Source: Saccharothrix sp. NRRL B-16348 (GTDB lineage Bacteria > Actinomycetota > Actinomycetes > Mycobacteriales > Pseudonocardiaceae). From it: DNA of 64,000 nt. Below the pieces are notes generated by a model. The model did no database searches. It was not told the DNA's origin and saw only the letters and a program-made list of their open reading frames with translations. Position 1 is the first letter of the stretch. Each line of letters begins with the position of its first letter. Below are positions 1-64,000 of this stretch, piece by piece. The position numbers and the translations under genes are program-made. Where the stretch lies: assembly GCF_001280085.1 (NCBI RefSeq), contig NZ_LGED01000024.1, positions 93,822 through 157,821 of the forward strand. Direction: 5' to 3'.

Positions 1-515
1 GTCAGCTCGAACGGGAACAGGTAGTCGGTGAACAGCGCCTCGCCGATGTTGACGACGTTGCCGCCGTTCTGCGTGTTCTGCGCGGCGAGGCCGACCGGCT
101 CGACGTCGGTCAGGGCGCGGGCGACCGAGGCGACCACGATGCCGGCGAAGCCGACGCCGATGACCGCCGCGGCGAGCCGCTGGCCGCGAAGCACCTCGAC
201 CACCGAGTCGGAGCTGTCCCGGCCGACCAGCATCAGCACGAACAGGAACAGCATCATGATCGCGCCGGTGTAGACGATGATCTGCACGAAGCCGAGGAAC
301 GGCGCCTGCTGGACCATGTAGAGCACGCCGAGGCTGAGCATGGTGAGCACCAGCCACAGCGCGGAGTGCACGGCGTTGCGCGCGAAGAGCATGCCCAGCG
401 CGCCGGCGAGGGCCAGCGGCCCCAGGACCCAGAACGCGACCGCCTCGCCGGTGGTGACGGTGTCGACCACGCGCTGGACCTCGTCGGGCTGCTGGAGCAG
501 GAACGAGAGGCTCAC
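1..515 (-). CDS. nuoJ: NADH-quinone oxidoreductase subunit J (partial, 3' end outside window)
   Basis: NuoJ is a membrane-arm subunit of proton-pumping complex I. The frame starts at a GTG at 515-513 that overlaps the nuoI stop codon as GTGA, and it stays open to the window edge, giving about 171 residues. The translation has the NuoJ pattern: several hydrophobic helices, the segment [20 protein letters not shown], and the family's conserved helix beginning at [17 protein letters not shown]. The stop codon and presumably nuoK to nuoN lie to the left of the window. The overlap implies translational coupling to nuoI. The identification is firm; only the C-terminus is missing. Confidence 0.96.
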
Positions 516-1078
516 TTGCCCGCCTCCTCGGGCCCGGTCTCCACGATCGCGCCGGCGGGGACACCGGCCTCGCGGGCCAGCCGCGGGCCGTTCACGTAGT
601 AGTCCTGCTCGTTCTCGCCGAGCCGCATCGGGTGCGGCGGCTGCTCCATGCCGGCGAGGAGGGGCGCGAGCAGGTCTTCCTTGGTGAAGATCAGCTTCTG
701 GCGGTCGTCGTCGGCCAGCTCGTACTCGTTGGTCATGGTGAGCGAGCGGGTCGGGCACGCCTCGATGCACAGGCCGCAGCCGATGCACCGCAGGTAGTTG
801 ATCTGGTAGTCCTTGCCGTAGCGCTCACCGGGCGAGTAGCGCTCGTCCTCGGTGTTGTCGCCGCCCTCGACGAAGATCGCGTCCGCCGGGCACGCCCACG
901 CGCACAGCTCGCAGCCGACGCACTTCTCCAGCCCGTCCGGGTGCCGGTTGAGCTGGTGGCGGCCGTGGAACCGCGGCGCGGTGACCTTCTTGACCTCGGG
1001 GTACTCCTCGGTGACGACCTTCTTGAACATCGTGCCGAAGGTGACGCCGAAGCCCTTGACGGGATCAAACACGCCCAT
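512..1078 (-). CDS. nuoI: NADH-quinone oxidoreductase subunit I (2x 4Fe-4S)
   Basis: NuoI carries the two tetranuclear iron-sulfur clusters (N6a and N6b) that pass electrons through the peripheral arm towards cluster N2. The 188-residue protein has two ferredoxin-type motifs, [12 protein letters not shown] and [12 protein letters not shown], each with CxxCxxCxxxCP spacing. The ATG at 1078 lies 14 bases inside the end of nuoH, and the stop overlaps the nuoJ start. This dense packing fits a single nuo transcript. Length is normal for the family. Confidence 0.98.
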
Positions 1079-2396
1079 CGCTGGCCTCCTTGTGTGAAGC
1101 TGCGGGTACCGCGGCCGGTTCCTGCGTCTGGTTCTCGGCGCCGGGCAGCTCGGCCACCCGCACCTGCCGGCGCGGCGGCGCCTTGGGCACCTTCAGGTCG
1201 AGCGGTGGCACCGGGTAGCCGCCGCCGGTGACCGGCACGGCGTCGGGGTCGTGCGGTTCCCGCTTGTCCGGCAGCAGGAACGCGATCAGCAGCACGACCG
1301 CGAGGAACGCGCCGATCACGATCAGCGCCGTGCTGGTGTCCAGCCCGCTGGAGGACTCCCACTCCTGGCGCAGGTAGCGCGCGAACGCCACCGCGACGAA
1401 CCAGACCAGCGCGATCGGGACCAGGAACTTCCAGCCGAGCCGCATGAACTGGTCGTAGCGCAGGCGGGGCAGCGTGCCGCGCAGCCAGATGAACAGGAAC
1501 AGGAAGCCGAGCGTCTTGACCACGAACCACAGCAGGCCGAACCAGCCGCTGTTGAGGAGGTGGTCGTCGCCGACGAACGGGAACCGCCAGCCGCCCAGGA
1601 ACAGCGTGGTGGCCAACGCCGAGACGGTCACCATGTTGACGTACTCGGCGAGGAAGAACAGCGCGAACTTCAGCGAGCTGTACTCGGTGTGGAAGCCGCC
1701 GACCAGCTCCGACTCGGCCTCGGGGAGGTCGAACGGCGCGCGGTTGGTCTCGCCGACCATCGAGCAGACGTAGATGAGGAAGCTGACCGGCAGCAGGTAG
1801 AAGTACCAGCCGCTGCTCTGCGCGTCGACGATGTCGGACGTGGACAGCGAGTGCGAGTGCATGACGACCGCGACGATCGACAGACCCATCGCGATCTCGT
1901 AGGAGATCACCTGCGCGGCCGAGCGCAGCGCGCCCAGCAGCGGGTACGGCGAGCCGGACGCCCAGCCCGACAGCACGATGCCGTACACGCCGAGCGAGGA
2001 GCAGGCCAGCACGACCAGCACGCCGACCGGCAGGTCGACCAGCTGCAGCGCGGTGCGCTCGCCGAAGATGGAGACCTCACCGCCGATCGGGATCACCGAG
2101 AAGGCGACGAACGCGGGGATGCACGAGATCACCGGCGCCAGGAAGAACACCCACTTGTCGGCCAGGACCGGGCGGATGTCCTCCTTGAACGCGAGCTTCA
2201 GGCCGTCGGCGAGCGACTGGAGCCAGCCGTTCGGTCCGACCCGGTTGGGTCCGGGACGCTGCTGCATCCTGGCCACGACCTTGCGCTCCCAGTTGATCAT
2301 GAACAGGGTCATGACCACGAGGAACGCGAAGATGCCGACGACCTTGACGATGATCAGCCAGAGCGGATCGTCGGCGAGGAGTTCTGCGGTGCTCAT
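1065..2396 (-). CDS. nuoH: NADH-quinone oxidoreductase subunit H
   Basis: NuoH is the membrane subunit that joins the peripheral and membrane arms and forms much of the quinone pocket. The 443-residue protein has about eight hydrophobic helices and the family signature regions [19 protein letters not shown] and [17 protein letters not shown] hydrophilic C-terminal tail of about 60 residues, rich in proline and charged residues, extends beyond the E. coli length; such tails are common in actinobacteria. The ATG at 2396 overlaps the nuoG stop as ATGA. Confidence 0.98.
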
Positions 2397-4843
2397 GCAA
2401 TGCCTCCGCTAGAGACGGCCACCACTGAGCCGTGGCCGGCGACGAGGTTGCGCCGCACGGTGACCGCACCCGAGTTGCCGGGCAGCCACACGACGCCGTC
2501 GGGCAGGTCGGCCGCCTCGACCGGCAGCACCACCTCGCCCCGATCGGTGGAGACGGTGATCTCGCCACCGAGGTCCACCCCCAGGTGCGCGGCGGTGGCG
2601 GCGGACAGCTTGGCCACCACCGGGCGCGCGGTGCCCGCCAGGTTCGGCTCGTCGTCCTGCAACGAGCCGTTGTCCAGGAGCCTGCGCCAGGTCGCGAGCA
2701 CGGCCTGGCCCGCCTTGGGCTGCGAGAGGAGCGGCGCGGGCACGGTCGGCGCGGACGCCGTCACGGTCGCGGCGCCCAGCCTCGCCAGGTCGGCCGCGGC
2801 GGCGGCCGGGGTCTGGGTGAACAGGTCCGCGTCCATCTCCACGGCCAGCGTGTCGAGCACCCGGCCGTCCGGCAGCGCGCCGGTGCCGTCGATCGTGGTG
2901 CCGAAGGGGCGCGGGCGGCCTTCCCAGTTCAGGTAGGTGCCCGCCTTCTCCACGGCCGGCGCGATCGGGAGCACCACGTCGGCGTGCGCGGTGACCGCGC
3001 TGTGCCGCAGCTCCAGGCTGACCACGAAACCGGCGAACTCCAGCGCGCGCTGGGCCAGCCCCGGGTCCGGCAGGTCGAACGGGTCGACACCGCCGACGAC
3101 CAGTGCGTCCAGCCCACCGCTCGCGGCGGCGACCAGGATGCCGTTGGTGTCGCGGCCCGCCTTCGCGGGCAGCGCGCCCGGCTCCAGGCCCCACGCCTGC
3201 TCGACCTCGGCCCGGGCCGCGTCGTCGCCGACCAGGCGACCGCCCGGCAGCAGCGTCGGCAGCAGACCGGCTTCCAGCGCGCCCCGCTCACCGGCGCGGC
3301 GCGGGATCCAGGCGACCTTCGCGCCGGTCCGCTCGGCCAGCGCGGCGACCGCGGAGAACAGGCCGGGCACCTCGGCGGCGCGTTCGCCGACCAGGATCAC
3401 CGAACCCGGCTTCGCCAGCTCGTCGACCACGTCGGCGGCGTGCTCGGGCAGCGCGTTCACCGCGGCGGGCTCGCCACCGGGCACGCACGCGAGCAGCACG
3501 CCGTTCGTCTTCTCCACCGCGGGCGTCGTGTACTGGCCCAGGTGGTAGACCTTCGTCCGCTTCGTGCGGGCCGCCTTGCGCAGCCGCAGGAACACGATCG
3601 GCGACTCCTCCTCCGGCTCGAACGCGACCAGCAGCGCGGCCGGCGCGGACTCGATGCCCGCGTAGGTGACGCCGCCGTTGTCGGGGTTCGTGCCGAGGAC
3701 CGCGCTGGTCAGGAACTCCAGCTCCTCCGCCGAGTGGGCGCGGGCGCGGAAGTCGACGTCGTTGGTGCGCAACGCGATCCGGGCGAACTTCGAGTACGCG
3801 TAGGCGTCCTCGACGGTGAGGCGACCGCCGGCCAGCACGCCGACGCCCCTGCCGTCACGCGCCTTCGCCAGGCCCTCGGCGGCGTGCTGCAGCGCCTCGG
3901 TCCAGGACGACTCGCGCAGCTCGCCGCTGGCCTGGTCGCGCACCAGCGGGCGGCGGATCCGGTCGCCCGCGGTGGCGTAGGTGAAGGCGAAGCGGCCCTT
4001 GTCGCAGGTCCACTCCTCGTTGACCTCGGGCGCGTCGCCCGCCAGCCGGCGCTGCACCTTGCCGCGCCGCCAGTCGGTGCGCGTCGAGCAGCCGGACGAG
4101 CAGTGCTCGCACACGCCGGGCGTCGACATCAGGTCGAACGGCCGGGCGCGGAACCGGTACGCGGCGCTGGTCAGCGCGCCCACCGGGCAGATCTGGATGG
4201 TGTTGCCGGAGAAGTAGCTCTGGAACGGCTTCTCCTCCGCGACACCGATCTGCTGCTGCGAGCCGCGCTCCAGCAGCTCGATGAACGGGTCGCCGGCGAT
4301 CTGCGCGGAGAACCGCGTGCAGCGCTGGCACAGCACGCACCGCTCGCGGTCCAGCAGGACCTGCGTCGAGATCGGGATCGGCTTCGGGAACGTCCGCTTG
4401 TGCTCGTGGAACCGCGAGTCCGCGCGGCCGTGCGCCAGCGCCTGGTTCTGCAGCGGGCACTCGCCGCCCTTGTCGCAGATCGGGCAGTCCAGCGGGTGGT
4501 TGATGAGCAGCAGCTCCATCACGCCCTGCTGCGCCTTGTCCGCCACCGGCGAGGTCAGCTGGGTCTTGACGACCATCCCGTCGGCGACCGTCATGGTGCA
4601 GCTGGCCTGCGGCTTCGGCATCGGCCGGCCGCCCATCTCCACCTCGACCAGGCACTGCCGGCAGGCGCCCGCGGGCTCCAGCAGCGGGTGGTCGCAGAAG
4701 CGCGGGATGACGGTGCCGAGCCGTTCCGCGGTGCGGATCAGCAGCTCGCCCTTGGGCGCGACGACCTCCACGCCGTCGATGACGAGCTTGACGTGGCCCT
4801 CCGGGACCACCAGCTCGGCTTTCTGTTCAGGGGCGATCGTCAT
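2393..4843 (-). CDS. nuoG: NADH-quinone oxidoreductase subunit G
   Basis: NuoG is the largest peripheral subunit of complex I. Its N-terminus has a 2Fe-2S domain ([20 protein letters not shown], with further Cys downstream), then the His-Cys region with [17 protein letters not shown] and the [10 protein letters not shown] 4Fe-4S motif. A molybdopterin-oxidoreductase-like fold follows, which is catalytically silent in complex I, and the C-terminus is dimethylsulfoxide-reductase-like. At 816 residues it is typical of actinobacteria. The ATG at 4843 overlaps the nuoF stop. The coding strand is clear despite long open frames on the opposite strand, which are GC artefacts. Confidence 0.97.
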
Positions 4844-6120
4844 GCGTTAGCACCTGCCAACACCTGGGAGTTCTGGTCGCACAAGGCCAGGAACTCGTGC
4901 TTGAAGTACTTGATGCCGCTGGTGATCGGGCTGACCGCGCCGTCGCCGAGGGCGCAGAACGAGCGGCCCAGGATGTTGTCGCAGACGTCCAGCAGCGTGT
5001 CGATGTCACTGGCCGTGCCGTTGCCCGCCACCATCCGCTGCAGGATCTGCACCAACCAGTAGGTGCCCTCGCGGCACGGCGTGCACTTGCCGCACGACTC
5101 GTGCTTGTAGAACTCGGTCCACTTCATGACCGCCCACGGCACGGACACCGTCTCGTTGAAGATCTGCAACGCGGTGGTGCCCAGCATGGAGCCCGCCTCG
5201 GCCGCGCCCTCGAAGTCCAGCGGCACGTCCAGGTGCTCGGCGGTGAACAGCGGGGTCGACGAGCCGCCCGGCGTCCAGAACTTCAGCGGGATGCCGTCCT
5301 TCATGCCGCCCGCCATGTCCAGCAGCGTGCGCAGCGTGGTGCCCATCGGCGCCTCGTACTGGCCGGGGCGCTCCACGTGGCCGGACAGCGAGAAGATCTT
5401 CGGGCCCGGCGAGCGCTCCCGGCCCATGGTGCGGAACCAGTCAGCGCCGCCGTTGACGATGTAGGGCACGCTGGCGATCGTCTCGACGTTGTTCACCACG
5501 GTCGGCGAGGCGTACAGGCCCGCGGTCGCCGGGAACGGCGGCTTGAGCCGGGGCTGGCCGCGCTTGCCCTCCAGCGAGTCGAGCAGCGCCGTCTCCTCGC
5601 CGCAGATGTAGGCGCCCGCGCCCGCGTGCACGACCACGTCGAGGTCGAAGCCCGAGCCGAGGATGTCCTTGCCCAGGTAGCCCGCCTCGTACGCCTCGCG
5701 CACGGCCGCGTGCAGCCGGCGGATCACGTGCAGCACCTCGCCGCGCACGTAGATCGCGGCGAAGTTCGCCCGGATCGCGTACGAGGTGATGATGATGCCC
5801 TCGATCAGCGAGTGCGGGTCCGCCATCATCAGCGGGATGTCCTTGCAGGTGCCCGGCTCGCCCTCGTCGGCGTTGATGACGAGGTAGTGCGGCTTGCCGT
5901 CGCCCTGCGGGATGAAGCCCCACTTCATGCCCGTGGGGAAGCCCGCGCCGCCGCGACCGCGCAGGCCGGAGTCCTTGCACTGCTGGATCAGCTGGTCCGG
6001 GTGGGCCTTGAGCGCCTTGCGCAGCGCCGTGTACCCCTCCAGCTGCTCGTAGGTCTTCAGCGTCCACGAGCGCGGCGACAGCCAGCGCTTCGTCAGGACG
6101 GGAGTCAGGTTGTCGACCAC
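4840..6120 (-). CDS. nuoF: NADH-quinone oxidoreductase subunit F (NADH- and FMN-binding)
   Basis: NuoF is the entry point of complex I: it binds NADH and FMN and carries 4Fe-4S cluster N3. The 426-residue protein has the glycine-rich [15 protein letters not shown] segment that lines the nucleotide and FMN site, the [13 protein letters not shown] motif, and the cluster ligands [11 protein letters not shown] near residue 350. It follows nuoE after 15 bases and overlaps nuoG by four. This is the step at which the NADH/NAD+ ratio sensed by Rex would be relieved. Confidence 0.98.
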
Positions 6121-6135
6121 GTCAGCTCCCCCTAC

Positions 6136-6858
6136 CTACTTCTTCTCCGGCAGCGGCGGGAACTCCGCGTTGTCCGGCATGGCCGGCGCGGTCCAGCCGC
6201 GTTCCGCGGCGATCTTGGCCCCGCGCACCGTCTCCGGCGCGGCCGACGGGCCGTCCAGGTCCGCGTCCCGGCCCTCGAAGAACCCGGCCAGCTGCAGCTC
6301 GGCCTGGCGGAAGTCGGTCAGCGGCGCGCCCCGCGTCGGGTGGGGTTTCTCCCCCGCCTGCAAGGACTTCACCAGCTCCAGCGCGCCGTCCGGCGTCTGG
6401 TTGTCGAAGTACTCGTAGTTGACCTGCAGCACCGGGCCGAGGTCGCAGGCCGCCAGGCACTCGGCGTGCTCCAGCGTGATCGAGCCCGGCGCGCCCGGCT
6501 CGCCCGCGGTCTCCTCGTGGCCGACGTCCAGGTGGTCCTTGAGCGTGGCGTAGATCGCGTCACCGCCGAGCGCGGCGCACAGCGTGTTCGTGCAGACGCT
6601 CACCAGGTGCTCGCCGCACGGGCGGCGCTTGTACATGGTGTAGAACGTCGCGACCGCGCTGACCTCGGCGTTGGCCAGGTCGAGCTGGTCGGCGCAGAAC
6701 GTGATGCCGGCCTGGCTGACGTACCCCTCGACCGACTGCACGAGGTGCAGCATCGGCAGCAGGGCCGACCGCGGCTGCGGGTAGCGCGCGATGATCGCCT
6801 GCGCCTTGTCCACGATGGACTGGTCGAAGAGGTCGGTCGGTTCTTGCGTCTGCGTCAT
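6136..6858 (-). CDS. nuoE: NADH-quinone oxidoreductase subunit E (2Fe-2S)
   Basis: NuoE is the 24-kDa thioredoxin-fold partner of NuoF and holds 2Fe-2S cluster N1a. The ligands are visible as CTNTLC (Cx4C) and CLAACD (Cx3C). At 240 residues it is longer than the E. coli protein because of a hydrophilic C-terminal extension of about 70 residues after the cluster domain, as in other actinobacteria. The ATG overlaps the nuoD stop by four bases. Confidence 0.97.
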
Positions 6859-8225
6859 CGGTCACAACCACCCATCACCGGGTCGATAGAGGCCACCGAC
6901 GCGATGACGTCGGCGACCATGCCGCCCTCGCACATCGCGGGCATCGACTGGAGGTTCACGAAGCTGGGTTCGCGCACGTGCACGCGCATCGGCCGGGTGC
7001 CGCCGTCGGAGACCACGTGGTAGCCCAGCTCACCGCGCGGCGACTCGATCGGCACGTACACCTGGCCGGCCGGCACCGCGAAGCCCTCGGTCACCAGCTT
7101 GAAGTGGTGGATCAGGGACTCCATGGACTGGCTCATGATCTTGCGGACGTGCTCCAGCGAGTTGCCCATGCCGTCCGCGCCGATGGTCAGCTGCGCGGGC
7201 CACGCGATCTTGGCGTCCTCCACCATGACCGGGCCGGGCGTCAGGTTGTCCACGGCCTGCCGGACGATCCGCAGCGACTGGTGGATCTCCTCCACCCGCA
7301 GCAGGTAGCGGGCGTACGCGTCGGCGGCGTTCGAGGTGGGCACGTCGAACTCGTAGTTCTCGTAACCGCTGTAGGGCTCGACCTTGCGCAGGTCCCACGG
7401 CAGGCCGGCGGAGCGCAGGATCGGGCCGGTGATGCCGAGCGCCAGGCACGCGTCCACCGGCAGGTAGCCGATGCCCGCGAGGCGGTTGCGCCAGATCGGC
7501 TGGCCCGTCAGCAGCTTGTCGTAGTCCGGCAGCCGGGAGTCCATCACCTTGATGAAGTCCTTGATCTTCTGCTCGGCGCCGTCCGGCAGATCCTGCGCCA
7601 GGCCGCCGGGCCGGATGAACGCGTGGTTCATCCGCAGACCGGTGAGGAACTCCAGCAGGTGCAGGACCTCTTCGCGCTCGCGGAAGCCCGCGGTCATGCC
7701 GGTCAGCGCGCCCAGCTCCATGCCGCCGGTGGCCAGCGCCACCAGGTGCGAGCTGATCCGGTTGAGCTCCATGAGCAGCACCCGGATCGTCTGCGCCCGC
7801 TGCGGGACGGTGACGCCGAGCAGCTTCTCGACCGACATGCAGTACGCGGCCTCGTTGTGCAGCGGGGCCAGGTAGTCCATGCGCGTCACGAACGTGACGC
7901 CCTGGGTCCAGTTGCGGTACTCGACGTTCTTCTCGATGCCGGTGTGCAGGTAGCCGATGACGCTGCGGGCCTGGGTGACGGTCTCGCCCTCCAGCTCCAG
8001 CACCAGGCGCAGCACGCCGTGCGTGGACGGGTGCTGCGGGCCCAGGTTCATGACGATGCGCTCGTCACCCGCGGCCTCGGCCAGCACCTCGTCCCAGTCG
8101 CCGCCGGTCACCGTGTAGACGGTGCCCTCGGTCGTCTCGCGCGAGCTCGCGTCGTACGGGTCGCTCTCGCGGCCGGTGGCACTCGTGTCGGTGCCGGTGG
8201 TCACGTCGGAAAGTCGCTCGGTCAT
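6855..8225 (-). CDS. nuoD: NADH-quinone oxidoreductase subunit D
   Basis: NuoD is the 49-kDa homologue that lines the quinone-binding cavity next to NuoB. The start chosen is the ATG at 8225, which overlaps the nuoC stop as ATGA and gives 456 residues. The frame is open further upstream, but that would run deep into nuoC. Signature segments include [32 protein letters not shown] and [14 protein letters not shown]. The N-terminal 50 residues are hydrophilic and variable. Confidence 0.97.
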
Positions 8226-8962
8226 GAGTAGGACCGCCTCTGGTCTGGCGGGGGGATCTCCGCGCCCTTGTACTCCACCGGGATGCCGCCGAGCGGGTAG
8301 TCCTTGCGCTGCGGGTGGCCGTCCCAGTCGTCCGGCATGAGGATCCGGGTCAACCCCGGGTGGCCGTCGTAGACGATGCCGAACATGTCCCAGGTCTCGC
8401 GCTCCTGCCAGTCCGCGGTCGGGTAGACCGAGACCACGCTGGGCATGTGCGCGTCGTCCACGTCGACCGCGACCTCCAGCCGGATGCGCCGGCGGTAGGT
8501 CATCGACGTCAGGTGGTAGACGGAGTGCAGCCGCTGCGGCGCGTCGGCGCCGTAGTCCACACCGGACACCGAGCTGCACAGCTCGAACCGCAGCGCCGGG
8601 TCGTCGCGCAGGATGCGCGCCACGTCGACCAGGTTGTCGCGGCGCAGGAAGAAGGTGATCTCGCCGCGGTCGACGGTGATCTGCTGGACGGTGTCGGCGG
8701 GCAGGCCCTGCTCGCGGATCGCGGCCAGCAGCTCGTCGGCGACCTCGTCGAACCAGCCGCCGTAGGGCCGCTCGGACGGCGCGGCGACGTGGGCGGGCAG
8801 CCGCAGGCCGCCGAAGCCGGAGGTGTCGCCGGTGCCGGAGATGCCGAACATCCCCTTGCGGGCCTTGCCCGCCACGATCGGCGCCTTCTCCTCCGCGCCG
8901 GCGGGCTCGACGCCCTCCACGGCGCGCTCGGCGCTGGAACCAATGTCCCCTGGCTCGGTCAT
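8222..8962 (-). CDS. nuoC: NADH-quinone oxidoreductase subunit C
   Basis: NuoC is the 30-kDa peripheral subunit, separate from NuoD here as in most bacteria outside the enterics. The signature is [20 protein letters not shown] followed by RKDYPLGG near the C-terminus. I place the start at the ATG at 8962 ([10 protein letters not shown]), seven bases after the nuoB stop. An upstream in-frame start at 8983 would overlap nuoB by 14 bases. The first 80 residues are a low-similarity extension rich in Glu, Ala and Gly. Confidence 0.95.
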
Positions 8963-8969
8963 CGGGTGC

Positions 8970-9518
8970 TCACTTCTTCGCAAAGCGCTCGGAGGACGGG
9001 ATCAGGGCCGTCCGGTGGCCGGAGTCGGCCAGCAGCGCGGCCCGGTTCGCCCCGAGCGGCTCGTCCATGATCTTCGCGTGGATCTTGAGGATCGCGTCGA
9101 TCAGCATCTCCGGCCGCGGCGGGCAGCCGGGCAGGTACATGTCGACCGGCACGACGTGGTCCACGCCCTGCACGACCGCGTAGTTGTTGAACATGCCGCC
9201 GCTGGAGGCGCACACACCCATGGCCAGCACCCAGCGCGGCTCGGGCATCTGGTCGTAGATCTGCCGCAGCACCGGCGCCATCTTGTTGGTCACCCGGCCC
9301 GCGACGATCATCAGGTCCGCCTGGCGCGGCGAGGCGCGGAAGACCTCCATGCCGAACCGCGCGAGGTCGTAGCGCGGACCGCCGGTGGTCATCATCTCGA
9401 TCGCGCAGCAGGCCAGGCCGAAGGTGGCCGGCCACAGCGAGGACTTGCGGGTCCAGTTGACCAGCTTCTCCACGCTGGCGAGCAGGATGCCGTTCGGGAG
9501 CTTCTCTTCGAGACCCAC
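8970..9518 (-). CDS. nuoB: NADH-quinone oxidoreductase subunit B (cluster N2)
   Basis: NuoB carries the terminal 4Fe-4S cluster N2, which hands electrons to menaquinone. The 182-residue protein shows the adjacent cysteines of [11 protein letters not shown], the [16 protein letters not shown] segment and the last ligand in PGCPPRPE. It lies 12 bases downstream of nuoA. Length and motif spacing are normal. Confidence 0.98.
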
Positions 9519-9530
9519 TGGTCTTCCCCC

Positions 9531-9896
9531 TCAGTTCCAGTCGAGGCCGCCGCGACGCCACACGTAGGCGTACGCGAAGCCGACCGTCGCGACGAACAGT
9601 GCGATCTCCACCAGGCCGAACAGGCCGAGCCGGTCCGCGGAGACCGCGAAGGGGTAGAGGAACACCATTTCGATGTCGAACAGGATGAACAGCATCGCCG
9701 TGAGGTAGTAGGCGACCGGCATGCGGCCACCGCCCACCACGGGTTGCGGCGACGGCTCGATGCCGCACTCGTAGGCGTCGAGCTTCGCGCGGTTGTAGCG
9801 GCGGGGACCGATGTACGGCGCGGCCGTCACCGAGAACAGCGCGAAGGCCCCGGCGAGGACGAACATCAATACGAGGGGGAGGTAAGGGTCCAGCAC
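9531..9896 (-). CDS. nuoA: NADH-quinone oxidoreductase subunit A
   Basis: NuoA is a small three-helix membrane subunit and the first gene of the nuo operon. The likely start is the GTG at 9896-9894 (VLDPYLPLVLM), with AAGGA about nine bases upstream. An in-frame ATG at 9935 would add a charged 13-residue head unlike the family. The conserved segments are KLDAYECGIEP and FDIEMVFLYPFAV. The product is 121 residues. The leader upstream holds the Rex operators. Confidence 0.95.
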   Translation of the reverse strand: MLDPYLPLVLMFVLAGAFALFSVTAAPYIGPRRYNRAKLDAYECGIEPSPQPVVGGGRMPVAYYLTAMLFILFDIEMVFLYPFAVSADRLGLFGLVEIALFVATVGFAYAYVWRRGGLDWN

Positions 9897-9981
9897 TCTC
9901 CGTCGTCCTTTCCTCGCGTCGCGGTGGTGGTGCACCGCCGACCGTTGCGCACCCTAAAGGGTGTTCTTGCGGCCTCCGGAG

Positions 9982-9997
9982 GTTAGGCGTGCCTAAC
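9982..9997. promoter_or_regulatory. iron-box-like palindrome in nuo leader
   Basis: GTTAGGC-GT-GCCTAAC is a perfect 7+2+7 inverted repeat. The core TTAGG-N4-CCTAA matches the inner part of the IdeR/DmdR (DtxR family) iron box. The outer TTAGG of the 19-base consensus is only GGAGG here, so the match is partial. Complex I is very rich in iron-sulfur clusters, so iron control would make sense. This is a hypothesis. Confidence 0.45.
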
Positions 9998-10011
9998 AAT
10001 CCGCAGGTCGC

Positions 10012-10029
10012 TTGTGAAACACTTCACAA
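10012..10029. promoter_or_regulatory. Rex operator 1 of nuo
   Basis: TTGTGAAACACTTCACAA is a perfect inverted repeat with a four-base spacer; the flanking C and G extend the arms to eight bases. It matches the Rex operator consensus TTGTGAA-N4-TTCACAA known from Streptomyces. The rex gene is in this window at 56643-57398. High NADH would release Rex and raise nuo expression. Confidence 0.9.
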
Positions 10030-10043
10030 GGCATCTCAGCCGG

Positions 10044-10061
10044 TTGTGAACTGATTCACAA
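10044..10061. promoter_or_regulatory. Rex operator 2 of nuo
   Basis: TTGTGAACTGATTCACAA is a second perfect match to the Rex operator. Its centre is 32 bp from that of operator 1, about three helical turns, so two Rex dimers would sit on the same face of the DNA. It begins 12 bases downstream of the -10-like TACACT. Confidence 0.9.
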
Positions 10062-10073
10062 GACCTGAGGGTC

Positions 10074-10079
10074 AGTGTA
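10074..10079 (-). promoter_or_regulatory. -10-like hexamer of nuo promoter
   Basis: TACACT on the minus strand fits the actinobacterial TANNNT -10 pattern. It would start transcription near 10067, just before Rex operator 2. No good -35 hexamer is visible 16-18 bases upstream. The same arrangement, a -10 then 12 bases then a Rex site, occurs at menJ. Confidence 0.4.
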
Positions 10080-10195
10080 GAACGTCACACAGAGGCGTGA
10101 CGGGCACCCCCAGCATATGCGCTGACCTGCACTTTCTCGGTGCAGATCAACAGTTGGAAGACCCGTCCGTGAACGGGAGCACACCGAAAACGAAA

Positions 10196-10221
10196 CAGCG
10201 CCGACTCCCAAGTCGGCGCTG
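10196..10221 (-). terminator. rho-independent terminator of menJ
   Basis: An 11-bp perfect stem (CAGCGCCGACT / AGTCGGCGCTG) with a four-base loop is followed on the minus strand by a U-rich run (TTTCGTTTTC). It lies 20 bases after the menJ stop and separates menJ from the nuo promoter region. Confidence 0.85.
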
Positions 10222-10241
10222 CGTCGGTTAGCGGAGGCCCG

Positions 10242-11519
10242 TTAGGCCGTTGGGGCGAGTTTCGTCGCGGCGGTGATGATGCGGTCGAACGAGTCGCCGT
10301 CCTTCGGGTCGTAAAGGCCCGCGAGCAGCTTCAGGACCAGCTTCATCAGGGTCTTGCGGGGCAGCCCGTACTTGGTCGCGGTGCGCATGACCGCGGGGTT
10401 GCCGATGAGCTTGCTGAAGACGTTGCCGAGCCGGTAGTAGCTGCCCAGGGCCTGTTCGATGCGCACCGGGTAGCCGTGCAGCGCGCGTTCACGGCTCGCG
10501 CCCTGGCGGGCCAGCGCCTGCACCGCGGACTCGGCCGCGATCCGGGCCGACTCCATGGCGTAACCGATGCCCTCGCCGTTGAACGGGTTCACCATGCCGC
10601 CCGCGTCGCCGACGAGCAGCAGGCCGTCGCGGTAGTGGGGCTTGCGATTCAGGCCCATCGGCAGGGCCGCGCCGCCGATCTTGCTCGTGGCGTTCTCCTC
10701 GCGGAAACCCCACTCCTCGGGCGTGCCGTCGAGCCAGCTCTTGAGCAGCGCTCGGTAGTCCGTGGTGCCGTAGGCCTTCGAGGTGCTGAGGATGCCGAGG
10801 CCCACGTTCACGGTGCCGTCGCCCATGCCGAAGATCCAGCCGTAGCCGGGCAGCAGGACGTCGTTGGCGCGGTCCCACAGCTCCAGGTGCGACTCCAGGT
10901 AGTCGTCCTTGGTGCGGGGGCTCGCGTAGTAGCGGCGGACCGCGACGCCCATCGGCTTGGCGTCGTCCTTCTGGATGCCGACGCTCAGGGCCAGGCGGGC
11001 GCTGACGCCGTCGCAGGCCAGGACGAGCGGCGCGCGGAAGGTGACCGGGGTCTTGTCCGGGCCCTGCTTGGCCGTGACGCCGACGACCCGGCCGCGCTCG
11101 ACGACCGCGCCGGTGACCGTGGTCTGCTCGTGCAGCCGGGCGCCCGCCTGCACGGCGGTCTTGGCCAGCATCTCGTCGAAGTCCTGGCGGGGGCGGACCA
11201 CGCCGTAGGGCGGGAACGTGGCCAGCTCGGGCCAGTCCAGCTCCAGCGTGACGCCGCCGCCGACCACGCGCAGGCCTCGGTTGTGCAGCCAGCCGGCTTC
11301 CTCGCGGGTGTCGATGCCCAGGTCGATCAGCTGCTTGACCCCGCGCGGGGTCAGGCCGTCGCCGCACACCTTCTCGCGCGGGAAGGTGCTCTTCTCCAGC
11401 AGCACCACGTCCAGGCCCGCGCGTGCCAGGTAGGTGGCCGCGGTGGAGCCCGCGGGCCCCGCCCCGACCACGATCACCTCGGCGTCCTCGCCTGCCTTGC
11501 GGCGGCTGGGAGTCGTCAT
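10242..11519 (-). CDS. menJ: geranylgeranyl reductase family flavoprotein, MenJ-like menaquinone reductase
   Basis: This 425-residue FAD protein belongs to the geranylgeranyl reductase family. It has the N-terminal dinucleotide-binding motif VGAGPAGSTAATYLARAG, followed by LLEKS, and the second FAD motif LLVGDAGGMVNPFNGEGIG. In Mycobacterium the homologue MenJ (Rv0561c) saturates one isoprenyl unit of menaquinone and lies close to menG and mgtA, as here. I infer the same role: making partly hydrogenated menaquinone of the kind typical of this family of bacteria. AGGAG lies just before the ATG. A Rex-like site overlaps the leader. Confidence 0.85.
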   Translation of the reverse strand: MTTPSRRKAGEDAEVIVVGAGPAGSTAATYLARAGLDVVLLEKSTFPREKVCGDGLTPRGVKQLIDLGIDTREEAGWLHNRGLRVVGGGVTLELDWPELATFPPYGVVRPRQDFDEMLAKTAVQAGARLHEQTTVTGAVVERGRVVGVTAKQGPDKTPVTFRAPLVLACDGVSARLALSVGIQKDDAKPMGVAVRRYYASPRTKDDYLESHLELWDRANDVLLPGYGWIFGMGDGTVNVGLGILSTSKAYGTTDYRALLKSWLDGTPEEWGFREENATSKIGGAALPMGLNRKPHYRDGLLLVGDAGGMVNPFNGEGIGYAMESARIAAESAVQALARQGASRERALHGYPVRIEQALGSYYRLGNVFSKLIGNPAVMRTATKYGLPRKTLMKLVLKLLAGLYDPKDGDSFDRIITAATKLAPTA

Positions 11520-11528
11520 CCCCGCTCC

Positions 11529-11546
11529 TTGTGCCCGTGTTCACAA
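11529..11546. promoter_or_regulatory. Rex-like operator in menJ leader
   Basis: On the minus strand the site reads TTGTGAACACGGGCACAA: one half is a perfect TTGTGAA and the other is GGCACAA instead of TTCACAA, so 12 of 14 consensus positions match. It ends 10 bases before the menJ ATG, next to the ribosome binding site. It starts 12 bases after a -10-like TAGACT (11564-11559), the same distance as at nuo. Confidence 0.6.
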
Positions 11547-11558
11547 AGTCCGAGGCGA

Positions 11559-11564
11559 AGTCTA
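11559..11564 (-). promoter_or_regulatory. -10-like hexamer of menJ promoter
   Basis: TAGACT on the minus strand would give a start site near 11552, upstream of the Rex-like site. No convincing -35 is seen. Confidence 0.35.
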
Positions 11565-11615
11565 CTTGCGGGTCGCTGAGGGCTTTGCCGGCTCGAGGAC
11601 TACGCGGCCGTGCGG

Positions 11616-12347
11616 CTAGGCGGTGGGGTCCGGTGCGGCTTCGGGCGCGGCTTGGGGCGGTGCGGGCTTCGTGCCGCGGTGGAGGGCGACCATGCCGCCG
11701 GTGAGGTTCATCCAGGCGACGTCCTCCCAGCCGGCGCGGGCCACGATCTCGCCGAGCGCGCGCTGGTCGGGCCACGTGCGCATGGACTCGGCGAGGTACT
11801 TGTAGGCGTCCGGGTTGGAGGACACGAACCGGGCGATGAGCGGCAGGAGCCGCAGCAGGTAGCGCATGTAGACGAAGCGGAACGGCCGGAACGTCGGCGT
11901 GGAGACCTCGCACACCACGAGCCGTCCGCCGGGCTTGACCACGCGGGCCATCTCGCGGAGGGCGGCCTCGGTGTCGTTGAAGTTGCGCAGGCCGAAGGAC
12001 ACCGTGACGGCGTCGAACGAGTTGTCGGCGAACGGCAGGCGCAGGGCGTCGGCGGCGACCTTGGGCACCGGCCGGTGCGCGCCGCCCAGCAGCATGCCGA
12101 GCGAGAAGTCGGCCGCCACGCACCACGCGCCGGAGGCGGCGTACTCGACCGTGGACACGGCCGTGCCGGCGGCCAGGTCGAGCACCTTCTCGCCGGACCT
12201 GGCGTCCAGCACCCGCCTGCTCCACTCCCGCCAGCGCCGGTCGAACCCGAGGGTCATGACGGAGTTCGTCCGGTCGTAGCCCTTGGCCACGCCGTCGAAC
12301 ATCTCGGCGACCTCGCGGGGGTTCTTGTCCAGACCTGCACGCGCCAT
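11616..12347 (-). CDS. menG: demethylmenaquinone methyltransferase (UbiE/MenG)
   Basis: MenG is the SAM-dependent C-methyltransferase that turns demethylmenaquinone into menaquinone, the last step of quinone head-group synthesis. The 243-residue protein shows the UbiE signatures: [19 protein letters not shown] near the start, the SAM-binding loop VLDLAAGTA, and [21 protein letters not shown] short Pro/Ala-rich tail follows residue 225. It is on the same strand as menJ, about 100 bases upstream of it. Its own upstream region is the 22-bp repeat array. Confidence 0.95.
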
Positions 12348-12397
12348 GCCGGAAGCCTAAGTGACGCCCCCAACCACGCGACCCGAACCCTGAGGAC

Positions 12398-12610
12398 CGC
12401 GTGTCCCACACTCCGGTCGCACGTGTCGAACACTCAGGACCCGCGTGTCGAACGCTCAGGTGCCGCGTGTCGAACGCTCAGGACCGCCGAGTTCAACGCT
12501 CAGGGCCACGGGCTGGCACTCGAACGTTGAATTCAGGGGTCCTCAACGTTCGACACGCGGCACCTGGAGGTTCGACACGCGCGACCTGAAGGTTCGACAC
12601 GCCGGTCAGG
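12398..12610. repeat. 22-bp tandem repeat array in two opposed orientations
   Basis: Five forward units have their cores at 12401, 12423, 12445, 12467 and 12489, exactly 22 bp apart; the core is GTGTCGAACGCTCAGG with small variations. After a centre containing CGAACGTTGA (12521-12530) and its reverse complement (12543-12552) come three reverse units with GTTCGACAC at 12548, 12570 and 12592, again 22 bp apart. The whole array could fold into a large stem-loop. It fills the gap between a glycosyltransferase stop and the menG start. There are no unique spacers, so it is not CRISPR. Short open frames across it look spurious. Confidence 0.9.
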
Positions 12611-13715
12611 TGGCGCGGAGGGCGGTGAGCATGCCGGTGACGGCGGCCTGCCAGGGGTACTCCTCGGCGCGGGCACGGGCGGCGGAGCGGCGGGTCGGTT
12701 CGGGGTGGTCCAGGAGGGTCGTGACGGCGCCGGCGAAGGCGGGGGCGTGGTCCGGCACGGCGGCGCCGCAGCCCGGCCGGACGATCTCCCGCAGGGCCGA
12801 CGAAGCCGAGACGACGACCGGGGTGCCGGAGGCCAGGGCCTCCAGGGCGGCCAGGCCGAACGTCTCGTGCGGGCCCGGCGCCAGCGACACGTCCGCCGTG
12901 GCCAGCAGGTCGGCGACGTCGGTGCGCTGGTCGACGAAGCCCAGGAACGTGACCGGCAGACCGGCGGCACGGCGTTCCAACGCCTCACGGCGCGGGCCGT
13001 CGCCGGCGACGACCAGCCGCACGTTGTGCCCGGCCGCGTGCAGCTCGGCCGCGGTGTCGACGCTGCGCTCCACGTGCTTCTCCGCCGACAACCGCCCGCA
13101 GTGCACGAGCAGCGCGTCCGCGCCCCGCGCCAGGTCCGCCTTCAACGACCGGTCGTGCCGGGTCGGCGTGAACGTGCGCAGGTCGACGCCGAGCGGCACG
13201 CGGGCCACGTTGCGCGCACCGATCCGGTCGAACTCCTCCCGCGCGAACTCCGTCGTGCACACGACCGTGTCGTAGGACGCGGCCATCCGCGCGTTCGCCC
13301 AGTCCGCGCCCCGCCGCGCCAACGGCGTGGGCAGCAGGAACTGCTCCAGCAGCCGGTCCAGCCGCTCGTGCGAGATCACCACGCTCGGCACCCCCCGCTC
13401 CGCCGCCCACCGACCCATCCCGCGCAACGTGAGCCGGTCCGACACCTCCAGCCGGTCGGGCGCCAGGTGGTCGAGCAGCGTCCGCACGCGCCACGGGTCC
13501 ACCGCCCGGTACCCGCCGGTGCCGGGGATGCGCGGCGCGGGCAACGTCACGCGCCGGACGCCGGGCGACAGCTCCTCGTCGGCGTGCGCGGGACCCGGGA
13601 CGACCAACGTGACCCGGTGCCCGTTCGCCGCGTAACCGCCGCCGAGGTGGTGCAGCGCCGTGCGCAGGCCACCGGAACGCGGACCGTAGAAGTTGGCCAG
13701 CTGGACGATCTTCAT
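12606..13715 (-). CDS. GT4-family glycosyltransferase
   Basis: This 369-residue protein has the two-domain GT-B fold of family GT4. The N-terminal donor-independent half begins MKIVQLANFYGPRSGGLRTAL. The C-terminal half has LLVHCGRLSAEKHVERSVD, the VVAGDGPRREALE segment, and the catalytic-region motif GPHETFGLAALEALASGTPVV, where the EX7E glutamates lie. The acceptor is unknown. It sits just downstream of mgtA with a duplicated leader, so the two probably act on the same cell-envelope glycolipid pathway. That role is inference from context. Confidence 0.85.
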   Translation of the reverse strand: MKIVQLANFYGPRSGGLRTALHHLGGGYAANGHRVTLVVPGPAHADEELSPGVRRVTLPAPRIPGTGGYRAVDPWRVRTLLDHLAPDRLEVSDRLTLRGMGRWAAERGVPSVVISHERLDRLLEQFLLPTPLARRGADWANARMAASYDTVVCTTEFAREEFDRIGARNVARVPLGVDLRTFTPTRHDRSLKADLARGADALLVHCGRLSAEKHVERSVDTAAELHAAGHNVRLVVAGDGPRREALERRAAGLPVTFLGFVDQRTDVADLLATADVSLAPGPHETFGLAALEALASGTPVVVSASSALREIVRPGCGAAVPDHAPAFAGAVTTLLDHPEPTRRSAARARAEEYPWQAAVTGMLTALRAT

Positions 13716-13748
13716 GCGTGCCCGATCCTCAAGCGTGCCCGATCCTCA
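13716..13748. repeat. 17-bp-period duplication carrying the ribosome binding site
   Basis: GCGTGCCCGATCCTCA occurs at 13716-13731 and again at 13733-13748. On the minus strand each copy contains GAGGATCGGGCACGC, so the glycosyltransferase downstream has two tandem GAGGA sites, one well placed before its ATG. The second copy includes the mgtA stop codon. Confidence 0.85.
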
Positions 13749-14861
13749 TGCCGCACGACGTTCCGGCAGGTCCAGCACGGCCGCGTAGTGGCCGAGCAGC
13801 TCGTCGCACACGGCCGACCACGTGCGCCCGCGCACCCACCGCCGGGCCGCCTGCCCGAACTGGCGGCGGCGCAGCGGGTCGCCCAGCTCCACCACCGCCC
13901 GCCGGAGCTGCGCGTCGTCGGCGAACAGGTAGCCGGTGTTGGGTTGCACCAGGTCACGCGGCCCGCCCGCGTCCGGCGCGACCACCGGCACACCGCTGGC
14001 CAACGCCTCCTGCACGGCCTGGCAGAACGTCTCGTGCGGGCCCGTGTGCACGAACACGTCCAAGCTCGCGTACGCGGCGGCCAAGTCCGTGCCGCTCTTG
14101 AACCCGAGGAACGCCGCGCCCGGCAGCTCCTGCCGCAACTGCGCCTCGCCCGGCCCCTCGCCGACCACCACCAGCCGCACACCGGGCAGGTCGGCGAGCG
14201 CGGCGAGCCGGTCGACCCGCTTCTCCGGCGACAGCCTGCCCACGTACCCGACCAGCAGTTCGCCGTCCGGCGCCAGCGAGGCGCGCAACGCGTCGTCCCG
14301 CCGGGAGGGGTGGAACAGCTCGACGTCCACACCGCGCCCCCACCGGTGCACGCGCGGCACGCCGTGCTCCTGGAGCGCTGCCACGGCCCACGTCGACGGC
14401 GCGAGCGTGCGGTCGGCCTGCGCGTGCAGCCGACGCGTCCAGCGCCAGGCGGCACGGGCGGTGAGGCCGAGGCCGTAGTGACCGGCGAACCCGGCGATGT
14501 CGGTCTGGTAGACCGCGACCGTCGGGATGCCCAGCCTGCGTGCCGCGGACAGGCCGCGCGCGCCCATCACGAACGGGCTCGCCAGGTGCACGACGTCCGG
14601 CCGGAAGTCGGCCAACGCGGTCAGCACCTTGCGCGTGGGCACCCCGACGGGCAGCGAGCTGAACCTCGGCAGGTCCACCGCCGGCACCCGCACGACCGGT
14701 GTGCCGAGGTGGTGGTCCGCACCCGCGCCGGGCGCCACGACCAACGCCTGGTGACCGTGCGCTCGGAGGTGTTCCAGGACTCGCAGGACCGAGTTGGTGA
14801 CCCCGTTGACCTGGGGAAGGAAGCTCTCGGTAACGATCGCTACGCGCACGCCGATCACCAT
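13746..14861 (-). CDS. mgtA: MgtA-like GT4 mannosyltransferase
   Basis: This 371-residue GT4 enzyme closely resembles MgtA of Mycobacterium and Corynebacterium (Rv0557), which mannosylates glucuronosyl-diacylglycerol. The resemblance includes [20 protein letters not shown] at the N-terminus, [16 protein letters not shown] in the second domain, and [21 protein letters not shown] around the catalytic glutamates. In mycobacteria mgtA also neighbours menG. The track start is ATG 14861; a GTG at 14849 (VRVAIVTES) is an equally good alternative, as no strong ribosome binding site decides. Donor and acceptor are inferred from the family. Confidence 0.8.
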
Positions 14862-14993
14862 GCGGTGCCAAGGACACGGCGGCGTGACACCTCAGCGAAC
14901 GCCCGCCGAACTCCTCGCGTCGCCGTTGACGTTGGCCCCGGGTTCACCTGGAGTACGCGGCGCGGTCACTCCGTGCGGTGACACTAGGTCGGC

Positions 14994-15821
14994 ATGACCG
15001 TCTTGTCGTCCCGACCCGCGCAGCCCGTCGATCCCGGCCTGGTGTCGATCGCGCTGGAGATAGCGGGCCGACTCGCCAACGACGCGTCCGACGTGATCAT
15101 GGCGACCGCGGGGCGCGGTGCGCGACCCGACGACGAGACCTCGCCGTTCGACTGGGTGACCGACACCGATCGGACGTTGGAGCGGCACACGCGGCGGGTG
15201 CTGACGGCCGAGTTCCCGGACATCCCGGTGTTCTGCGAGGACACCGACAGCGACGTGGTGAGCGACGCGGAGTTCCGCTGGGTGGTCGACCCGGTCGACG
15301 GGACCGCGAACTACGTCGCCGGTGTGCCGTGGTGCGCGTACAGCCTGGCGTTGATCGACCGGTGGGGTCCGGTCGTGGGCGTGGTCGCGGACCCGTACCG
15401 GGCCCAGATCTACGCCGCCGCGCGGGGGCGCGGCATGCGGGCGAACGGCACGCCGGTGCGGCTCGGCGACCAGGCGGTGAGCTCGATCGTGTGCACGGAG
15501 ATGACGCGGACGGGGCCGTGGCCGGGCATGGGCGAGTTCATCTCGCGGGCGGCGGTGGCGGGCACGGGCGTGCGGGTGCTGGGCTCGAAGGCCCTGGCCG
15601 TCGCCCAAGTGGCCCTGGGCCACGCCGCGGCCGCCGTCCTGGACAGCTACCACGAGTGGGACGTGGCCGGCGCGGTCGCCCTGGCCGTCGAATCGGGCGC
15701 CGCGGTCCTGGACCGAAGAGGCGAGGACGCGCCCCTGCCGGTGGACGGCCTGCTCGTGGCCATGCCGGAGGTGGCGGAGGAAGTCCTGGCCTGGTGGCAG
15801 GCGGCTTCCACGTCCCGCTAG
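14994..15821 (+). CDS. inositol monophosphatase family phosphatase
   Basis: This 275-residue enzyme belongs to the Mg2+-dependent inositol monophosphatase/HisN family. The metal-binding motif DPVDGTANYVAG, the upstream acidic residues FCEDTDSD, and the C-terminal SYHEWDVAG motif are all visible. Members hydrolyse inositol phosphate, histidinol phosphate or related sugar phosphates; sequence alone does not separate them. It is divergent from mgtA across 132 bases. An inositol role would suit the neighbouring mannolipid enzyme, but HisN activity is equally possible. Confidence 0.85.
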   Translation: MTVLSSRPAQPVDPGLVSIALEIAGRLANDASDVIMATAGRGARPDDETSPFDWVTDTDRTLERHTRRVLTAEFPDIPVFCEDTDSDVVSDAEFRWVVDPVDGTANYVAGVPWCAYSLALIDRWGPVVGVVADPYRAQIYAAARGRGMRANGTPVRLGDQAVSSIVCTEMTRTGPWPGMGEFISRAAVAGTGVRVLGSKALAVAQVALGHAAAAVLDSYHEWDVAGAVALAVESGAAVLDRRGEDAPLPVDGLLVAMPEVAEEVLAWWQAASTSR

Positions 15822-16005
15822 GCCGTTCGGCGGATGGACCGTTGATCGACTAGGCTGACCGTCGTCGAGGCCACTAGGCCTCGGAAGTGGACCCGGTTCA
15901 CCCGCCGGACGACGGGTTGCCGGGTTTCGCGCTGTCCAGGGGACTTCCAGCTCGGTGCACACCCTCGAGCAGATCCGTCACCCGACGCCTGCACTCGCCG
16001 TCGGT
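15822..16005. other. intergenic region with short hairpin
   Basis: No gene is seen between these convergent ends. A GAGGCC-ACTA-GGCCTC hairpin lies at 15867-15882, without a following T-run. It may help end transcription of the phosphatase gene. Confidence 0.4.
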
Positions 16006-16647
16006 CTAACCGTTGCCCAGGTGTGGCAGTTGTTGTTCCAGGACTTCGAGATGGGTGCGGACCGCGTCCAGGGATGCCTGGTTAAGCAGTTGGAGGGCCA
16101 CGCGGCCCACCTCGTCCTCGAACGACGTGAAGTCGTGGACGGCGGCGGCCAGGCGGTCGGTGACCGGGTGGGATTGGTCGGCGCCCAGGGCTCGGCCCAG
16201 GTCGGCGATGCGCCGCACGTCCGGCAGTTCGGCGGCGAACTGGGCGGCGATCCGTTCCAGCCACGCCCTGGCCGGTGACGCGGGCACGGTGGCCACGGCG
16301 GCGCCCACGCGGCGCACAGCCAGTTCGCAGCGGCCCACCATCGCGGACCAGCGGTCGTTCACCGGAGGCGCAAGCGGCGGCGGAGGTGGTGGCGGCAGAA
16401 GTGGGGGCATGAGCGGAGGTGGCGGGAGCCGGCGTTCCCGGGTGCGGCGGCGGACGGCGCCCACCACCAGACCCACCACGGTGCCGGGGACGCCGCCTAT
16501 CACCACGCCCACCACGCCGGACGCGATCACGGTCCCCACGATCGACGGCGGGCTCGCGTCAGTGGACGACGCGGTCAAGCCGAACGCCAGCAGCAGCGTC
16601 ATCAGCGCCGTGCCGATGAGCAGTCCCCAGAGCGCCGCCCGTCCCAT
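16006..16647 (-). CDS. membrane protein with proline-rich linker, unknown function
   Basis: I do not recognise a family. With the ATG at 16647 (MGRAALWGLLIG) the product is 213 residues. It has two hydrophobic helices within the first 75 residues, a short basic stretch, and a proline-rich linker (LPPPPLMPPLLPPPPPPPL). A soluble C-terminal domain of about 115 residues follows, predicted mostly helical and rich in Ala, Arg and Leu. An upstream start at 16716 would overlap the end of paaE and is rejected. It is 17 bases downstream of paaE and could be co-transcribed. Confidence 0.6.
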   Translation of the reverse strand: MGRAALWGLLIGTALMTLLLAFGLTASSTDASPPSIVGTVIASGVVGVVIGGVPGTVVGLVVGAVRRRTRERRLPPPPLMPPLLPPPPPPPLAPPVNDRWSAMVGRCELAVRRVGAAVATVPASPARAWLERIAAQFAAELPDVRRIADLGRALGADQSHPVTDRLAAAVHDFTSFEDEVGRVALQLLNQASLDAVRTHLEVLEQQLPHLGNG

Positions 16648-16664
16648 GCGCCCAATGTGCCAGA

Positions 16665-17699
16665 TCAGGCGTCGTAATCCACGGTAACCGCCGAGGTCAC
16701 GGCGACCGATTGGCACGTCAGGACGAAACCGGCCTCCACCTCGCGCGGCTCCAGCGCGTAGTTCCGCCGCATCTCCACCTCACCGGACACGACCAGCGCA
16801 CGGCACGTCCCGCACACGCCGCCCTTGCATGCGAACGGCAGGTCCGCGCGCACCCGCTGGGCCGCGTCGAGGATCGGCACGTCCGCCGGCAGCGGGACTT
16901 CGGTGGTCCGCCCGTCCAGGATCACGGTCGCGGTGGCGGCGGAGACAAGAGACGACTCGGCACGACGCGGCGGAGGAGGCGGTTCGTCCACGTAGAACAG
17001 CTCGTGGTGCACGTCCGACGGTGGAACGCCCAGGGACGCCAGCACGTCCTCCGCGTCCCGCACCATCCCGTACGGCCCGCACAGCCACCACGCGTCGACG
17101 TCCGCCCACGGCACCACCGTCGAGAACAGCGCCCGCAGCTTCGCCGCGTCCAACCGCCCGCTGAACAGCTCGACGTCCCGCGGCTCCCGCGACAGCACGT
17201 GCACCAGCTGGAACCGAGCCGGGTACCGGTCCTTCAGGTCCGCCAGCTCCTCGGCGAACATCACCGTGTCCGCACGCCGGTTCCCGTACAGCATCGTCAC
17301 CCGCGCACCGCCGGCCAGCACCGACGCGGCGATCGACAACGCGGGCGTGATGCCGGACCCGGCGACCACCAGCCCGTGGTGCGCCCCTCCGGACGGCGTG
17401 AAGGTGCCCAACGGCGGCAGCACCTCCAGCACGTCGCCGCGCTGCAGCCGGTCCACCAGCAGCGTCGAGAACAGCCCGCCGTCCACCCGCCGCACCCCGA
17501 TCCGCAGCGGACCGCCGGCGGGCGCGCAGATCGAGTACGACCGCCGCTCGTCGCCGTTGCGCAGGGTCAGGTACTGCCCCGGCGCGAACGCGAAGTCCGC
17601 GGCCAGCGACGGGGGCACCTCGAACGTCACCGCGACGGCGTCCGAGCACAGCTGCTCGACCGACGCGACGGTCAGCTTGTGGAACACCGGCCGCGCCAT
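16665..17699 (-). CDS. paaE: phenylacetyl-CoA epoxidase reductase subunit
   Basis: PaaE moves electrons from NADPH through FAD and a 2Fe-2S cluster to the PaaAC oxygenase that epoxidises phenylacetyl-CoA. The 344-residue protein has a flavin-binding domain (RSYSICAP), a nucleotide-binding domain (VVAGSGITPALSIA) and a C-terminal plant-type ferredoxin with CKGGVCGTCRAL plus a final Cys in FVLTCQSV. The start is the ATG at 17699, which overlaps the paaD stop as TGATG. It is the last gene of the operon. The linker has a polyproline stretch (EPPPPPRR) before the ferredoxin domain. Confidence 0.95.
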   Translation of the reverse strand: MARPVFHKLTVASVEQLCSDAVAVTFEVPPSLAADFAFAPGQYLTLRNGDERRSYSICAPAGGPLRIGVRRVDGGLFSTLLVDRLQRGDVLEVLPPLGTFTPSGGAHHGLVVAGSGITPALSIAASVLAGGARVTMLYGNRRADTVMFAEELADLKDRYPARFQLVHVLSREPRDVELFSGRLDAAKLRALFSTVVPWADVDAWWLCGPYGMVRDAEDVLASLGVPPSDVHHELFYVDEPPPPPRRAESSLVSAATATVILDGRTTEVPLPADVPILDAAQRVRADLPFACKGGVCGTCRALVVSGEVEMRRNYALEPREVEAGFVLTCQSVAVTSAVTVDYDA

Positions 17700-18190
17700 C
17701 AGATCTCCTTCACGTGCTCGAACGGCTCGGCGCAGTCCGCGCACCGGCGCAGCGCCTTGCACGCCGTCGACCCGAACCGCGACACCTCCGACGTGCGCGG
17801 CGACCCGCACCGCGGGCACGGCACCCGCTGCGACGGCGGGGTCAGGTTCAGCGGCACCGGTCCGACCGCGCGCGGCCCCAGCCGGGACGGTGGCGCGATG
17901 CCCGCCTCCCGCAGCTTGCGCAACCCGTCCTCGCTGATCCAGTCGGTGGTCCACGCGGGCGAGAGCGACAGCCGCACGTCCACCGCCGCGTACCCGGCGG
18001 CCAGCAACGTCCGCCGCAGGTCGGCCGCCATCTCGTCGAGCGCCGGGCACCCGGAGTAGGTGGGCGTGATGGTCACCGACACCCGCCCGTCGGACTCGGT
18101 CACGTCGCGCAGCACGCCGAGGTCGGCCAGCGTCAGCACCGGCAGCTCCGGGTCGCGGACCCGCGCGGCGACGTCCAGCGCGGTGCTCAC
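17699..18190 (-). CDS. paaD: phenylacetyl-CoA epoxidase assembly protein PaaD
   Basis: PaaD is needed for phenylacetyl-CoA epoxidase function, probably in metal-cluster maturation. The N-terminal half is a MIP18/DUF59 domain with TPTYSGCPALDEMAADL. The C-terminus is a cysteine motif, CPRCGSPRTSEVSRFGSTAC followed by CADC, that looks metal-binding. The start is the GTG at 18190, overlapping the paaC stop as GTGA, for 163 residues. The upstream open frame is a read-through into paaC and is not used. Confidence 0.93.
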   Translation of the reverse strand: MSTALDVAARVRDPELPVLTLADLGVLRDVTESDGRVSVTITPTYSGCPALDEMAADLRRTLLAAGYAAVDVRLSLSPAWTTDWISEDGLRKLREAGIAPPSRLGPRAVGPVPLNLTPPSQRVPCPRCGSPRTSEVSRFGSTACKALRRCADCAEPFEHVKEI

Positions 18191-19077
18191 CACTTCGCCC
18201 CCGGCAACGACCGGTGCAGGTGCTGCAGCTCGGCCAGCAGGTAGCCGAACGCCTCGGTGTGCACGCCGTCGCGCCCCGCCAGCCCGTTGACCCGCGCCGC
18301 GGGCACGTCCGCGGGCCGCGTCAGCCCCGCCGCCGCCAGCACCGCGTCCAGCACGCCGTCCACTTCGGACCGCAGCTCGGCCGGGTCGACCGCGACACCG
18401 GGCAACCGCAGCTCGACGGCGTGCGCGGTGGACAGCTCGGCCAGGAACGGCCACACCCGCTCCAGCCCCGCGCGCATCCGCCGGTGCGACTCGTCGGTGC
18501 CGTCACCGAGCCGCACGACCCACTGGGCGGCGTGGTCGCGGTGGTAGGCCAGCTCCTTCAAGCCCTTCGCCGCCACGGCCGCCAGCACCGGGTCGGCGCT
18601 CGCCCGCAGCCGCGAGTACTGCGCGACCTTCCACGACGAGAACACCAGCAGCCGCGCCACGGTGGTGGCGAAGTCACCGCCCGCGAACGGCCCGCACTCG
18701 ATCTCCGCCAGGTGCACGTTCCGGAAGTCGCGCTCGTCGCGCAGGTACGCGAGCGCGTCCTCGTCCCGGCCCGCGCCCTCGACCTCGCCCGCCCTGGTCA
18801 GCAGCATCCGGGCCTGGCCGAGCAGGTCGAGCGCGATGTTGGCCAGCGCGACGTCCTCCTCCAGCTCCGGCGCGCGGGAGCACCACTCGGCCAGCCGCTG
18901 GGACAGGACCAGCGCGTCGTCGCCGAGCATCAGGCAGTACGCGGCGAGGTCGGCGCGGTCGACGTCGGGCACCTCGCGGTCCACCCCGGCCAGCGCCTCG
19001 GAGAACCCCGTGCCGAACGCCCAGTGCGCGTCCTCATGCCCGTCGATCAGGGCTTCGTAGGCGTTATCGAAGCTCAT
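18187..19077 (-). CDS. paaC: phenylacetyl-CoA epoxidase structural subunit PaaC
   Basis: PaaC is the non-catalytic ferritin-like partner of PaaA in the epoxidase core. The 296-residue, helix-rich protein has the family segments LGDDALVLSQRLAEWCSRAPELEED, LDLLGQARMLL and LKELAYHRDHAAQWVVRLGDGTDES at the expected spacing. It overlaps paaB by four bases. Assignment is by family resemblance and operon position. Confidence 0.94.
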   Translation of the reverse strand: MSFDNAYEALIDGHEDAHWAFGTGFSEALAGVDREVPDVDRADLAAYCLMLGDDALVLSQRLAEWCSRAPELEEDVALANIALDLLGQARMLLTRAGEVEGAGRDEDALAYLRDERDFRNVHLAEIECGPFAGGDFATTVARLLVFSSWKVAQYSRLRASADPVLAAVAAKGLKELAYHRDHAAQWVVRLGDGTDESHRRMRAGLERVWPFLAELSTAHAVELRLPGVAVDPAELRSEVDGVLDAVLAAAGLTRPADVPAARVNGLAGRDGVHTEAFGYLLAELQHLHRSLPGAKW

Positions 19078-19358
19078 AGGTGCGGCACGTCCTCGGGGAT
19101 CTCGTAGAACGTCGGGTGCCGGTAGACCTTGTCCCCGCTCGGCTCGAAGAACGGGTCCTTCTCGTCCGGTGACGACGCGGTGATCGCCGTCGCGGGCACC
19201 ACCCAGATGGACACGCCCTCGTTGCGCCGGGTGTAGACGTCACGCGCGTTGCGGAGCGCCATCTCGGCGTCCGGCGCGTGCAGCGACCCGACGTGCACGT
19301 GGTTCAGCCCGCGCTTGCCGCGCACGAACACTTCCCACAGCGGCCACGACGCACTCAT
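19074..19358 (-). CDS. paaB: phenylacetyl-CoA epoxidase subunit PaaB
   Basis: PaaB is a small subunit that bridges PaaAC dimers. The 94-residue protein begins [20 protein letters not shown] and keeps the family's [20 protein letters not shown] and [11 protein letters not shown] segments. The ATG at 19358 overlaps the paaA stop as ATGA. A longer open frame upstream runs inside paaA and is discarded. Confidence 0.95.
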
Positions 19359-20290
19359 GCCACACCTTCCTCGACAGCCGCGTGCTTCATCGCGTGCGCC
19401 GCGGCGGCGGCACGCACCCACTCGCCGTCCTCGTGCGCCTTGCGCCGGTGCTCGACGCGCTGCGCGTTCGTCGGCCCGTTGCCGCCGACGACCTGCCAGA
19501 ACTCGTCCCAGTCGGGCTGCCCGAAGTCGTGGTGCCCGCGCTCGGGGTTCCACCTCAGCTCCGGGTCGGGCAGCGTCACGCCGAGCTTCTCCGCCTGCGG
19601 CACGGTCATGTCGACGAACTTCTGCCGCAGCTCGTCGTTGGTGTTGCGCTTGATCCGCCACTTCATCGACTGCTCGGTGTTGGACGACTCGGCGTCCGGC
19701 GGGCCGAACATCATCAGCGACGGCCACCACCAGCGGTCGACCGACTCCTGCACCATCGCGCGCTGGGCGTCGGTGCCTGCCATCATCGTCATCAGCAGCT
19801 CGTAGCCCTGCCGCTGGTGGAAGGACTCCTCCTTGCAGATGCGGATCATGGCTCGCGCGTACGGCCCGTAGGACGTGCGGCACAGCGGCACCTGGTTGCA
19901 GATCGCGGCGCCGTCCACGAGCCAGCCGATCACGCCGACGTCGGCGTAGGACAGCGTCGGGTAGTTGAAGATCGAGGAGTACTTCTGCCTGCCCGAGATC
20001 AGCTTCTCGGTCAGCTCGGCCCGGTCCGCGCCGAGCGTCTCGGTCGCGGCGTACAGGTAGAGCCCGTGCCCGGCTTCGTCCTGGACCTTGGCCAGCAGGA
20101 TCGCCTTGCGGCGCAGCGACGGCGCGCGGCTGATCCAGTTGCCTTCGGGCTGCATGCCGATGATCTCGGAGTGCGCGTGCTGCGCGATCTGCCGGATCAG
20201 CGTCTTCCGGTAGCCGTCGGGCATCCAGTCGCGCGGTTCGACGCGCTGCTCGGCCGCGACGGTGCGCTCGAACTGTGCCTCCAGGTCCAT
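19355..20290 (-). CDS. paaA: phenylacetyl-CoA epoxidase catalytic subunit PaaA
   Basis: PaaA holds the di-iron centre that inserts oxygen into the aromatic ring of phenylacetyl-CoA, the committed step of aerobic phenylacetate breakdown. The 311-residue protein shows the ferritin-like ligand motifs: [17 protein letters not shown] and [14 protein letters not shown], each with ExxH spacing. It is the first gene of the paaABCDE operon; all junctions overlap by one to four bases. No paa regulator or downstream pathway genes lie in this window. Confidence 0.96.
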
Positions 20291-20346
20291 GCGACCGATG
20301 TTACACCTGGAGACAGAATTTGGGCAGAACTGTCACAAGCCTCCGG

Positions 20347-20832
20347 TCACCACTTCCGGCGGACCCACCACAGCAGCGGCGCCAGCACCGCCCACGCGGC
20401 CAGCAGGAACGTGCCGATCGGCAGCAGCGCGAGCACGGCCGTGCGCCCGGCGACCCGCGCCACCTCGGGGTCGGCCGTGTCGTACTCGATGCGCACCAGC
20501 TGGCCCGGCTCCAGCCCTTCCGGGTACAGCAGGCCCTGCGACGGGCTGTGCACGGCGCCGTCCGGGGTGGCGAAGCGCACCACGGTCCGCTGGAACGAGA
20601 CGGACACCACCTCGGCGGTCGCCTTGCCCAGCCGCTCCTCGATCATCAGGTCGTCGCGCCAGCACGCCGCGAGGAGGATCACCCCGATCAGCGTCACCAC
20701 CGCGCCCAGCAGCACCAACGCCCGGCTGACCAGGAGCCGGGCCTTGGGGCGGGCACCTGTCCGCACTGCGTCGTCCACCACAACTGAGGAGTCTAGGGCG
20801 GCCTCCGCGCCGGATCTCAGCGATGAGTCCAT
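20347..20832 (-). CDS. DUF3592 membrane protein
   Basis: This 161-residue protein has a hydrophobic helix at about residues 35-57, an extracytoplasmic domain of about 70 residues and a second helix near the C-terminus. The middle domain has the DUF3592 look: a beta-rich stretch with RTVVRFATPDGAVHSPSQG and PGQLVRIEYDTADPEVARVAG. The function of DUF3592 proteins is unknown. Its start codon is only 12 bases from that of the divergent menF, and the menF -10 overlaps this start codon, so the two genes may compete. Confidence 0.75.
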   Translation of the reverse strand: MDSSLRSGAEAALDSSVVVDDAVRTGARPKARLLVSRALVLLGAVVTLIGVILLAACWRDDLMIEERLGKATAEVVSVSFQRTVVRFATPDGAVHSPSQGLLYPEGLEPGQLVRIEYDTADPEVARVAGRTAVLALLPIGTFLLAAWAVLAPLLWWVRRKW

Positions 20833-20837
20833 ACCCT
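20832..20837 (+). promoter_or_regulatory. -10 of a leaderless menF promoter
   Basis: TACCCT lies seven bases before the menF GTG at 20845, which is the spacing of a leaderless actinobacterial transcript. It overlaps the start codon of the DUF3592 gene on the other strand. Confidence 0.5.
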
Positions 20838-20844
20838 CGACGCC

Positions 20845-22074
20845 GTGACCTCAGCTCCTGCCTCGCGGACCCGACAACGGCTGCGCGTGCACACCAGGCG
20901 CGTCGCGGGCGACAACCTGCTGGGCGGGCTACCCGCGCCGACCGGTGCGCTGAGTTGGGTGCGGGACGGAACGGGCCTGGTGGGATGGGGTGAGGCGGCC
21001 AGGTTCGAGGTGTCGGGAGCGGACCGGTTCGCCGCCGCCGACCGCTGGTGGCGCGAGTTCACCGAGGACCTCGACGTGGCCGACGAGCTCGGCGTGCCCG
21101 GCACGGGGCCGGTGGCGTTCGTCAGCATGGCGTTCTCCGACCGGCCCGGCCACTCGGTGCTCGTGGTGCCGGAGGTCGTGCTCGGCAGGCGCAACGGGCA
21201 CAGCTGGCTCACCACGATCGGCGACAGCCGCAAGCGACGGGTCGAGCCGGTGCGCAAGCCGTCGGAGGTGCGCTACAGCGACGGGCAGGTGTCCGTCACC
21301 GGGTACCGCGAGGCCGTGCGCACGGCGGTCGAGCGGATGCGCGCGGGCGAGCTGGAGAAGGTCGTGCTGGCACACGACCTGCTGGCGGTCGCCGACGTCG
21401 GCATCGACCACCGGTTCGTGCTCGAAGGCCTGGCCCGGCGCTACCCCGAGTGCTGGGTGTACGCCGTGGACGGCCTGATCGGCGCCACGCCCGAGCTGCT
21501 GCTGCGGCGCAGCGGGTCCGTGGTCGACTCACGGGTGCTCGCGGGCACGACGTGGCCGCACGACGGCATGTCGGACGACGAGCTGGCCGCCGCGCTGCTG
21601 TCGTCGGGCAAGAACCGCGACGAGCACGAGTACGCGGTGGCGTCGCTGGTCGAGACGCTGCGGCCGTTCTGCGACACCATGTCGGTGGAGGGGCCGTCGG
21701 TGCTGCGGCTGCCGAACGTCTCGCACCTGTCCAGCGACGTCATCGGCACGCTCAGCGGCACGCCGTCGCTGCTCGCGCTCGGCGAGGCGCTGCACCCCAC
21801 GGCGGCCGTCGGCGGCACGCCGCGCGCGGACGCGATCGCGATGATCGAGGAGCTGGAGGGCATGGACCGGGGCCGCTACTCCGGCCCGGTGGGCTGGATC
21901 GACGGCAACGGCGACGGCGAGCTGGGCGTCGCGCTGCGCTGCGCGCAGGTGGACGGCCGCACGGCCCGCCTGTTCGCGGGCTGCGGCCTGGTCGCCGAGT
22001 CCGACCCGGACTCCGAGGTCCACGAGGCGCACGCCAAGATGCTGCCGTTCCGGGAAGCCCTCGAAGGCATGTGA
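20845..22074 (+). CDS. menF: isochorismate synthase
   Basis: MenF converts chorismate to isochorismate, the first step of menaquinone head-group synthesis. The 409-residue protein belongs to the chorismate-binding superfamily. It has ELEKVVLAHDLL with the catalytic-type lysine near residue 172, GATPELLLRR with the Mg-binding-type glutamate near 217, HPTAAVGGTPRADAI, GRYSGPVGWID and LFAGCGLV. EntC for siderophore synthesis or salicylate-type enzymes share these motifs; the men genes nearby favour MenF. It overlaps the following sigma factor gene by four bases. Confidence 0.85.
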   Translation: MTSAPASRTRQRLRVHTRRVAGDNLLGGLPAPTGALSWVRDGTGLVGWGEAARFEVSGADRFAAADRWWREFTEDLDVADELGVPGTGPVAFVSMAFSDRPGHSVLVVPEVVLGRRNGHSWLTTIGDSRKRRVEPVRKPSEVRYSDGQVSVTGYREAVRTAVERMRAGELEKVVLAHDLLAVADVGIDHRFVLEGLARRYPECWVYAVDGLIGATPELLLRRSGSVVDSRVLAGTTWPHDGMSDDELAAALLSSGKNRDEHEYAVASLVETLRPFCDTMSVEGPSVLRLPNVSHLSSDVIGTLSGTPSLLALGEALHPTAAVGGTPRADAIAMIEELEGMDRGRYSGPVGWIDGNGDGELGVALRCAQVDGRTARLFAGCGLVAESDPDSEVHEAHAKMLPFREALEGM

Positions 22075-22673
22075 CGCACGTCACCGGGACGGCGGAGGGC
22101 ATTCCGGTCAACCGGTACGTGACCACAGCACTGGACAAACCTCCCGACCTGCGCGGGCCGGACGTCACGGCCGCGTTCGCCGAGCTGTTCGACGCGCACG
22201 CCCGGCAGCTGCGCGGTTACCTGGCCGGCCGGGTCGGTGACGCCGCGGCCGACGACCTGGTCGCCGAGACGTTCCTGGTGGCGTTGAAGCGGCGGCACAG
22301 CTACGACGCCGAACGCGCGCCCGTGAAGGGCTGGCTCTACGGGATCGCCACCAACCTCGTGCGCGAGCACGTCCGCCGGGAGACCCGCGGCCGGCGTGCC
22401 TGGTTGCGCACGGTCGGCCGACCGGAACCCGACCACGGCGGCGCGGTCGCCGACCGGGTGGACGCCCAGCGCCACACCGAACTGCTCACCCGCGCCCTGG
22501 CCGGCCTGCGCGACGAGGACCGGGACGCGCTCCTGCTCACGTCGTGGGCCGGGCTGAGCCCCACCGAGGTGGCCGCCGCGCTCGGCGAGCCCGCCAGCAC
22601 CGTCCGCTCCCGGCTGCACCGGGTCCGCACCCGGCTCCAAGCCCTGCTCACCGAGGAGAACCGCGATGCGTGA
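22071..22673 (+). CDS. ECF-type RNA polymerase sigma factor
   Basis: This small sigma-70 family protein (200 residues if started at GTG 22071, which overlaps the menF stop as GTGA) has region 2 (FDAHARQLRGYLAGRVGDAA, then DDLVAETFLVALKRR) and region 4 (LLLTSWAGLSPTEVAAALGE, a helix-turn-helix). An alternative in-frame GTG at 22119 is plausible. The region between sigma-2 and sigma-4 is rich in Arg. It overlaps the next gene, a membrane protein of the type often encoded beside such sigma factors, by eight bases. The signal it answers to is unknown. Confidence 0.85.
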   Translation: MTHVTGTAEGIPVNRYVTTALDKPPDLRGPDVTAAFAELFDAHARQLRGYLAGRVGDAAADDLVAETFLVALKRRHSYDAERAPVKGWLYGIATNLVREHVRRETRGRRAWLRTVGRPEPDHGGAVADRVDAQRHTELLTRALAGLRDEDRDALLLTSWAGLSPTEVAAALGEPASTVRSRLHRVRTRLQALLTEENRDA

Positions 22674-23730
22674 ACTCGACGACGCGCTCGACCGGCTCCA
22701 CCACGACGTCCGCACCGCCGACGTGCCGCTCGACGCCGTGCGCGCCCGCGTCCTGGCCGCCGCGGCCGACTCCGCGGCGCCGAAGCGACGCGGCGGCACG
22801 TGGTGGCTCGCGCCCGTCGCCGTCGCCGCGGCGACGGCCCTGATCGCGGGCGTCGTCGCGGTGGGCAGCGGGACCGGGCAGGCGCCCGTGGCCGGCTCGT
22901 CGAACGTCGAGCCGGCGTCCGCGCGGGAGTACCTGACGCGGGCGGCCGACGCGATCACCGCCACCGACCAGCCGCTCGAACCGGGCCAGTACCACTACGT
23001 CGCGGTGCACCAGTGGGCCTCCTACCACGTGCCGCCGTCGCCCCAGGAGCCGGAGACCGACTACGCCTACCTGGTCGAATCACGCGACGAGACCTGGATC
23101 CCCCGGGACATCACCCAGGAGTGGGTGAACCGGCGCGACCGGTTGCCGGGCGCGAAGTGGCTCGGCGGCACCGTGCCGCAGTCCGAGGCGCCGCTGCCCG
23201 GGCCGAGCGGGTCCGAGCAGGGCGAACGCCGCGGCGCGTGCGGCTCCTTCTTCGGGCTCGTCCCGCCGCCGCCGGGGTGCGGAGACCCCGACTCGCGCCA
23301 CCCGGAGTTCTACGCGCGGCTGTCCCGCGACCCGCAGGTCCTCGCCCAGTGGCTGCGCGACCGCACGGACGGCGCGCGCCAGGCGGGGGGCCTGAAGAAC
23401 TTGCCGTTCCACTTCGCCGTGCAGCTGCTGCGCACCGGCCTCGTGCCTGCCGACCTGCGCGCCTCGCTGTACCGGGCGCTCGCGCTGCTCGACGGCGTGA
23501 CCGTGGCCGACGTCCAGGTCGACCTGGACGGTCGGGTCGGCGTCGCGATCGCCGTCGAGGACGTGCACGAGCGGCGCGAGCTGATCGTGGACCCGGCCAA
23601 CGGTGACTTCATCGGCGAGCGCACCGTCGCCGGTCAGCAGCCCCACTTCCCCTACCTCGCGCCGGGCACCGTGACGGGCTACAGCTCGATCACCACGAAG
23701 GTCGTCGACGGGATCGGCGAGACCTCCTGA
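22666..23730 (+). CDS. CU044_5270-type membrane protein, probable sigma-factor partner
   Basis: The 354-residue protein has a short cytoplasmic N-terminus (about 45 residues, MRELDDALDRLHHDV), one membrane helix at about 48-66, and a large extracytoplasmic domain. The domain includes a sensor-like part with YLTRAADAITATDQPLEPGQYHY and WIPRDITQEWVN, which matches the CU044_5270 family as I recall it. Such genes commonly follow ECF sigma factors and are thought to act as membrane anti-sigma factors; no zinc-binding anti-sigma motif is visible. The gene overlaps the sigma factor gene. Its antagonism is inferred. Confidence 0.65.
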   Translation: MRELDDALDRLHHDVRTADVPLDAVRARVLAAAADSAAPKRRGGTWWLAPVAVAAATALIAGVVAVGSGTGQAPVAGSSNVEPASAREYLTRAADAITATDQPLEPGQYHYVAVHQWASYHVPPSPQEPETDYAYLVESRDETWIPRDITQEWVNRRDRLPGAKWLGGTVPQSEAPLPGPSGSEQGERRGACGSFFGLVPPPPGCGDPDSRHPEFYARLSRDPQVLAQWLRDRTDGARQAGGLKNLPFHFAVQLLRTGLVPADLRASLYRALALLDGVTVADVQVDLDGRVGVAIAVEDVHERRELIVDPANGDFIGERTVAGQQPHFPYLAPGTVTGYSSITTKVVDGIGETS

Positions 23731-23735
23731 CGCGC

Positions 23736-23768
23736 GAAGGGCCGCCCTCACCGCGAGGGCGGCCCTTC
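23736..23768. terminator. bidirectional terminator hairpin
   Basis: GAAGGGCCGCCCTC-ACCGC-GAGGGCGGCCCTTC forms a perfect 14-bp stem with a five-base loop, five bases after the stop of the plus-strand gene and nine before the stop of the convergent peptidase gene. It can serve both. Confidence 0.85.
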
Positions 23769-23777
23769 ACCGTGCGG

Positions 23778-25271
23778 TCAGTGCTGGTGACCCGCGAGCA
23801 GCTCGCGCGTCTCCTGGATCTTCTTGAACGACTTCGGCTCGGTCACCGCGGCACGCGCCGCGAAACCGGTCGAGCCCGGCGCGACGGCCGGCTTGCCCGG
23901 CGTGAACAGCCAGGTCCGGAACAGCTCGTCGAGCTGCTTGCCGGACAGCTCCTCGGCGAACGCGATGAACTCGTCCGTCGTCGCGTTGCCGTTGCGCTGC
24001 GCGGCCGGCCACTCCCGCAGCAGCTCGAAGAACGCCTCGTCGCCGATCTCGCCGCGCAACGCGTGCACGGTCAGCGCGCCCCGGTCGTACACGGCGGTGT
24101 GGAACTGGTTCGACGCGCCCGGGTCACCGGGCAGGACCTGCCAGAACGGGCTGTCGGCCGGGTAGAGGGCGTAGACGTAGTCCGAGTTCTCCTGGACCGT
24201 GCCCTCGCCGACGTGCTCGGACCACAGCCACTCCGCGTAGCTGGCGAAGCCCTCGTTCAGCCAGATGTCCTTCCAGCCCTGCACGGACACCGAGTCGCCG
24301 AACCACTGGTGCCCGACCTCGTGCGCCACGACGTACGTGTTCGCGCCGCGGCGGAAGAACCCGGCGTCGTAGGTCGAGCGGGTCTGGTTCTCCAGCGCGA
24401 AGCCGATGCCCGGCGTCGCCACGCCGCCCTGCGCCTCGAACGGGTAAGTCCCGAACTGCGACTCCAGGAACTCCGTCACCTCGGGCGTGCGCTCGATGCT
24501 GGCCACGGCCGCGCCGTAGTCCGCGCCGAGCCGCTCCGAGTAGGCGTTGAGCACCGGCTGGCCGTTCGGCGCGGTCGACTGGCGGATCTCGAACTGGCCG
24601 ATCGCGATGAACGCCAGGTACGTGGCCATGGGCTCCAGGCTGCGGTAGCGCCAGCGGGTCCAGCCGTTGATCTGCTGGGCCGTGCCGCCGAACGTGCCGT
24701 TGGAGATCACCTCGACGCCGGTGGGCACGGCCACCGAGATGTCGAACTTCGCCTTGTCGGTCGGGTGGTTGTTGCTCGGGAACCACCACGGCGCGATGTC
24801 GGGCTGGTCGATCGCCAGCGCGCCGTCCGGCGTCCGCTTCCACGACGTGTAGCCGTCCACGGCGTGCGTGGAGGGCACGTCGGAGTACGTGACGACGACC
24901 GTCACGTTCGCGCCCTGCTTCAGCGTGCCGCGCGGGTCGACCACGAGTTCGCCACCGGACTGCGAGAACTCGGCGACCTTGTTGTTCACCCGGACGGAAC
25001 TGACCTTCAACAGGAAGTCGAGGTTGAACCGGCTCAAGTCCTGAGTGGTTTTGGCCAGGATCGTCGTGGTGCCGGAAAGGGTGTCGCTCGCCGGCTGGTA
25101 GTTGAGCCTGATGTCGTAATGGGAAACGTCGTACCCGCCGTTGCCCGCATTCGGGTAGTAAGGGTCGCCGATGCCGGGCGCTCCTGGTTGGGCCGCCGTC
25201 GCCGTGCCGGCGAGCAGGAGCACGGACGCCGCGGTGGCGGTACCGAGGGTCAGCTTCGCTCTCAGGGACAT
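23778..25271 (-). CDS. secreted M1-family zinc metallopeptidase
   Basis: This 497-residue exported enzyme has a signal peptide (cleavage probably after TATAA, about residue 27), a beta-rich N-terminal domain and a thermolysin-like catalytic domain. The substrate loop GFALENQT replaces the usual GAMEN. The zinc site is HEVGHQW (H317, H321) with NEGFASY (E340) 19 residues on. M1 enzymes cut N-terminal residues from peptides; a secreted actinobacterial one probably feeds on external protein. It lacks the long C-terminal domain of PepN. It ends at a shared terminator. Confidence 0.93.
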   Translation of the reverse strand: MSLRAKLTLGTATAASVLLLAGTATAAQPGAPGIGDPYYPNAGNGGYDVSHYDIRLNYQPASDTLSGTTTILAKTTQDLSRFNLDFLLKVSSVRVNNKVAEFSQSGGELVVDPRGTLKQGANVTVVVTYSDVPSTHAVDGYTSWKRTPDGALAIDQPDIAPWWFPSNNHPTDKAKFDISVAVPTGVEVISNGTFGGTAQQINGWTRWRYRSLEPMATYLAFIAIGQFEIRQSTAPNGQPVLNAYSERLGADYGAAVASIERTPEVTEFLESQFGTYPFEAQGGVATPGIGFALENQTRSTYDAGFFRRGANTYVVAHEVGHQWFGDSVSVQGWKDIWLNEGFASYAEWLWSEHVGEGTVQENSDYVYALYPADSPFWQVLPGDPGASNQFHTAVYDRGALTVHALRGEIGDEAFFELLREWPAAQRNGNATTDEFIAFAEELSGKQLDELFRTWLFTPGKPAVAPGSTGFAARAAVTEPKSFKKIQETRELLAGHQH

Positions 25272-25327
25272 GCGGAGAAGCTAGTCGCGGCCACCGGTGG
25301 GCTGTACCCCCGTCGGTAGGATTCCTC

Positions 25328-26950
25328 CTACTGGAATGCGGTTGACACGGCTGCCTTCAAGCGGGCGTGCAGATCGCGCAATTCGTGGCGTTCCGCCCGG
25401 ATTTCCACCACCCGGATTCCGCTCGGCCGGTCGAGGGCCCGGCGCAACTCGTCCGGTGTGCCCGCTTCGGTGTGCGGCACGTGGTGCGCCGCGCACAGCG
25501 CCTTCAGGTCGACGCCGTGCGGCGTGCCGAAAACGCGTTCGAAGGTCCGCTCGTGCTCTTTCGCGCCCTGCTCCAGCAACGCGAAGATGCCGCCGCCGTC
25601 GTCGTTGAGCACGACCACGGTCAGGTCCGGCCGCGGCTCGCCGGGACCGATGAGCAGGCCGTTCGCGTCGTGCAGGAACGTCAGGTCGCCGATCAGGGCG
25701 TAGGTCGGGCCGCGGGTGAGCGCGATGCCCGCGGCGGTCGAGACGCTGCCGTCGATGCCCGCCACGCCCCGGTTGGCGTACGTGCGGACGTCGCGGCGCG
25801 GCTCGGCGACCAGGTCCACGTCGCGGACCGGGTTGGACGAGCCGAGGAACAGGTTCGCGCCCGGCGGCAGCGCGGCGACCACGTCGCGGGCCACGTGCAG
25901 GCCGGTCGGCCAGGGCTGCTTCGCCAGCAGGCCGTCCACCACGTCGGCGACGGCCTTGTCCGCGTGCTGCCAGGCGGTGAGCCAGTCGTCGTCCACGTCG
26001 TGCTCGCCGAGCACCAGGTCGGTGGACGTGTGGGTGGCGGTGAACTGCGGGTCCGGCCAGTCCAGGTCGTCGGACAGCACGTGCACGACGGGGGTCCGCG
26101 CGATGAGCTTGAGCACACCCCGGGAGAGGGTGGCGCGGCCGACGACGACCACCGCCTGCGGCCGGAGGCGGTCGGGCAGCTCGCCCGCGTTGAGCAGGAG
26201 CGTGCCGTGGCGCAGGCCGTGGCCGGTCGGTTCGGCGACCACCGGCCAGCCGGCGCGTTCGGCCAGGTCGGAGAGGTCGTGCTCGGTGTCGCCGACGATC
26301 ACCAGGGTGCGCGGGCCGAGGTGGTCGGCGGCGTGCGTGGAGGTGGTCGTGCGGCGGGCCGTGCGGGTCCACGGCATGTCGAACGGGCGGCCGTCGAGGC
26401 TCTCCGGCCAGTCGACGTCCCCGTCGGGCACCAGGGGCTCGCGGAACGGGACGTTGACGTGCACCGGGCCCTGCTCCCGCGCGGTGGCCACGGCGCGGCA
26501 CACCAGGGAGCGCCACAGGCCGTTCTGGTTCGCCCGGCGTTCGGCGATGGGGAACTGGAGCGTGTCCAGGCCGAAGATCCGCTGCTGGTCCACGGTCTGG
26601 CTGGCGCCCGTGCGGTACAGCTCGACCGGGCGGTCCGCGGTGAGCGCGATGACCGGGACGCCCGCGTGCCCGGCCTCCAGCATGGCGGGGTGCAGGTTCG
26701 CCACGGCGGTGCCGGACGTGCAGGTGACGGCGGTGACCTCGTCGTTGCCCTTGGCCAGGCCGAGGGCGAGGAAGCCCGCGGTGCGCTCGTCCACGCGGAC
26801 GTGCAGCGTGAGCCGGCCCGCCGCGGCTGCCTCGTGCAGGGCGAACGACAGCGGCGCGTTGCGCGATCCGGGGCTCAGCACGACGTGTCGGACGTCGTTG
26901 CGGATCAGCTCGTCGACGAGCACCCTGGCCTGCGCGGTGGACGGGTTCAC
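25328..26950 (-). CDS. menD: SEPHCHC synthase MenD
   Basis: MenD is the thiamine-diphosphate enzyme that joins 2-oxoglutarate to isochorismate. The N-terminal domain (ARVLVDELIRNDVRHVVLSPGSRNAPL, then TVDQQRIFGLDTLQFPIAERRA) and the C-terminal ThDP domain (GDLTFLHDANGLL) are characteristic. I place the start at GTG 26950 (VNPSTAQ), which matches the family; GTG codons at 26956 and 26989 are also in frame. It is divergent from menB across 95 bases. The product is about 540 residues, a usual length. Confidence 0.94.
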   Translation of the reverse strand: MNPSTAQARVLVDELIRNDVRHVVLSPGSRNAPLSFALHEAAAAGRLTLHVRVDERTAGFLALGLAKGNDEVTAVTCTSGTAVANLHPAMLEAGHAGVPVIALTADRPVELYRTGASQTVDQQRIFGLDTLQFPIAERRANQNGLWRSLVCRAVATAREQGPVHVNVPFREPLVPDGDVDWPESLDGRPFDMPWTRTARRTTTSTHAADHLGPRTLVIVGDTEHDLSDLAERAGWPVVAEPTGHGLRHGTLLLNAGELPDRLRPQAVVVVGRATLSRGVLKLIARTPVVHVLSDDLDWPDPQFTATHTSTDLVLGEHDVDDDWLTAWQHADKAVADVVDGLLAKQPWPTGLHVARDVVAALPPGANLFLGSSNPVRDVDLVAEPRRDVRTYANRGVAGIDGSVSTAAGIALTRGPTYALIGDLTFLHDANGLLIGPGEPRPDLTVVVLNDDGGGIFALLEQGAKEHERTFERVFGTPHGVDLKALCAAHHVPHTEAGTPDELRRALDRPSGIRVVEIRAERHELRDLHARLKAAVSTAFQ

Positions 26951-27032
26951 CCGCACATTGTCGCTCAGCGCGCGACCAGGTGATTCCACGCGCTGAGCCG
27001 GACCGGGCCCGCTCTCAGCCGCGGCGCGGGCC

Positions 27033-27038
27033 TATTGT
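27033..27038 (+). promoter_or_regulatory. -10 of a probable leaderless menB promoter
   Basis: TATTGT ends seven bases before the menB GTG at 27046, and no ribosome binding site is present, as expected for a leaderless mRNA. A -35 is not evident. Confidence 0.45.
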
Positions 27039-27045
27039 CCCTGCC

Positions 27046-27956
<911 letters not shown>

Positions 27957-27957
<1 letters not shown>

Positions 27958-29021
27958 TGATCACCTTCGAGGAGTTGCGCGCCGCCCTGAATGGCGAGGG
28001 TGGCCTGGTGACGGCACAGCCCGGCCCGACCGCTCCGCTGCGCGGGTGGGAGACCGGAGCCGTGCTCGCGGTCGCGACGTCGGGCTCCACCGGCGAGCCG
28101 AAGACCGTGCTGCTCGGCGCGGACGCGCTCACCACGTCCGCCGAGCTGACCCACGCCCGCCTCGGCGGGCCCGGCACGTGGCTGCTCGCCCTGCCGACGA
28201 CGCACATCGCGGGCATCCAGGTGCTGGTGCGGTCGGTCGTGGCGGGCACCGAGCCGGGCGTGATGGACCTGGCCCCCGGTTTCCGCGCCGTCGACTTCGC
28301 GGTCGCGTCCCGGCCGGTGCTGGCCACGCCGGGACGCCACTACACCGCGCTCGTGCCCACGCAGCTGGCCCGCCTGGTCGCCACCGACGGCCCGGGGCTG
28401 GCCGCCGCCCGGCAGTTCGACGCCGTGCTGATCGGCGGCGCCGCCACCCCGCCCGCCCTGCTGGAACGGTCTCGGGAGCTGGGCGTGCGGGTGGTCACCA
28501 CGTACGGGATGAGCGAGACGTCCGGTGGCTGCGTGTACGACGGGCTGCCGCTGGACGGCGTGCGCGTGCGGCTGGCCGACGGCCGGATCGAGGTCGGCGG
28601 CCCCGTGCTGGCGCTGGGCTACCAGGGCGACGAGCCGTTCGGGGAGTGGTTCCGCACCGGCGACCTCGGCCGCATCCGCCCCGACGGGACGTTGGAGGTG
28701 CTCGGCCGCGCCGACGACGTGATCATCAGCGGCGGCGAGAACGTCGTGCCGACCAGGGTCGAGCGGGTGCTGGCGGCCCAGCCCGGCGTGCGGGAGGCGT
28801 GCGTGGTGGGGCTGGCCGACCCGGAATGGGGTCAGGTGGTGGCGGCGGCCGTGGTGCCGGAAGATCCGGGTGACCCTCCCGACGCGGACGAGCTGTGCGC
28901 GGCGGTCGGCGAGGTGGTGGGGCGGTTCGCCATGCCGAAGCGGGTCGCGTTCGTGACGGAACTGCCGCTGCGCGGCCCGGGCAAGGTGGATCGGAGGGCG
29001 GTCGCTAGCTCGTTTGGGTGA
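27957..29021 (+). CDS. menE: o-succinylbenzoate-CoA ligase
   Basis: MenE activates o-succinylbenzoate with ATP and CoA before the MenB step. The 354-residue protein belongs to the ANL adenylating superfamily, with the P-loop-like ATSGSTGEPKTVLLG, TTYGMSETSGG, the WFRTGDLG hinge region, and the C-terminal catalytic lysine in LRGPGKVDRR. It is shorter than generic acyl-CoA synthetases, as is normal for actinobacterial MenE. The ATG at 27957 overlaps the menB stop, so menB and menE are coupled. MenC is not in this window. Confidence 0.95.
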
Positions 29022-29152
29022 GTTTCTGTCTTGTTAGCGACCTTGTTGGTTGACAGCTAACCACGCCAGGCGATTGGCTCGGCAGCGCCGAGACGCGAGC
29101 GGCCCTGCCGCGGTCACCTCCGCACCGCCGCGTCCGGACGAGGAGTGCTGCG

Positions 29153-30349
29153 ATGACCAGGCGCTACCTGATACCGCTCGCCGTCGCCACCGTCCTGACC
29201 GCCGGTCTGGCGGCGCCCGCCGCCGCCGAGGGTGACCGCGAGTGGACGGCCGACCTCTCCACCGTGAACGCCGACGACAACGGCGTCACGACGCACGACG
29301 GCACGGTGCGGCTCGACCGCGCCGCGCCGACGCCCGCCAGCGCGCGGGCCGCCCTCCGCACCGGGTTCCTGCAACTCGACCCGCGGACGTTCGACGCGCC
29401 GGTCAACGCCGTCGCCGCGGCCGTGAAGAGCGACGTCCCCGCCGGCGCCGAGGTCGCCGTGGACGTGCGCGGCGCGTTGGGCGACGAGCAGTGGACCGAG
29501 TGGGTCGAGGCGCGTCCCGACGCGCCCGCCGTGCTGCCGACCTCGGTCACCACCGTGCAGGTCCGGTTGGCGCTCACGGCCGAGAAGGCGTCGCCCGAGG
29601 TGAGCCGGGTCGACCTGCGGGCGTTCACCTCGGTCGCCGCGTCGGACGTCGGCGCGCAGGCCGCGGGCCTGTCCTACCGGATCTACGCGACCCGTGAGGG
29701 CCTGGTCGGCGGCACGACCGCGAACGGGCACGTGATCGTCAGCCGCGACCACTTCGTCGCCCTGCCGTCACGGCGCGGCCTGTCCGCCAAGGGCACCGGC
29801 ACGTACAGCGTGCGGGTGTGCGCGGCGAACGGCCGCTGCGAGTGGGCGCCGGTGTGGGACGTCGGCCCCTGGAACACCAAGGACGACTACTGGAACCCGT
29901 CGGCCACCCGGGAGATGTGGAAGAACCTGCCCCAGGGCAAGCCCGAGGCGCAGGCCGCGTACCAGGACGGCTACAACGGCGGCAAGGACCAGTTCGGCCG
30001 CACCGTGGCCAACCCGGCGGGCATCGACCTGGCCGACGGCACGTTCTGGGACGGCCTGAAGCTGACCGACAACGCGTGGGTCACCGTCACCTACCAGTGG
30101 ACCGGTTCGGGCCCGGCGGGCTTCGTCCGCACCGCGGGCGATCCGCTGAACGTGCGCAGCGGCGCGACGTCGACCGCCGCGCAGGTCGGCCTGGCCGCGA
30201 ACTACGCGCAGGTCCGGGTCGAGTGCCAGGTCACCGGCCAGTCGGTGACGGGCTCCCAGGGCACGTCGAACATCTGGTTCCGGATCGCGGCGGGCAAGTT
30301 CATCGCCCGGGCCTACGTGTCGGGCGTGTCCGGCGCCACCGCCTGCTGA
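29153..30349 (+). CDS. secreted protein with C-terminal SH3b-like domain
   Basis: The 398-residue protein has a signal peptide (cleavage about residue 26, after APAAA). Its middle part, about residues 175-300, has the look of a cell-wall-associated domain (GTYSVRVCAANGRCEWAPVW, then DVGPWNTKDDYWNP). The C-terminus is a bacterial SH3-like domain with GDPLNVRSGATSTAAQVG and NIWFRIAAGKFIARAYVSG. Such modules bind peptidoglycan. Three or four cysteines could form disulfides outside the cell. No catalytic residues are recognised. It lies between menE and menA and probably has its own promoter in the 131-base gap, which holds a TTGACA at 29050-29055. Confidence 0.75.
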   Translation: MTRRYLIPLAVATVLTAGLAAPAAAEGDREWTADLSTVNADDNGVTTHDGTVRLDRAAPTPASARAALRTGFLQLDPRTFDAPVNAVAAAVKSDVPAGAEVAVDVRGALGDEQWTEWVEARPDAPAVLPTSVTTVQVRLALTAEKASPEVSRVDLRAFTSVAASDVGAQAAGLSYRIYATREGLVGGTTANGHVIVSRDHFVALPSRRGLSAKGTGTYSVRVCAANGRCEWAPVWDVGPWNTKDDYWNPSATREMWKNLPQGKPEAQAAYQDGYNGGKDQFGRTVANPAGIDLADGTFWDGLKLTDNAWVTVTYQWTGSGPAGFVRTAGDPLNVRSGATSTAAQVGLAANYAQVRVECQVTGQSVTGSQGTSNIWFRIAAGKFIARAYVSGVSGATAC

Positions 30350-30403
30350 TCACGCGACCACCCGGGAGCGGGTCCCCGTTCACCATGTCGGAGGATGTCC
30401 GTC

Positions 30404-31276
30404 ATGGCCACAGTCGCCCAGTGGGTATCGGGGACCCGCCCCCGCACGCTGCCGAACTCGATCGCGCCCGTGCTGGTCGGCTCGGGCGCCGCGCACCACA
30501 TCGACGGCCTCAACCCGACGTGGGCGGCGCTGGCGCTCGTGGTGGCGGTGGCGTTGCAGGTGGGTGTGAACTACGCCAACGACTACTCCGACGGCATCCG
30601 GGGAACGGACGCGCACCGCGTCGGCCCGTTCCGCCTGGTCGGGTCGGGTGCGGCCGATCCGCGGTCGGTGCGCACGGCGGCGTTCGCGGCGTTGGGCGTG
30701 GCCGCGCTGGTCGGCCTGGCGCTGGTGGTGCTGTCGGGCCGGTACTGGATGGTGGCGTTCGGCGCGGTGTGCATCGCGGCGGCGTGGTTCTACACCGGTG
30801 GCCGCAAGCCGTACGGGTACTCGGGTCTCGGCGAGCTGGCCGTGTTCCTGTTCTTCGGGCCCGCGGCGGTGCTCGGCACGCTGTACGTGCAGACCGGGGA
30901 GGTCACCGGCATCGGGATCGGCGGCGCGGTCGCGATGGGCGCGTTCTCGACCGGCGTGATGATCGCGAACAGCCTGCGCGACATCCCGACGGACATCCAG
31001 GCGGGCAAGCGCACGCTGGCGTCCACCCTGGGCGACCGGGACTCCCGCCGGCTGTACCTGGCCCTGGTCTCGATCCCGTTCCTGATCACGCTGGCGATCG
31101 GCTTGCGCGTGCCGCTGGCCCTGATCGGCTTCCTGGCCCTGCCACTGGCCGTGCTGGGCGCGCGGCGGGTGCTGAACGGCAGCACGGGCCGCGACCTGAT
31201 CCCCGTGCTGCGCGACACGGGCCTGGCGATGCTGGTGTGGGGCATCGCCGTGCCGGTCGCCCTGGTGCTCGGCTGA
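30404..31276 (+). CDS. menA: 1,4-dihydroxy-2-naphthoate polyprenyltransferase
   Basis: MenA attaches the polyprenyl tail to dihydroxynaphthoate in the membrane. The protein has about eight or nine hydrophobic helices and the prenyltransferase aspartate motifs NDYSDGIRGTD and RDIPTDIQAGKRTLA. GGAGG at 30390-30394 is nine bases from the ATG at 30404 (MATVAQW), so I prefer this to the in-frame ATG at 30395, which touches the GGAGG. The product is 290 residues. Its stop directly abuts the stop of the convergent regulator (TGATCA). Confidence 0.95.
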   Translation: MATVAQWVSGTRPRTLPNSIAPVLVGSGAAHHIDGLNPTWAALALVVAVALQVGVNYANDYSDGIRGTDAHRVGPFRLVGSGAADPRSVRTAAFAALGVAALVGLALVVLSGRYWMVAFGAVCIAAAWFYTGGRKPYGYSGLGELAVFLFFGPAAVLGTLYVQTGEVTGIGIGGAVAMGAFSTGVMIANSLRDIPTDIQAGKRTLASTLGDRDSRRLYLALVSIPFLITLAIGLRVPLALIGFLALPLAVLGARRVLNGSTGRDLIPVLRDTGLAMLVWGIAVPVALVLG

Positions 31277-32797
31277 TCACACCGGTGCCGGGAGCAGCGC
31301 GCCGGACACCTCCAGGAAGTCGCGAACGGCCGGCGAGTCGCCGTGGTCGCGCAGCCGGCTCCGCAGGTCGGTGACCGCATCGACTGAGCGCGAGGACTTG
31401 ACGGTGGCCGCGAGCTTGGCCGCGGCCAGGCCTGCGGCGGCCGCGGCCTCCAGGTCGTGGTGGTCTAGAGCGGCGCGGGACAGGGCGGCTTGGGCCATGG
31501 AGCCTCGACGGGCGCGGTTCTGGCGTTCGGACTCCGCGATGGACAGGCGGGCGAAGCGGGCGGCTTCGTCGGGGCGCTGGAGGTCGCGGAAGGTGTGCGC
31601 GTGCTCGCCGTTGAGGTAGGCGGCGTCGATGAACCTCGCCCACTCGGGTTCCTCGTCCTGGTCGACGCGTTCGAACGTGCTCTCGGAGAGGTGCACGCTG
31701 CGGACGGCCGCCTTGGCATCACCGAGGGCTGCCTCAGCGCGGGCTTGGAGGGCGTAGAGATCGGCCAGGCAGGCCTCGGAGTGACCTTGGGCCAGTCCGG
31801 CCCGGCCCGCCTTGGCCAACTGCACGGCGTGATCGGGGTGACCAGTGAGGGTGGCCTGGTCGGACAGACCTGCCAACACGTGCGCACCGAGTTCGGGGCT
31901 GCCGGCGGCTTGGGCCAGGCGCAGGGACTGGATCAGGTAGCGCTGGGCCAGGGAATGCTCGCTGTTGTCGAACGACATCCAACCGAGCAGGTAGAGCTGT
32001 TCGGCGGCTGCCTCGTAGAGGGCGCGGCCGGTCTCGGTCGTGGGATCGTTCGACTTGAGCAACGGCACGATCTTGGCGGTCAGGTAGGTGGAGAGCTGTT
32101 CGCGAGCGTGGCCGCCTCCGCGCATGACGTCGAGTTCCTGGAAGACGCCGAACGTGCGACGGATCGCCTCGACCTGCTCACCGCTGATCTTGCCTCGGGC
32201 TCGACCTGCCTCCTCCAGCGTGGCCAGCAACCAGTCCCGGCTGGGAGCGACTGATGCGGCGACGCTGAACAGCGCGCCCGCGAGGAAGGTCCTGCGCTCC
32301 ATATCGTGCCTCCCGAGTTCCGCGACGACGTCCACCGTAGACGGCACCGACGACGCGTACGAGAGCCCGAGACCCGTCGGTGGATTTCCTTGTGCCCCTT
32401 GAATTTCCGCATTCCGGACTTCACCCGTTCCCCCGTTGAACCAGCGGAGGTGGCGGGGTACGCGGAGGGCGTCGGACCAGCGCTCCAGGCGCTCCAGGTC
32501 GGTGACCGGGCGACGGGAGCGCTCCAGCTCGCTGACGCGGCCCTGGGTGAGGTCCAGCCAGGCGGCGAGGGTGGATTGGGGAATGGTCGGGCCGTGGGCT
32601 TGGCGGTAGGCGCGGAAGACCCGACCGATGTTGCGCGACTCGAGCGCTTCGCGGATCGGCTGCCGGTCCCAGAACTCCGGCGGCAGCGCCGGTGCGCGGA
32701 GCACCGATGCGGCGACGCAACGCCCGCACTGCGCGCCCCGGTTGTCGTGGGCCAGCCACGTGTCGCAGGTGCGGCAGCGCCGCTTGCCTACGTGCAC
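31277..32797 (-). CDS. XRE-type regulator with N-terminal zinc-ribbon-like motif and TPR-like domain
   Basis: The 506-residue protein starts with CRTCDTWLAHDNRGAQCGRC, a CxxC-x12-CxxC pattern that looks like a zinc ribbon. A Cro/C1 helix-turn-helix follows at about residues 65-95 (STLAAWLDLTQGRVSELERS). The remainder, from about residue 175, is an alpha-helical repeat region of tetratricopeptide type (for example ELGAHVLAGLSDQATLTGHP, and repeats of A-rich helix pairs). Similar regulators are numerous in Streptomyces and Pseudonocardiaceae, and their ligands are mostly unknown. It is divergent from a small hypothetical gene; a palindrome lies in between. Confidence 0.8.
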   Translation of the reverse strand: MHVGKRRCRTCDTWLAHDNRGAQCGRCVAASVLRAPALPPEFWDRQPIREALESRNIGRVFRAYRQAHGPTIPQSTLAAWLDLTQGRVSELERSRRPVTDLERLERWSDALRVPRHLRWFNGGTGEVRNAEIQGAQGNPPTGLGLSYASSVPSTVDVVAELGRHDMERRTFLAGALFSVAASVAPSRDWLLATLEEAGRARGKISGEQVEAIRRTFGVFQELDVMRGGGHAREQLSTYLTAKIVPLLKSNDPTTETGRALYEAAAEQLYLLGWMSFDNSEHSLAQRYLIQSLRLAQAAGSPELGAHVLAGLSDQATLTGHPDHAVQLAKAGRAGLAQGHSEACLADLYALQARAEAALGDAKAAVRSVHLSESTFERVDQDEEPEWARFIDAAYLNGEHAHTFRDLQRPDEAARFARLSIAESERQNRARRGSMAQAALSRAALDHHDLEAAAAAGLAAAKLAATVKSSRSVDAVTDLRSRLRDHGDSPAVRDFLEVSGALLPAPV

Positions 32798-32827
32798 AGC
32801 CCACCACCCCTTGGCTCAGCAGCAGAT

Positions 32828-32837
32828 ACTCCGGAGT
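32828..32837. promoter_or_regulatory. palindrome, possible operator of the XRE regulator
   Basis: ACTCCGGAGT is a perfect 10-bp palindrome 31 bases upstream of the regulator's start codon. A second imperfect inverted repeat, CCGATATCCCAT / ATGGGATCGG, lies at 32880-32912 closer to the divergent gene. Either could be the operator; no binding data are available. Confidence 0.4.
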
Positions 32838-32978
32838 GTAGCGCTCTGGTCACCGGACGATCCGCGGTTAGTGGTGACGCCGATATCCCATCGGACATCG
32901 GTATGGGATCGGTCTTCCGTCCGGGCGAACCTGGTCCGGCAAGCCCGCGACAACGCTGGACGATGGGGAGGCTGACCG

Positions 32979-33326
32979 GTGAACGACCTCGACGGGTTGA
33001 AGCCGTTGTGCGGTGAAGCGGAGTTCGCCGCACTGCTGGACGACATGGCGCTCACGTCCGCGCCTCGCGTGTTCGCGGTGGTGCAGGAGTTCGGTGACCG
33101 CCTCGACGGCTGGGTCGCCGCGTGGGGCATGGCCTTCGACGGCCGTGCGGAGGTCTTCGCGGTGGACGACCACTCCCGGCTGAGTCTCGGCAGGCCCGAG
33201 AACGCGCTGCACCTGTTCACCAGCGAACGCCATCACCTCAGGGCACGCCTGGTCTGGCTGCCGGAGCTCGACCGGCGACCCGGAGGCGGTCAGCGCTCGT
33301 TGCCCGCGCGCAGCCAGGCCAGGTAG
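32979..33326 (+). CDS. small protein of unknown function
   Basis: The 115-residue product starts at GTG 32979, with a strong GGGGAGG seven bases upstream, which supports it as a real gene. It has no signal peptide or membrane helix. The sequence is acidic in its first 40 residues and basic at the end (RRPGGGQRSLPARSQAR). The last 37 bases overlap the end of the convergent epimerase gene. It is divergent from the XRE/TPR regulator and may be its target or partner. I recognise no family. Confidence 0.6.
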   Translation: MNDLDGLKPLCGEAEFAALLDDMALTSAPRVFAVVQEFGDRLDGWVAAWGMAFDGRAEVFAVDDHSRLSLGRPENALHLFTSERHHLRARLVWLPELDRRPGGGQRSLPARSQAR

Positions 33327-34237
33327 TCGGCGACGGCGCGTTCGGTGTCGTACTCGGGCCGGTAGCCGGTGTCCTCCTGGAGCCGGGTGATGTCGAGCCA
33401 GGTGCGTCGGCCGGTGCCGCCGGTGGGCAGGTCGACCTTGGCGTCCGGGACGACCTGCTTGATCGCGGCGATGAGGTCGGCGTTCGAGGTCGCCCGGCCG
33501 GAGGCGACGTTGTACGTGCGGTGGTTGAGCTTGGTCGCGGTCTGCAGGAGGGCGATGGCCCGGCCGCAGTCCTTCACGTAGCAGAGGTCGAGGGCGTCCT
33601 CGGCGTGCGCGGGTCCGTGGAGGGCCGAGAGGTCCGGCTCGGTGCCGCGCGCGGCGGCGTGGATCAGTTCGGGTGCGGCGAAGAACAGCGCCCCGTGAGG
33701 CTCGCCCGGTCCCCAGATGCCGGAGATGCGGTAGTCGATCACCTCTACGCCGGTGGCTTCGGACAGGTGCTCGGTGAGCAGTTCGCCGATCTTCTTGAAC
33801 CTCGGGATCACGTGCGGTGAGGACAGCGGCAACGGCAGGTCCTCGCTGAGCGGGCCGTCGCCGGGGACGCCCGCGTAGACGCCGATGGTGCTGGCGACGC
33901 CGACGCGCGGCACGCCCCAGGCGCGGGCCGCCTCCACGATGTTGAGCAGGCCGCCGAGCGCGGCGCGCGTGGCCTCCACGGGCTGGTCGCCGCCGGGCGG
34001 CCAGGGCATCGACCCGGCGAGGTGCACGATGCCGGTGATCCGGTGGCGCGTCCCGACGTCGAGCAGCGCCGCCAGGTCGGTGACGTCCACCCGCTCCACC
34101 GCCACCCGCCCGTCGGCGAGGTCGGCGGGCACGGCGGCGGCACGGCGCTGGACCAGCACGCAGTCCTCGCCGAGGTCGAGCAGGGCCCGCACGGTGTGCG
34201 AGCCGATGAAACCGAGACCCCCGGTGACCAGGATCAT
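33290..34237 (-). CDS. NAD-dependent epimerase/dehydratase family protein
   Basis: This 315-residue extended short-chain dehydrogenase has the Rossmann motif TGGLGFIGSHTVRALLD at the start and a C-terminal substrate domain with GYRPEYDTERAVADYLAW. The usual YxxxK catalytic pair is not obvious: the region SSPHVIPRFKKIGELLTEHL has RFKK where YxxxK is expected, so activity is uncertain. The ATG at 34237 is chosen; the frame further upstream enters the operator region. It is divergent from a MarR regulator gene that probably controls it. Substrate unknown. Confidence 0.8.
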   Translation of the reverse strand: MILVTGGLGFIGSHTVRALLDLGEDCVLVQRRAAAVPADLADGRVAVERVDVTDLAALLDVGTRHRITGIVHLAGSMPWPPGGDQPVEATRAALGGLLNIVEAARAWGVPRVGVASTIGVYAGVPGDGPLSEDLPLPLSSPHVIPRFKKIGELLTEHLSEATGVEVIDYRISGIWGPGEPHGALFFAAPELIHAAARGTEPDLSALHGPAHAEDALDLCYVKDCGRAIALLQTATKLNHRTYNVASGRATSNADLIAAIKQVVPDAKVDLPTGGTGRRTWLDITRLQEDTGYRPEYDTERAVADYLAWLRAGNER

Positions 34238-34259
34238 CGCCTGAACCTTTCTGTCGTCA

Positions 34260-34289
34260 AGCTGATTATCAGCTATACTGACGATCAGG
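34260..34289. promoter_or_regulatory. paired palindromes, probable MarR operator
   Basis: AGCTGAT-T-ATCAGCT (34260-34274) is a perfect 7+1+7 palindrome, and CTGA-CGA-TCAG (34279-34289) is a related second one, 17 bp centre to centre. They lie between the divergent epimerase and marR genes, 20-50 bases from the marR start. This is a typical layout for a MarR autoregulator. Confidence 0.65.
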
Positions 34290-34308
34290 CTAGCGATAGG
34301 ATCGACGG

Positions 34309-34764
34309 GTGGCAAGGAACGACGGACCAGGGCCGGAGCTGCGGGAGAACCTCGTCTACCTGCTCAAGCACGCGCAGCAGCGGATGGCGGAGCTGCTCGC
34401 GGACGCGCTGAAGCCGCACGGCATCGAGGGGCGCGAGCTGGGCGTCATGCTCACCCTCGCCGGCCGCGAGCCGATGTCCCAGCAGCAGGCGGCGCAACGG
34501 CTGGGCATCGACCGCACGACGATGGTCGCCCTGCTGGACGCGCTGGAGGGCAAGGGCCTGGTGTCACGCCACCCGGACGCCGACGACCGGCGGCGCAACG
34601 TGGTCGAGCTGACCGGAGCGGGCCGGGAGACCCTGCGCCTGGCCATGGCGGCGAGCGCCGAGGCCGAACGCGTGTTCCTCACCCCGGTCAGCCCGCGGAC
34701 CGCGCAGGAGCTGCGGGGCGCGTTGCAGGTGATCGTGTTCCAGCCGGACGGCCGGGACTCCTGA
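34309..34764 (+). CDS. MarR-family transcriptional regulator
   Basis: The 151-residue protein has the winged helix-turn-helix of the MarR family: QQQAAQRLGIDRTTMVALLD as recognition region and GLVSRHPDADDRRRNVVELT as the wing with the conserved DxRxxxVxLT pattern. It starts at GTG 34309. It faces the epimerase gene across two palindromes and probably represses both genes. The inducer is unknown. Confidence 0.9.
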   Translation: MARNDGPGPELRENLVYLLKHAQQRMAELLADALKPHGIEGRELGVMLTLAGREPMSQQQAAQRLGIDRTTMVALLDALEGKGLVSRHPDADDRRRNVVELTGAGRETLRLAMAASAEAERVFLTPVSPRTAQELRGALQVIVFQPDGRDS

Positions 34765-34773
34765 CGAGCGCGC

Positions 34774-35172
34774 CTACCAGGCGTCCTCGGTGAACGTCAT
34801 CGGCTCGTCGTCGTCACGCGGCTTGGGCTTCGGCGGGTCGACGCGCGGTTCCTCGCCCCGGCACAACGCCGCCAGGGCCTCGCGGTCGGCCTCCAGCGCC
34901 GCCTTCACGCCGCGGTCGTCGGCGGCCTCGCCCATGAGCACCTGGCGCCAGCTCAGGTAGCCGCCCGCGATCCGCCGCTGCAACGCCTGCAGTTCCGGCG
35001 ACGCCGCGTTCGACTTCGCGTACTGCATCACGCGCCGCACGTCGTCGGCCGAGGGCTCGCGCTGCGGGTACCGCAGCTTGGCCGCCTCGCGCATCGCCTT
35101 GTCGGCGTCGGCCACCGACCTGGCCAGCACGTCCTCCGCCGTGAGCACCTCCGCCGTACGCCACGCGCTCAC
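34774..35172 (-). CDS. hypothetical protein, acidic C-terminus
   Basis: With the GTG at 35172 (VSAWRTAEVLTAED) this is a 132-residue soluble protein. It is helical in the first 100 residues (ADADKAMREAAKLRYPQREP, QALQRRIAGGYLSWRQVLMG) and ends in a charged tail with RDDDEPMTFTEDAW. I do not recognise the family. It stands alone between marR, which it faces tail to tail, and the Cds1-like gene. Confidence 0.6.
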   Translation of the reverse strand: MSAWRTAEVLTAEDVLARSVADADKAMREAAKLRYPQREPSADDVRRVMQYAKSNAASPELQALQRRIAGGYLSWRQVLMGEAADDRGVKAALEADREALAALCRGEEPRVDPPKPKPRDDDEPMTFTEDAW

Positions 35173-35245
35173 CGCACACCCCTTCCCACGCGCCGATCCC
35201 CGCTGCGACGCACGGCACGTGCCGCTCGTTCCCACGAATGCGGAA

Positions 35246-36340
35246 TCACCGGTCCCACGTGCCGGTCGAGCCGAACCTCTCCAGCGCGGCCAGGTGCGGT
35301 TCGAGGTCCATGCCTTGCGCGGCAACCCACTCGTCGTCGTAGTACGTGTGCGCGTAGCGCTCGCCGCCGTCGCACAGCAACGTCACGACGCTCCCGCGCA
35401 ACCGCGACGCCCGCATCTCCGCGATCAGCTGGAACGCGCCCCACAGGTTCGTGCCGGTCGACCCGCCGACCCGCCGACCCAGCACCTGCTCGACGTGCCG
35501 GATCGTGGCCAGCGACGCGGCGTCCGGCACCTTGATCATCCGGTCGATCACGTCGCCGATGAACGACGGCTCCACCCGCGGCCTGCCGATGCCCTCGATG
35601 CGCGAGCCCCGCGTGCCGGTCAACGACAGGTTCCCGTCGCACCACGCGTCGAAGAACACCGAGTGCTCCGGGTCCACCACGGCCAGCCGGGTCCGCAGCT
35701 TCCGGTAGTGGATGTAGCGGCCGATGGTGGCGCTCGTGCCGCCCGTGCCCGCGCCGACCACGATCCACTCCGGCTCGGGCGCGGCCTCCAGCTCCATCTG
35801 CTGGAACACCGACTCGGCGATGTTGTTGTTGCCGCGCCAGTCCGTCGCCCGCTCGGCGTGCGTGAACTGGTCCATGAAGTGCCCGCCCAGCTCGGTGGCG
35901 AGCCGCCGCGACTCGTCGTAGATCGCGCCCGGCTCGTCGACGAAGTGGCACTTCCCGCCTTGGCGCTCGATCAGCGCCACCTTCTCCTGGCTGGTGGAAC
36001 GCGGCATCACCGCGATGAACGGCAGGCCGAGCAGCCGCGCGAAGTACGCCTCCGACACGGCGGTCGAGCCGGACGACGCCTCGATCACGGGCGTGCCGCC
36101 GACCACCCAGCCGTTGCAGATCGCGTACAGGAACAGCGACCGGGCGAGCCGGTGCTTGAGCGAGCCGGTCGGGTGGGTCGACTCGTCCTTCAGGTACAGG
36201 TCGATTCCCCACTCCGGTGGGAGGGGGAAGTGCAGCAGGTGCGTGTCGGCGCTGCGGTTGGCGTCCGCTTCGATGATGCGGACGGCCTCGCACACCCATT
36301 CCCTGGTCCGGGAGCTACAGCGATCTACCGAGGAGGTCAC
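35246..36340 (-). CDS. cds1: PLP-dependent cysteine synthase-like enzyme, Cds1-like
   Basis: This 364-residue fold-type II PLP enzyme resembles mycobacterial Cds1 (Rv3684), a cysteine desulfhydrase that makes H2S, pyruvate and ammonia. The PLP lysine lies in [11 protein letters not shown], the substrate loop is [15 protein letters not shown], and the phosphate-binding glycines are [14 protein letters not shown]. The start chosen is GTG 36340 ([10 protein letters not shown]), which sits six bases after a TATCGT -10 as a leaderless mRNA. Cysteine synthase or cystathionine beta-synthase activity cannot be excluded from motifs alone. H2S made by Cds1 affects respiration in mycobacteria. Confidence 0.75.
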
Positions 36341-36346
36341 GCCGGC

Positions 36347-36356
36347 ACGATAACTT
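36347..36356. promoter_or_regulatory. overlapping divergent -10 elements for two leaderless genes
   Basis: ACGATAACTT contains TATCGT on the minus strand (36352-36347), six bases from the cds1-like GTG, and TAACTT on the plus strand (36351-36356), seven bases from the ADP-ribosylglycohydrolase GTG. Both spacings fit leaderless transcripts, and the two -10s share two base pairs. Confidence 0.55.
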
Positions 36357-36363
36357 CTGCGAC

Positions 36364-37356
36364 GTGAACTCACTTCCGATCGGCTCACTCCGCGGCAGCC
36401 TCCTCGCCGGCGCCGTCGGCGACGCGCTCGGCGGTTCGATCGAGTTCGACCGGATCGACCGCATCCGGGGTCGGTTCGGTCCTTCGGGCCTGACCGACTA
36501 CGCGCCCGCCTACGGCCGGCTCGGCGCGATCACCGACGACACCCAGATGACCCTGTTCACGCTGGAAGGGCTGCTGCTGGCCCGCAAGCGCGGCAGCGAC
36601 CCGGTGCACGAGGTGCGCGTGGCGTACGCGCGGTGGCTGCGCACGCAGGGCGGTCCGGAGGTCAGACCGGACGGGTGGCTGCTGGACGTGCCCGAGCTGC
36701 ACGACCGGCGCGCGCCCGGCAACACGTGCCTGACCGCGTTGCGCTCGGGCGTGCTCGGCACGGTGGACGCGCCGATCAACGACAGCAAGGGCTGCGGCGC
36801 GGTGATGCGCGCGGCGCCGGTGGCGTTGTGGTCCGACGACGTGCGCGAGGTGTTCGACCTGGCCGCCGCGACCGGCGCGCTGACCCACGGCCACCCCAGC
36901 GGCTACCTGTCCGCGGGCGTGCTGGCCGTGCTCGTGCGGCAGGTGCTGGCGGGCGTGGCGCTGCTGCCCGCGATCGAGGCGGCCCGCGCCGAGCTGATCA
37001 GGTGGGACGGCCACGAGGAGCAACTGGCCCTGCTGGACCTCGCCGTCGAGCTGGGCGTCGGCGGCGTGCGGCCCACGCCCGAGGTGATCGAGACGACGTT
37101 GGGCGGCGGGTGGGTCGGCGAGGAGGCGTTGGCGATCGCGGTGCTGACCGCGCTGGCCGCGCGCGACCTGGCCGACGGGCTGCTGCTCGCGGTCAACCAC
37201 TCCGGGGACAGCGACTCGACCGGCGCGCTGTGCGGGAACCTGCTCGGCGCGCGGGACGGCGTGGAGGCCATCCCGGAGCACTGGCTGGAGACCTTGGAGC
37301 TGCGGGACGTGATCGAGCGCCTGGCCGACGACGCGGAGGCCACGTTCGCCGGGTGA
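36364..37356 (+). CDS. ADP-ribosylglycohydrolase family protein
   Basis: The 330-residue protein belongs to the ARH/DraG family, which removes ADP-ribose from proteins or small molecules using two Mg ions. The metal-binding motifs are visible: GAVGDALGG near the start, [11 protein letters not shown] at about residue 58, [15 protein letters not shown] in the middle, and [19 protein letters not shown] near residue 279. It is divergent from the Cds1-like gene with 23 bases between start codons. No ADP-ribosyltransferase partner is seen nearby. Substrate unknown. Confidence 0.9.
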
Positions 37357-37360
37357 GCGG

Positions 37361-37390
37361 TGGACAAGCCTTAATCTACATAGGTAGGCT
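37361..37390 (+). promoter_or_regulatory. promoter and PadR-type operator of padR
   Basis: TGGACA (37361-37366) and TAGGCT (37385-37390) form a promoter with an 18-base spacer, and the GTG start lies six bases after the -10, so the mRNA is leaderless. CTAC-ATAG-GTAG (37376-37387) is a near-palindrome overlapping the -10 and is a likely autoregulatory PadR site. Confidence 0.6.
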
Positions 37391-37396
37391 AGTGCC

Positions 37397-37732
37397 GTGG
37401 AACCACTCGGACGCATCGGAGCGGCCACGGTCGACGTGCTGGAAGTGCTGCTCAAGAGCGACCAGCCGCGCTGGGGCCTGGAGATCATCAAGCTGACCGG
37501 GCGCCCGTCCGGCAGCGTCTACCCGCTGCTCGACCGCCTGGAACGGGCCGGGTGGGTCACCTCGTCCTGGGACGACGACAGCGAACGCCGCGGACCGCGC
37601 CGCCGGATGTACGTGCTCACGCCCGGAGGCGCCCAGGAGGCGGTCAAGGCGTGCGCGAAAGCCGCCGGCCGAGCCGGCAACCGGACGAAGGCCAGGTCCG
37701 TGCCCGTCACCCGACCGGAGGTCGCCCGATGA
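37397..37732 (+). CDS. PadR-family transcriptional regulator
   Basis: The 111-residue protein is a PadR-type winged helix regulator: DVLEVLLKSDQPRWGLEIIK and GRPSGSVYPLLDRLERAGWV form the DNA-binding domain, and RRRMYVLTPGGAQEAVKAC the wing and start of the dimer helix. The C-terminal dimer domain is short. It overlaps the next gene as ATGA, a common pairing of PadR regulators with the membrane proteins they control. Confidence 0.9.
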   Translation: MEPLGRIGAATVDVLEVLLKSDQPRWGLEIIKLTGRPSGSVYPLLDRLERAGWVTSSWDDDSERRGPRRRMYVLTPGGAQEAVKACAKAAGRAGNRTKARSVPVTRPEVAR

Positions 37733-38040
37733 GCAGACTCACGACCCGACTCGCCCTGACCGTGGTCGCCGCCGCCGCCCTGCGGCTCCCGCGCGGTCAG
37801 CGGGACCGCTACCTGGAGCAGTGGCGCGCCGACGTCGAAGGCGCCCGTGAGCTGGGCCTGAACCCGCTCGGCGTGGCGTTCGGCGCGCTCCGGATCGCGA
37901 ACCGGGAGCGCAAGCCGGTGATGCTGCCGATCGGCCCGTTGGCGCTGGCCCTGCGCCTGCGCGAGAGCACGAACTTCGGCGCGGTGCTGGCCGTGATGGT
38001 GCTGGCCAACCTCGGCGGGGCGATCCTGCTGGTGGTGTGA
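37729..38040 (+). CDS. small membrane-associated protein coupled to padR
   Basis: The 103-residue product starts at ATG 37729, overlapping the padR stop. It has a basic N-terminal amphipathic region ([19 protein letters not shown]), a middle part with YLEQWRADVEGARELGLNP, and a single C-terminal helix (VLAVMVLANLGGAILLVV). The middle resembles the short prefix domain found before some actinobacterial ABC permeases. Function unknown; regulation by the adjacent PadR is inferred from coupling. Confidence 0.6.
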   Translation: MSRLTTRLALTVVAAAALRLPRGQRDRYLEQWRADVEGARELGLNPLGVAFGALRIANRERKPVMLPIGPLALALRLRESTNFGAVLAVMVLANLGGAILLVV

Positions 38041-38044
38041 GGCG

Positions 38045-38302
38045 CTAGGCGGCGTCGCCGCGCAACTGGGCGCGCAGCTTCTCGCGTTCGGCGCGGCGCA
38101 CCGCCTGCTTCTCCTCCAGGCCCTGCGCGACCCGCTTGCGCAGCCCGCTGAACACGAACAGCGACAGCGGCAGCGCCACGACCACGCCGACGGCGAGCGC
38201 GACCAGCAGCGGCACGTCGACGAGCACGAGCAGCGCGGTGACCGCGGCGACCATGCCCAGGCGCGCGCCGATGTAGAGCGTCACATCACGACCCAGGTGC
38301 AC
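38045..38302 (-). CDS. DUF4229 membrane protein
   Basis: With the GTG at 38302 the product is 85 residues, with two membrane helices (ARLGMVAAVTALLVLVDVPLL and VALAVGVVVALPLSLFVFSG) and a basic, charged C-terminal tail (EEKQAVRRAEREKLRAQLRG). This is the layout of DUF4229 proteins of actinobacteria; their role is unknown. It starts 11 bases after the end of the Lrp/AsnC gene and is probably co-transcribed. Confidence 0.75.
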   Translation of the reverse strand: MHLGRDVTLYIGARLGMVAAVTALLVLVDVPLLVALAVGVVVALPLSLFVFSGLRKRVAQGLEEKQAVRRAEREKLRAQLRGDAA

Positions 38303-38313
38303 GGTTGACCAGG

Positions 38314-38781
38314 TTACGCGTCGTCCGCGGGACCGGCCGCCGCGGTGTTCGGACGGCCCTCGAACCGGGTGGACAGCACGACCGTGGTGCGCGTGCGCGC
38401 GACGCCCTGGATGCGCCGCAGCCGGCCGAGCGAGCGCTCCAGGTCGTCGACCGTGGCGACCCGCACCTTCACGATGAACGACTCGTCGCCCGCCACCCGG
38501 TAGCACGACTCGACCTCGACCAGCTCGGCCAGCGCGACGGCCAGCTCGTCGTCGTCCGCGGTGTCCGTGGGGTGGATGCTGACCAGCGCGGTAACGCCGA
38601 GGCCGACGGCGCTCGGGTCGACCACGGCGTGGTAGCCGACGATCACCCCGGTGGTTTCCAGCTTGCCGACCCGTTCGTGCACGGCGGAGGCCGAGAGGCC
38701 CACCTTGCGGCCGAGGTCGGCGTAGGTGGCCCGGCCGTTCTCCCGCAGGGCGGCGATGATCTGGCGATCAAGAGCGTCCAC
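38314..38781 (-). CDS. Lrp/AsnC-family transcriptional regulator
   Basis: The 155-residue protein has the N-terminal helix-turn-helix MDALDRQIIAALRENGRATY with ADLGRKVGLSASAVHERVGK. The C-terminal RAM ligand-binding domain includes IHPTDTADDDELAVAL and the CYRVAGDESFIVKVRV strand. Such regulators sense amino acids. It is divergent from bldC across about 150 bases. The effector is not predictable. Confidence 0.92.
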   Translation of the reverse strand: MDALDRQIIAALRENGRATYADLGRKVGLSASAVHERVGKLETTGVIVGYHAVVDPSAVGLGVTALVSIHPTDTADDDELAVALAELVEVESCYRVAGDESFIVKVRVATVDDLERSLGRLRRIQGVARTRTTVVLSTRFEGRPNTAAAGPADDA

Positions 38782-38930
38782 CGGTCACAGCGTAGGCCCA
38801 CCGACCACGATGTCCGAACCGCACGCTTCGTCCCTTACTACCTCTTTACCATCACCCAAGCGTTCGAGTACCCGATGGGTGGGGTGCCACGATGCGTCCG
38901 GTACGTCTGTACGCCATCGGGGAGGATGCC

Positions 38931-39149
38931 GTGACCGTGACGCAGGGACACCAGGGGGAACGCCTGCTGACGCCGGGTGAGGTCGCGAACTTGTTCCGGG
39001 TAGACCCGAAGACGGTCACCCGCTGGGCCACCGCGGGCCGGATCGGCTCGATCCGCACGCCAGGGGGCCACCGCAGGTTCCGCGAGTCCGAGGTCCAGCA
39101 GTTGTTGTCCCAGCTGACGACGGAGGCGACCGAACCCGTCCGACACTGA
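38931..39149 (+). CDS. bldC: BldC-like developmental regulator
   Basis: BldC is a small MerR-type DNA-binding protein that binds head-to-tail on DNA and delays development in Streptomyces. The 72-residue product has LLTPGEVANLFRVDPKTVTR followed by WATAGRIGSIRTPGGHRRFR, very close to BldC. GGGGAGG at 38919-38925 is five bases before the GTG at 38931, which decides the start over the ATG at 38892. M. tuberculosis has a similar small protein, Rv0500A. Targets here are unknown. Confidence 0.85.
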   Translation: MTVTQGHQGERLLTPGEVANLFRVDPKTVTRWATAGRIGSIRTPGGHRRFRESEVQQLLSQLTTEATEPVRH

Positions 39150-39201
39150 CGACGTGCACCTCCGGGACACGGGTAATCTCGTGGCAAAGGAGGTGGCGAC
39201 C

Positions 39202-39381
39202 ATGCTCTACCTGCTCGCGGTGATCGGTGCGCTCACCATCGCCGTGCTGCTGTGGCGTGCGTTCGGACCGAACCGGGTCGATACCGCCCCCAGTCGTCGA
39301 ATCGTGGCGCCGGACGACGACCCGGACTTCCTGCGCAAGCTCGGTGAGCAGCGCAAGAAGAAGCCGGACGACGAAGAGTGA
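39202..39381 (+). CDS. small single-pass membrane protein
   Basis: This 59-residue product starts at ATG 39202, eight bases after an AGGAGG. It has one N-terminal helix (LYLLAVIGALTIAVLLW) and a short charged cytoplasmic tail ending KKKPDDEE. It follows bldC after 52 bases and ends just before a terminator. Function unknown. Confidence 0.7.
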   Translation: MLYLLAVIGALTIAVLLWRAFGPNRVDTAPSRRIVAPDDDPDFLRKLGEQRKKKPDDEE

Positions 39382-39388
39382 CAACGGT

Positions 39389-39409
39389 GGGGCCTCGCTC
39401 CGAGGCCCC
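39389..39409. terminator. bidirectional terminator hairpin
   Basis: GGGGCCTCG-CTC-CGAGGCCCC is a perfect 9-bp stem with a three-base loop between two convergent gene ends. Confidence 0.8.
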
Positions 39410-39423
39410 CTCGTCGTGACGGG

Positions 39424-40863
39424 CTAGTTGTTCGGGAAGTCGTCGGCCACGGTGGCGGCGAGTTCCAGCAGCGCGAGCCTCGTGTCCGGGGCGAGCTTGT
39501 CCAGCTCGATCTCCGCGCCCTCTTCCAGGTGCGTGTCGAACGGGATCCGCACCACGGCGCGGCAGCGCTGGGCGAAGTGCGCGGCCAGCTTGTCCAGGTC
39601 GACCTTGCCCGAGCCGGGCCGCACCGAGTTGATCACCGCGACGGACTTCGCGACCAGGTCGCGGTAGCCGTGCGCGTCGAGCCAGTCGAGCGTCGCCGCC
39701 GACGTCTGCGCGCCGTCCACCGAGCCGGACGACACCAGCACCAGCGAGTCGGCCTGGTCGAGCACGCCCTTCATGGCCGAGTGCATCAAGCCGGTGCCGC
39801 AGTCGGTGAGCACGATGTTGTAGAACAGCTCCAGCAACGAGATCGTGCGCAGGTAGTCGAGGTCGCTGAACGCCTCCGACACGGCCGGGTCCTGCTCGGA
39901 CGCCAGCACTTCGAGGCGGCTGGGCGACTGCGAGGTGTACGCGCGCACGTCGCTGTACCGGGTGATCTTCGACGCGTCGCGCAGCAGGTGCCGCACCGTC
40001 GCCGTGGTCTCCCTGGGCACCTTCAGCGCCAGCGTGCCGCGGTCGGGGTTGGCGTCCACCGCGATGACCCGGTCGCCGCGCAGCGAGGAGAACGTCGAGC
40101 CGAGCGTGGTCGTCGTCGTGGTCTTGCCGACGCCGCCCTTGAGGCTCAGCATGGCGATCTTGTAGCACCCGCGCAGCGGCTGGTTGATCCGGCCGATCAG
40201 CTCACGCCTGCGGACGTCCGCGGGGCTCTCGCCGAGGTTGACCAGACCGCCGGTGACCGAGTGCACGGTCTTGCGCCAGCCGGACTGCGGCGGGCGCTTC
40301 GCGCGCTTGATCAACTGCTGCGAGGACACGTCGCTGGCGTTGGCCGCCCGCTGCGGTTGCTGCTGCGGCTGGACGCTCTGCGGGAAGTTGTTGGGGAACC
40401 CGCCCTGGTACTGCTGCGGTCCCGCCTGGTGCGGGCCGGACTGGTTCGGGCCGGGGTACGGACCGGACTGGCCGCCCGACACCTGGTACGCGCCCGACTG
40501 GCCGCCGGACACCGGGTACGGCCCCGACTGCTGGCCGGAGACCGGGTACGCGCCGGACTGGCCGCCGGAGACCTGGTACGACCCGGACTGCTGGCCCTGC
40601 ACGGGATACGACCCCGACTGCTGCCCCTGCACGGGGTAGGGGCCGGACTGCTGGCCCTGCGCCGGGAACCCGCCCGACGGGGGTCCGGTCACCGGGCCGG
40701 ACTGCGCCGGGTCGAGGTAGACGGTCTGGGGGTCGACGTAGTGGGCACCCGATCCCGGCTCGACCTGGTAGCCGCCCGACTGGTTCGGGTTGGGCTGCTG
40801 CTGCCCTTCCGCTCCGGCCGGCTGCTGCCACGACGGCTCAGGATTCTCGTAGCGACCGGTCAC
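39424..40863 (-). CDS. MinD/ParA-type ATPase with proline/glutamine-rich N-terminal repeats (EspI-like)
   Basis: The 479-residue protein has two parts. Residues 1-175 are disordered and rich in Gln, Gly, Ser, Tyr and Pro, with seven copies of a decapeptide (type QGQQSGPYPV) at residues 69-138. Residues 230-479 form a MinD/ParA ATPase with the Walker A LKGGVGKTTTTTTL (about 241-254) and VIAVDANPDRGTLALK. The layout resembles EspI-type ATPases of ESX secretion loci, but no ESX genes are in the window. It may act in positioning or secretion; this is inference. It lies downstream of the ccsB gene. Confidence 0.8.
   Translation of the reverse strand: MTGRYENPEPSWQQPAGAEGQQQPNPNQSGGYQVEPGSGAHYVDPQTVYLDPAQSGPVTGPPSGGFPAQGQQSGPYPVQGQQSGSYPVQGQQSGSYQVSGGQSGAYPVSGQQSGPYPVSGGQSGAYQVSGGQSGPYPGPNQSGPHQAGPQQYQGGFPNNFPQSVQPQQQPQRAANASDVSSQQLIKRAKRPPQSGWRKTVHSVTGGLVNLGESPADVRRRELIGRINQPLRGCYKIAMLSLKGGVGKTTTTTTLGSTFSSLRGDRVIAVDANPDRGTLALKVPRETTATVRHLLRDASKITRYSDVRAYTSQSPSRLEVLASEQDPAVSEAFSDLDYLRTISLLELFYNIVLTDCGTGLMHSAMKGVLDQADSLVLVSSGSVDGAQTSAATLDWLDAHGYRDLVAKSVAVINSVRPGSGKVDLDKLAAHFAQRCRAVVRIPFDTHLEEGAEIELDKLAPDTRLALLELAATVADDFPNN
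40450..40659 (-). repeat. seven 30-bp in-frame repeats encoding decapeptides
   Basis: Seven tandem 30-bp units encode QGQQSGPYPV-type decapeptides inside the MinD-like gene, alternating QG and SG lead residues and P, S or A before Tyr. The copies differ at both DNA and protein level, so they are not a recent slippage product alone. Confidence 0.85.
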
Positions 40864-40953
40864 CGCTGGGGTCCTCCCTGAGCGAAGCGGATCGAGACCT
40901 CCCCGACCCCACGCGTCCGACGGTAGTCGGCGACCAGTGGTTCCACGACACTG

Positions 40954-40997
40954 GGTGTTCGTCCACCCCGAGCCCGTGACATGGGTGGACGAACACC
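40954..40997 (-). terminator. long hairpin downstream of ccsB
   Basis: GGTGTTCGTCCACCC and GGGTGGACGAACACC are perfect 15-base inverted repeats separated by 14 bases, 22 bases after the ccsB stop. No T-run follows, so it may be an intrinsic terminator, an mRNA 3' stabiliser or a protein site. Confidence 0.55.
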
Positions 40998-41019
40998 GCG
41001 TACCTCGTGGTCTACGGGA

Positions 41020-41958
41020 TCAGCCGACACCGGCGTACGAGTGCAACCCAGTCGTTACGAGGTTGATGAAGAACAGGTTGAACACGGTCAGCGCGAAGGC
41101 GAACGAGTTGATCCAAGCGGCGGGACGGCCGCGCCAACCGGCCGTCGCCCGCGCGTGCAGGTACCCCGCGTAGACGACCCACGACACGAACGCCACGGTC
41201 TCCTTGGGGTCCCAGCCCCAGAACCGGCCCCACGCCGACTCGGCCCAGATCGCGCCGCAGATGATGCCGATGGTGAACAGCGGGAACGCGAACACCGTGC
41301 TGCGGTAGGCGAGCCGGTCCAGCACGTCGGCCTCGGGCAGCTTGCGGAACCTCGCCCGGCCCGAGGACTTCAGCAGGTACATCACGCTGGCCACACCGGG
41401 CACCAGCAGCACGCCGCTGGAAATCGAGATCACCGACACGTGCACCACGAGCCAGTACGACTGCAACGGAGGCGTCACGGGAGCGGCGTCGGCGTAGAGG
41501 ACGGTGCCACCGAGGAACATCAGGATCACGATCGGCACCAGCACGAACCCGCCGAGCCTGCGCACCGGGAACTTGCGGACCAGCACCAGCCACGTCACCA
41601 CGCCCGCGAGCGTCAGCAGCGAGCCGTACTCGTACATGTTGCCCCACGGCGCGCGCTCGGTCGCGAACCCGCGCAGCACCAGCGAAGCGAGGTGCAGCCC
41701 CGCGCCGAGGACGTTCAGCGCCAAGCCCATCCGGCCCAGGCGTTCGACGCGGGACAGCTCCGGCTTGACCACGAGACCCGGCGTCCACGTGCCGTCGGCC
41801 TGGGCGCCGCCGGCGGCGACCAGCTCGCGTTCCTTGGCCTTCTCGGGCCGGGCGAACGCCGCCTCGCACAGGTACAGCACGGCGGCGAAGAAGTAGATCG
41901 CCACGGCCGCGCCGTAGGTCCAGTCGCTGTACGTCGCCAGGGTCGCGTTGACCGGCAT
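41020..41958 (-). CDS. ccsB: cytochrome c biogenesis protein CcsB (haem handling, system II)
   Basis: CcsB (CcsA family) works with ResB to bring haem across the membrane and attach it to apocytochrome c. The 312-residue protein has about eight helices and the haem-binding WWD-type region GRFWGWDPKETVAFVSWVVY. Conserved histidines lie in VVHVSVISIS and in the C-terminal TTGLHSYAG. The N-terminal 70 residues include a soluble loop. It overlaps the resB stop as TGATG. Its partners upstream are resB and ccdA. Confidence 0.94.
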   Translation of the reverse strand: MPVNATLATYSDWTYGAAVAIYFFAAVLYLCEAAFARPEKAKERELVAAGGAQADGTWTPGLVVKPELSRVERLGRMGLALNVLGAGLHLASLVLRGFATERAPWGNMYEYGSLLTLAGVVTWLVLVRKFPVRRLGGFVLVPIVILMFLGGTVLYADAAPVTPPLQSYWLVVHVSVISISSGVLLVPGVASVMYLLKSSGRARFRKLPEADVLDRLAYRSTVFAFPLFTIGIICGAIWAESAWGRFWGWDPKETVAFVSWVVYAGYLHARATAGWRGRPAAWINSFAFALTVFNLFFINLVTTGLHSYAGVG

Positions 41959-43502
41959 CAGCTCTCCTTCTCGTAGGCGAGCAGGTCCCGGGACAGGGAG
42001 GTGAACTCCTCGCCGTACCCGGCCTGATCAGTGCGCGCGAGGCCGCCGACCTCGACAACGGTACGCCCGTCCTCCTGCGGCGCGGCCCGCACCCAGACGC
42101 GGCGGCGCTTGATGCTCAGCGAGACGGCCAGACCCAGGATGACCAGCACCGAGAACACCAGCACCCACACCTGCGTGGGGTCGTGGGACACCTGCAGCGA
42201 CACCCAGTCGCGGACGCCGTCGAAGCGGATCACGGTGCCGTCGTCGAGCGTCAGCTGCTCGCCCTGCTTGAGGTTCTGCCGGGCGACCTTGGTCAACTTG
42301 CCGTCCCGCACCATCTTCTCGTCGATGGAGAAGATCGACTGGCCGCGGCCGGAGTCGGTGCCGAGGTCGCCGCGGTAGACGTCGATCGCGACCGCCGGGT
42401 CGTTCGCGGCGGGGAACGCGGAGTCGAGCAGCTCGCCCTGGAAGGCGGCGGTCGGCGCGAGCAGGCCGGTGATCGCGAGCTGGCTCTTGCGGCGCTGCTC
42501 GGCGTCCGGCACGTTCGGCGGGTCGAACTTCGTCGCGCCCTCCGAGGCGAGCGTGACCTGGTCGACCGGGCGCCACTGGGTGGCGCCGGTGCGGGTGTCG
42601 CCGTTGGGGAACGTGACGGTGAACAGCGGCGTGTAGCCGTGGCCGAGGAGGTAGAGCCGGTCCCCCGCGGTGCGCAGCGGGCTGTTGACCTCCAGCGGGT
42701 ACGGCCGCCAGGTGCCGGTCTCGAGGTCCGCGCCGGACTGGTACTGGATGGCGGCGTGGAAGCTCTCCGCCTGGCCGTTGTGCAGGAACGTGGCGTCGAA
42801 GTCGTCGACCTTCACGCAGAACTGGTTCAGCTGCGTGCCGTCCACGCGCAGACCGGGGCGGAACGTGTCGTAGTTGTAGACGCCCGAGTTGCAGAACTGG
42901 CCGCCGTTCGCCTGCACGATGACCTGGCCCTCGTAGCCGAACATCTTGCCCAGCGCGAACGCGACCAGCAGGCCCAGCAGGGAGAAGTGGAACACCAGGT
43001 TGCCGGTCTCGCGGAGGAACCCGCGCTCGGCGCTGATCGTGCGGCTGCCGTCCGGCTCGTCGCGGGTGACCGTGCGCCAGCCCTTGAGCCGGCGTTCGGC
43101 GTGCTCGATGACCGCCTGCGGTGACGAGGTGGTGTCGGCCGACGCGTGGTGCGGCATGCGGGCCAGGTTGCGCGGCGTGAGCACCGGCTTGGCCCGCATC
43201 TGCTTGAAGTACTCCCACGTGCGCGGGAGCAGGCAGCCCACCAGGGACACGAACAGCAGCACGTAGATCGCGGAGAACCAGAAGCTCGCGTAGACGTCGA
43301 AGAACTGCAGCTCGTCCAGCAGCCGGCCCCACCAGCCGTGCTCGGCGATGTACTCGTCGACCTTGAACGAGTTCAGCGAGCGCTGCGGCAGCAACGCGCC
43401 CGGCATCGCGCCGAGGGCGAGCAGGAAGAGCAGGGTCAACGCGGTGCGCATGGCCGTCAGGCCGCGCCACGTGTTGCGCAGGAAGGCGAGGATGGTGCGC
43501 AC
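41958..43502 (-). CDS. resB: cytochrome c biogenesis protein ResB
   Basis: ResB (Ccs1) is the second half of the system II cytochrome c synthase. The 514-residue protein begins at GTG 43502, which overlaps the ccdA stop (TAGTG). It has an N-terminal helix (MRTALTLLFLLALGAMPGAL), further helices (FWFSAIYVLLFVSLVGCLLP and LVFHFSLLGLLVAFALGKMF), a large extracytoplasmic domain and a final helix (VWVLVFSVLVILGLAVSLSI). The long upstream extension of the open frame lies inside ccdA and is discarded. Confidence 0.93.
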   Translation of the reverse strand: MRTILAFLRNTWRGLTAMRTALTLLFLLALGAMPGALLPQRSLNSFKVDEYIAEHGWWGRLLDELQFFDVYASFWFSAIYVLLFVSLVGCLLPRTWEYFKQMRAKPVLTPRNLARMPHHASADTTSSPQAVIEHAERRLKGWRTVTRDEPDGSRTISAERGFLRETGNLVFHFSLLGLLVAFALGKMFGYEGQVIVQANGGQFCNSGVYNYDTFRPGLRVDGTQLNQFCVKVDDFDATFLHNGQAESFHAAIQYQSGADLETGTWRPYPLEVNSPLRTAGDRLYLLGHGYTPLFTVTFPNGDTRTGATQWRPVDQVTLASEGATKFDPPNVPDAEQRRKSQLAITGLLAPTAAFQGELLDSAFPAANDPAVAIDVYRGDLGTDSGRGQSIFSIDEKMVRDGKLTKVARQNLKQGEQLTLDDGTVIRFDGVRDWVSLQVSHDPTQVWVLVFSVLVILGLAVSLSIKRRRVWVRAAPQEDGRTVVEVGGLARTDQAGYGEEFTSLSRDLLAYEKES

Positions 43503-44302
43503 TACAACGGCAGTTTCAGGTCGTTGATGACGGCGTCGCGCAGCCAGTTGACGAACTCGCCCCACAGGCCGGTGACCAGGGCGACGCCGACGGCCATCAG
43601 CAGCACGCCGCCGAACACCTGCACCTGGCGGACGTGCGAGCGCAGCCAGCCGGTCGTCCGGACCGCCCAGCGCGCGCCGAGCGCGATGAGGATGAACGGC
43701 AGGCCGAGGCCGAGGCAGTAGGCGAGCACGAGGACCGCGCCGCGGGCGGTGGTCGAGCCGACCTCGGTGCTGCGGGTCAACGCCAGCACGCCGGTCAGCG
43801 TCGGGCCCAGGCACGGCGTCCAGCCGAGCGCGAACACGCCGCCCAGCAGCGGCGCGCCGAACAGGCCCGCGCGGGGCGTGCGGTGGACGCGGACGTCGCG
43901 CTGGAGGGCGGGGACGAGCCCGATGAACACCAGTCCCATGGCGATGGTGATGACGCCGCCGACGCGCTGGAGCAGGTCGCCCTGGACCCAGAACAGGTCG
44001 GTCAGCCCGAGCACCACGAACGACATCAGCGCGAACACGATCGTGAAGCCGAGCACGAACAGCAGCGCGGCGCCCGCGACCCGCCAGCGGCCGGTCTTCC
44101 TCGCCTCGCCGTCCTGGACCGCCGGTGCGTCCGCGCCGACGAGGCCCGCGAGGTACGCGAGGTAGCCGGGGACCAGCGGGACGACGCACGGCGAGGCGAA
44201 CGAGATCGCCCCGGCCAGCACCGCCACACCGGTCGCGAGCAGGATCGGGCCGGAGGTGGCCAGATCGGTCGGGTTCACGCGTTCAGGGTAGGTATCCACC
44301 AC
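43502..44302 (-). CDS. ccdA: cytochrome c biogenesis thiol-disulfide transporter CcdA
   Basis: CcdA carries reducing power across the membrane to keep the cytochrome c haem-binding cysteines reduced. The 266-residue protein has six helices and the paired active-site cysteines in SFASPCVVPLVPGYLAYLAG and FALGWTPCLGPTLTGVLAL. In Mycobacterium it directly follows a TlpA-like thioredoxin gene; here a divergently transcribed peptidase gene intervenes. Starts at GTG 44302 and GTG 44278 (VNPTDLA) are both possible. Confidence 0.94.
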   Translation of the reverse strand: MVDTYPERVNPTDLATSGPILLATGVAVLAGAISFASPCVVPLVPGYLAYLAGLVGADAPAVQDGEARKTGRWRVAGAALLFVLGFTIVFALMSFVVLGLTDLFWVQGDLLQRVGGVITIAMGLVFIGLVPALQRDVRVHRTPRAGLFGAPLLGGVFALGWTPCLGPTLTGVLALTRSTEVGSTTARGAVLVLAYCLGLGLPFILIALGARWAVRTTGWLRSHVRQVQVFGGVLLMAVGVALVTGLWGEFVNWLRDAVINDLKLPL

Positions 44303-44463
44303 TTGACGCCGCGCACCGGCATCCCTTACGGGCGACCCAGATCACAAGCCGGCGGTGGTCTGGTTGGCCTCACGGCAGAGGTCACGCGGAGGCCCATTAC
44401 CCATCTCAGTGAATGTTTAAACCCGACCATCAACCCTTGTGGGTTAGTGGTCAACTCCATAGC
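44303..44463. promoter_or_regulatory. divergent promoter region of ccdA and the M64 peptidase
   Basis: This 161-base gap drives ccdA leftward and the peptidase rightward. It is less GC-rich near 44400-44460. I see no clear hexamers or operator; a TCACAA half-site at 44342-44347 is not matched on its other side. Confidence 0.4.
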
Positions 44464-45438
44464 GTGACTTTCATGCGCGCACACCGGCTCACCTTGCCCG
44501 TGCTGGCCGTCGCCTTCGCCGTCGTCGCCGCTCCCCTGCCCGGCGGCGCCGCGGAGTCCGGCGGTCCCGGCGTGGAGTGGGTGGAGGTCTTCTCACCGGA
44601 CGGCACGATCTCGCGGACGCCCGTGCCGGTCGCCGTCGAGACCAGGGCCGCGCCCGAGGCGGTCGCCGCCGACGTGGTGGCCATCCAGGAGACCGGCGCG
44701 CCCGACCAGCGGTTCGACCTGGTCTTCGTCGGCGACGGCTACACGGCCACCGAGATCGGCGTCTTCCACGACCACGTGGTGAGCAAGTGGACGGAGCTGG
44801 CCGCCGTCGAGCCGTTCCGGTCCTACCGCCAGTACTTCAACGTCTGGCAGGTCAACGTCGTGTCGAACGAGTCCGGCGTGGACCACGACCCGACCCTGGG
44901 CACGGCCCGCGACACGGCTCTCGACATGGGCTTCTGGTGCCAGGGCCGCGACACCCAGACCGAGCGCCTGCTGTGCGTGAACCAGACCAAGGCAGGCCAG
45001 TTCGGCGCGCTCGCGCCGCAGGCCGACCAGGTCATCGCGCTCGGCAACACCGCGAAGTACGGCGGCGCGGGCGGCGGCGTGGCGACCGCGGCGGGCGCGA
45101 ACGACCAGGCCGGGCAGATCGCCGTGCACGAGCTGGGCCACTCGATCGGCAAGCTGGCCGACGAGTACGACTACCCGTACGACCAGTACAGCGGCGCGGA
45201 GCCGACCGAGGTCAACGTGACCGCGGACCCGACCGGCGCGAAGTGGTCGGCCTACCTCGGCCAGACGTCGCCCGACGGCGGCGTGGTCGGCGCGTACGAG
45301 GGCGCCCGGTACTACAAGCTCGGCCTGTACCGACCGACCGACAACTCGATCATGCGCACGCTCGGCCGGGAGTTCAACCTGATCGGCCGGGACGCGATGA
45401 TCGACGCGTTCAAGGCGAAGGTGCCCGAGCTGCGGTGA
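44464..45438 (+). CDS. secreted peptidase M64 (IgA peptidase-like)
   Basis: This exported zinc protease of family M64 is about 324 residues from the GTG at 44464. A signal peptide (LPVLAVAFAVVAAPLPGGAA) is followed by DLVFVGDGYTATEIGVFHDH and the metal site HELGHSIGKLADEYD, an HExxH motif with downstream acidic residues. M64 enzymes include bacterial proteases that cut IgA, but in soil bacteria a general role is more likely. The ATG at 44473 is an alternative start. The gene sits between tlpA and ccdA on the opposite strand; its stop is three bases from the tlpA stop. Confidence 0.88.
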   Translation: MTFMRAHRLTLPVLAVAFAVVAAPLPGGAAESGGPGVEWVEVFSPDGTISRTPVPVAVETRAAPEAVAADVVAIQETGAPDQRFDLVFVGDGYTATEIGVFHDHVVSKWTELAAVEPFRSYRQYFNVWQVNVVSNESGVDHDPTLGTARDTALDMGFWCQGRDTQTERLLCVNQTKAGQFGALAPQADQVIALGNTAKYGGAGGGVATAAGANDQAGQIAVHELGHSIGKLADEYDYPYDQYSGAEPTEVNVTADPTGAKWSAYLGQTSPDGGVVGAYEGARYYKLGLYRPTDNSIMRTLGREFNLIGRDAMIDAFKAKVPELR

Positions 45439-45441
45439 CCG

Positions 45442-46026
45442 TCAGGACTCCGCGGCCAGGTCCTTGACCAGCGGCACCAGGTCCGAGGCGATCACGGCGC
45501 CGAGGAACGCCGCCGCCACCCGGTGCTGCTTGTCCAGCACGAACGTGGACGGCACGGCGTTGGGCGGCACCCCGCGGAACGCCAGCATCGCCCGGCCCGA
45601 CTCGTCGTAGATCGACGGGTAGCTGAGCTTCCGGTTGGCCATGAAGTCCCGGGGCGACTCGGTCGAGCTCTCCTTGACGTCCACGCCCAGCACCTGCACG
45701 CCGAGCGGCCCGGTCTCGTCCTGCACCTTCTGCAGCTCGGGGGCCTCGGTCCGGCACGGCCCGCACCACGCGCCCCAGATGTTGACGATCACGACCTTGC
45801 CCGCGTAGTCGTCCAGGGAGACGGTCTTGCCGTCCTCCATCAGACTCGGCCCGGCCAGCCCCTTGACGCTCTTGCGCTCGTCGCCGTCGTAGCGCAGCTT
45901 CGTCTCGCCGTTGGGCGCGACGAGCTGGAACTCCGAACCGGCCACCACCGCGTCGTCACCGGTCGTGCAGCCGGTGAGGAGCAGGAGCGCCACCGCGAGG
46001 CTTGCGAGGGGAGAAAGGGCCCTCAT
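45442..46026 (-). CDS. TlpA/ResA-like thioredoxin lipoprotein
   Basis: This 194-residue membrane-anchored thioredoxin has a lipobox (LLLLTGC, Cys at about residue 19) and the active site WGAWCGPCRTEAPELQ. TlpA/ResA proteins reduce apocytochrome c outside the membrane with electrons from CcdA. The ATG at 46026 overlaps the preceding gene's stop as ATGA. In mycobacteria the order hemL-phosphatase-tlpA-ccdA-resB-ccsA is unbroken; here the M64 gene lies between tlpA and ccdA. Confidence 0.9.
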   Translation of the reverse strand: MRALSPLASLAVALLLLTGCTTGDDAVVAGSEFQLVAPNGETKLRYDGDERKSVKGLAGPSLMEDGKTVSLDDYAGKVVIVNIWGAWCGPCRTEAPELQKVQDETGPLGVQVLGVDVKESSTESPRDFMANRKLSYPSIYDESGRAMLAFRGVPPNAVPSTFVLDKQHRVAAAFLGAVIASDLVPLVKDLAAES

Positions 46027-46652
46027 GCCCCGGTCACCCTCGGGTTCGTCGCGCCGACCGGCTCGGTGTAGACGACCCGGACCAGCTGCTCGCCCTCGAA
46101 CACGAGGCTCGTCAACGACGCCAGCGAGCACTCGCGGCGCCGCGGGTCGTGCCACATCCGCTTGCCCTCCAGGAACCGCCGCAGCGTCCAGATCGGCAGC
46201 TGGTGCGACACGCACACGGCCTCGTGGCCCTCGGCCACCGACCGGGCCCGCTGCACCGCGCCGAGCATCCGGTGCGCGATCTCCAGGTACGGCTCGCCCC
46301 ACGACGGCCGGAACGGGTTGACCAGCTTGGGCCAGTGCTTGGGCGAGCGCAGCGCGCCGTCGCCGACGGCCACCTTCAGGCCCTCGAACTTGTTGTCGGC
46401 CTCGATCAGCCGCGCGTCGGTGTCCAGTTCGAGGCGGTGCGAGTCGGCGATCGGCGACGCGGTCTGCTGCGCCCGGTCCAGCGGGGAGGCCACGACGTGC
46501 GAGATGTCGTGGTCGGCCAGGTGCTCGGCCACGGTCAGCGCCTGCTTCTGGCCCCGTTCGGACAGCTTGAAGCCGGGCAGGCGGCCGTAGAGGATGCCGG
46601 TCGGGTTGTGCACCTCGCCGTGCCGCAGCATGTGGACGACTGTTCGGCTCAC
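46023..46652 (-). CDS. histidine phosphatase family protein
   Basis: This 209-residue phosphoglycerate-mutase-like enzyme has the RHG motif ([17 protein letters not shown]), with the phospho-accepting histidine, and [13 protein letters not shown]. The second catalytic histidine is in [11 protein letters not shown]. It starts at GTG 46652, overlapping the hemL stop as GTGA. The position between hemL and tlpA is conserved in Mycobacterium (Rv0525). Substrate unknown; link to haem genes is only positional. Confidence 0.88.
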
Positions 46653-47938
46653 TGGGTCGCCTCCGCGGCGGCGCGGGCGGCGTGCGGCAGGGCGTCGGCG
46701 ATGACCTCGAAGTCGTCGTCGGTCATGGCCGCGTTGACGAACCACGCCTCGAAGGCGCTCGGCGGCGCGTACACCCCGCGGTCGAGCAGGGCGTGGAAGA
46801 ACGCTGGGAAGCGCCACGTGTCAGCTCGCTGGGCGCCCGCGTAGTCGGTGACATCGGCGTCGGTGAAGAACACGCTGACCAGGTTGCCGGCGAACTGGAC
46901 GCGGTGCGCGACGCCCGCTTCGGTGAGCGCGGCGGTGAACAGCGCGCCCAGGCGCGTGGCGTTGGCGTCCAGGGTGCGGTAGACGTCGTCGGTGGCGGCG
47001 CGGAGCGTGGCCAGGCCCGCCGCCACCGCGACCGGGTTACCGGACAGCGTGCCCGCCTGGTAGACGGGGCCGGCCGGGGCGAGCTTCGACATCACGTCGG
47101 TCCGGCCGCCGAACGCCGCCGCGGGCAGGCCGCCGGACATGACCTTGCCGAACGTGTAGAGGTCGCCCGCCACGTTCTCCAGGCCGTACCAGCCGGCGCG
47201 GGACACCCGGAAGCCGGTCATGACCTCGTCCATGATCAGCAGCGCGCCGTGGTCCTGGCAGAGCTGCTTGAGCTCGGCGTTGTGCCGGGGTGCGATCGCG
47301 CCCATGTTGCCCGCCGCGGCCTCGGTGATCACGCAGGCGATCTCGTCGGGGTGGTCGGCGAACGCCTGGCGGACGGCCTCCAGGTCGTTGTAGGGCAGCA
47401 CGAGGGTGTCGGCCGCCTGCGCGCCGGTGACGCCGGGCGAGGTGGGCAGGCCGAGGGTGGCGACCCCGGAGCCCGCCTGGGCGAGCAGCGCGTCCACGTG
47501 GCCGTGGTAGCAGCCGGCGAACTTGACGATCTTGCGGCGCCCGGTGAAGCCGCGGGCCAGCCGGATCGCGCTCATGGTGGCTTCGGTGCCGGAGTTGACC
47601 AGCCGGACCTGGTGCACGGGGGCGACCCGGTCGATGATCTCCTCGGCCAGCTCGATCTCGCCCTCGGTGGGCGTGCCGAACGACAGGCCGTGCACGGCCG
47701 CCTCGCGGACGGCGTGGACCACGTCCGGGTGGGCGTGCCCGAGGATCATCGGGCCCCACGACGACACCAGGTCGACGTACCGGTTGCCGTCGGCGTCCCA
47801 CAGGTGCGGGCCCTCGCCGCGCACCATGAACCTCGGCGTGCCGCCGACCGAGTGGAATGCCCGCACCGGGGAGTTCACGCCACCGGGGATCACCGCCGCC
47901 GCGCGCTCGAACAGTGCCTGGGATCGCGTCGCTGTCAC
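46649..47938 (-). CDS. hemL: glutamate-1-semialdehyde 2,1-aminomutase
   Basis: HemL makes 5-aminolaevulinate from the glutamate semialdehyde released by HemA. The 429-residue class III aminotransferase-fold enzyme has [20 protein letters not shown], the cofactor-contact regions [13 protein letters not shown] and [12 protein letters not shown], and the PLP lysine in [14 protein letters not shown]. The start is GTG 47938 ([10 protein letters not shown]). It is in the same transcription direction as hemA, hemC, hemD and hemB, but eight kilobases further along, separated by membrane-protein genes. Confidence 0.97.
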
Positions 47939-47949
47939 GTCGTCCAGTC

Positions 47950-48297
47950 TCACACGTCGGGTTCTTCGCCCTGCTCCCGACCACGGGTGCGCACGGCGAG
48001 CACGGTCTGGCGCACGGCGTCGAGCAGCAGCACGCCCGCGATCGTGACCAGGCCGACGGACGCGCCGATCCAGTTGCCCTTGAAGCGGGTCGACTCCAGC
48101 GGCGGGTGGTCGGGCAGGGGGTAGCTGTAGTGCACGACGCCCCGGTTCCAGCACCACACGGCGAACGGCACGAGCAGTGCGATGAGCACCACTTCGCCGA
48201 CCGCGATGAGCGCGCGTCTCGGCTGGTGCAGCGCGGGCGCGCCGGGTTCCGGCTCGGGTTCCGGCACGGTCTCGGTCTCGACGGTGGCCGCAGTCAC
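47950..48297 (-). CDS. two-helix membrane protein, unknown function
   Basis: From GTG 48297, which has GAGAGG six bases upstream, the product is 115 residues. It has an acidic N-terminal part (EPEPEPEPG), two helices ([20 protein letters not shown] and [15 protein letters not shown]), and an exterior loop with [20 protein letters not shown]. The longer upstream frame overlaps the preceding gene. It precedes hemL by 11 bases. No family recognised. Confidence 0.65.
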
Positions 48298-48328
48298 GTC
48301 CGTCAGCCTCTCACGTCCGGGCCCGTCG

Positions 48329-48826
48329 TCACTCTTGCGTGGCACTGTGCCCACCGCCACTGCCGCTCGGCCCGCCACGGCGGGTGCTCAGCAGCTTCAC
48401 GATCGCGGCCCGGAGCGCGTCGGCGTCGCGTGCCCAGCCCATCACCACCGTGCCGTCGGCGAGCCGGATCGGCACCGGCTCCGTGCCGCGGGGCAGCGAC
48501 CAGGCGCCGCCGAGCACCTTCGCGCCCGCACGCGGCTCGACGCCCTCGACCTCGGCGACGTCGCGCAGGGGCAGTTCCTCGCGGCCCTGGTGGAGGGCGG
48601 CGGGCGTGAGGCGCACGGCGAACAGGCGACGGCGGCCCTGCACCCAGAGCGCGGTGGGCAGGAGCAGGAGCAGCGCGACGACGAGCCACAGGAGCGGCCG
48701 GGTGGAGCCGGTCAGCCCTTCGACGCCGAACCCGAGCACGGCGAACACCGGTCCCCACAGCAGCGGCCACCAGGACGTGCCCGTTTCGGTGTACAGGGTC
48801 GGCTGGTCCACGCTCGGCTGCTCCAC
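48329..48826 (-). CDS. membrane protein with PH-like domain, unknown function
   Basis: The 165-residue protein has two helices in its first 65 residues (WPLLWGPVFAVLGFGVEGL and PLLWLVVALLLLLPTALW). A soluble part follows (LFAVRLTPAALHQGREELPL, then DVAEVEGVEPRAGAKVLGG) that looks like the small PH-type domains common in actinobacterial membrane proteins. The C-terminus is Gly/Ser-rich. It is unlike the five paralogues upstream. It lies seven bases after one of them, in the haem gene block. Confidence 0.65.
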   Translation of the reverse strand: MEQPSVDQPTLYTETGTSWWPLLWGPVFAVLGFGVEGLTGSTRPLLWLVVALLLLLPTALWVQGRRRLFAVRLTPAALHQGREELPLRDVAEVEGVEPRAGAKVLGGAWSLPRGTEPVPIRLADGTVVMGWARDADALRAAIVKLLSTRRGGPSGSGGGHSATQE

Positions 48827-48833
48827 GGTCGTG

Positions 48834-49367
48834 CTAGCCCAGGTTGCCGGAGAAGTACTGCCTCGTGCCGGGCAGGAAGCTGAAGACGGACGCGGCGGCG
48901 GGCAGCGCCAGCCGCAGCACGATCACCACCCAGGTGAGCGGACCGGTGTCGCCGTCGCGGGCCGCGACGATCGCGGCGGCCAGCGCGAGGATGCCGATGA
49001 CCAGCGCGCCGCCGCACAGGCCGAGCCGCGCGTGGTAGTTCCCGCCGAGCAGGAGGACGGCCCCCCAGACGCACGCGATGGCCAGGCACGTGCTCGCGAA
49101 CAAGGCCATGATCGACCCGAAACCGGCGATCGTGCCGTCTTCGTCGAGCGTGCGCACGACCGAGCCGACCGGCCAGGAGAGCGCGGTCAGGATCCAGAGG
49201 ACGAACGAGACGACGACGGCGGTGGGTCGGACCAGCGCGGTGGTGTGCTGGTCGACGTTGCGCATCTGCCCGGGGTACGGGGACTGGAACGGCGGCTGCG
49301 GGCCCGCTTGCGGGTACTCGACTGGCCGCATCGGCTGGCTGTACGGGTCGAACGGCGGCTGCGTCAT
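48834..49367 (-). CDS. four-helix membrane protein, paralogue 5
   Basis: This 177-residue protein begins with a Pro/Gln-rich cytoplasmic tail (MTQPPFDPYSQPMRP) and has four membrane helices. The end FLPGTRQYFSGNLG matches the C-terminal [LY]PG/AS-x2-Y pattern of the four genes upstream. It is the most diverged member: the GRNWAR motif of the group is replaced by GGNYHARLGLCGG. The start overlaps the next paralogue's stop as ATGA. No function is known. Confidence 0.7.
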   Translation of the reverse strand: MTQPPFDPYSQPMRPVEYPQAGPQPPFQSPYPGQMRNVDQHTTALVRPTAVVVSFVLWILTALSWPVGSVVRTLDEDGTIAGFGSIMALFASTCLAIACVWGAVLLLGGNYHARLGLCGGALVIGILALAAAIVAARDGDTGPLTWVVIVLRLALPAAASVFSFLPGTRQYFSGNLG

Positions 49368-49978
49368 CTCGTCACCGACCTGGTGTAGGCGTTCGACGCG
49401 GGCAGGTACATCGCCACGAACCCGAGCGCGCAGACACCGAGGAACGCCCACGACCACACCACGCCGACCACCCAGTCCACGTGCGGCAGGCCGCCGGAGG
49501 CGAACCCGAGCATCGCGAGGAGCCCGAAGGCGCCGACCGGCAGGCTGAGGGCGGTGAGCAGGATGCGCGCCCAGTTCCGGCCCGAGCGGAGCTTGGCCGC
49601 GGCGATCACGAACGGCACGGACAGCACCGCGAGCCCGAGCGCGAACAGCACCGGCGTCAGCCGCGCGGCCACGTCCGCCTCGCCCCTGGTCAACGAGTCG
49701 CCCTCGGCCGCGGAGTCGCGCACGAGGTCGGCCGCCAGCCCGTCGATCCCGGTGTAGAACACGCCGGGCAGCGCGATGACGACGAGCACGGCGCCCGCGA
49801 TCCAGCACCAGGAGGCGACGGTGGCGGTGACCGGGCGGCGCGGCGCGTAGTCGTCCGGGCCGACCGGCGGCATGGGCGCGGGCAGCTGGAAGCCGGGCGG
49901 CAGGGGCGCGTCGGCCTGCCCCTGGCCCGGCAGGTCCACGTGGTGGAAGGGCGAGGCGAACGGATCCGGTTCGGGCAT
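49364..49978 (-). CDS. four-helix membrane protein, paralogue 4
   Basis: From ATG 49978 the product is 204 residues. A proline-rich cytoplasmic head (about 45 residues) precedes four helices. The loop after helix 2 carries KLRSGRNWARILLTALSLP, and the last helix ends MYLPASNAYTRSVTR. Both motifs recur in the neighbouring paralogues. The extracytoplasmic loop after helix 1 is acidic (VRDSAAEGDSLTRGEADV). Function unknown. Confidence 0.7.
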   Translation of the reverse strand: MPEPDPFASPFHHVDLPGQGQADAPLPPGFQLPAPMPPVGPDDYAPRRPVTATVASWCWIAGAVLVVIALPGVFYTGIDGLAADLVRDSAAEGDSLTRGEADVAARLTPVLFALGLAVLSVPFVIAAAKLRSGRNWARILLTALSLPVGAFGLLAMLGFASGGLPHVDWVVGVVWSWAFLGVCALGFVAMYLPASNAYTRSVTR

Positions 49979-49995
49979 GGGGTTCTCCGCAGGGG

Positions 49996-50397
49996 TCAGT
50001 GCTGCTTCACCCACTGTGCCGTACCGGGGAGCCACGTGAACGCCAAACCGACAGCGATCAGCAGCAACGTCACCAGGTTCACCGCGCTGGCACCCGGCAG
50101 CACGATCCACAGCACGTGCAGCACGGCCACGCCGGTGAGCACACCGCGTGACCACCGCCTGCCCTGCCGCAGGAGCCGGCCGAACAGGCCGTAGCCGACC
50201 GTGAAGACCAGCGCGACGACGGTCAGCTGGACGAGCAGCCCCGACACGGCGGCCGGGTCGTCGCCTGCACGGGCGGCGGCCTGCTCGAACTCGTCCCGGC
50301 GCAGCCACAGCACGACGTTCTCCAGCACCAGGAACACGCCGAGGGCGAGCCACACCGCGACCGCGCCGCGCACCACCGCGGGCGGCTGCCCGGTCAT
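49996..50397 (-). CDS. four-helix membrane protein, paralogue 3 (short)
   Basis: This 133-residue member lacks the proline-rich head. It keeps the four-helix core, a degenerate form of the group motif (GRRWSRGVLTGVAVL), and the C-terminal TWLPGTAQWVKQH. The ATG overlaps the stop of the next paralogue upstream. Function unknown. Confidence 0.7.
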   Translation of the reverse strand: MTGQPPAVVRGAVAVWLALGVFLVLENVVLWLRRDEFEQAAARAGDDPAAVSGLLVQLTVVALVFTVGYGLFGRLLRQGRRWSRGVLTGVAVLHVLWIVLPGASAVNLVTLLLIAVGLAFTWLPGTAQWVKQH

Positions 50398-50954
50398 CCG
50401 GCCCGTTTCACCGAGTCGAAGTAGGCCTTCGAGGCGGGCAGGTACAGCGTCACCACGGCCGCGGCCACGACCAGCACGATGACCAGGCCGACCAGCGAGA
50501 ACCCGATCAGGTGGTAGAGGAACACCGCCGCGCCGAGCACGGTCAGCGCGATCCGCGCCCAGTTGCGGCCCGCCCGGGCCTTCATCGCGAAGAACACCAT
50601 CAACGCGGCCAGCACCACACCGATGATCACGAGGAACACCAGGATCGCGGTGACGGTGGACTCCAGCTGCTCCACCGTGATGCCCGGCGTCGCCGGTGCC
50701 CGGCGTGCCTCTTCGAGGGCGGCGTCGCGCTGGGTGAGCACCAGCGCCGACGACACGACCAGCAGGATCGCGCCCGCCAGCCAGAGGAAGAAGGACAGGC
50801 GGACTTCCTTCGGCTCCGGCACCGCGGGCCGCTGCTGCCCGTATCCGGCCAGCTCCGAGTCGCTCAGCGGCGGCGGCGCCGGGGTGTAGGGCTGCTGCGG
50901 CGGCGTGTACGGCTGCTGCGGAGGCCGGTTCTCAGGGTCCTGTGGGGTCGTCAC
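50394..50954 (-). CDS. four-helix membrane protein, paralogue 2
   Basis: The 186-residue product starts at GTG 50954. It has a Pro/Gln-rich head with two PPQQPYTP repeats, then four helices with the motif MKARAGRNWARIALTVLGAA and the end TLYLPASKAYFDSVKRAG. The exterior loop after helix 1 is charged (TQRDAALEEARRAP). A good leaderless promoter directly precedes it. Function unknown. Confidence 0.72.
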   Translation of the reverse strand: MTTPQDPENRPPQQPYTPPQQPYTPAPPPLSDSELAGYGQQRPAVPEPKEVRLSFFLWLAGAILLVVSSALVLTQRDAALEEARRAPATPGITVEQLESTVTAILVFLVIIGVVLAALMVFFAMKARAGRNWARIALTVLGAAVFLYHLIGFSLVGLVIVLVVAAAVVTLYLPASKAYFDSVKRAG

Positions 50955-50962
50955 GTTGGGAA

Positions 50963-50992
50963 ACGCTAGGGCCCGGTCAAGGTCGTTGTCCA
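50963..50992 (-). promoter_or_regulatory. internal promoter of the membrane-protein/hemL block
   Basis: On the minus strand TGGACA (50992-50987) and TAGCGT (50968-50963) are 18 bases apart, and the GTG at 50954 follows eight bases after the -10. This would give a leaderless transcript for the distal half of the block, including hemL. Confidence 0.55.
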
Positions 50993-51031
50993 CCGTGACA
51001 GGCAGTGGCTGCAGACCTGTGACCTGCGACC

Positions 51032-51598
51032 TCAGGCGGTGGGCGTGACGCCGGGAGGACCGAGGTGGCGCGGCGGTTCGGCGGGGCGCGTCTTGAAGTA
51101 GCCCGCGACCGAGGTCTGGTACATCAGCGCCACGGCGGCACCGTCGATGAGCATCGTGACCACGCCGAACGCCAGGTCGACGGCGCTGACCGACAGACCG
51201 AACGCCGCGGCGAAGCCGGAGGCGGCGGCGACCAGCCGCACCACGCCCATGAAGATCCCGGCCACGGCGATGATCGTGAGCACGACCCGCGCCCAGTTGC
51301 GACCGGCGGCCATCCGGTTCGCCAGCAGCGTGTACACCAGGACCAGGCCGACCGCGAGGAGGAGGCCGAACAAGATGCCTCCGGTCGCGGCGGCGTCCAG
51401 CTCGTCCTGGCTGAGCTTCGGCTGCTGCGCGCGCAGCTCGCGGATCAGCATCTCCCGGTCGGCCAGCAGCACCATGAACCGGACCATGCCGACCACGGCG
51501 CTGAGGATGAACAGCCACCGCGCGAGGTCGATCAGCTTGGGCGGGGTCGGCTTGGGAGCCTTCGCGCGGGCGGCCCGCGCGGGGGTCGGTGACGTCAT
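51032..51598 (-). CDS. four-helix membrane protein, paralogue 1
   Basis: This 188-residue protein has a basic, Ala/Pro-rich head ([16 protein letters not shown]), four helices, the motif [20 protein letters not shown] and a last helix ending [16 protein letters not shown]. The exterior loop after helix 1 is [20 protein letters not shown]. Its ATG overlaps the hemB stop, so it is translationally coupled to haem synthesis. Function unknown. Confidence 0.72.
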
Positions 51599-52572
51599 TC
51601 CCGGTCCAGCCAGCCCGCGGCTTCGACCGCCCAGTAGGTGAGCACGATGTCCGCGCCGGCCCGGCGGATCGACGTGAGCGTCTCCAGCACGGTCCGCTCG
51701 CGGTCGATCCAGCCGTTGCGGGCCCCGGCCTCGACCATCGCGTACTCGCCGGAGATCTGGTACGCGGCGACTGGCACGTCGGAGATCTCGGAGACGGCCT
51801 TGAGCACGTCGAGGTACGGCAGGGCGGGCTTGACCATGACCATGTCGGCGCCCTCGGCGAGGTCGAGCGCGACCTCGCGGAGCGCTTCACGGGCGTTGGC
51901 CGGGTCCTGCTGGTAGGTCTTGCGGTCGCCCTTGAGCTGCGATTCGACGGCGTCGCGGAACGGGCCGTAGAGGGCGGACGCGTACTTGGCGCTGTAGGCG
52001 AGCACGCCGGTGTCGGTGTGGCCGGCTTCGTCGAGGGCGGCGCGGATGAACCCGATCTGGCCGTCCATCATGCCGCTCGGGCCCACGACGTGTGCCCCGG
52101 CTTCCGCCTGGGCGACGGCCATCTCGCCGTAGACCTCGAGGGTGGCGTCGTTGTCCACGGCGCCGTCCGGGGTGAGGACCCCGCAGTGGCCGTGGTCGGT
52201 GAACTCGTCCAGGCAGCAGTCGGACATCAGGACGGTCGCGTCGCCCAGTTCGTGGCGGAGGTCGCGCAGCGCGGCGTTGAGGATGCCGTCCGGGTCCGTC
52301 GCGCCGGAGCCGACGGCGTCGCGCTCGGAGGGGACGCCGAACAGCATGATCCCGCCGACACCCGCCTGGACCGCTGCCACGGCGGCTTTGCGCAGCGATT
52401 CGCGGGTGTGCTGGAAGACACCGGGCATGCTCTGGATCTCGGTCGGCGCTTCCGCGCCTTCCTTGACGAACATGGGCAGCACGAGCTGGCGCGGGCGCAC
52501 GGTGGTTTCGCTGACCAGGCGGCGCATGGCCGGCGTGGTGCGCAGGCGGCGGGGGCGGTGGGTTGGGAACAC
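51595..52572 (-). CDS. hemB: porphobilinogen synthase (5-aminolaevulinate dehydratase)
   Basis: HemB condenses two 5-aminolaevulinates into porphobilinogen. AGGGAG eight bases upstream supports the GTG at 52572 as start (325 residues); a longer frame to 52641 would place the protein start inside an inverted repeat region. Schiff-base lysines are in [11 protein letters not shown] (K196) and [11 protein letters not shown] (K248). The metal loop [15 protein letters not shown] has C120 and C130, but Asp at 122 where classical zinc enzymes have the third Cys. The C-terminal end overlaps paralogue 1. Confidence 0.96.
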
Positions 52573-52800
52573 GGCGGGTACTCCCTGTTGCTTCAGGCAG
52601 GTCCGGATTGCTTCGTGGGCAAGTCCGGCTCGATTTGACATGGGGCCCTTACGAGCACCCCAGGCAGGCCGCAGCCGGCAGGCCCGGCGGGGAAGAGCGT
52701 CCCGCCAAGCCTGCCGGCTCCGACCAGCCTAAGGCACTCGAACCCATGTCAAATCGGGCCTAGGTGCGCCGGTTCCGGATCCGTTGTGGTCTCCGTCGGG
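52573..52800. repeat. nested inverted repeats between hemD and hemB
   Basis: Outer perfect arms CGATTTGACATGGG (52631-52644) and CCCATGTCAAATCG (52744-52757) enclose a strong inner hairpin: AGCCGGCAGGC (52673-52683) pairs with GCCTGCCGGCT (52709-52719), with an additional GGCGGG/CCCGCC inner pairing. It occupies most of the 228-base gap between hemD and hemB on the minus strand. It may be an attenuator or mRNA-processing structure in the hemB leader, or a small mobile palindromic element. Confidence 0.8.
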
Positions 52801-54333
52801 TCAGGAACGGCGGAGTCGCTTCGTCTTGCGTGGGGGCGGGAGGGCGCCTTCTGCCCTCAGCCTCGCGGCGTGCTGTGCGAGGGCGTCGACGAGGGCGGGG
52901 ACGTTGGCGTCCTCGGGTTGGACGTCGACCCGGAGGCCGAACTCGCGGGCCGTTTCCGCGGTCTGCGGGCCGATGCACGCGACCAGGGTGCGTGCGTGTG
53001 GCTTGCCCGCGATGCCGACCAGGTTGCGGACCGTGGAGGACGAGGTGAAGCAGACCGCGTCGAAGCCACCCGACTTGATCATCTCGCGGGTGTCCGCGGG
53101 CGGCGGGGCGGCGCGGACCGTGCGGTAGGCCGTGACGTCGTCGATCTCCCAGCCGCGTTCCCGCAGGCCGGCCGCCAGGGTTTCGGTGGCGATGTCCGCT
53201 CGCGGGAGCAGGACTCGGTCCACCGGGTCCAGTATGTCGTCGTACGGCGGGAAGTCCGCGAGGAGACCCTCGGAGGACTGCTCGCCGGACGGGACCAGTT
53301 CCGGGATGATGCCGAAGCTGCGGACCTTGGCCGCCGTCGACTCGCCGACGCAGGCGATCTTCACGCCGGAGAACGCGCGGGCGTCCAGGCCGAACTCGCG
53401 GAACTTCTCCCAGACCGCTCGGACGGCGTTGGTCGAGGTGAAGACGACCCACTGGTAGCGGCCGTCGACCAGGCCCTTCACCGAGCGCTCCATCTGGGCG
53501 GGGCTGCGCGGTGGCTCGACGGAGATGGTCGGGACCTCGACCGGGATCGCGCCGTGGGAGTGCAGCCGGTCGCTCATCGCGCCCGCCTGTTCCTTGGTGC
53601 GCGGGACGAGGACCCGCCAGCCGTAGAGGGCGCGGGACTCCCACCAGGAGAGCTTCGGCCGGCCGGCCACGGCCGCGCCGACGGTGACGATCAGCGGACC
53701 GCCCAGGTCGCCGGCGTCGGCGGCCAGGGAGGCGAGCGTGGTGTCCACGGTGCGCTGGCCGAAGCCGGTGCCGTCGCAGGTCACCGCGACCGGGGTCTGC
53801 GGTGCCACGCCGTTCTCGACGAGCGACGAGGCCGCCTCGGCCAGGTGGCCGCCGGTGGCGTGCAGGACGAGCGTCCCCGGGGCGGCGGCCAGGCCGGACC
53901 AGTCGGTCACGCCCCGGACGTCGGCCTCGGTGTGGACGGCGCCCAGTGCGACGCCGGCGTAGGCCGGCACCGCGGTGCCGGCCGGGACGCCGGGCACCAC
54001 GTCGAAGGCGATCGTGGTCTTGGAGACGGCCTGGGCCTCCTTCACCACGGAGTCCAGGGTCAGCGGGTCGCCGGCTACGAGGCGGACCACAGCGTGGCCG
54101 TTCTTCGCCTCGGCGACCAGGTCCTTCGCGACGTCGGCGGGATCGCCCACGGCGGGTCGCACCTCGACGCCGTCGGGTACCAGCGCCACCACCTCGGCCG
54201 GGACGTCCGGGTCCGTGACCACGAGCTCCGCCTTGTGGAGCAGGTCGCGGGCCCGGACCGTGAGCAGCCCGGTGTCGCCCGGACCTGAGCCGACGAACGC
54301 GACTCGGCCGGGGGTCTTGCGTGCGCGGGTCAT
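52801..54333 (-). CDS. hemD: uroporphyrinogen-III synthase fused to a degenerate methyltransferase-like domain
   Basis: The C-terminal half (about residues 245-500) is uroporphyrinogen-III synthase, which closes and inverts ring D (VFTSTNAVRAVWEKF and VCFTSSSTVRNLVG). The N-terminal half resembles uroporphyrinogen-III methyltransferase (SUMT): FVGSGPGDTGLLTVRARDLL. However, the second SUMT motif is altered: RLVAGDPLTLDS replaces GGDPFxFGRGGEE, so methyltransferase activity is doubtful. The start is ATG 54333 with GGGGAG seven bases upstream; ATG 54348 overlaps the hemC stop and is possible. About 510 residues. Confidence 0.9.
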   Translation of the reverse strand: MTRARKTPGRVAFVGSGPGDTGLLTVRARDLLHKAELVVTDPDVPAEVVALVPDGVEVRPAVGDPADVAKDLVAEAKNGHAVVRLVAGDPLTLDSVVKEAQAVSKTTIAFDVVPGVPAGTAVPAYAGVALGAVHTEADVRGVTDWSGLAAAPGTLVLHATGGHLAEAASSLVENGVAPQTPVAVTCDGTGFGQRTVDTTLASLAADAGDLGGPLIVTVGAAVAGRPKLSWWESRALYGWRVLVPRTKEQAGAMSDRLHSHGAIPVEVPTISVEPPRSPAQMERSVKGLVDGRYQWVVFTSTNAVRAVWEKFREFGLDARAFSGVKIACVGESTAAKVRSFGIIPELVPSGEQSSEGLLADFPPYDDILDPVDRVLLPRADIATETLAAGLRERGWEIDDVTAYRTVRAAPPPADTREMIKSGGFDAVCFTSSSTVRNLVGIAGKPHARTLVACIGPQTAETAREFGLRVDVQPEDANVPALVDALAQHAARLRAEGALPPPRKTKRLRRS

Positions 54334-54347
54334 CAGGGCACTCCCCA

Positions 54348-55289
54348 TCAACTACGCCCCGCCGGCGACGCGGTGGCGTGGCCGGAGAGGTCGAGCAACT
54401 CGGCGGCCAGCGCGCGGCCGAGTTCCTCTGCTGCGGTCAAGTCACCGGTGGCGGACGCACGGAGGAGGTCGCCGTCCTCCGTCGCCATGACCCCGCGCAG
54501 GGACAGGCGGAGAACCACGGCCCCGTCGTCGCTGAGGTCTTCCACCACATCGGCCAGTGCGCCGACCGGCGCGCTGCAGCCTGCTTCGAGCGCGGCCAGG
54601 AGGGCACGCTCGGCAGCCACAGCGGCCCTACTGGCCGAATCGTCCAGAGTGGACTGGAGGAGGTGTTCGGTGTCGACGTCGTCGACCCGGCACTCCACTG
54701 CGAGGGCGCCCTGTGCGGGCGCGGGGAGCATCTGGATGGGCTCCAAGGTCTCGGTGATCTCGGCGGTGCGGCCGAGGCGGGCGATGCCGGCGCGGGCGAG
54801 CACGACGGCGTCCAGCTCGCCGTCCGTCACCTTGCGGATGCGGGTGTCGACGTTGCCCCGGAGGCCGACCACCTCGATGCCGAGGCCGAGGGCTTCGAGC
54901 TGCGCGGCCCGGCGCGGCGAGCCGGTGCCCACCTTCGCGCCGGTCGGCAGCTCGCCGAGGGTCAGGCCGTCCCGGGCGACCAGCGCGTCGCGCGGGTCCT
55001 CCCGGAGCGGGACGGCGGCCAGCGACAGCCGCTGGTCGGGGGCCGTGGGCAGGTCCTTGTACGAGTGCACGGCGACGTCGATCTCGCCGTTCGCGAGCGC
55101 GTCGCGCAGCGCCGAGGTGAACACCCCGATGCCGATCTCGGCGATGGGTGCGGACGAGCGGTCACCGGGCGTGGAGATCGTGACGATCTCCACGGTCGCG
55201 CCCGCGTCGCGCAGCGCGTCGGCCACGTGGCCGGTCTGCGCGAGCGCGAGCGCGCTGCCGCGGGTGCCGATCCTCAGGGTGCGGTTCAC
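54348..55289 (-). CDS. hemC: hydroxymethylbilane synthase (porphobilinogen deaminase)
   Basis: HemC polymerises four porphobilinogens into hydroxymethylbilane on a dipyrromethane cofactor. The 313-residue protein has [15 protein letters not shown], the catalytic [11 protein letters not shown] aspartate region, [12 protein letters not shown], and the cofactor-attachment cysteine C238 in [10 protein letters not shown]. It overlaps hemA by four bases and the hemD start region by one codon. Confidence 0.97.
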
Positions 55290-56608
55290 CGCTTCTCACC
55301 TTTGGGTTGCGTCGAATGGGGTGTGCTGACGGCGGACGGCGCCTGCGGGTCGAGCCCGAACAGCTCGCGCAGCGCCTCGGCGTAACCGGCCCCACCGGGC
55401 GCCGCGGCCAGCTCCTTCACCCGCACGGTGGGGGTGTGCAGGAGCTTGTCCACCACCCGGCGCACGGTCTTGGCCAGCTCGTCGCGGACCGGGGCGGGCA
55501 GTTCGGGCAGCCGCGAGTCCAGCCGCAGGAGTTCGGCGTCCACGACCTCGGCGGCACGCTTGCGCAGCGCCGTCACGGTGGGCGTGACCCCGGCCGAGCG
55601 CTGCCCGGCCAGGTAGGCGCGGACCTCCTCGGCCACGATCTCCGCCGCGCGCAGCGTGCCCTGCCCGGTCGGGGCGTCGGACAGCCTGCGCTGGAGGGTC
55701 TCCAGGTCGACCACGCGGACGCCGTCGAGCAGCGTCGCCGCCGGGTCGACGTCCTTGGGCAGGCCGAGGTCGCAGACGACCAGCGGCCGGTCCGGCGCGC
55801 GGTCGCCGATGTGCTCCGCGCCGACGACCGTGCCGACGGACCCGGTGCACGCGAACAGCACGTCGGCCTTGGCGATCTCGTCGGCGAGGCCGTCCAGGCC
55901 GGTCGAGGTGGCGCGGACGCCGTCCGCGCGCAGGGCCGTGGCCAGGCGTTCGCCGTTGGCGGGTGTCCGGTTGGCGATGACGACGTCGCCGATGCCGGCG
56001 CGGCGCAGGTGGGCGGCGGCCAAGCCGCCCATGGAGCCCGCGCCGACGATCATGGCGGTGCGTCCTTCGAGACCACCGAGGGCGGCAGCGGCGTCCGCGA
56101 GCGCTTCGGAGACGACGGACGCGCCCGCGTGGTCGATGTCCGTCTCGGTGTGCACGCGCTTGCCGACCCGCAGGGCGTGCTGGACCAGCTCGTGCAGCGT
56201 GCGGCCGACCACGCCCTGCTCGTCGGCGGCGTTGTAGGCGTTGCGCAGCTGGCCCAGGATCTGGGCCTCGCCGACCACCATCGAGTCGAGGCCGCCGGCC
56301 ACCGAGAACAGGTGCTCGACCGCGGCGGCGGAGTAGTGCACGTACAGGTGTTCGAACAGGTCGGCGGGCTCGGCTCCGGCTTGGCGGGCGAGCACCTCCA
56401 CGACCTCGTTCATGCCGCCGTGGAACGTCTCGACGACCGCGTACACCTCGACCCGGTTGCAGGTCGACAGCAGCACGGCCTCGGACACGCTCGGCGCCGT
56501 CAGCAGCTGGTCGAGGACCTTGCCGCGGTCGGCGTCGGCGACCGCGACGCGTTCCAGCACGGGAACCGGGGTGGTCCGGTGGGACAGACCGACGACGAGA
56601 ACGCTCAT
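55286..56608 (-). CDS. hemA: glutamyl-tRNA reductase
   Basis: HemA starts haem synthesis by reducing glutamyl-tRNA to glutamate-1-semialdehyde with NADPH. The 440-residue protein has [14 protein letters not shown], the catalytic cysteine C50 in [28 protein letters not shown], and the NADPH domain [20 protein letters not shown]. It lies 34 bases downstream of rex, so its expression should respond to the NADH/NAD+ ratio. The helical dimerisation domain is at the C-terminus. Confidence 0.97.
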
Positions 56609-56642
56609 GCCGTCACCACCGATCGGCTCACTACCCGCACGA

Positions 56643-57398
56643 TCACGGGCGAATCACCACCCCGTCCACACCGATGCCGTTGACCACGTCACCGGCGGCC
56701 TCGTCAGCCCGTCGCGCGACGTGGAACGACAGGATCTGCATCTCGACCGCCAGGTCGACCTTGCGCACTTCGACGTAGTCCGGCACTTGGAGCACGACGG
56801 GTGCGAAGTTCAGGATGCACTGGACTCCGGCGGATACCAAACGGTCGCAGACGGCCTGAGCTGCCTGTGGGGGTGTCGCGATGACCCCGATCGAGACCTC
56901 GCGCTCCGCGCAGACCGACGTGATGTCGTCGATGTGGTTGACCGGAATGCCGCCTACCGGCACTCCCGTCAGGTCCGGGTCGATGTCGAACAGCGCGGCG
57001 ACCGGGAAGCCGCGGCTGGGGAAGCCGCCGTAGTTCGCCAGCGCGTGACCAAGATTACCGATGCCGACGACCGCCACCGAGTGCTTGCGGGTGAGGCCGA
57101 GGATCCGTTCGATGTGGCTGACGAGCACCTCGACGTCGTAGCCGACGCCGCGCGTGCCGTACGAGCCGATGTAGGACAGGTCCTTGCGGAGCTTGGCCGA
57201 GTTCACCCCGGCCGCGCCCGCCAGTTCCTCGCTGGAGATGGTCGTCACGCCCTGCTCGACCATGCCCGAGAGGACGCGGAGGTAGACCGCGAGCCGCGCC
57301 ACCGCCGCCTCGGGAATCGCGCGCGCCCGCTCCCGGACGTCGGCGGGCGCTTCCGGGCTGGTCACGACACCGTCACCCTCGCCCCGCTGAGCCGCCAC
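56643..57398 (-). CDS. rex: redox-sensing transcriptional repressor Rex
   Basis: Rex senses the NADH/NAD+ ratio: it binds its operators when NADH is low and leaves when NADH is high. The 251-residue protein has the winged helix ([20 protein letters not shown], residues 52-71, then [18 protein letters not shown]) and a Rossmann domain with [17 protein letters not shown] at about residue 110. The start is GTG 57398 with GAGGAG seven bases upstream; ATG 57416 lacks a ribosome binding site. It heads the hemA-hemC-hemD operon, as in Streptomyces. Its operators are found at nuo, at its own promoter and probably at menJ. Confidence 0.96.
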
Positions 57399-57474
57399 GC
57401 TGGAACTCCTCGACATCCGTCGCACTGACCCGCCGGGTACCGCCACCAGCGGAGTGATGCACCCACCGTACCGC

Positions 57475-57492
57475 TTGTGAACGCTTGCACAA
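57475..57492. promoter_or_regulatory. Rex operator upstream of rex-hemACD
   Basis: TTGTGAACGCTTGCACAA matches the Rex operator with one mismatch in the right half. It lies 77 bases upstream of the rex GTG. On the minus strand a -10-like TACGGT (57470-57465) follows directly, so bound Rex would cover the -35 region. It indicates autoregulation. Confidence 0.8.
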
Positions 57493-57553
57493 AGTCGGCG
57501 GCCGGGCGCCGGCCCCCGTGGGGTGAATTCCCGTTCGCCCCCGTTCGGGTGAT

Positions 57554-59065
57554 TCAGTCGACGGTGAAGAAGACGCTGTGCCAGCCGGTCGCGCCGTCGG
57601 GGATCGGGGCGACGCGGGCCTGCGGCTGGGTGAAGCCGGACTTGTCGGTGGCGCGCGACTCGATGGTGTGGCCGCCGGGCGGCAGGTCGAGCTCGACCCG
57701 CCACATGCGCCACGTCGACCCGTTCACGTCGTCGGCCAGGGTCGCGGTCCGCCACGGGCCGCCGTCGACCCGGACCTCGACCTCCCGGACGCCGGTGGGC
57801 TGGGCCCACGCCACGCCGGTGGCCACGACCCGGCCGGAGGCGGTGGACCCGCGTTCCGGGCGGTCGATCCGGGACATCACCTTGACCGGCGCCTTCCGCG
57901 CCCACGCGCGGTCCAGCCAGTAGCCCCGCCTCGCCTCGAACGTGGTCAGCTCCAGGTCGACGACCCACTTCGTGGCCGAGACGTAGCCGTAGAGACCGGG
58001 CACGACCAGGCGTGCCGGGAACCCGTGCTCCAGCGGCAGCGGCTCGCCGTTCATGCCGAGGGCGATCAGCGCGCCGCGCTCCTCCTCCAGGACGACGTCG
58101 ACCGGCGAGCCCGCCGTCCAGCCGTCGGCGCTGGTGGAGAACAGCTGGTCGGCGCCGTCGCGGACGCCCGCCTCCAGCAGCACGTCCCGCAGCGGCACGC
58201 CCACGAAGTTCGCCGTGGAGATGTAGGGGCCGCCGACCTCGTTGGACACGCAGACCATGGTGACCGTGCGTTCGACCAGGTCACGGCGGCGCAGGTCGTC
58301 GTAGCGGAGGTTCAGCTCGCGGTCGACCAGGCCGTGCACGCGCAGCACCCAGTCCTCGGCGCGCACGCGCGGCACGCTCAGCGCGGTGTCGATCCGGTAG
58401 AAGTCCGCGTTCGGCGTGATGAAGGTGGGCGTGCCCTCGGCGGCGAAGTCCGCGCCCGGCGGGATGGGCGGTGCGGGCGAGGCGGGTTCGAGCGCGCCGA
58501 CGGCCCGTCGTGACGCCTCGACGTCCACCCGGCTGCCGGCGGCCTGGCCGACCAGGGCGGCGAGACCGGCGCCCGCGGCGGTCGCGCCCGAGGCGATGAG
58601 GAACGCGCGCCTGCCGTCGGCCGGGCCGGTGGCCTCGGTGTGGCCGGTGGCCTTGGTGTGCAGCCACCGGAAGACCACGACGCCGGCGGCCAGGGCCGCG
58701 ACGGGGGCGAGGACGCCGAGTTGGCCCAGGTCGGGCCGGTACAGCACGGCGGCGACGCCCAGCAGGCCGAGCACGCCGGCCAGGACCGTGCCCGGCAGCG
58801 GCGAGCGGCGGGACAGCAGGCCCGCGCCGACGGCCGCGACCAGCAGGACCGCGGCCATGCCGAGCAGCAGCACGAGCTTGTCGTGGGTGCCGAACGCGCG
58901 GACCGCGAAGTCCTTCACCGCGCTCGGCGTGAAGTCGATCGCGGTGTTGCCCACCGCGAGGAACGGTGAGGCCGACGGCCCGACCACGGCCGCGACGAGG
59001 TGCCCGGCCGCGAGCGCGGCGGCCACGCCGAGGACTCCGATGAGGGCGGCGGTCGAGCGGTTCAT
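57554..59065 (-). CDS. membrane-anchored molybdopterin-dependent oxidoreductase (sulfite-oxidase family)
   Basis: The 503-residue protein has four or five helices in its first 165 residues. A Tat-like segment (GRRAFLIASGATAAG) precedes the helix at about 155. The extracytoplasmic sulfite-oxidase-type domain carries the molybdenum-ligand cysteine in TVTMVCVSNEVGGPYISTAN and PARLVVPGLYGYVSATKWV. A C-terminal Ig-like dimer domain follows (VEVRVDGGPWRTATL). Substrate unknown; related proteins use sulfoxides, sulfite or nitrogen oxides. It shares the intergenic region with rex but is transcribed the same way. Confidence 0.88.
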   Translation of the reverse strand: MNRSTAALIGVLGVAAALAAGHLVAAVVGPSASPFLAVGNTAIDFTPSAVKDFAVRAFGTHDKLVLLLGMAAVLLVAAVGAGLLSRRSPLPGTVLAGVLGLLGVAAVLYRPDLGQLGVLAPVAALAAGVVVFRWLHTKATGHTEATGPADGRRAFLIASGATAAGAGLAALVGQAAGSRVDVEASRRAVGALEPASPAPPIPPGADFAAEGTPTFITPNADFYRIDTALSVPRVRAEDWVLRVHGLVDRELNLRYDDLRRRDLVERTVTMVCVSNEVGGPYISTANFVGVPLRDVLLEAGVRDGADQLFSTSADGWTAGSPVDVVLEEERGALIALGMNGEPLPLEHGFPARLVVPGLYGYVSATKWVVDLELTTFEARRGYWLDRAWARKAPVKVMSRIDRPERGSTASGRVVATGVAWAQPTGVREVEVRVDGGPWRTATLADDVNGSTWRMWRVELDLPPGGHTIESRATDKSGFTQPQARVAPIPDGATGWHSVFFTVD

Positions 59066-59138
59066 GTGCTCAATTCGACACCCTCGGGACGCCGGCCGGC
59101 CGATTCCGTAAGCGGCCGGTAATCGTCGGCCCCGGGTC

Positions 59139-59375
59139 TCAGCGCAGGGCGGCGCGCAACCGGTCCTCCTCGACCGACCAGTACCCGTGCTCCTCGCCGT
59201 CGACCAGGATCACCGGCACGCGGTCGCCGTACTCGGCGCGCAGCTCCCGGTCGGCGTCGACGTCCCGCACGTCCCACGGCACGCCCAGCTCGCCGCAGAT
59301 CCGCTCCAGGTCGGCTTTCGCCTGCTCGCAGGCGTGGCAGTCGACGCGGCTCATCAAGGTGACGTGGTGGCTCAC
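59139..59375 (-). CDS. glutaredoxin-like protein (DUF836)
   Basis: The 78-residue product starts at GTG 59375, five bases after the preceding gene's end. It has the redox pair CHAC (LMSRVDCHACEQAKADLERI) and the cis-proline-type segment VPVILVDGEEHGYW. A similar small protein, Rv0508, is next to hemA in M. tuberculosis. It may reduce protein disulfides; partner unknown. Confidence 0.85.
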   Translation of the reverse strand: MSHHVTLMSRVDCHACEQAKADLERICGELGVPWDVRDVDADRELRAEYGDRVPVILVDGEEHGYWSVEEDRLRAALR

Positions 59376-59380
59376 GACGT

Positions 59381-60868
59381 TCAGGCTAGGGGTAGGCGCA
59401 GCCGGGCCCGCGCGAGCTTGCCGGTCGGCGAGTGCGGCAGCGCGTCGGCGAACTCGACCACGGTCGGCACCTTGAACTTCGCCAGCCGGCCGGCGCAGTG
59501 GTCCTTCACCGCGTCCTCGGTGAGGTCCGCGCCCTCGGCGGGCACCACGACGACCTTCACCGACTCGCCGGTCCGCTCGTCCGGCACGCCGACCGCCGCC
59601 GACTCGGCCACGCCGGCCAGCTCGGCCACCACCTGCTCGACCTCGTGCGGGTAGACGTTGAAGCCGTTGACGATGATCAGGTCGCCCGCCCGGTCGACCA
59701 GGTGCAGGTCGCCGTCCGCGTCGAGGTAGCCGACGTCGCCGGTGCGGAACCAGCCCTCGGCGTCCGGGCCGTGCGCGCCGTCCGGCCAGTAGCCGCTGAA
59801 CAGGTTGTCGCCCTTGGCCGCGACCAGGCCGGTGCCGGGCTCGTCCTCGTCCTGGTCCAGCGGCCGGCCGTCGGTGTCGACCAGCCGGACCAGCACGCCG
59901 GGCAGCGCGCGGCCGACCGAACCGGCCTTGGGCACGCCGCCGGCCAGGGTCGTGGTCAGCACGGGGCCGGTCTCGGTGAGGCCGTAGCCCTCGTAGACGG
60001 GCAGGCCGACGGCGTCGCGCATGGCGTCGAGCAGGCCGGCGGCCAGGGGCGCGGCGCCGGAGGTGAACAGGCGCACGGTGGCCAGGTCGGCGCGGAGCCG
60101 TTCGACGGGCTGGGCGAGGATCGCCGCGTACATCGGCGGCACGCCGACCAGCGTCGTCACCCGGTGCTCGCGGATCGCGGTCAGCGCCCGGTCCGGGTCG
60201 AACCGCTCCAGCAGCACGGCCGTCGCGCCCGCGCCCGCCACCTGGAGCAGGCCGGGGCCGAGGCCGTAGACGTGGAACAGCGGCAGCGCCAGCAGCACCC
60301 GGTCGCCCGCCGTCACCGGCGCGGGGCGCAGGGACGCGCACTGCTCGACGTTGGCCAGCAGCGCCCGGTGCGACAGCATCGCGCCGCGCGGCGAGCCGGA
60401 CGTGCCGGAGGTGTAGCCGAGCACGGCCAGGTCCTCGCCCGAGCCGATCGCGGGGAACTCCTCGCCCGGCTCCATCGCGGGCGCGGGCAGCACCTCGACG
60501 TCCGCGCCGCCGCCGTCGCCGATGAGGAGCTTCGCGCCGCTGTCCGCGACCAGGCGCTGCAACTCGCGCGTCGGCTGGCCGGGACCGGCGGGCACCAGCA
60601 CGCCGCCCGCGCGCAGCACGCCGAACACGGCGACGCAGAAGGCGGGACCGGTGGGCAGCCGCACGACGACCCGGTCGCCGGGTTCGACGCCAGCCCGGAC
60701 GAGCCGGTGCGCCTCGCCGTCGACGGCGGCGTCGAACTCCGCCCACGTGTAGCTGCTCGCGGTCGGATCCTCGCCGGAGGCCGTGACATCCACCAGTGCG
60801 ACGTGCTTGGGTCCACGGTGCGCGGAGGCGCGAACCAGGTCGGCGATGTTGCTTGCGGGTGCGGTCAA
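59381..60868 (-). CDS. AMP-dependent acyl-CoA synthetase/ligase
   Basis: This 495-residue ANL-superfamily enzyme activates a carboxylic acid as acyl-AMP and transfers it to CoA. It has the P-loop motif GYTSGTSGSPRGAML, LPLFHVYGLGPGLL, the EGYGLTETGPVL adenine motif, the GWFRTGDVGYLDADGDLHLV hinge and the catalytic lysine in HSPTGKLARARL. The start is probably the TTG at 60868, five bases after AGGAGG; GTG 60889 would include the AGGAGG in its coding sequence. The substrate is likely a fatty or aromatic acid; not resolved. Confidence 0.88.
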   Translation of the reverse strand: MTAPASNIADLVRASAHRGPKHVALVDVTASGEDPTASSYTWAEFDAAVDGEAHRLVRAGVEPGDRVVVRLPTGPAFCVAVFGVLRAGGVLVPAGPGQPTRELQRLVADSGAKLLIGDGGGADVEVLPAPAMEPGEEFPAIGSGEDLAVLGYTSGTSGSPRGAMLSHRALLANVEQCASLRPAPVTAGDRVLLALPLFHVYGLGPGLLQVAGAGATAVLLERFDPDRALTAIREHRVTTLVGVPPMYAAILAQPVERLRADLATVRLFTSGAAPLAAGLLDAMRDAVGLPVYEGYGLTETGPVLTTTLAGGVPKAGSVGRALPGVLVRLVDTDGRPLDQDEDEPGTGLVAAKGDNLFSGYWPDGAHGPDAEGWFRTGDVGYLDADGDLHLVDRAGDLIIVNGFNVYPHEVEQVVAELAGVAESAAVGVPDERTGESVKVVVVPAEGADLTEDAVKDHCAGRLAKFKVPTVVEFADALPHSPTGKLARARLRLPLA

Positions 60869-60977
60869 CGTGACCTCCTGGTGAACCACAGCGGACCTCC
60901 GCGCAGTCTGTCACGGGCGGGCGGCGTCACGCAGTGCCTCCGTCCGCGTCGCAGATTCGAGACCGGTTGCCGCTACC

Positions 60978-61003
60978 TACTACGGAGTAACAACACGTAT
61001 GCT
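60978..61003 (+). promoter_or_regulatory. bldN promoter region with BldD-like half-site
   Basis: TATGCT (60998-61003) is a -10-like element 37 bases before the bldN ATG. The overlapping GGAGTAA (60984-60990) matches one half of the BldD box; the other half (TACTAC) does not. bldN is a BldD target in Streptomyces, so the half-site is noted but not claimed as functional. Confidence 0.3.
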
Positions 61004-61039
61004 GCCGGCACGGCGACTCTGTGGAGGTGCCGCGAGCCG

Positions 61040-61693
61040 ATGACCGCAAGGGCACGCGAGAACTCCGTCCGAACCATCCGGACGCTCCGCTCGAGGTGGA
61101 GTGCGGGAGGGCAGTCGAGCACGATCGAGAGCGTGGAGAGCAACGCGGCCGACGAGCCGTGGAACCTGGTCCGCGCCGCTCAGGGCGGCGACACGGACGC
61201 GTTCGGCGCGCTGTACGACCGGTACGTCGACGTGGTCTACCGGTACGTGCTCTTCCGGGTCGGCGACCGCACCCTGGCCGAGGACGTGACCAGCGAGACG
61301 TTCCTCCGTGCGCTGCGCAGCATCGGGTCCATCAGCTACCAGGGCCGCGACGTCGGCGCCTGGTTCGTCACGATCGCGCGGAACATCGTCTTCGACCACG
61401 TGAAGTCGAGCCGCTACCGGCTGGAGATCACGACCGCCGAACTGGCGGACAACCGCGAGGTCACGGACGGTCCCGAGCAGGAAGTGCTGACCGACGCGAC
61501 CAACGCCGAACTGCTCCGCTGTGTCGCCCAATTGGGTGAAGACCAGCGTGAATGCATCACCCTCCGCTTCATCCAGGGCTTGTCCGTGGCGGAGACGGCG
61601 GCGAGGATGGGCCGCAACGAGGGCGCCATCAAGGCCCTGCAGCACCGAGCGGTGCGCCGGTTGGCCCAACTGCTGCCCACCTGGCTGCGGTGA
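61040..61693 (+). CDS. bldN: ECF sigma factor BldN
   Basis: The 217-residue sigma factor closely resembles Streptomyces BldN, which drives aerial growth genes. Region 2 is FGALYDRYVDVVYRYVLFRV with DVTSETFLRALRSI and GAWFVTIARNIVFDHVKSSR; region 4 is CITLRFIQGLSVAETAARMG with NEGAIKALQHRAVRRLAQLL. The N-terminal 40 residues are a shorter leader than the Streptomyces pro-sequence. The gene lies three genes from rex, as in S. coelicolor (rex SCO3320, bldN SCO3323), and is followed by an rsbN-like gene. Confidence 0.88.
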   Translation: MTARARENSVRTIRTLRSRWSAGGQSSTIESVESNAADEPWNLVRAAQGGDTDAFGALYDRYVDVVYRYVLFRVGDRTLAEDVTSETFLRALRSIGSISYQGRDVGAWFVTIARNIVFDHVKSSRYRLEITTAELADNREVTDGPEQEVLTDATNAELLRCVAQLGEDQRECITLRFIQGLSVAETAARMGRNEGAIKALQHRAVRRLAQLLPTWLR

Positions 61694-61771
61694 GATCACC
61701 GTCGCACCACTCGACGTTCGCGTAACCCCGGGACCTCCCGGTTCGTTGTTCGGGGCAGGATCGCTCGAGAC

Positions 61772-62878
61772 GTGCGGGATGGTTGGCCAAGCGGGATGGT
61801 AGGCAAGGGGATCACGCCGCTGTGGCGGCACAGGCAGCGCGAGCAGTTCGCCCGCGCGGTCGACGCGCATCCCGGGTCCGAGCCGGCCGAGGGCGACGAG
61901 CTCGCCGACGACCTGGCCGTGGTGGCACTCCTGCGGAAAGCCGCAGTCACCGCGGGCCCCGACGAGGCCGCCAAGGCGCGGATGCGGGCACGGGTGCTCG
62001 GCGCGGCCGAGCCGCCGCCCACCAAGCTCGACCGGCCCGTCCGGGAGCGCCGCGCCGGAGCGCGCGGCCGATTAGCGGTAGCCCTCGCCGCCGCGCTGTG
62101 CCTGCTGTTCTCGCTGGCCGGGATGAGCCTGCTGCTCAGCCGGGACGCGTTGCCGGGCGACGCGCTGTACGGCGTCAAGCGCACCGCCGAGTCGGCTTCG
62201 CTCGGCCTCACCTTCGACGAGGAGTCGAAGGGCCACAAACGCCTGGAGTTCGCCGCCGCGCGCGTCGCCGAGATCGAGACGCTGGTCGACCGGTACCGCG
62301 AGTCCGGCGGCGGACCGCTCGGCGGCTACCTGACCGCGCTGACCGACTTCGACGCCGACGCCGCGGCCGGTTCCCGCGTGCTGGCCGCGCTCGGCACGAA
62401 CTCGGATCGGCGCGCCCTCGTGGAACTGCGCGACTGGGCAGGCTCGCAGGCCGCCCGGCTGGCCGAGTTGCGCGCGGCGCTGCCCACCGAGGCCGCCGAC
62501 CGCGCGGACACGTCGCTGGAGCTGCTCGACCGGATCGCCGACCGCGCGTCCGCGCTGCACGCCAGGGCCGACTGCGCCTCCGTGACGTCGGGGCAGGTCG
62601 ACCAGGTCGGACCGGTGCCGGCCGAGGACGAGTGCGCGGCCCCGCCCGTCGACCCCCGCACCTCGCCGACCGGCCTGCCGTCCGTGCCGCCGGCCCCGAC
62701 CGACGTCGCGCCCACCACGTCCGGCAACACCCCGGGCGGCACGAGCACACCGGGTGGCGTGCCGGGCACCGGGACGCCGTCGCTGCCGTCCGCGCCGACC
62801 ACCACGACGCCCGGCCCGCTGCTGCCGCTGCCCACGTTGACCCTCCCGTCGCTGCCGCTGCCCGGCCTCAGCGGCTGA
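61772..62878 (+). CDS. rsbN: RsbN-like membrane anti-sigma factor (DUF5667 type)
   Basis: The 368-residue protein has a cytoplasmic N-terminus of about 100 residues (HRQREQFARAVDAHPGSEPA), one membrane helix (about 101-122) and an extracytoplasmic helical domain (LPGDALYGVKRTAESASLGL) of the DUF5667 kind. A long Pro/Thr/Ser-rich tail follows, ending in repeated LPLP motifs. Its place directly after bldN matches RsbN, the BldN anti-sigma factor. Starts at GTG 61772 and ATG 61796 are both possible. The tail probably spans the cell wall. The symbol rests on synteny more than on sequence. Confidence 0.72.
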   Translation: MRDGWPSGMVGKGITPLWRHRQREQFARAVDAHPGSEPAEGDELADDLAVVALLRKAAVTAGPDEAAKARMRARVLGAAEPPPTKLDRPVRERRAGARGRLAVALAAALCLLFSLAGMSLLLSRDALPGDALYGVKRTAESASLGLTFDEESKGHKRLEFAAARVAEIETLVDRYRESGGGPLGGYLTALTDFDADAAAGSRVLAALGTNSDRRALVELRDWAGSQAARLAELRAALPTEAADRADTSLELLDRIADRASALHARADCASVTSGQVDQVGPVPAEDECAAPPVDPRTSPTGLPSVPPAPTDVAPTTSGNTPGGTSTPGGVPGTGTPSLPSAPTTTTPGPLLPLPTLTLPSLPLPGLSG

Positions 62879-62917
62879 TCGCTACCCTGTCCCCATCGGA
62901 CCGCGGGAGGCGCTGAC

Positions 62918-63805
62918 GTGGTGAAAAGGCGTGTGGTGGAGGGCTCGGCGGAACGAGAGCGGCGTGCCGCCCTGGCCGGCGAGGCTTCGGCCGAGGCCGC
63001 AACGACGGTCGGGCCGTCCGGGAGCGCGCCCACCGACCTCACCGCCGCCGCCTTCTTCGACGTCGACAACACCATGATGATGGGCGCGTCGATCTTCCAC
63101 TTCGCCCGCGGACTCGCGGCCCGCAAGTACTTCAAGAACTCCGACCTGGCCGGGTTCGCGTGGCAGCAGCTCAAGTTCCGGGTCGGCGGCCGGGAAGACC
63201 CGCAGAGCGTCGCGGCGTCCCGTGAGCAGGCGTTGTCGTTCGTGGCAGGCCGGTCGGTGGCCGAGCTGGTCTCGCTCGGCGAGGAGATCTACGACGAGCT
63301 GATGGCGGACCGGATCTGGGCGGGCACGCAGGCGTTGGCTCAGATGCACCTGGACGCGGGCCAGCGGGTGTGGCTGGTGACGGCCACGCCGGTGGAGCTG
63401 GCCCAGATCATCGCGCGCCGGCTCGGCCTGACCGGCGCGCTGGGCACGGTGTCGGAGAGCACCGACGGCATCTACACCGGTCGGCTGGTCGGTGACCTGC
63501 TGCACGGCCGGGCGAAGGCGCACGCGGTGCGGGCTTTGGCCGCGAAGGAAGGCTTGGACCTGCGCCGGTGCACGGCGTACTCGGACTCGGTGAACGACGT
63601 GCCGATGCTGTCGGTGGTCGGCACGGCCGTCGCCGTGAACCCGGACTCGGGCCTGCGTGAGACGGCCCGCAAGCGTGGCTGGGAGATCCGCGACTTCCGG
63701 ACCGGCCGCAAGGCGGCCAAGATCGGCGTCCCGTCGGTGCTCGGTGCTGGGGCTTTGGCCGGCGCGGTCGCCGCCACCCTGGCCTACCGCCGCCGCGACC
63801 GATGA
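62918..63805 (+). CDS. HAD-IB family hydrolase, SerB1-like
   Basis: The 295-residue protein has the HAD motif I nucleophile in [20 protein letters not shown], motif II in [15 protein letters not shown], a conserved lysine in [11 protein letters not shown], and motif IV in [15 protein letters not shown]. The C-terminus ends in a hydrophobic helix ([20 protein letters not shown]) and RRRDR, suggesting membrane attachment. It resembles the gene called serB1 (Rv0505c) near hemA in mycobacteria, but phosphoserine phosphatase activity is not established for this group. GGGAGG lies seven bases before the GTG. Confidence 0.85.
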
Positions 63806-63837
63806 CGTCCGGGCCGTCCGGTCGGCCGGTACCGCTG

Positions 63838-63862
63838 GTTTAAAGATCAAAAGCTTAAAAGC
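63838..63862. other. AT-rich segment
   Basis: About 25 bases (around TTTAAAGATCAAAAGCTTAA) are strikingly AT-rich for this genome. They may hold a promoter for a gene beyond the window or a terminator region of the HAD gene. Confidence 0.4.
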
Positions 63863-63951
63863 ATGTCCTCGCCGGACGGGCAGATCAGCAGGATGACCCC
63901 CACTGCCCTGGTTCTGTGGCGGGTCCGTCGTTGGTGCGGGTTTCGTGTCAT
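63847..63951 (-). CDS. possible 34-residue peptide with a TTA codon
   Basis: A short frame starts at ATG 63951 with GGGAGG eight bases upstream and encodes an Arg-rich head followed by AVGVILLICPSGEDMLLSF. It includes a TTA leucine codon near its end, rare in such genomes and often tied to tRNA bldA control. On the other strand an ATG at 63863 opens a frame that runs off the window but lacks a ribosome binding site. I hold either as a gene only weakly. Confidence 0.3.
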   Translation of the reverse strand: MTRNPHQRRTRHRTRAVGVILLICPSGEDMLLSF

Positions 63952-64000
63952 CCCACCGACCTCCCTCCGGGCTACCACACGTATCAAGGGGGCAGCCATC

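Follow-up and report, generated by a model that had tools for sequence, protein, structure and literature searches.

A putative Rex operator before a menJ-like reductase gene in Saccharothrix and other actinomycetes

In many actinomycetes the menaquinone side chain is partially saturated; why this is so, and whether the saturation is adjusted, is an old chemotaxonomic puzzle. The locus described here raises the question of whether the redox-sensing repressor Rex controls a gene for a likely side-chain reductase as well as the complex I operon (nuo). We analyzed a window of 64,000 nucleotides from Saccharothrix sp. NRRL B-16348 (contig NZ_LGED01000024.1, positions 93,822 to 157,821), and compared it with its own genome, with other genomes of its family (Pseudonocardiaceae) and with a sample of its class. 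Our best reading, to which we assign a probability of about 0.8, is that the menJ-like gene has a functional Rex operator immediately after its predicted transcription start, and that this continues what looks like an older joint control of menJ and nuo, with menJ keeping a weaker operator of its own where the two are split.

The site and the genes around it

The features of the window are collected in Table 1. The palindrome before the menJ-like gene reads TTGTGCCCGTGTTCACAA on the forward strand and TTGTGAACACGGGCACAA on the strand of menJ (11546-11529). Its mismatches to the consensus TTGTGAA-N4-TTCACAA are at positions 12 and 13, and our re-check gave the same count of matching positions as the original prediction. 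We regard it as very likely a Rex operator. It starts shortly after a -10-like hexamer, which places it in or just after the promoter, the transcription start being a predicted one. A consensus scan revealed no full sigma-70-type promoter at menJ, and its -35 element is therefore not recognizable. At the other end, the operator stands 9 bases upstream of the ATG and runs directly into the ribosome-binding site AAGGAG (11530-11525; CACAAGGAG), with which it shares its final AA. This sharing of letters is also observed in several other genera.

Table 1. Features of the window discussed in the text (positions are those of the window; bits are scores on the named protein family models)
Feature	Position	Strand	Remarks
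nuoB	8970..9518	-	homologues in 197/200 family genomes
nuoA, first gene of the complex I operon	9531..9896	-	GTG start assumed
Second putative Rex operator in the nuo leader	10012..10029	.	perfect match
Putative Rex operator in the nuo leader, promoter-proximal	10044..10061	.	perfect match
-10-like hexamer of nuo, TACACT	10074..10079	-	12 bases upstream of the operator at 10061-10044
Hairpin like an intrinsic terminator, behind menJ	10195..10222	-	12 pairs and a T-rich tail
Geranylgeranyl-reductase-family flavoprotein, putative menaquinone side-chain reductase (menJ-like)	10242..11519	-	425 aa
Rex-operator-like palindrome in the menJ-like leader	11529..11546	-	12/14 consensus positions
-10-like hexamer of menJ, TAGACT	11559..11564	-	12 bases upstream of the menJ operator
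menG, demethylmenaquinone methyltransferase	11616..12347	-	NF001241, 365.2 bits (cut-off 327)
rex, redox-sensing repressor	56643..57416	-	NF003992, 376.6 bits (cut-off 226)
Putative Rex operator in the rex leader	57475..57492	.	13/14 consensus positions; GCACAA-type half-site as at menJ

The gene of the repressor itself is present in the window. Its product carries the Pfam domains PF06971 and PF02629 and matches solved Rex structures (e.g. 3ikt), and rex is near-universal in the family (198 of 200 genomes). The menJ-like gene is preceded directly, on the same strand, by menG, and orthologues of nuoA were found by tblastn at the same place in relatives. In the intergenic stretch that adjoins the 5' end of menG (12397-12607), two arms of about 80 bases are 84% complementary and consist of 22-bp units around GTGTCGAACNCTCAGG. 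This unit occurs at 59 places in the genome (reversed control: 0) and represents a dispersed intergenic hairpin repeat.

The gene had been called menJ, and its product assigned to the saturation of the menaquinone side chain. Membership in the geranylgeranyl reductase family holds (TIGR02032, 248.5 bits, above the curated cut-off of 158.8), but the protein reaches only 249.6 bits on the NCBIfam model for MenJ (NF045655), under the curated cut-off of 700. It is the best match to this model in its own genome, ahead of a distant protein at 59 bits, and proteins of the sister family reach 603-800 bits. The best local alignments with the top scorers in six sister-family genomes show 33-39% identity. 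In a tree, the protein falls in a class-wide group with streptomycete and Micromonospora proteins, and the sister-family proteins lie across long branches, whose joining is unsure. Its closest named relative, in Saccharothrix luteola, has 97% protein identity. We infer both the name and the reaction from the family and from the neighbours menG and nuo, which make side-chain saturation the likely function.

The menJ leader in the family and in the class

The protein was found in 193 of 200 genomes of the family. We searched 110 of the corresponding leaders, which represent 41 of 46 genera and comprise the 30 best-scoring loci and 80 others selected manually, with one to a few for each genus; the loci of named relatives overlap this set and were excluded from its counts. 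The search covered positions -300 to +30 or +40 and used a 12-position core, with the reversed pattern as control. The menJ operator was present with at most 2 mismatches in 67 of the 110 leaders (1 mismatch in 60 and 2 in 7), and the control in none, its matches never having under 3 mismatches. The 43 leaders without a site at this threshold had 3 mismatches (3 leaders) or at least 4 (40 leaders). By genus, the site was found in every sampled genome of 20 genera, in some genomes of 4 and in none of 17. Two positions were unconstrained in this search, and their letters agree with what is required of a Rex site: position 7 is A in all 67 sites, and position 12 is T in 59 of them.

Within the genus (11 genomes), all 12 of the half-site columns compared are invariant, as against 1 of the 6 spacer columns. 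The stretch upstream varies as well, although the columns were aligned without gaps, which exaggerates the change there, and because the right half overlaps the ribosome-binding site, the conservation of the last two positions could partly reflect translation. The original prediction had also noted the same 12-base distance between a -10-like hexamer and the site at menJ and at nuo, and took this shared geometry as an argument against chance. Both spacings were re-found, and the hexamer does recur in relatives: a TANNNT motif precedes the site by 3-15 bases in 66 of the 67 family leaders that have one (control TNNNAT: 8 of 67). The exact spacing, on the other hand, is not conserved. We rejected a constant distance of 12, since the genus shows three distances in its 11 genomes: 11 bases in eight of them, 12 in ours alone and 13 in the remaining two.

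Outside the family the site is frequent too. In the class sample, the protein occurs in 87 of 118 genomes (own genome included), from which we retained 80 leaders of 30 other families; the loci in G201, G203, G216, G273, G278 and G297, mostly partial matches, and second copies were omitted. A site is present in 66 of these 80 leaders (no mismatch in 9, one in 39, two in 18; reversed control 1 of 80), and 26 of the 30 families have at least one leader with it. Here position 7 is A in 66 of 66 sites and position 12 is T in 65 of 66. The menJ leaders of relatives, which had been proposed as the place to look for conservation, thus bear this part of the prediction out in both samples. A clade without the site is the family labelled f20, whose proteins group with Streptomyces in the tree and which we read as the streptomycetes: its 7 menJ leaders all lack the operator and a neighbouring nuoA. 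The loss of rex, taken as a negative control, did not track cleanly with the loss of the site: rex went undetected in 5 class genomes, of which 2 have no site and the other 3, only 73-94% complete, retain it.

In all 66 class loci with a site, nuoA lies directly downstream of menJ on the same strand, and the gap between the two genes is 36-428 bases (72 class loci where it could be seen). Between the two genes, no further site with 0-1 mismatch was found in any of the 66; at 2 mismatches, 3 of these loci have one there. An operator followed by menJ and nuo is probably the older arrangement, and not a late extension of Rex control; we take it as older on the basis of its frequency, as the commonest arrangement outside the own family in our sample. 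This changes how the original prediction is to be read. The operator that it described at menJ is there, but redox control was probably not extended from nuo to menJ as an addition, given a single operator ahead of both genes throughout these loci.

In the family, menJ and nuo are found in several states. Among the 110 leaders, 25 have the menJ operator only and nuoA adjacent, 22 have operators at both genes, 35 have the nuo operator only, and 4 have neither, with nuoA adjacent. The script reported 24 leaders in which menJ and nuoA are not directly linked, and 21 remained after we set three aside: L073, whose sequence stops with its contig, and two others (L101 and L106) where a nuo-type operator downstream indicates that nuoA is probably just past the fetched stretch. 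In 17 of these 21 genomes, from 7 genera, menJ keeps its operator. Judged by the coordinates of nuoB and menJ, the two loci are in these 17 genomes on different contigs (5), on opposite strands about 7 kb apart (1), about 19-20 kb apart (2), or about 2-6 kb apart on the same strand (9). We fetched the nuo leaders of 15 of them, and all 15 have a site of their own with 0 or 1 mismatch.

The close linkage elsewhere gives some weight to a different reading, on which the operator matters for nuo alone: menJ would simply be where the nuo unit begins, and the menJ site of our genus would be a remnant that does nothing for menJ itself. Selection could indeed act on nuo alone in the 66 class leaders with a site, where nuoA directly follows, and in the family the 35 leaders mentioned above show that the menJ operator has been lost from many genera in which nuo has one of its own. 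We nevertheless find this reading unlikely, since it is at odds with the 17 unlinked genomes, and with the own genus, whose menJ operator is kept in 11 of 11 genomes although a hairpin lies behind menJ and the nuo leader carries two perfect operators. The presence of operators at both menJ and nuo after their separation is the strongest sign of selection on the control of menJ itself. The simpler proposal that menJ owes its operator to nothing but its place at the head of the nuo unit was rejected, as it does not explain the unlinked genomes that retain one.

A terminator scan at menJ found 1 hairpin against a shuffle mean of 1.3, which is not significant when taken alone, and for this reason the case for a terminator rests on the comparison within the genus. 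Most of the 11 genomes have, at the corresponding position, a hairpin with the same core and with paired changes; L014 lacks a long hairpin, and in our own window the script picked another one, of 13 pairs. Taken together, it looks like a terminator splits menJ from nuo in this genus, each half having its own operator. Across the family, the median gap between menJ and nuoA is 354.5 bases where both operators are present versus 165 where only that of menJ is. Very long perfect or near-perfect hairpins, of 24-31 pairs, lie between menJ and nuo in another genus (g16; L098, L099 and L100).

The operators at the two genes differ in strength of match. Within the family, none of the 67 menJ sites matches the 12-position core in full, versus 95 of 111 nuo sites, and of the 37 genomes that have both, 31 have the weaker match at menJ, 6 have equal matches and none has the stronger match at menJ, these counts coming from related genomes and not representing independent events. 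The way in which the match is weakened varies: the right half is of the type GCACAA in the own genus and its near kin, and the left half of the type T(C/A)GTGA elsewhere. In our genome, the right half is accordingly the poor one, and it holds both mismatches. In the class, 9 of 66 menJ sites match the core in full, which confines the rule of a weaker menJ operator to the family. In a few loci (L320, L324, L326, L327 and the menJ leaders of genera g17, g2 and g11), nuo and menJ share a left half of the type TCGTGA and match equally well.

Genome-wide counts and the identity of the regulator

Statistics from the window alone were too weak to assess the site: with up to 3 mismatches we found 10 matches, against a mean of 5.2 and a maximum of 14 in shuffled sequences, which is not striking. 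We therefore used counts in the whole genome in addition to the comparisons above. In its 10,894,815 bases, the 14-position pattern with at most 2 mismatches occurs at 7 places and the reversed control at none; base composition alone would lead to about 1.2. The 12-position core with at most 1 mismatch occurs at 9 places (reversed control: 1). Five of the 7 places are at nuo (two), menJ, rex and a wblE-type gene. The other two (L008 and L344), viewed as raw frames, have no obvious respiratory link and may be due to chance. The wblE-type place (L006, 1501-1518; G000:C213:14685-14702) matches 13 of 14 positions and has a sensor kinase gene adjoining, as at wblE of S. avermitilis. A WhiB-like frame of 84 aa starts 66 bases past it, and we named it wblE from its sequence and position.

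The core recognized by the Crp/FNR family, TGTGA-N6-TCACA, resembles that of Rex, and our 12-position core fits both. The menJ site (GTG-N6-G-N-CAC) also fits what we take to be a Streptomyces Crp motif, which counts in favour of a regulator of this family. That such a regulator binds the site is nonetheless very improbable in our view: nearly all relatives have, at the free positions that flank the core, the A and T of Rex sites, and the same kind of site occurs at nuo, rex and wblE, all of them proven Rex targets in S. avermitilis according to passages of PMC5355995. A chance resemblance, to which the two deviating positions and the unremarkable loose count in the window might point, is scarcely credible for a site that is conserved across many genera and families while its spacer letters change, and whose controls are near zero.

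Proposed control and comparison with known systems

The direction of the proposed control follows known Rex biology: the repressor is described in passages of PMC5355995 as binding when NAD+ prevails and leaving its sites as NADH rises. When NADH is scarce, Rex would sit on about +6 to +23 of menJ and RNA polymerase would be held at the promoter; that a repressor so placed should block the polymerase is suggested by analogy with footprints in S. avermitilis. When NADH goes up, for example when oxygen is short, Rex would be released and the menJ-like gene expressed. In the older state, one operator over a menJ-nuo unit would cause complex I and the putative enzyme for its quinone partner to be made together. 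In the genus studied here, nuo would be parted from menJ by the terminator and by a second promoter, which carries two perfect operators, and menJ would retain the weaker operator; this should mean looser repression than at nuo, or release at a lower level of NADH.

A broader version of this proposal is possible, though we hold it only tentatively: Rex control of a quinone side-chain reductase together with complex I would be old and class-wide, and the menJ operator, once split off and weaker, would be released at a different level of NADH. If so, the NADH load would govern both the enzyme that supplies the quinone pool with electrons and how saturated the pool is. The conserved arrangement suggests that the menaquinone carrier may be adjusted together with respiration. 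With a putative Rex operator before a likely reductase in 26 of 30 outside families, the control of quinone saturation becomes testable, and the family offers natural contrasts, with genera that have the operator on menJ only, on both genes or on nuo only, and genera in which the genes are apart.

We found no description of Rex control of a menJ-like gene in the literature searched, where no single paper mentions 'Rex' together with 'geranylgeranyl reductase'. The principal comparison of Rex regulons (Ravcheev and others 2012) and RegPrecise lay outside the scope of this search, and an earlier description is therefore possible. The Rex targets named in passages of PMC5355995 and PMC8981147 on Streptomyces include atp, cyd, nuo, rex-hem, hppA, ndh2 and wblE; neither 'geranylgeranyl' nor 'menaquinone' appears in the main text of PMC5355995.

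The closest known system is the Rex regulon of S. avermitilis and S. coelicolor, which, as far as passages of PMC5355995 and PMC8981147 describe it, has the same operator, the same repressor and the same targets nuo, rex and wblE. According to passages of PMC5355995, Rex of S. avermitilis protects sites that match as few as 12 of 14 positions (atpI and nuoA1), its footprinted rex site, TTGTGCACGCGTTCACAA, has an altered half-site of the same kind as at menJ, and its protection of -3 to +25 at cydA1 resembles the placing of the menJ site. An argument from operator strength similar to ours was made for nuo and atp with the proteomics of S. coelicolor, in passages of PMC8981147. The own genus differs from the streptomycetes in the operator at menJ, which all 7 of their leaders lack.

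On the side of the enzyme, the mycobacterial menaquinone reductase MenJ named in passages of PMC12724333 shares with the protein studied here the geranylgeranyl reductase family and the probable reduction of a menaquinone side chain. The two are separated by a long branch, with 33-39% identity, and our protein scores far below the MenJ cut-off. A ggr gene of M. smegmatis is reported in the same passages to be activated by NapR, and not repressed by Rex. A parallel in gene order is the ggr-nuo-ubiE cluster of Actinomyces oris. The passages of PMC5478893 on this cluster are silent on Rex or an operator; they place ggr next to nuo and near ubiE, as in our locus, and report a demonstrated link between quinone, complex I and the cell surface.
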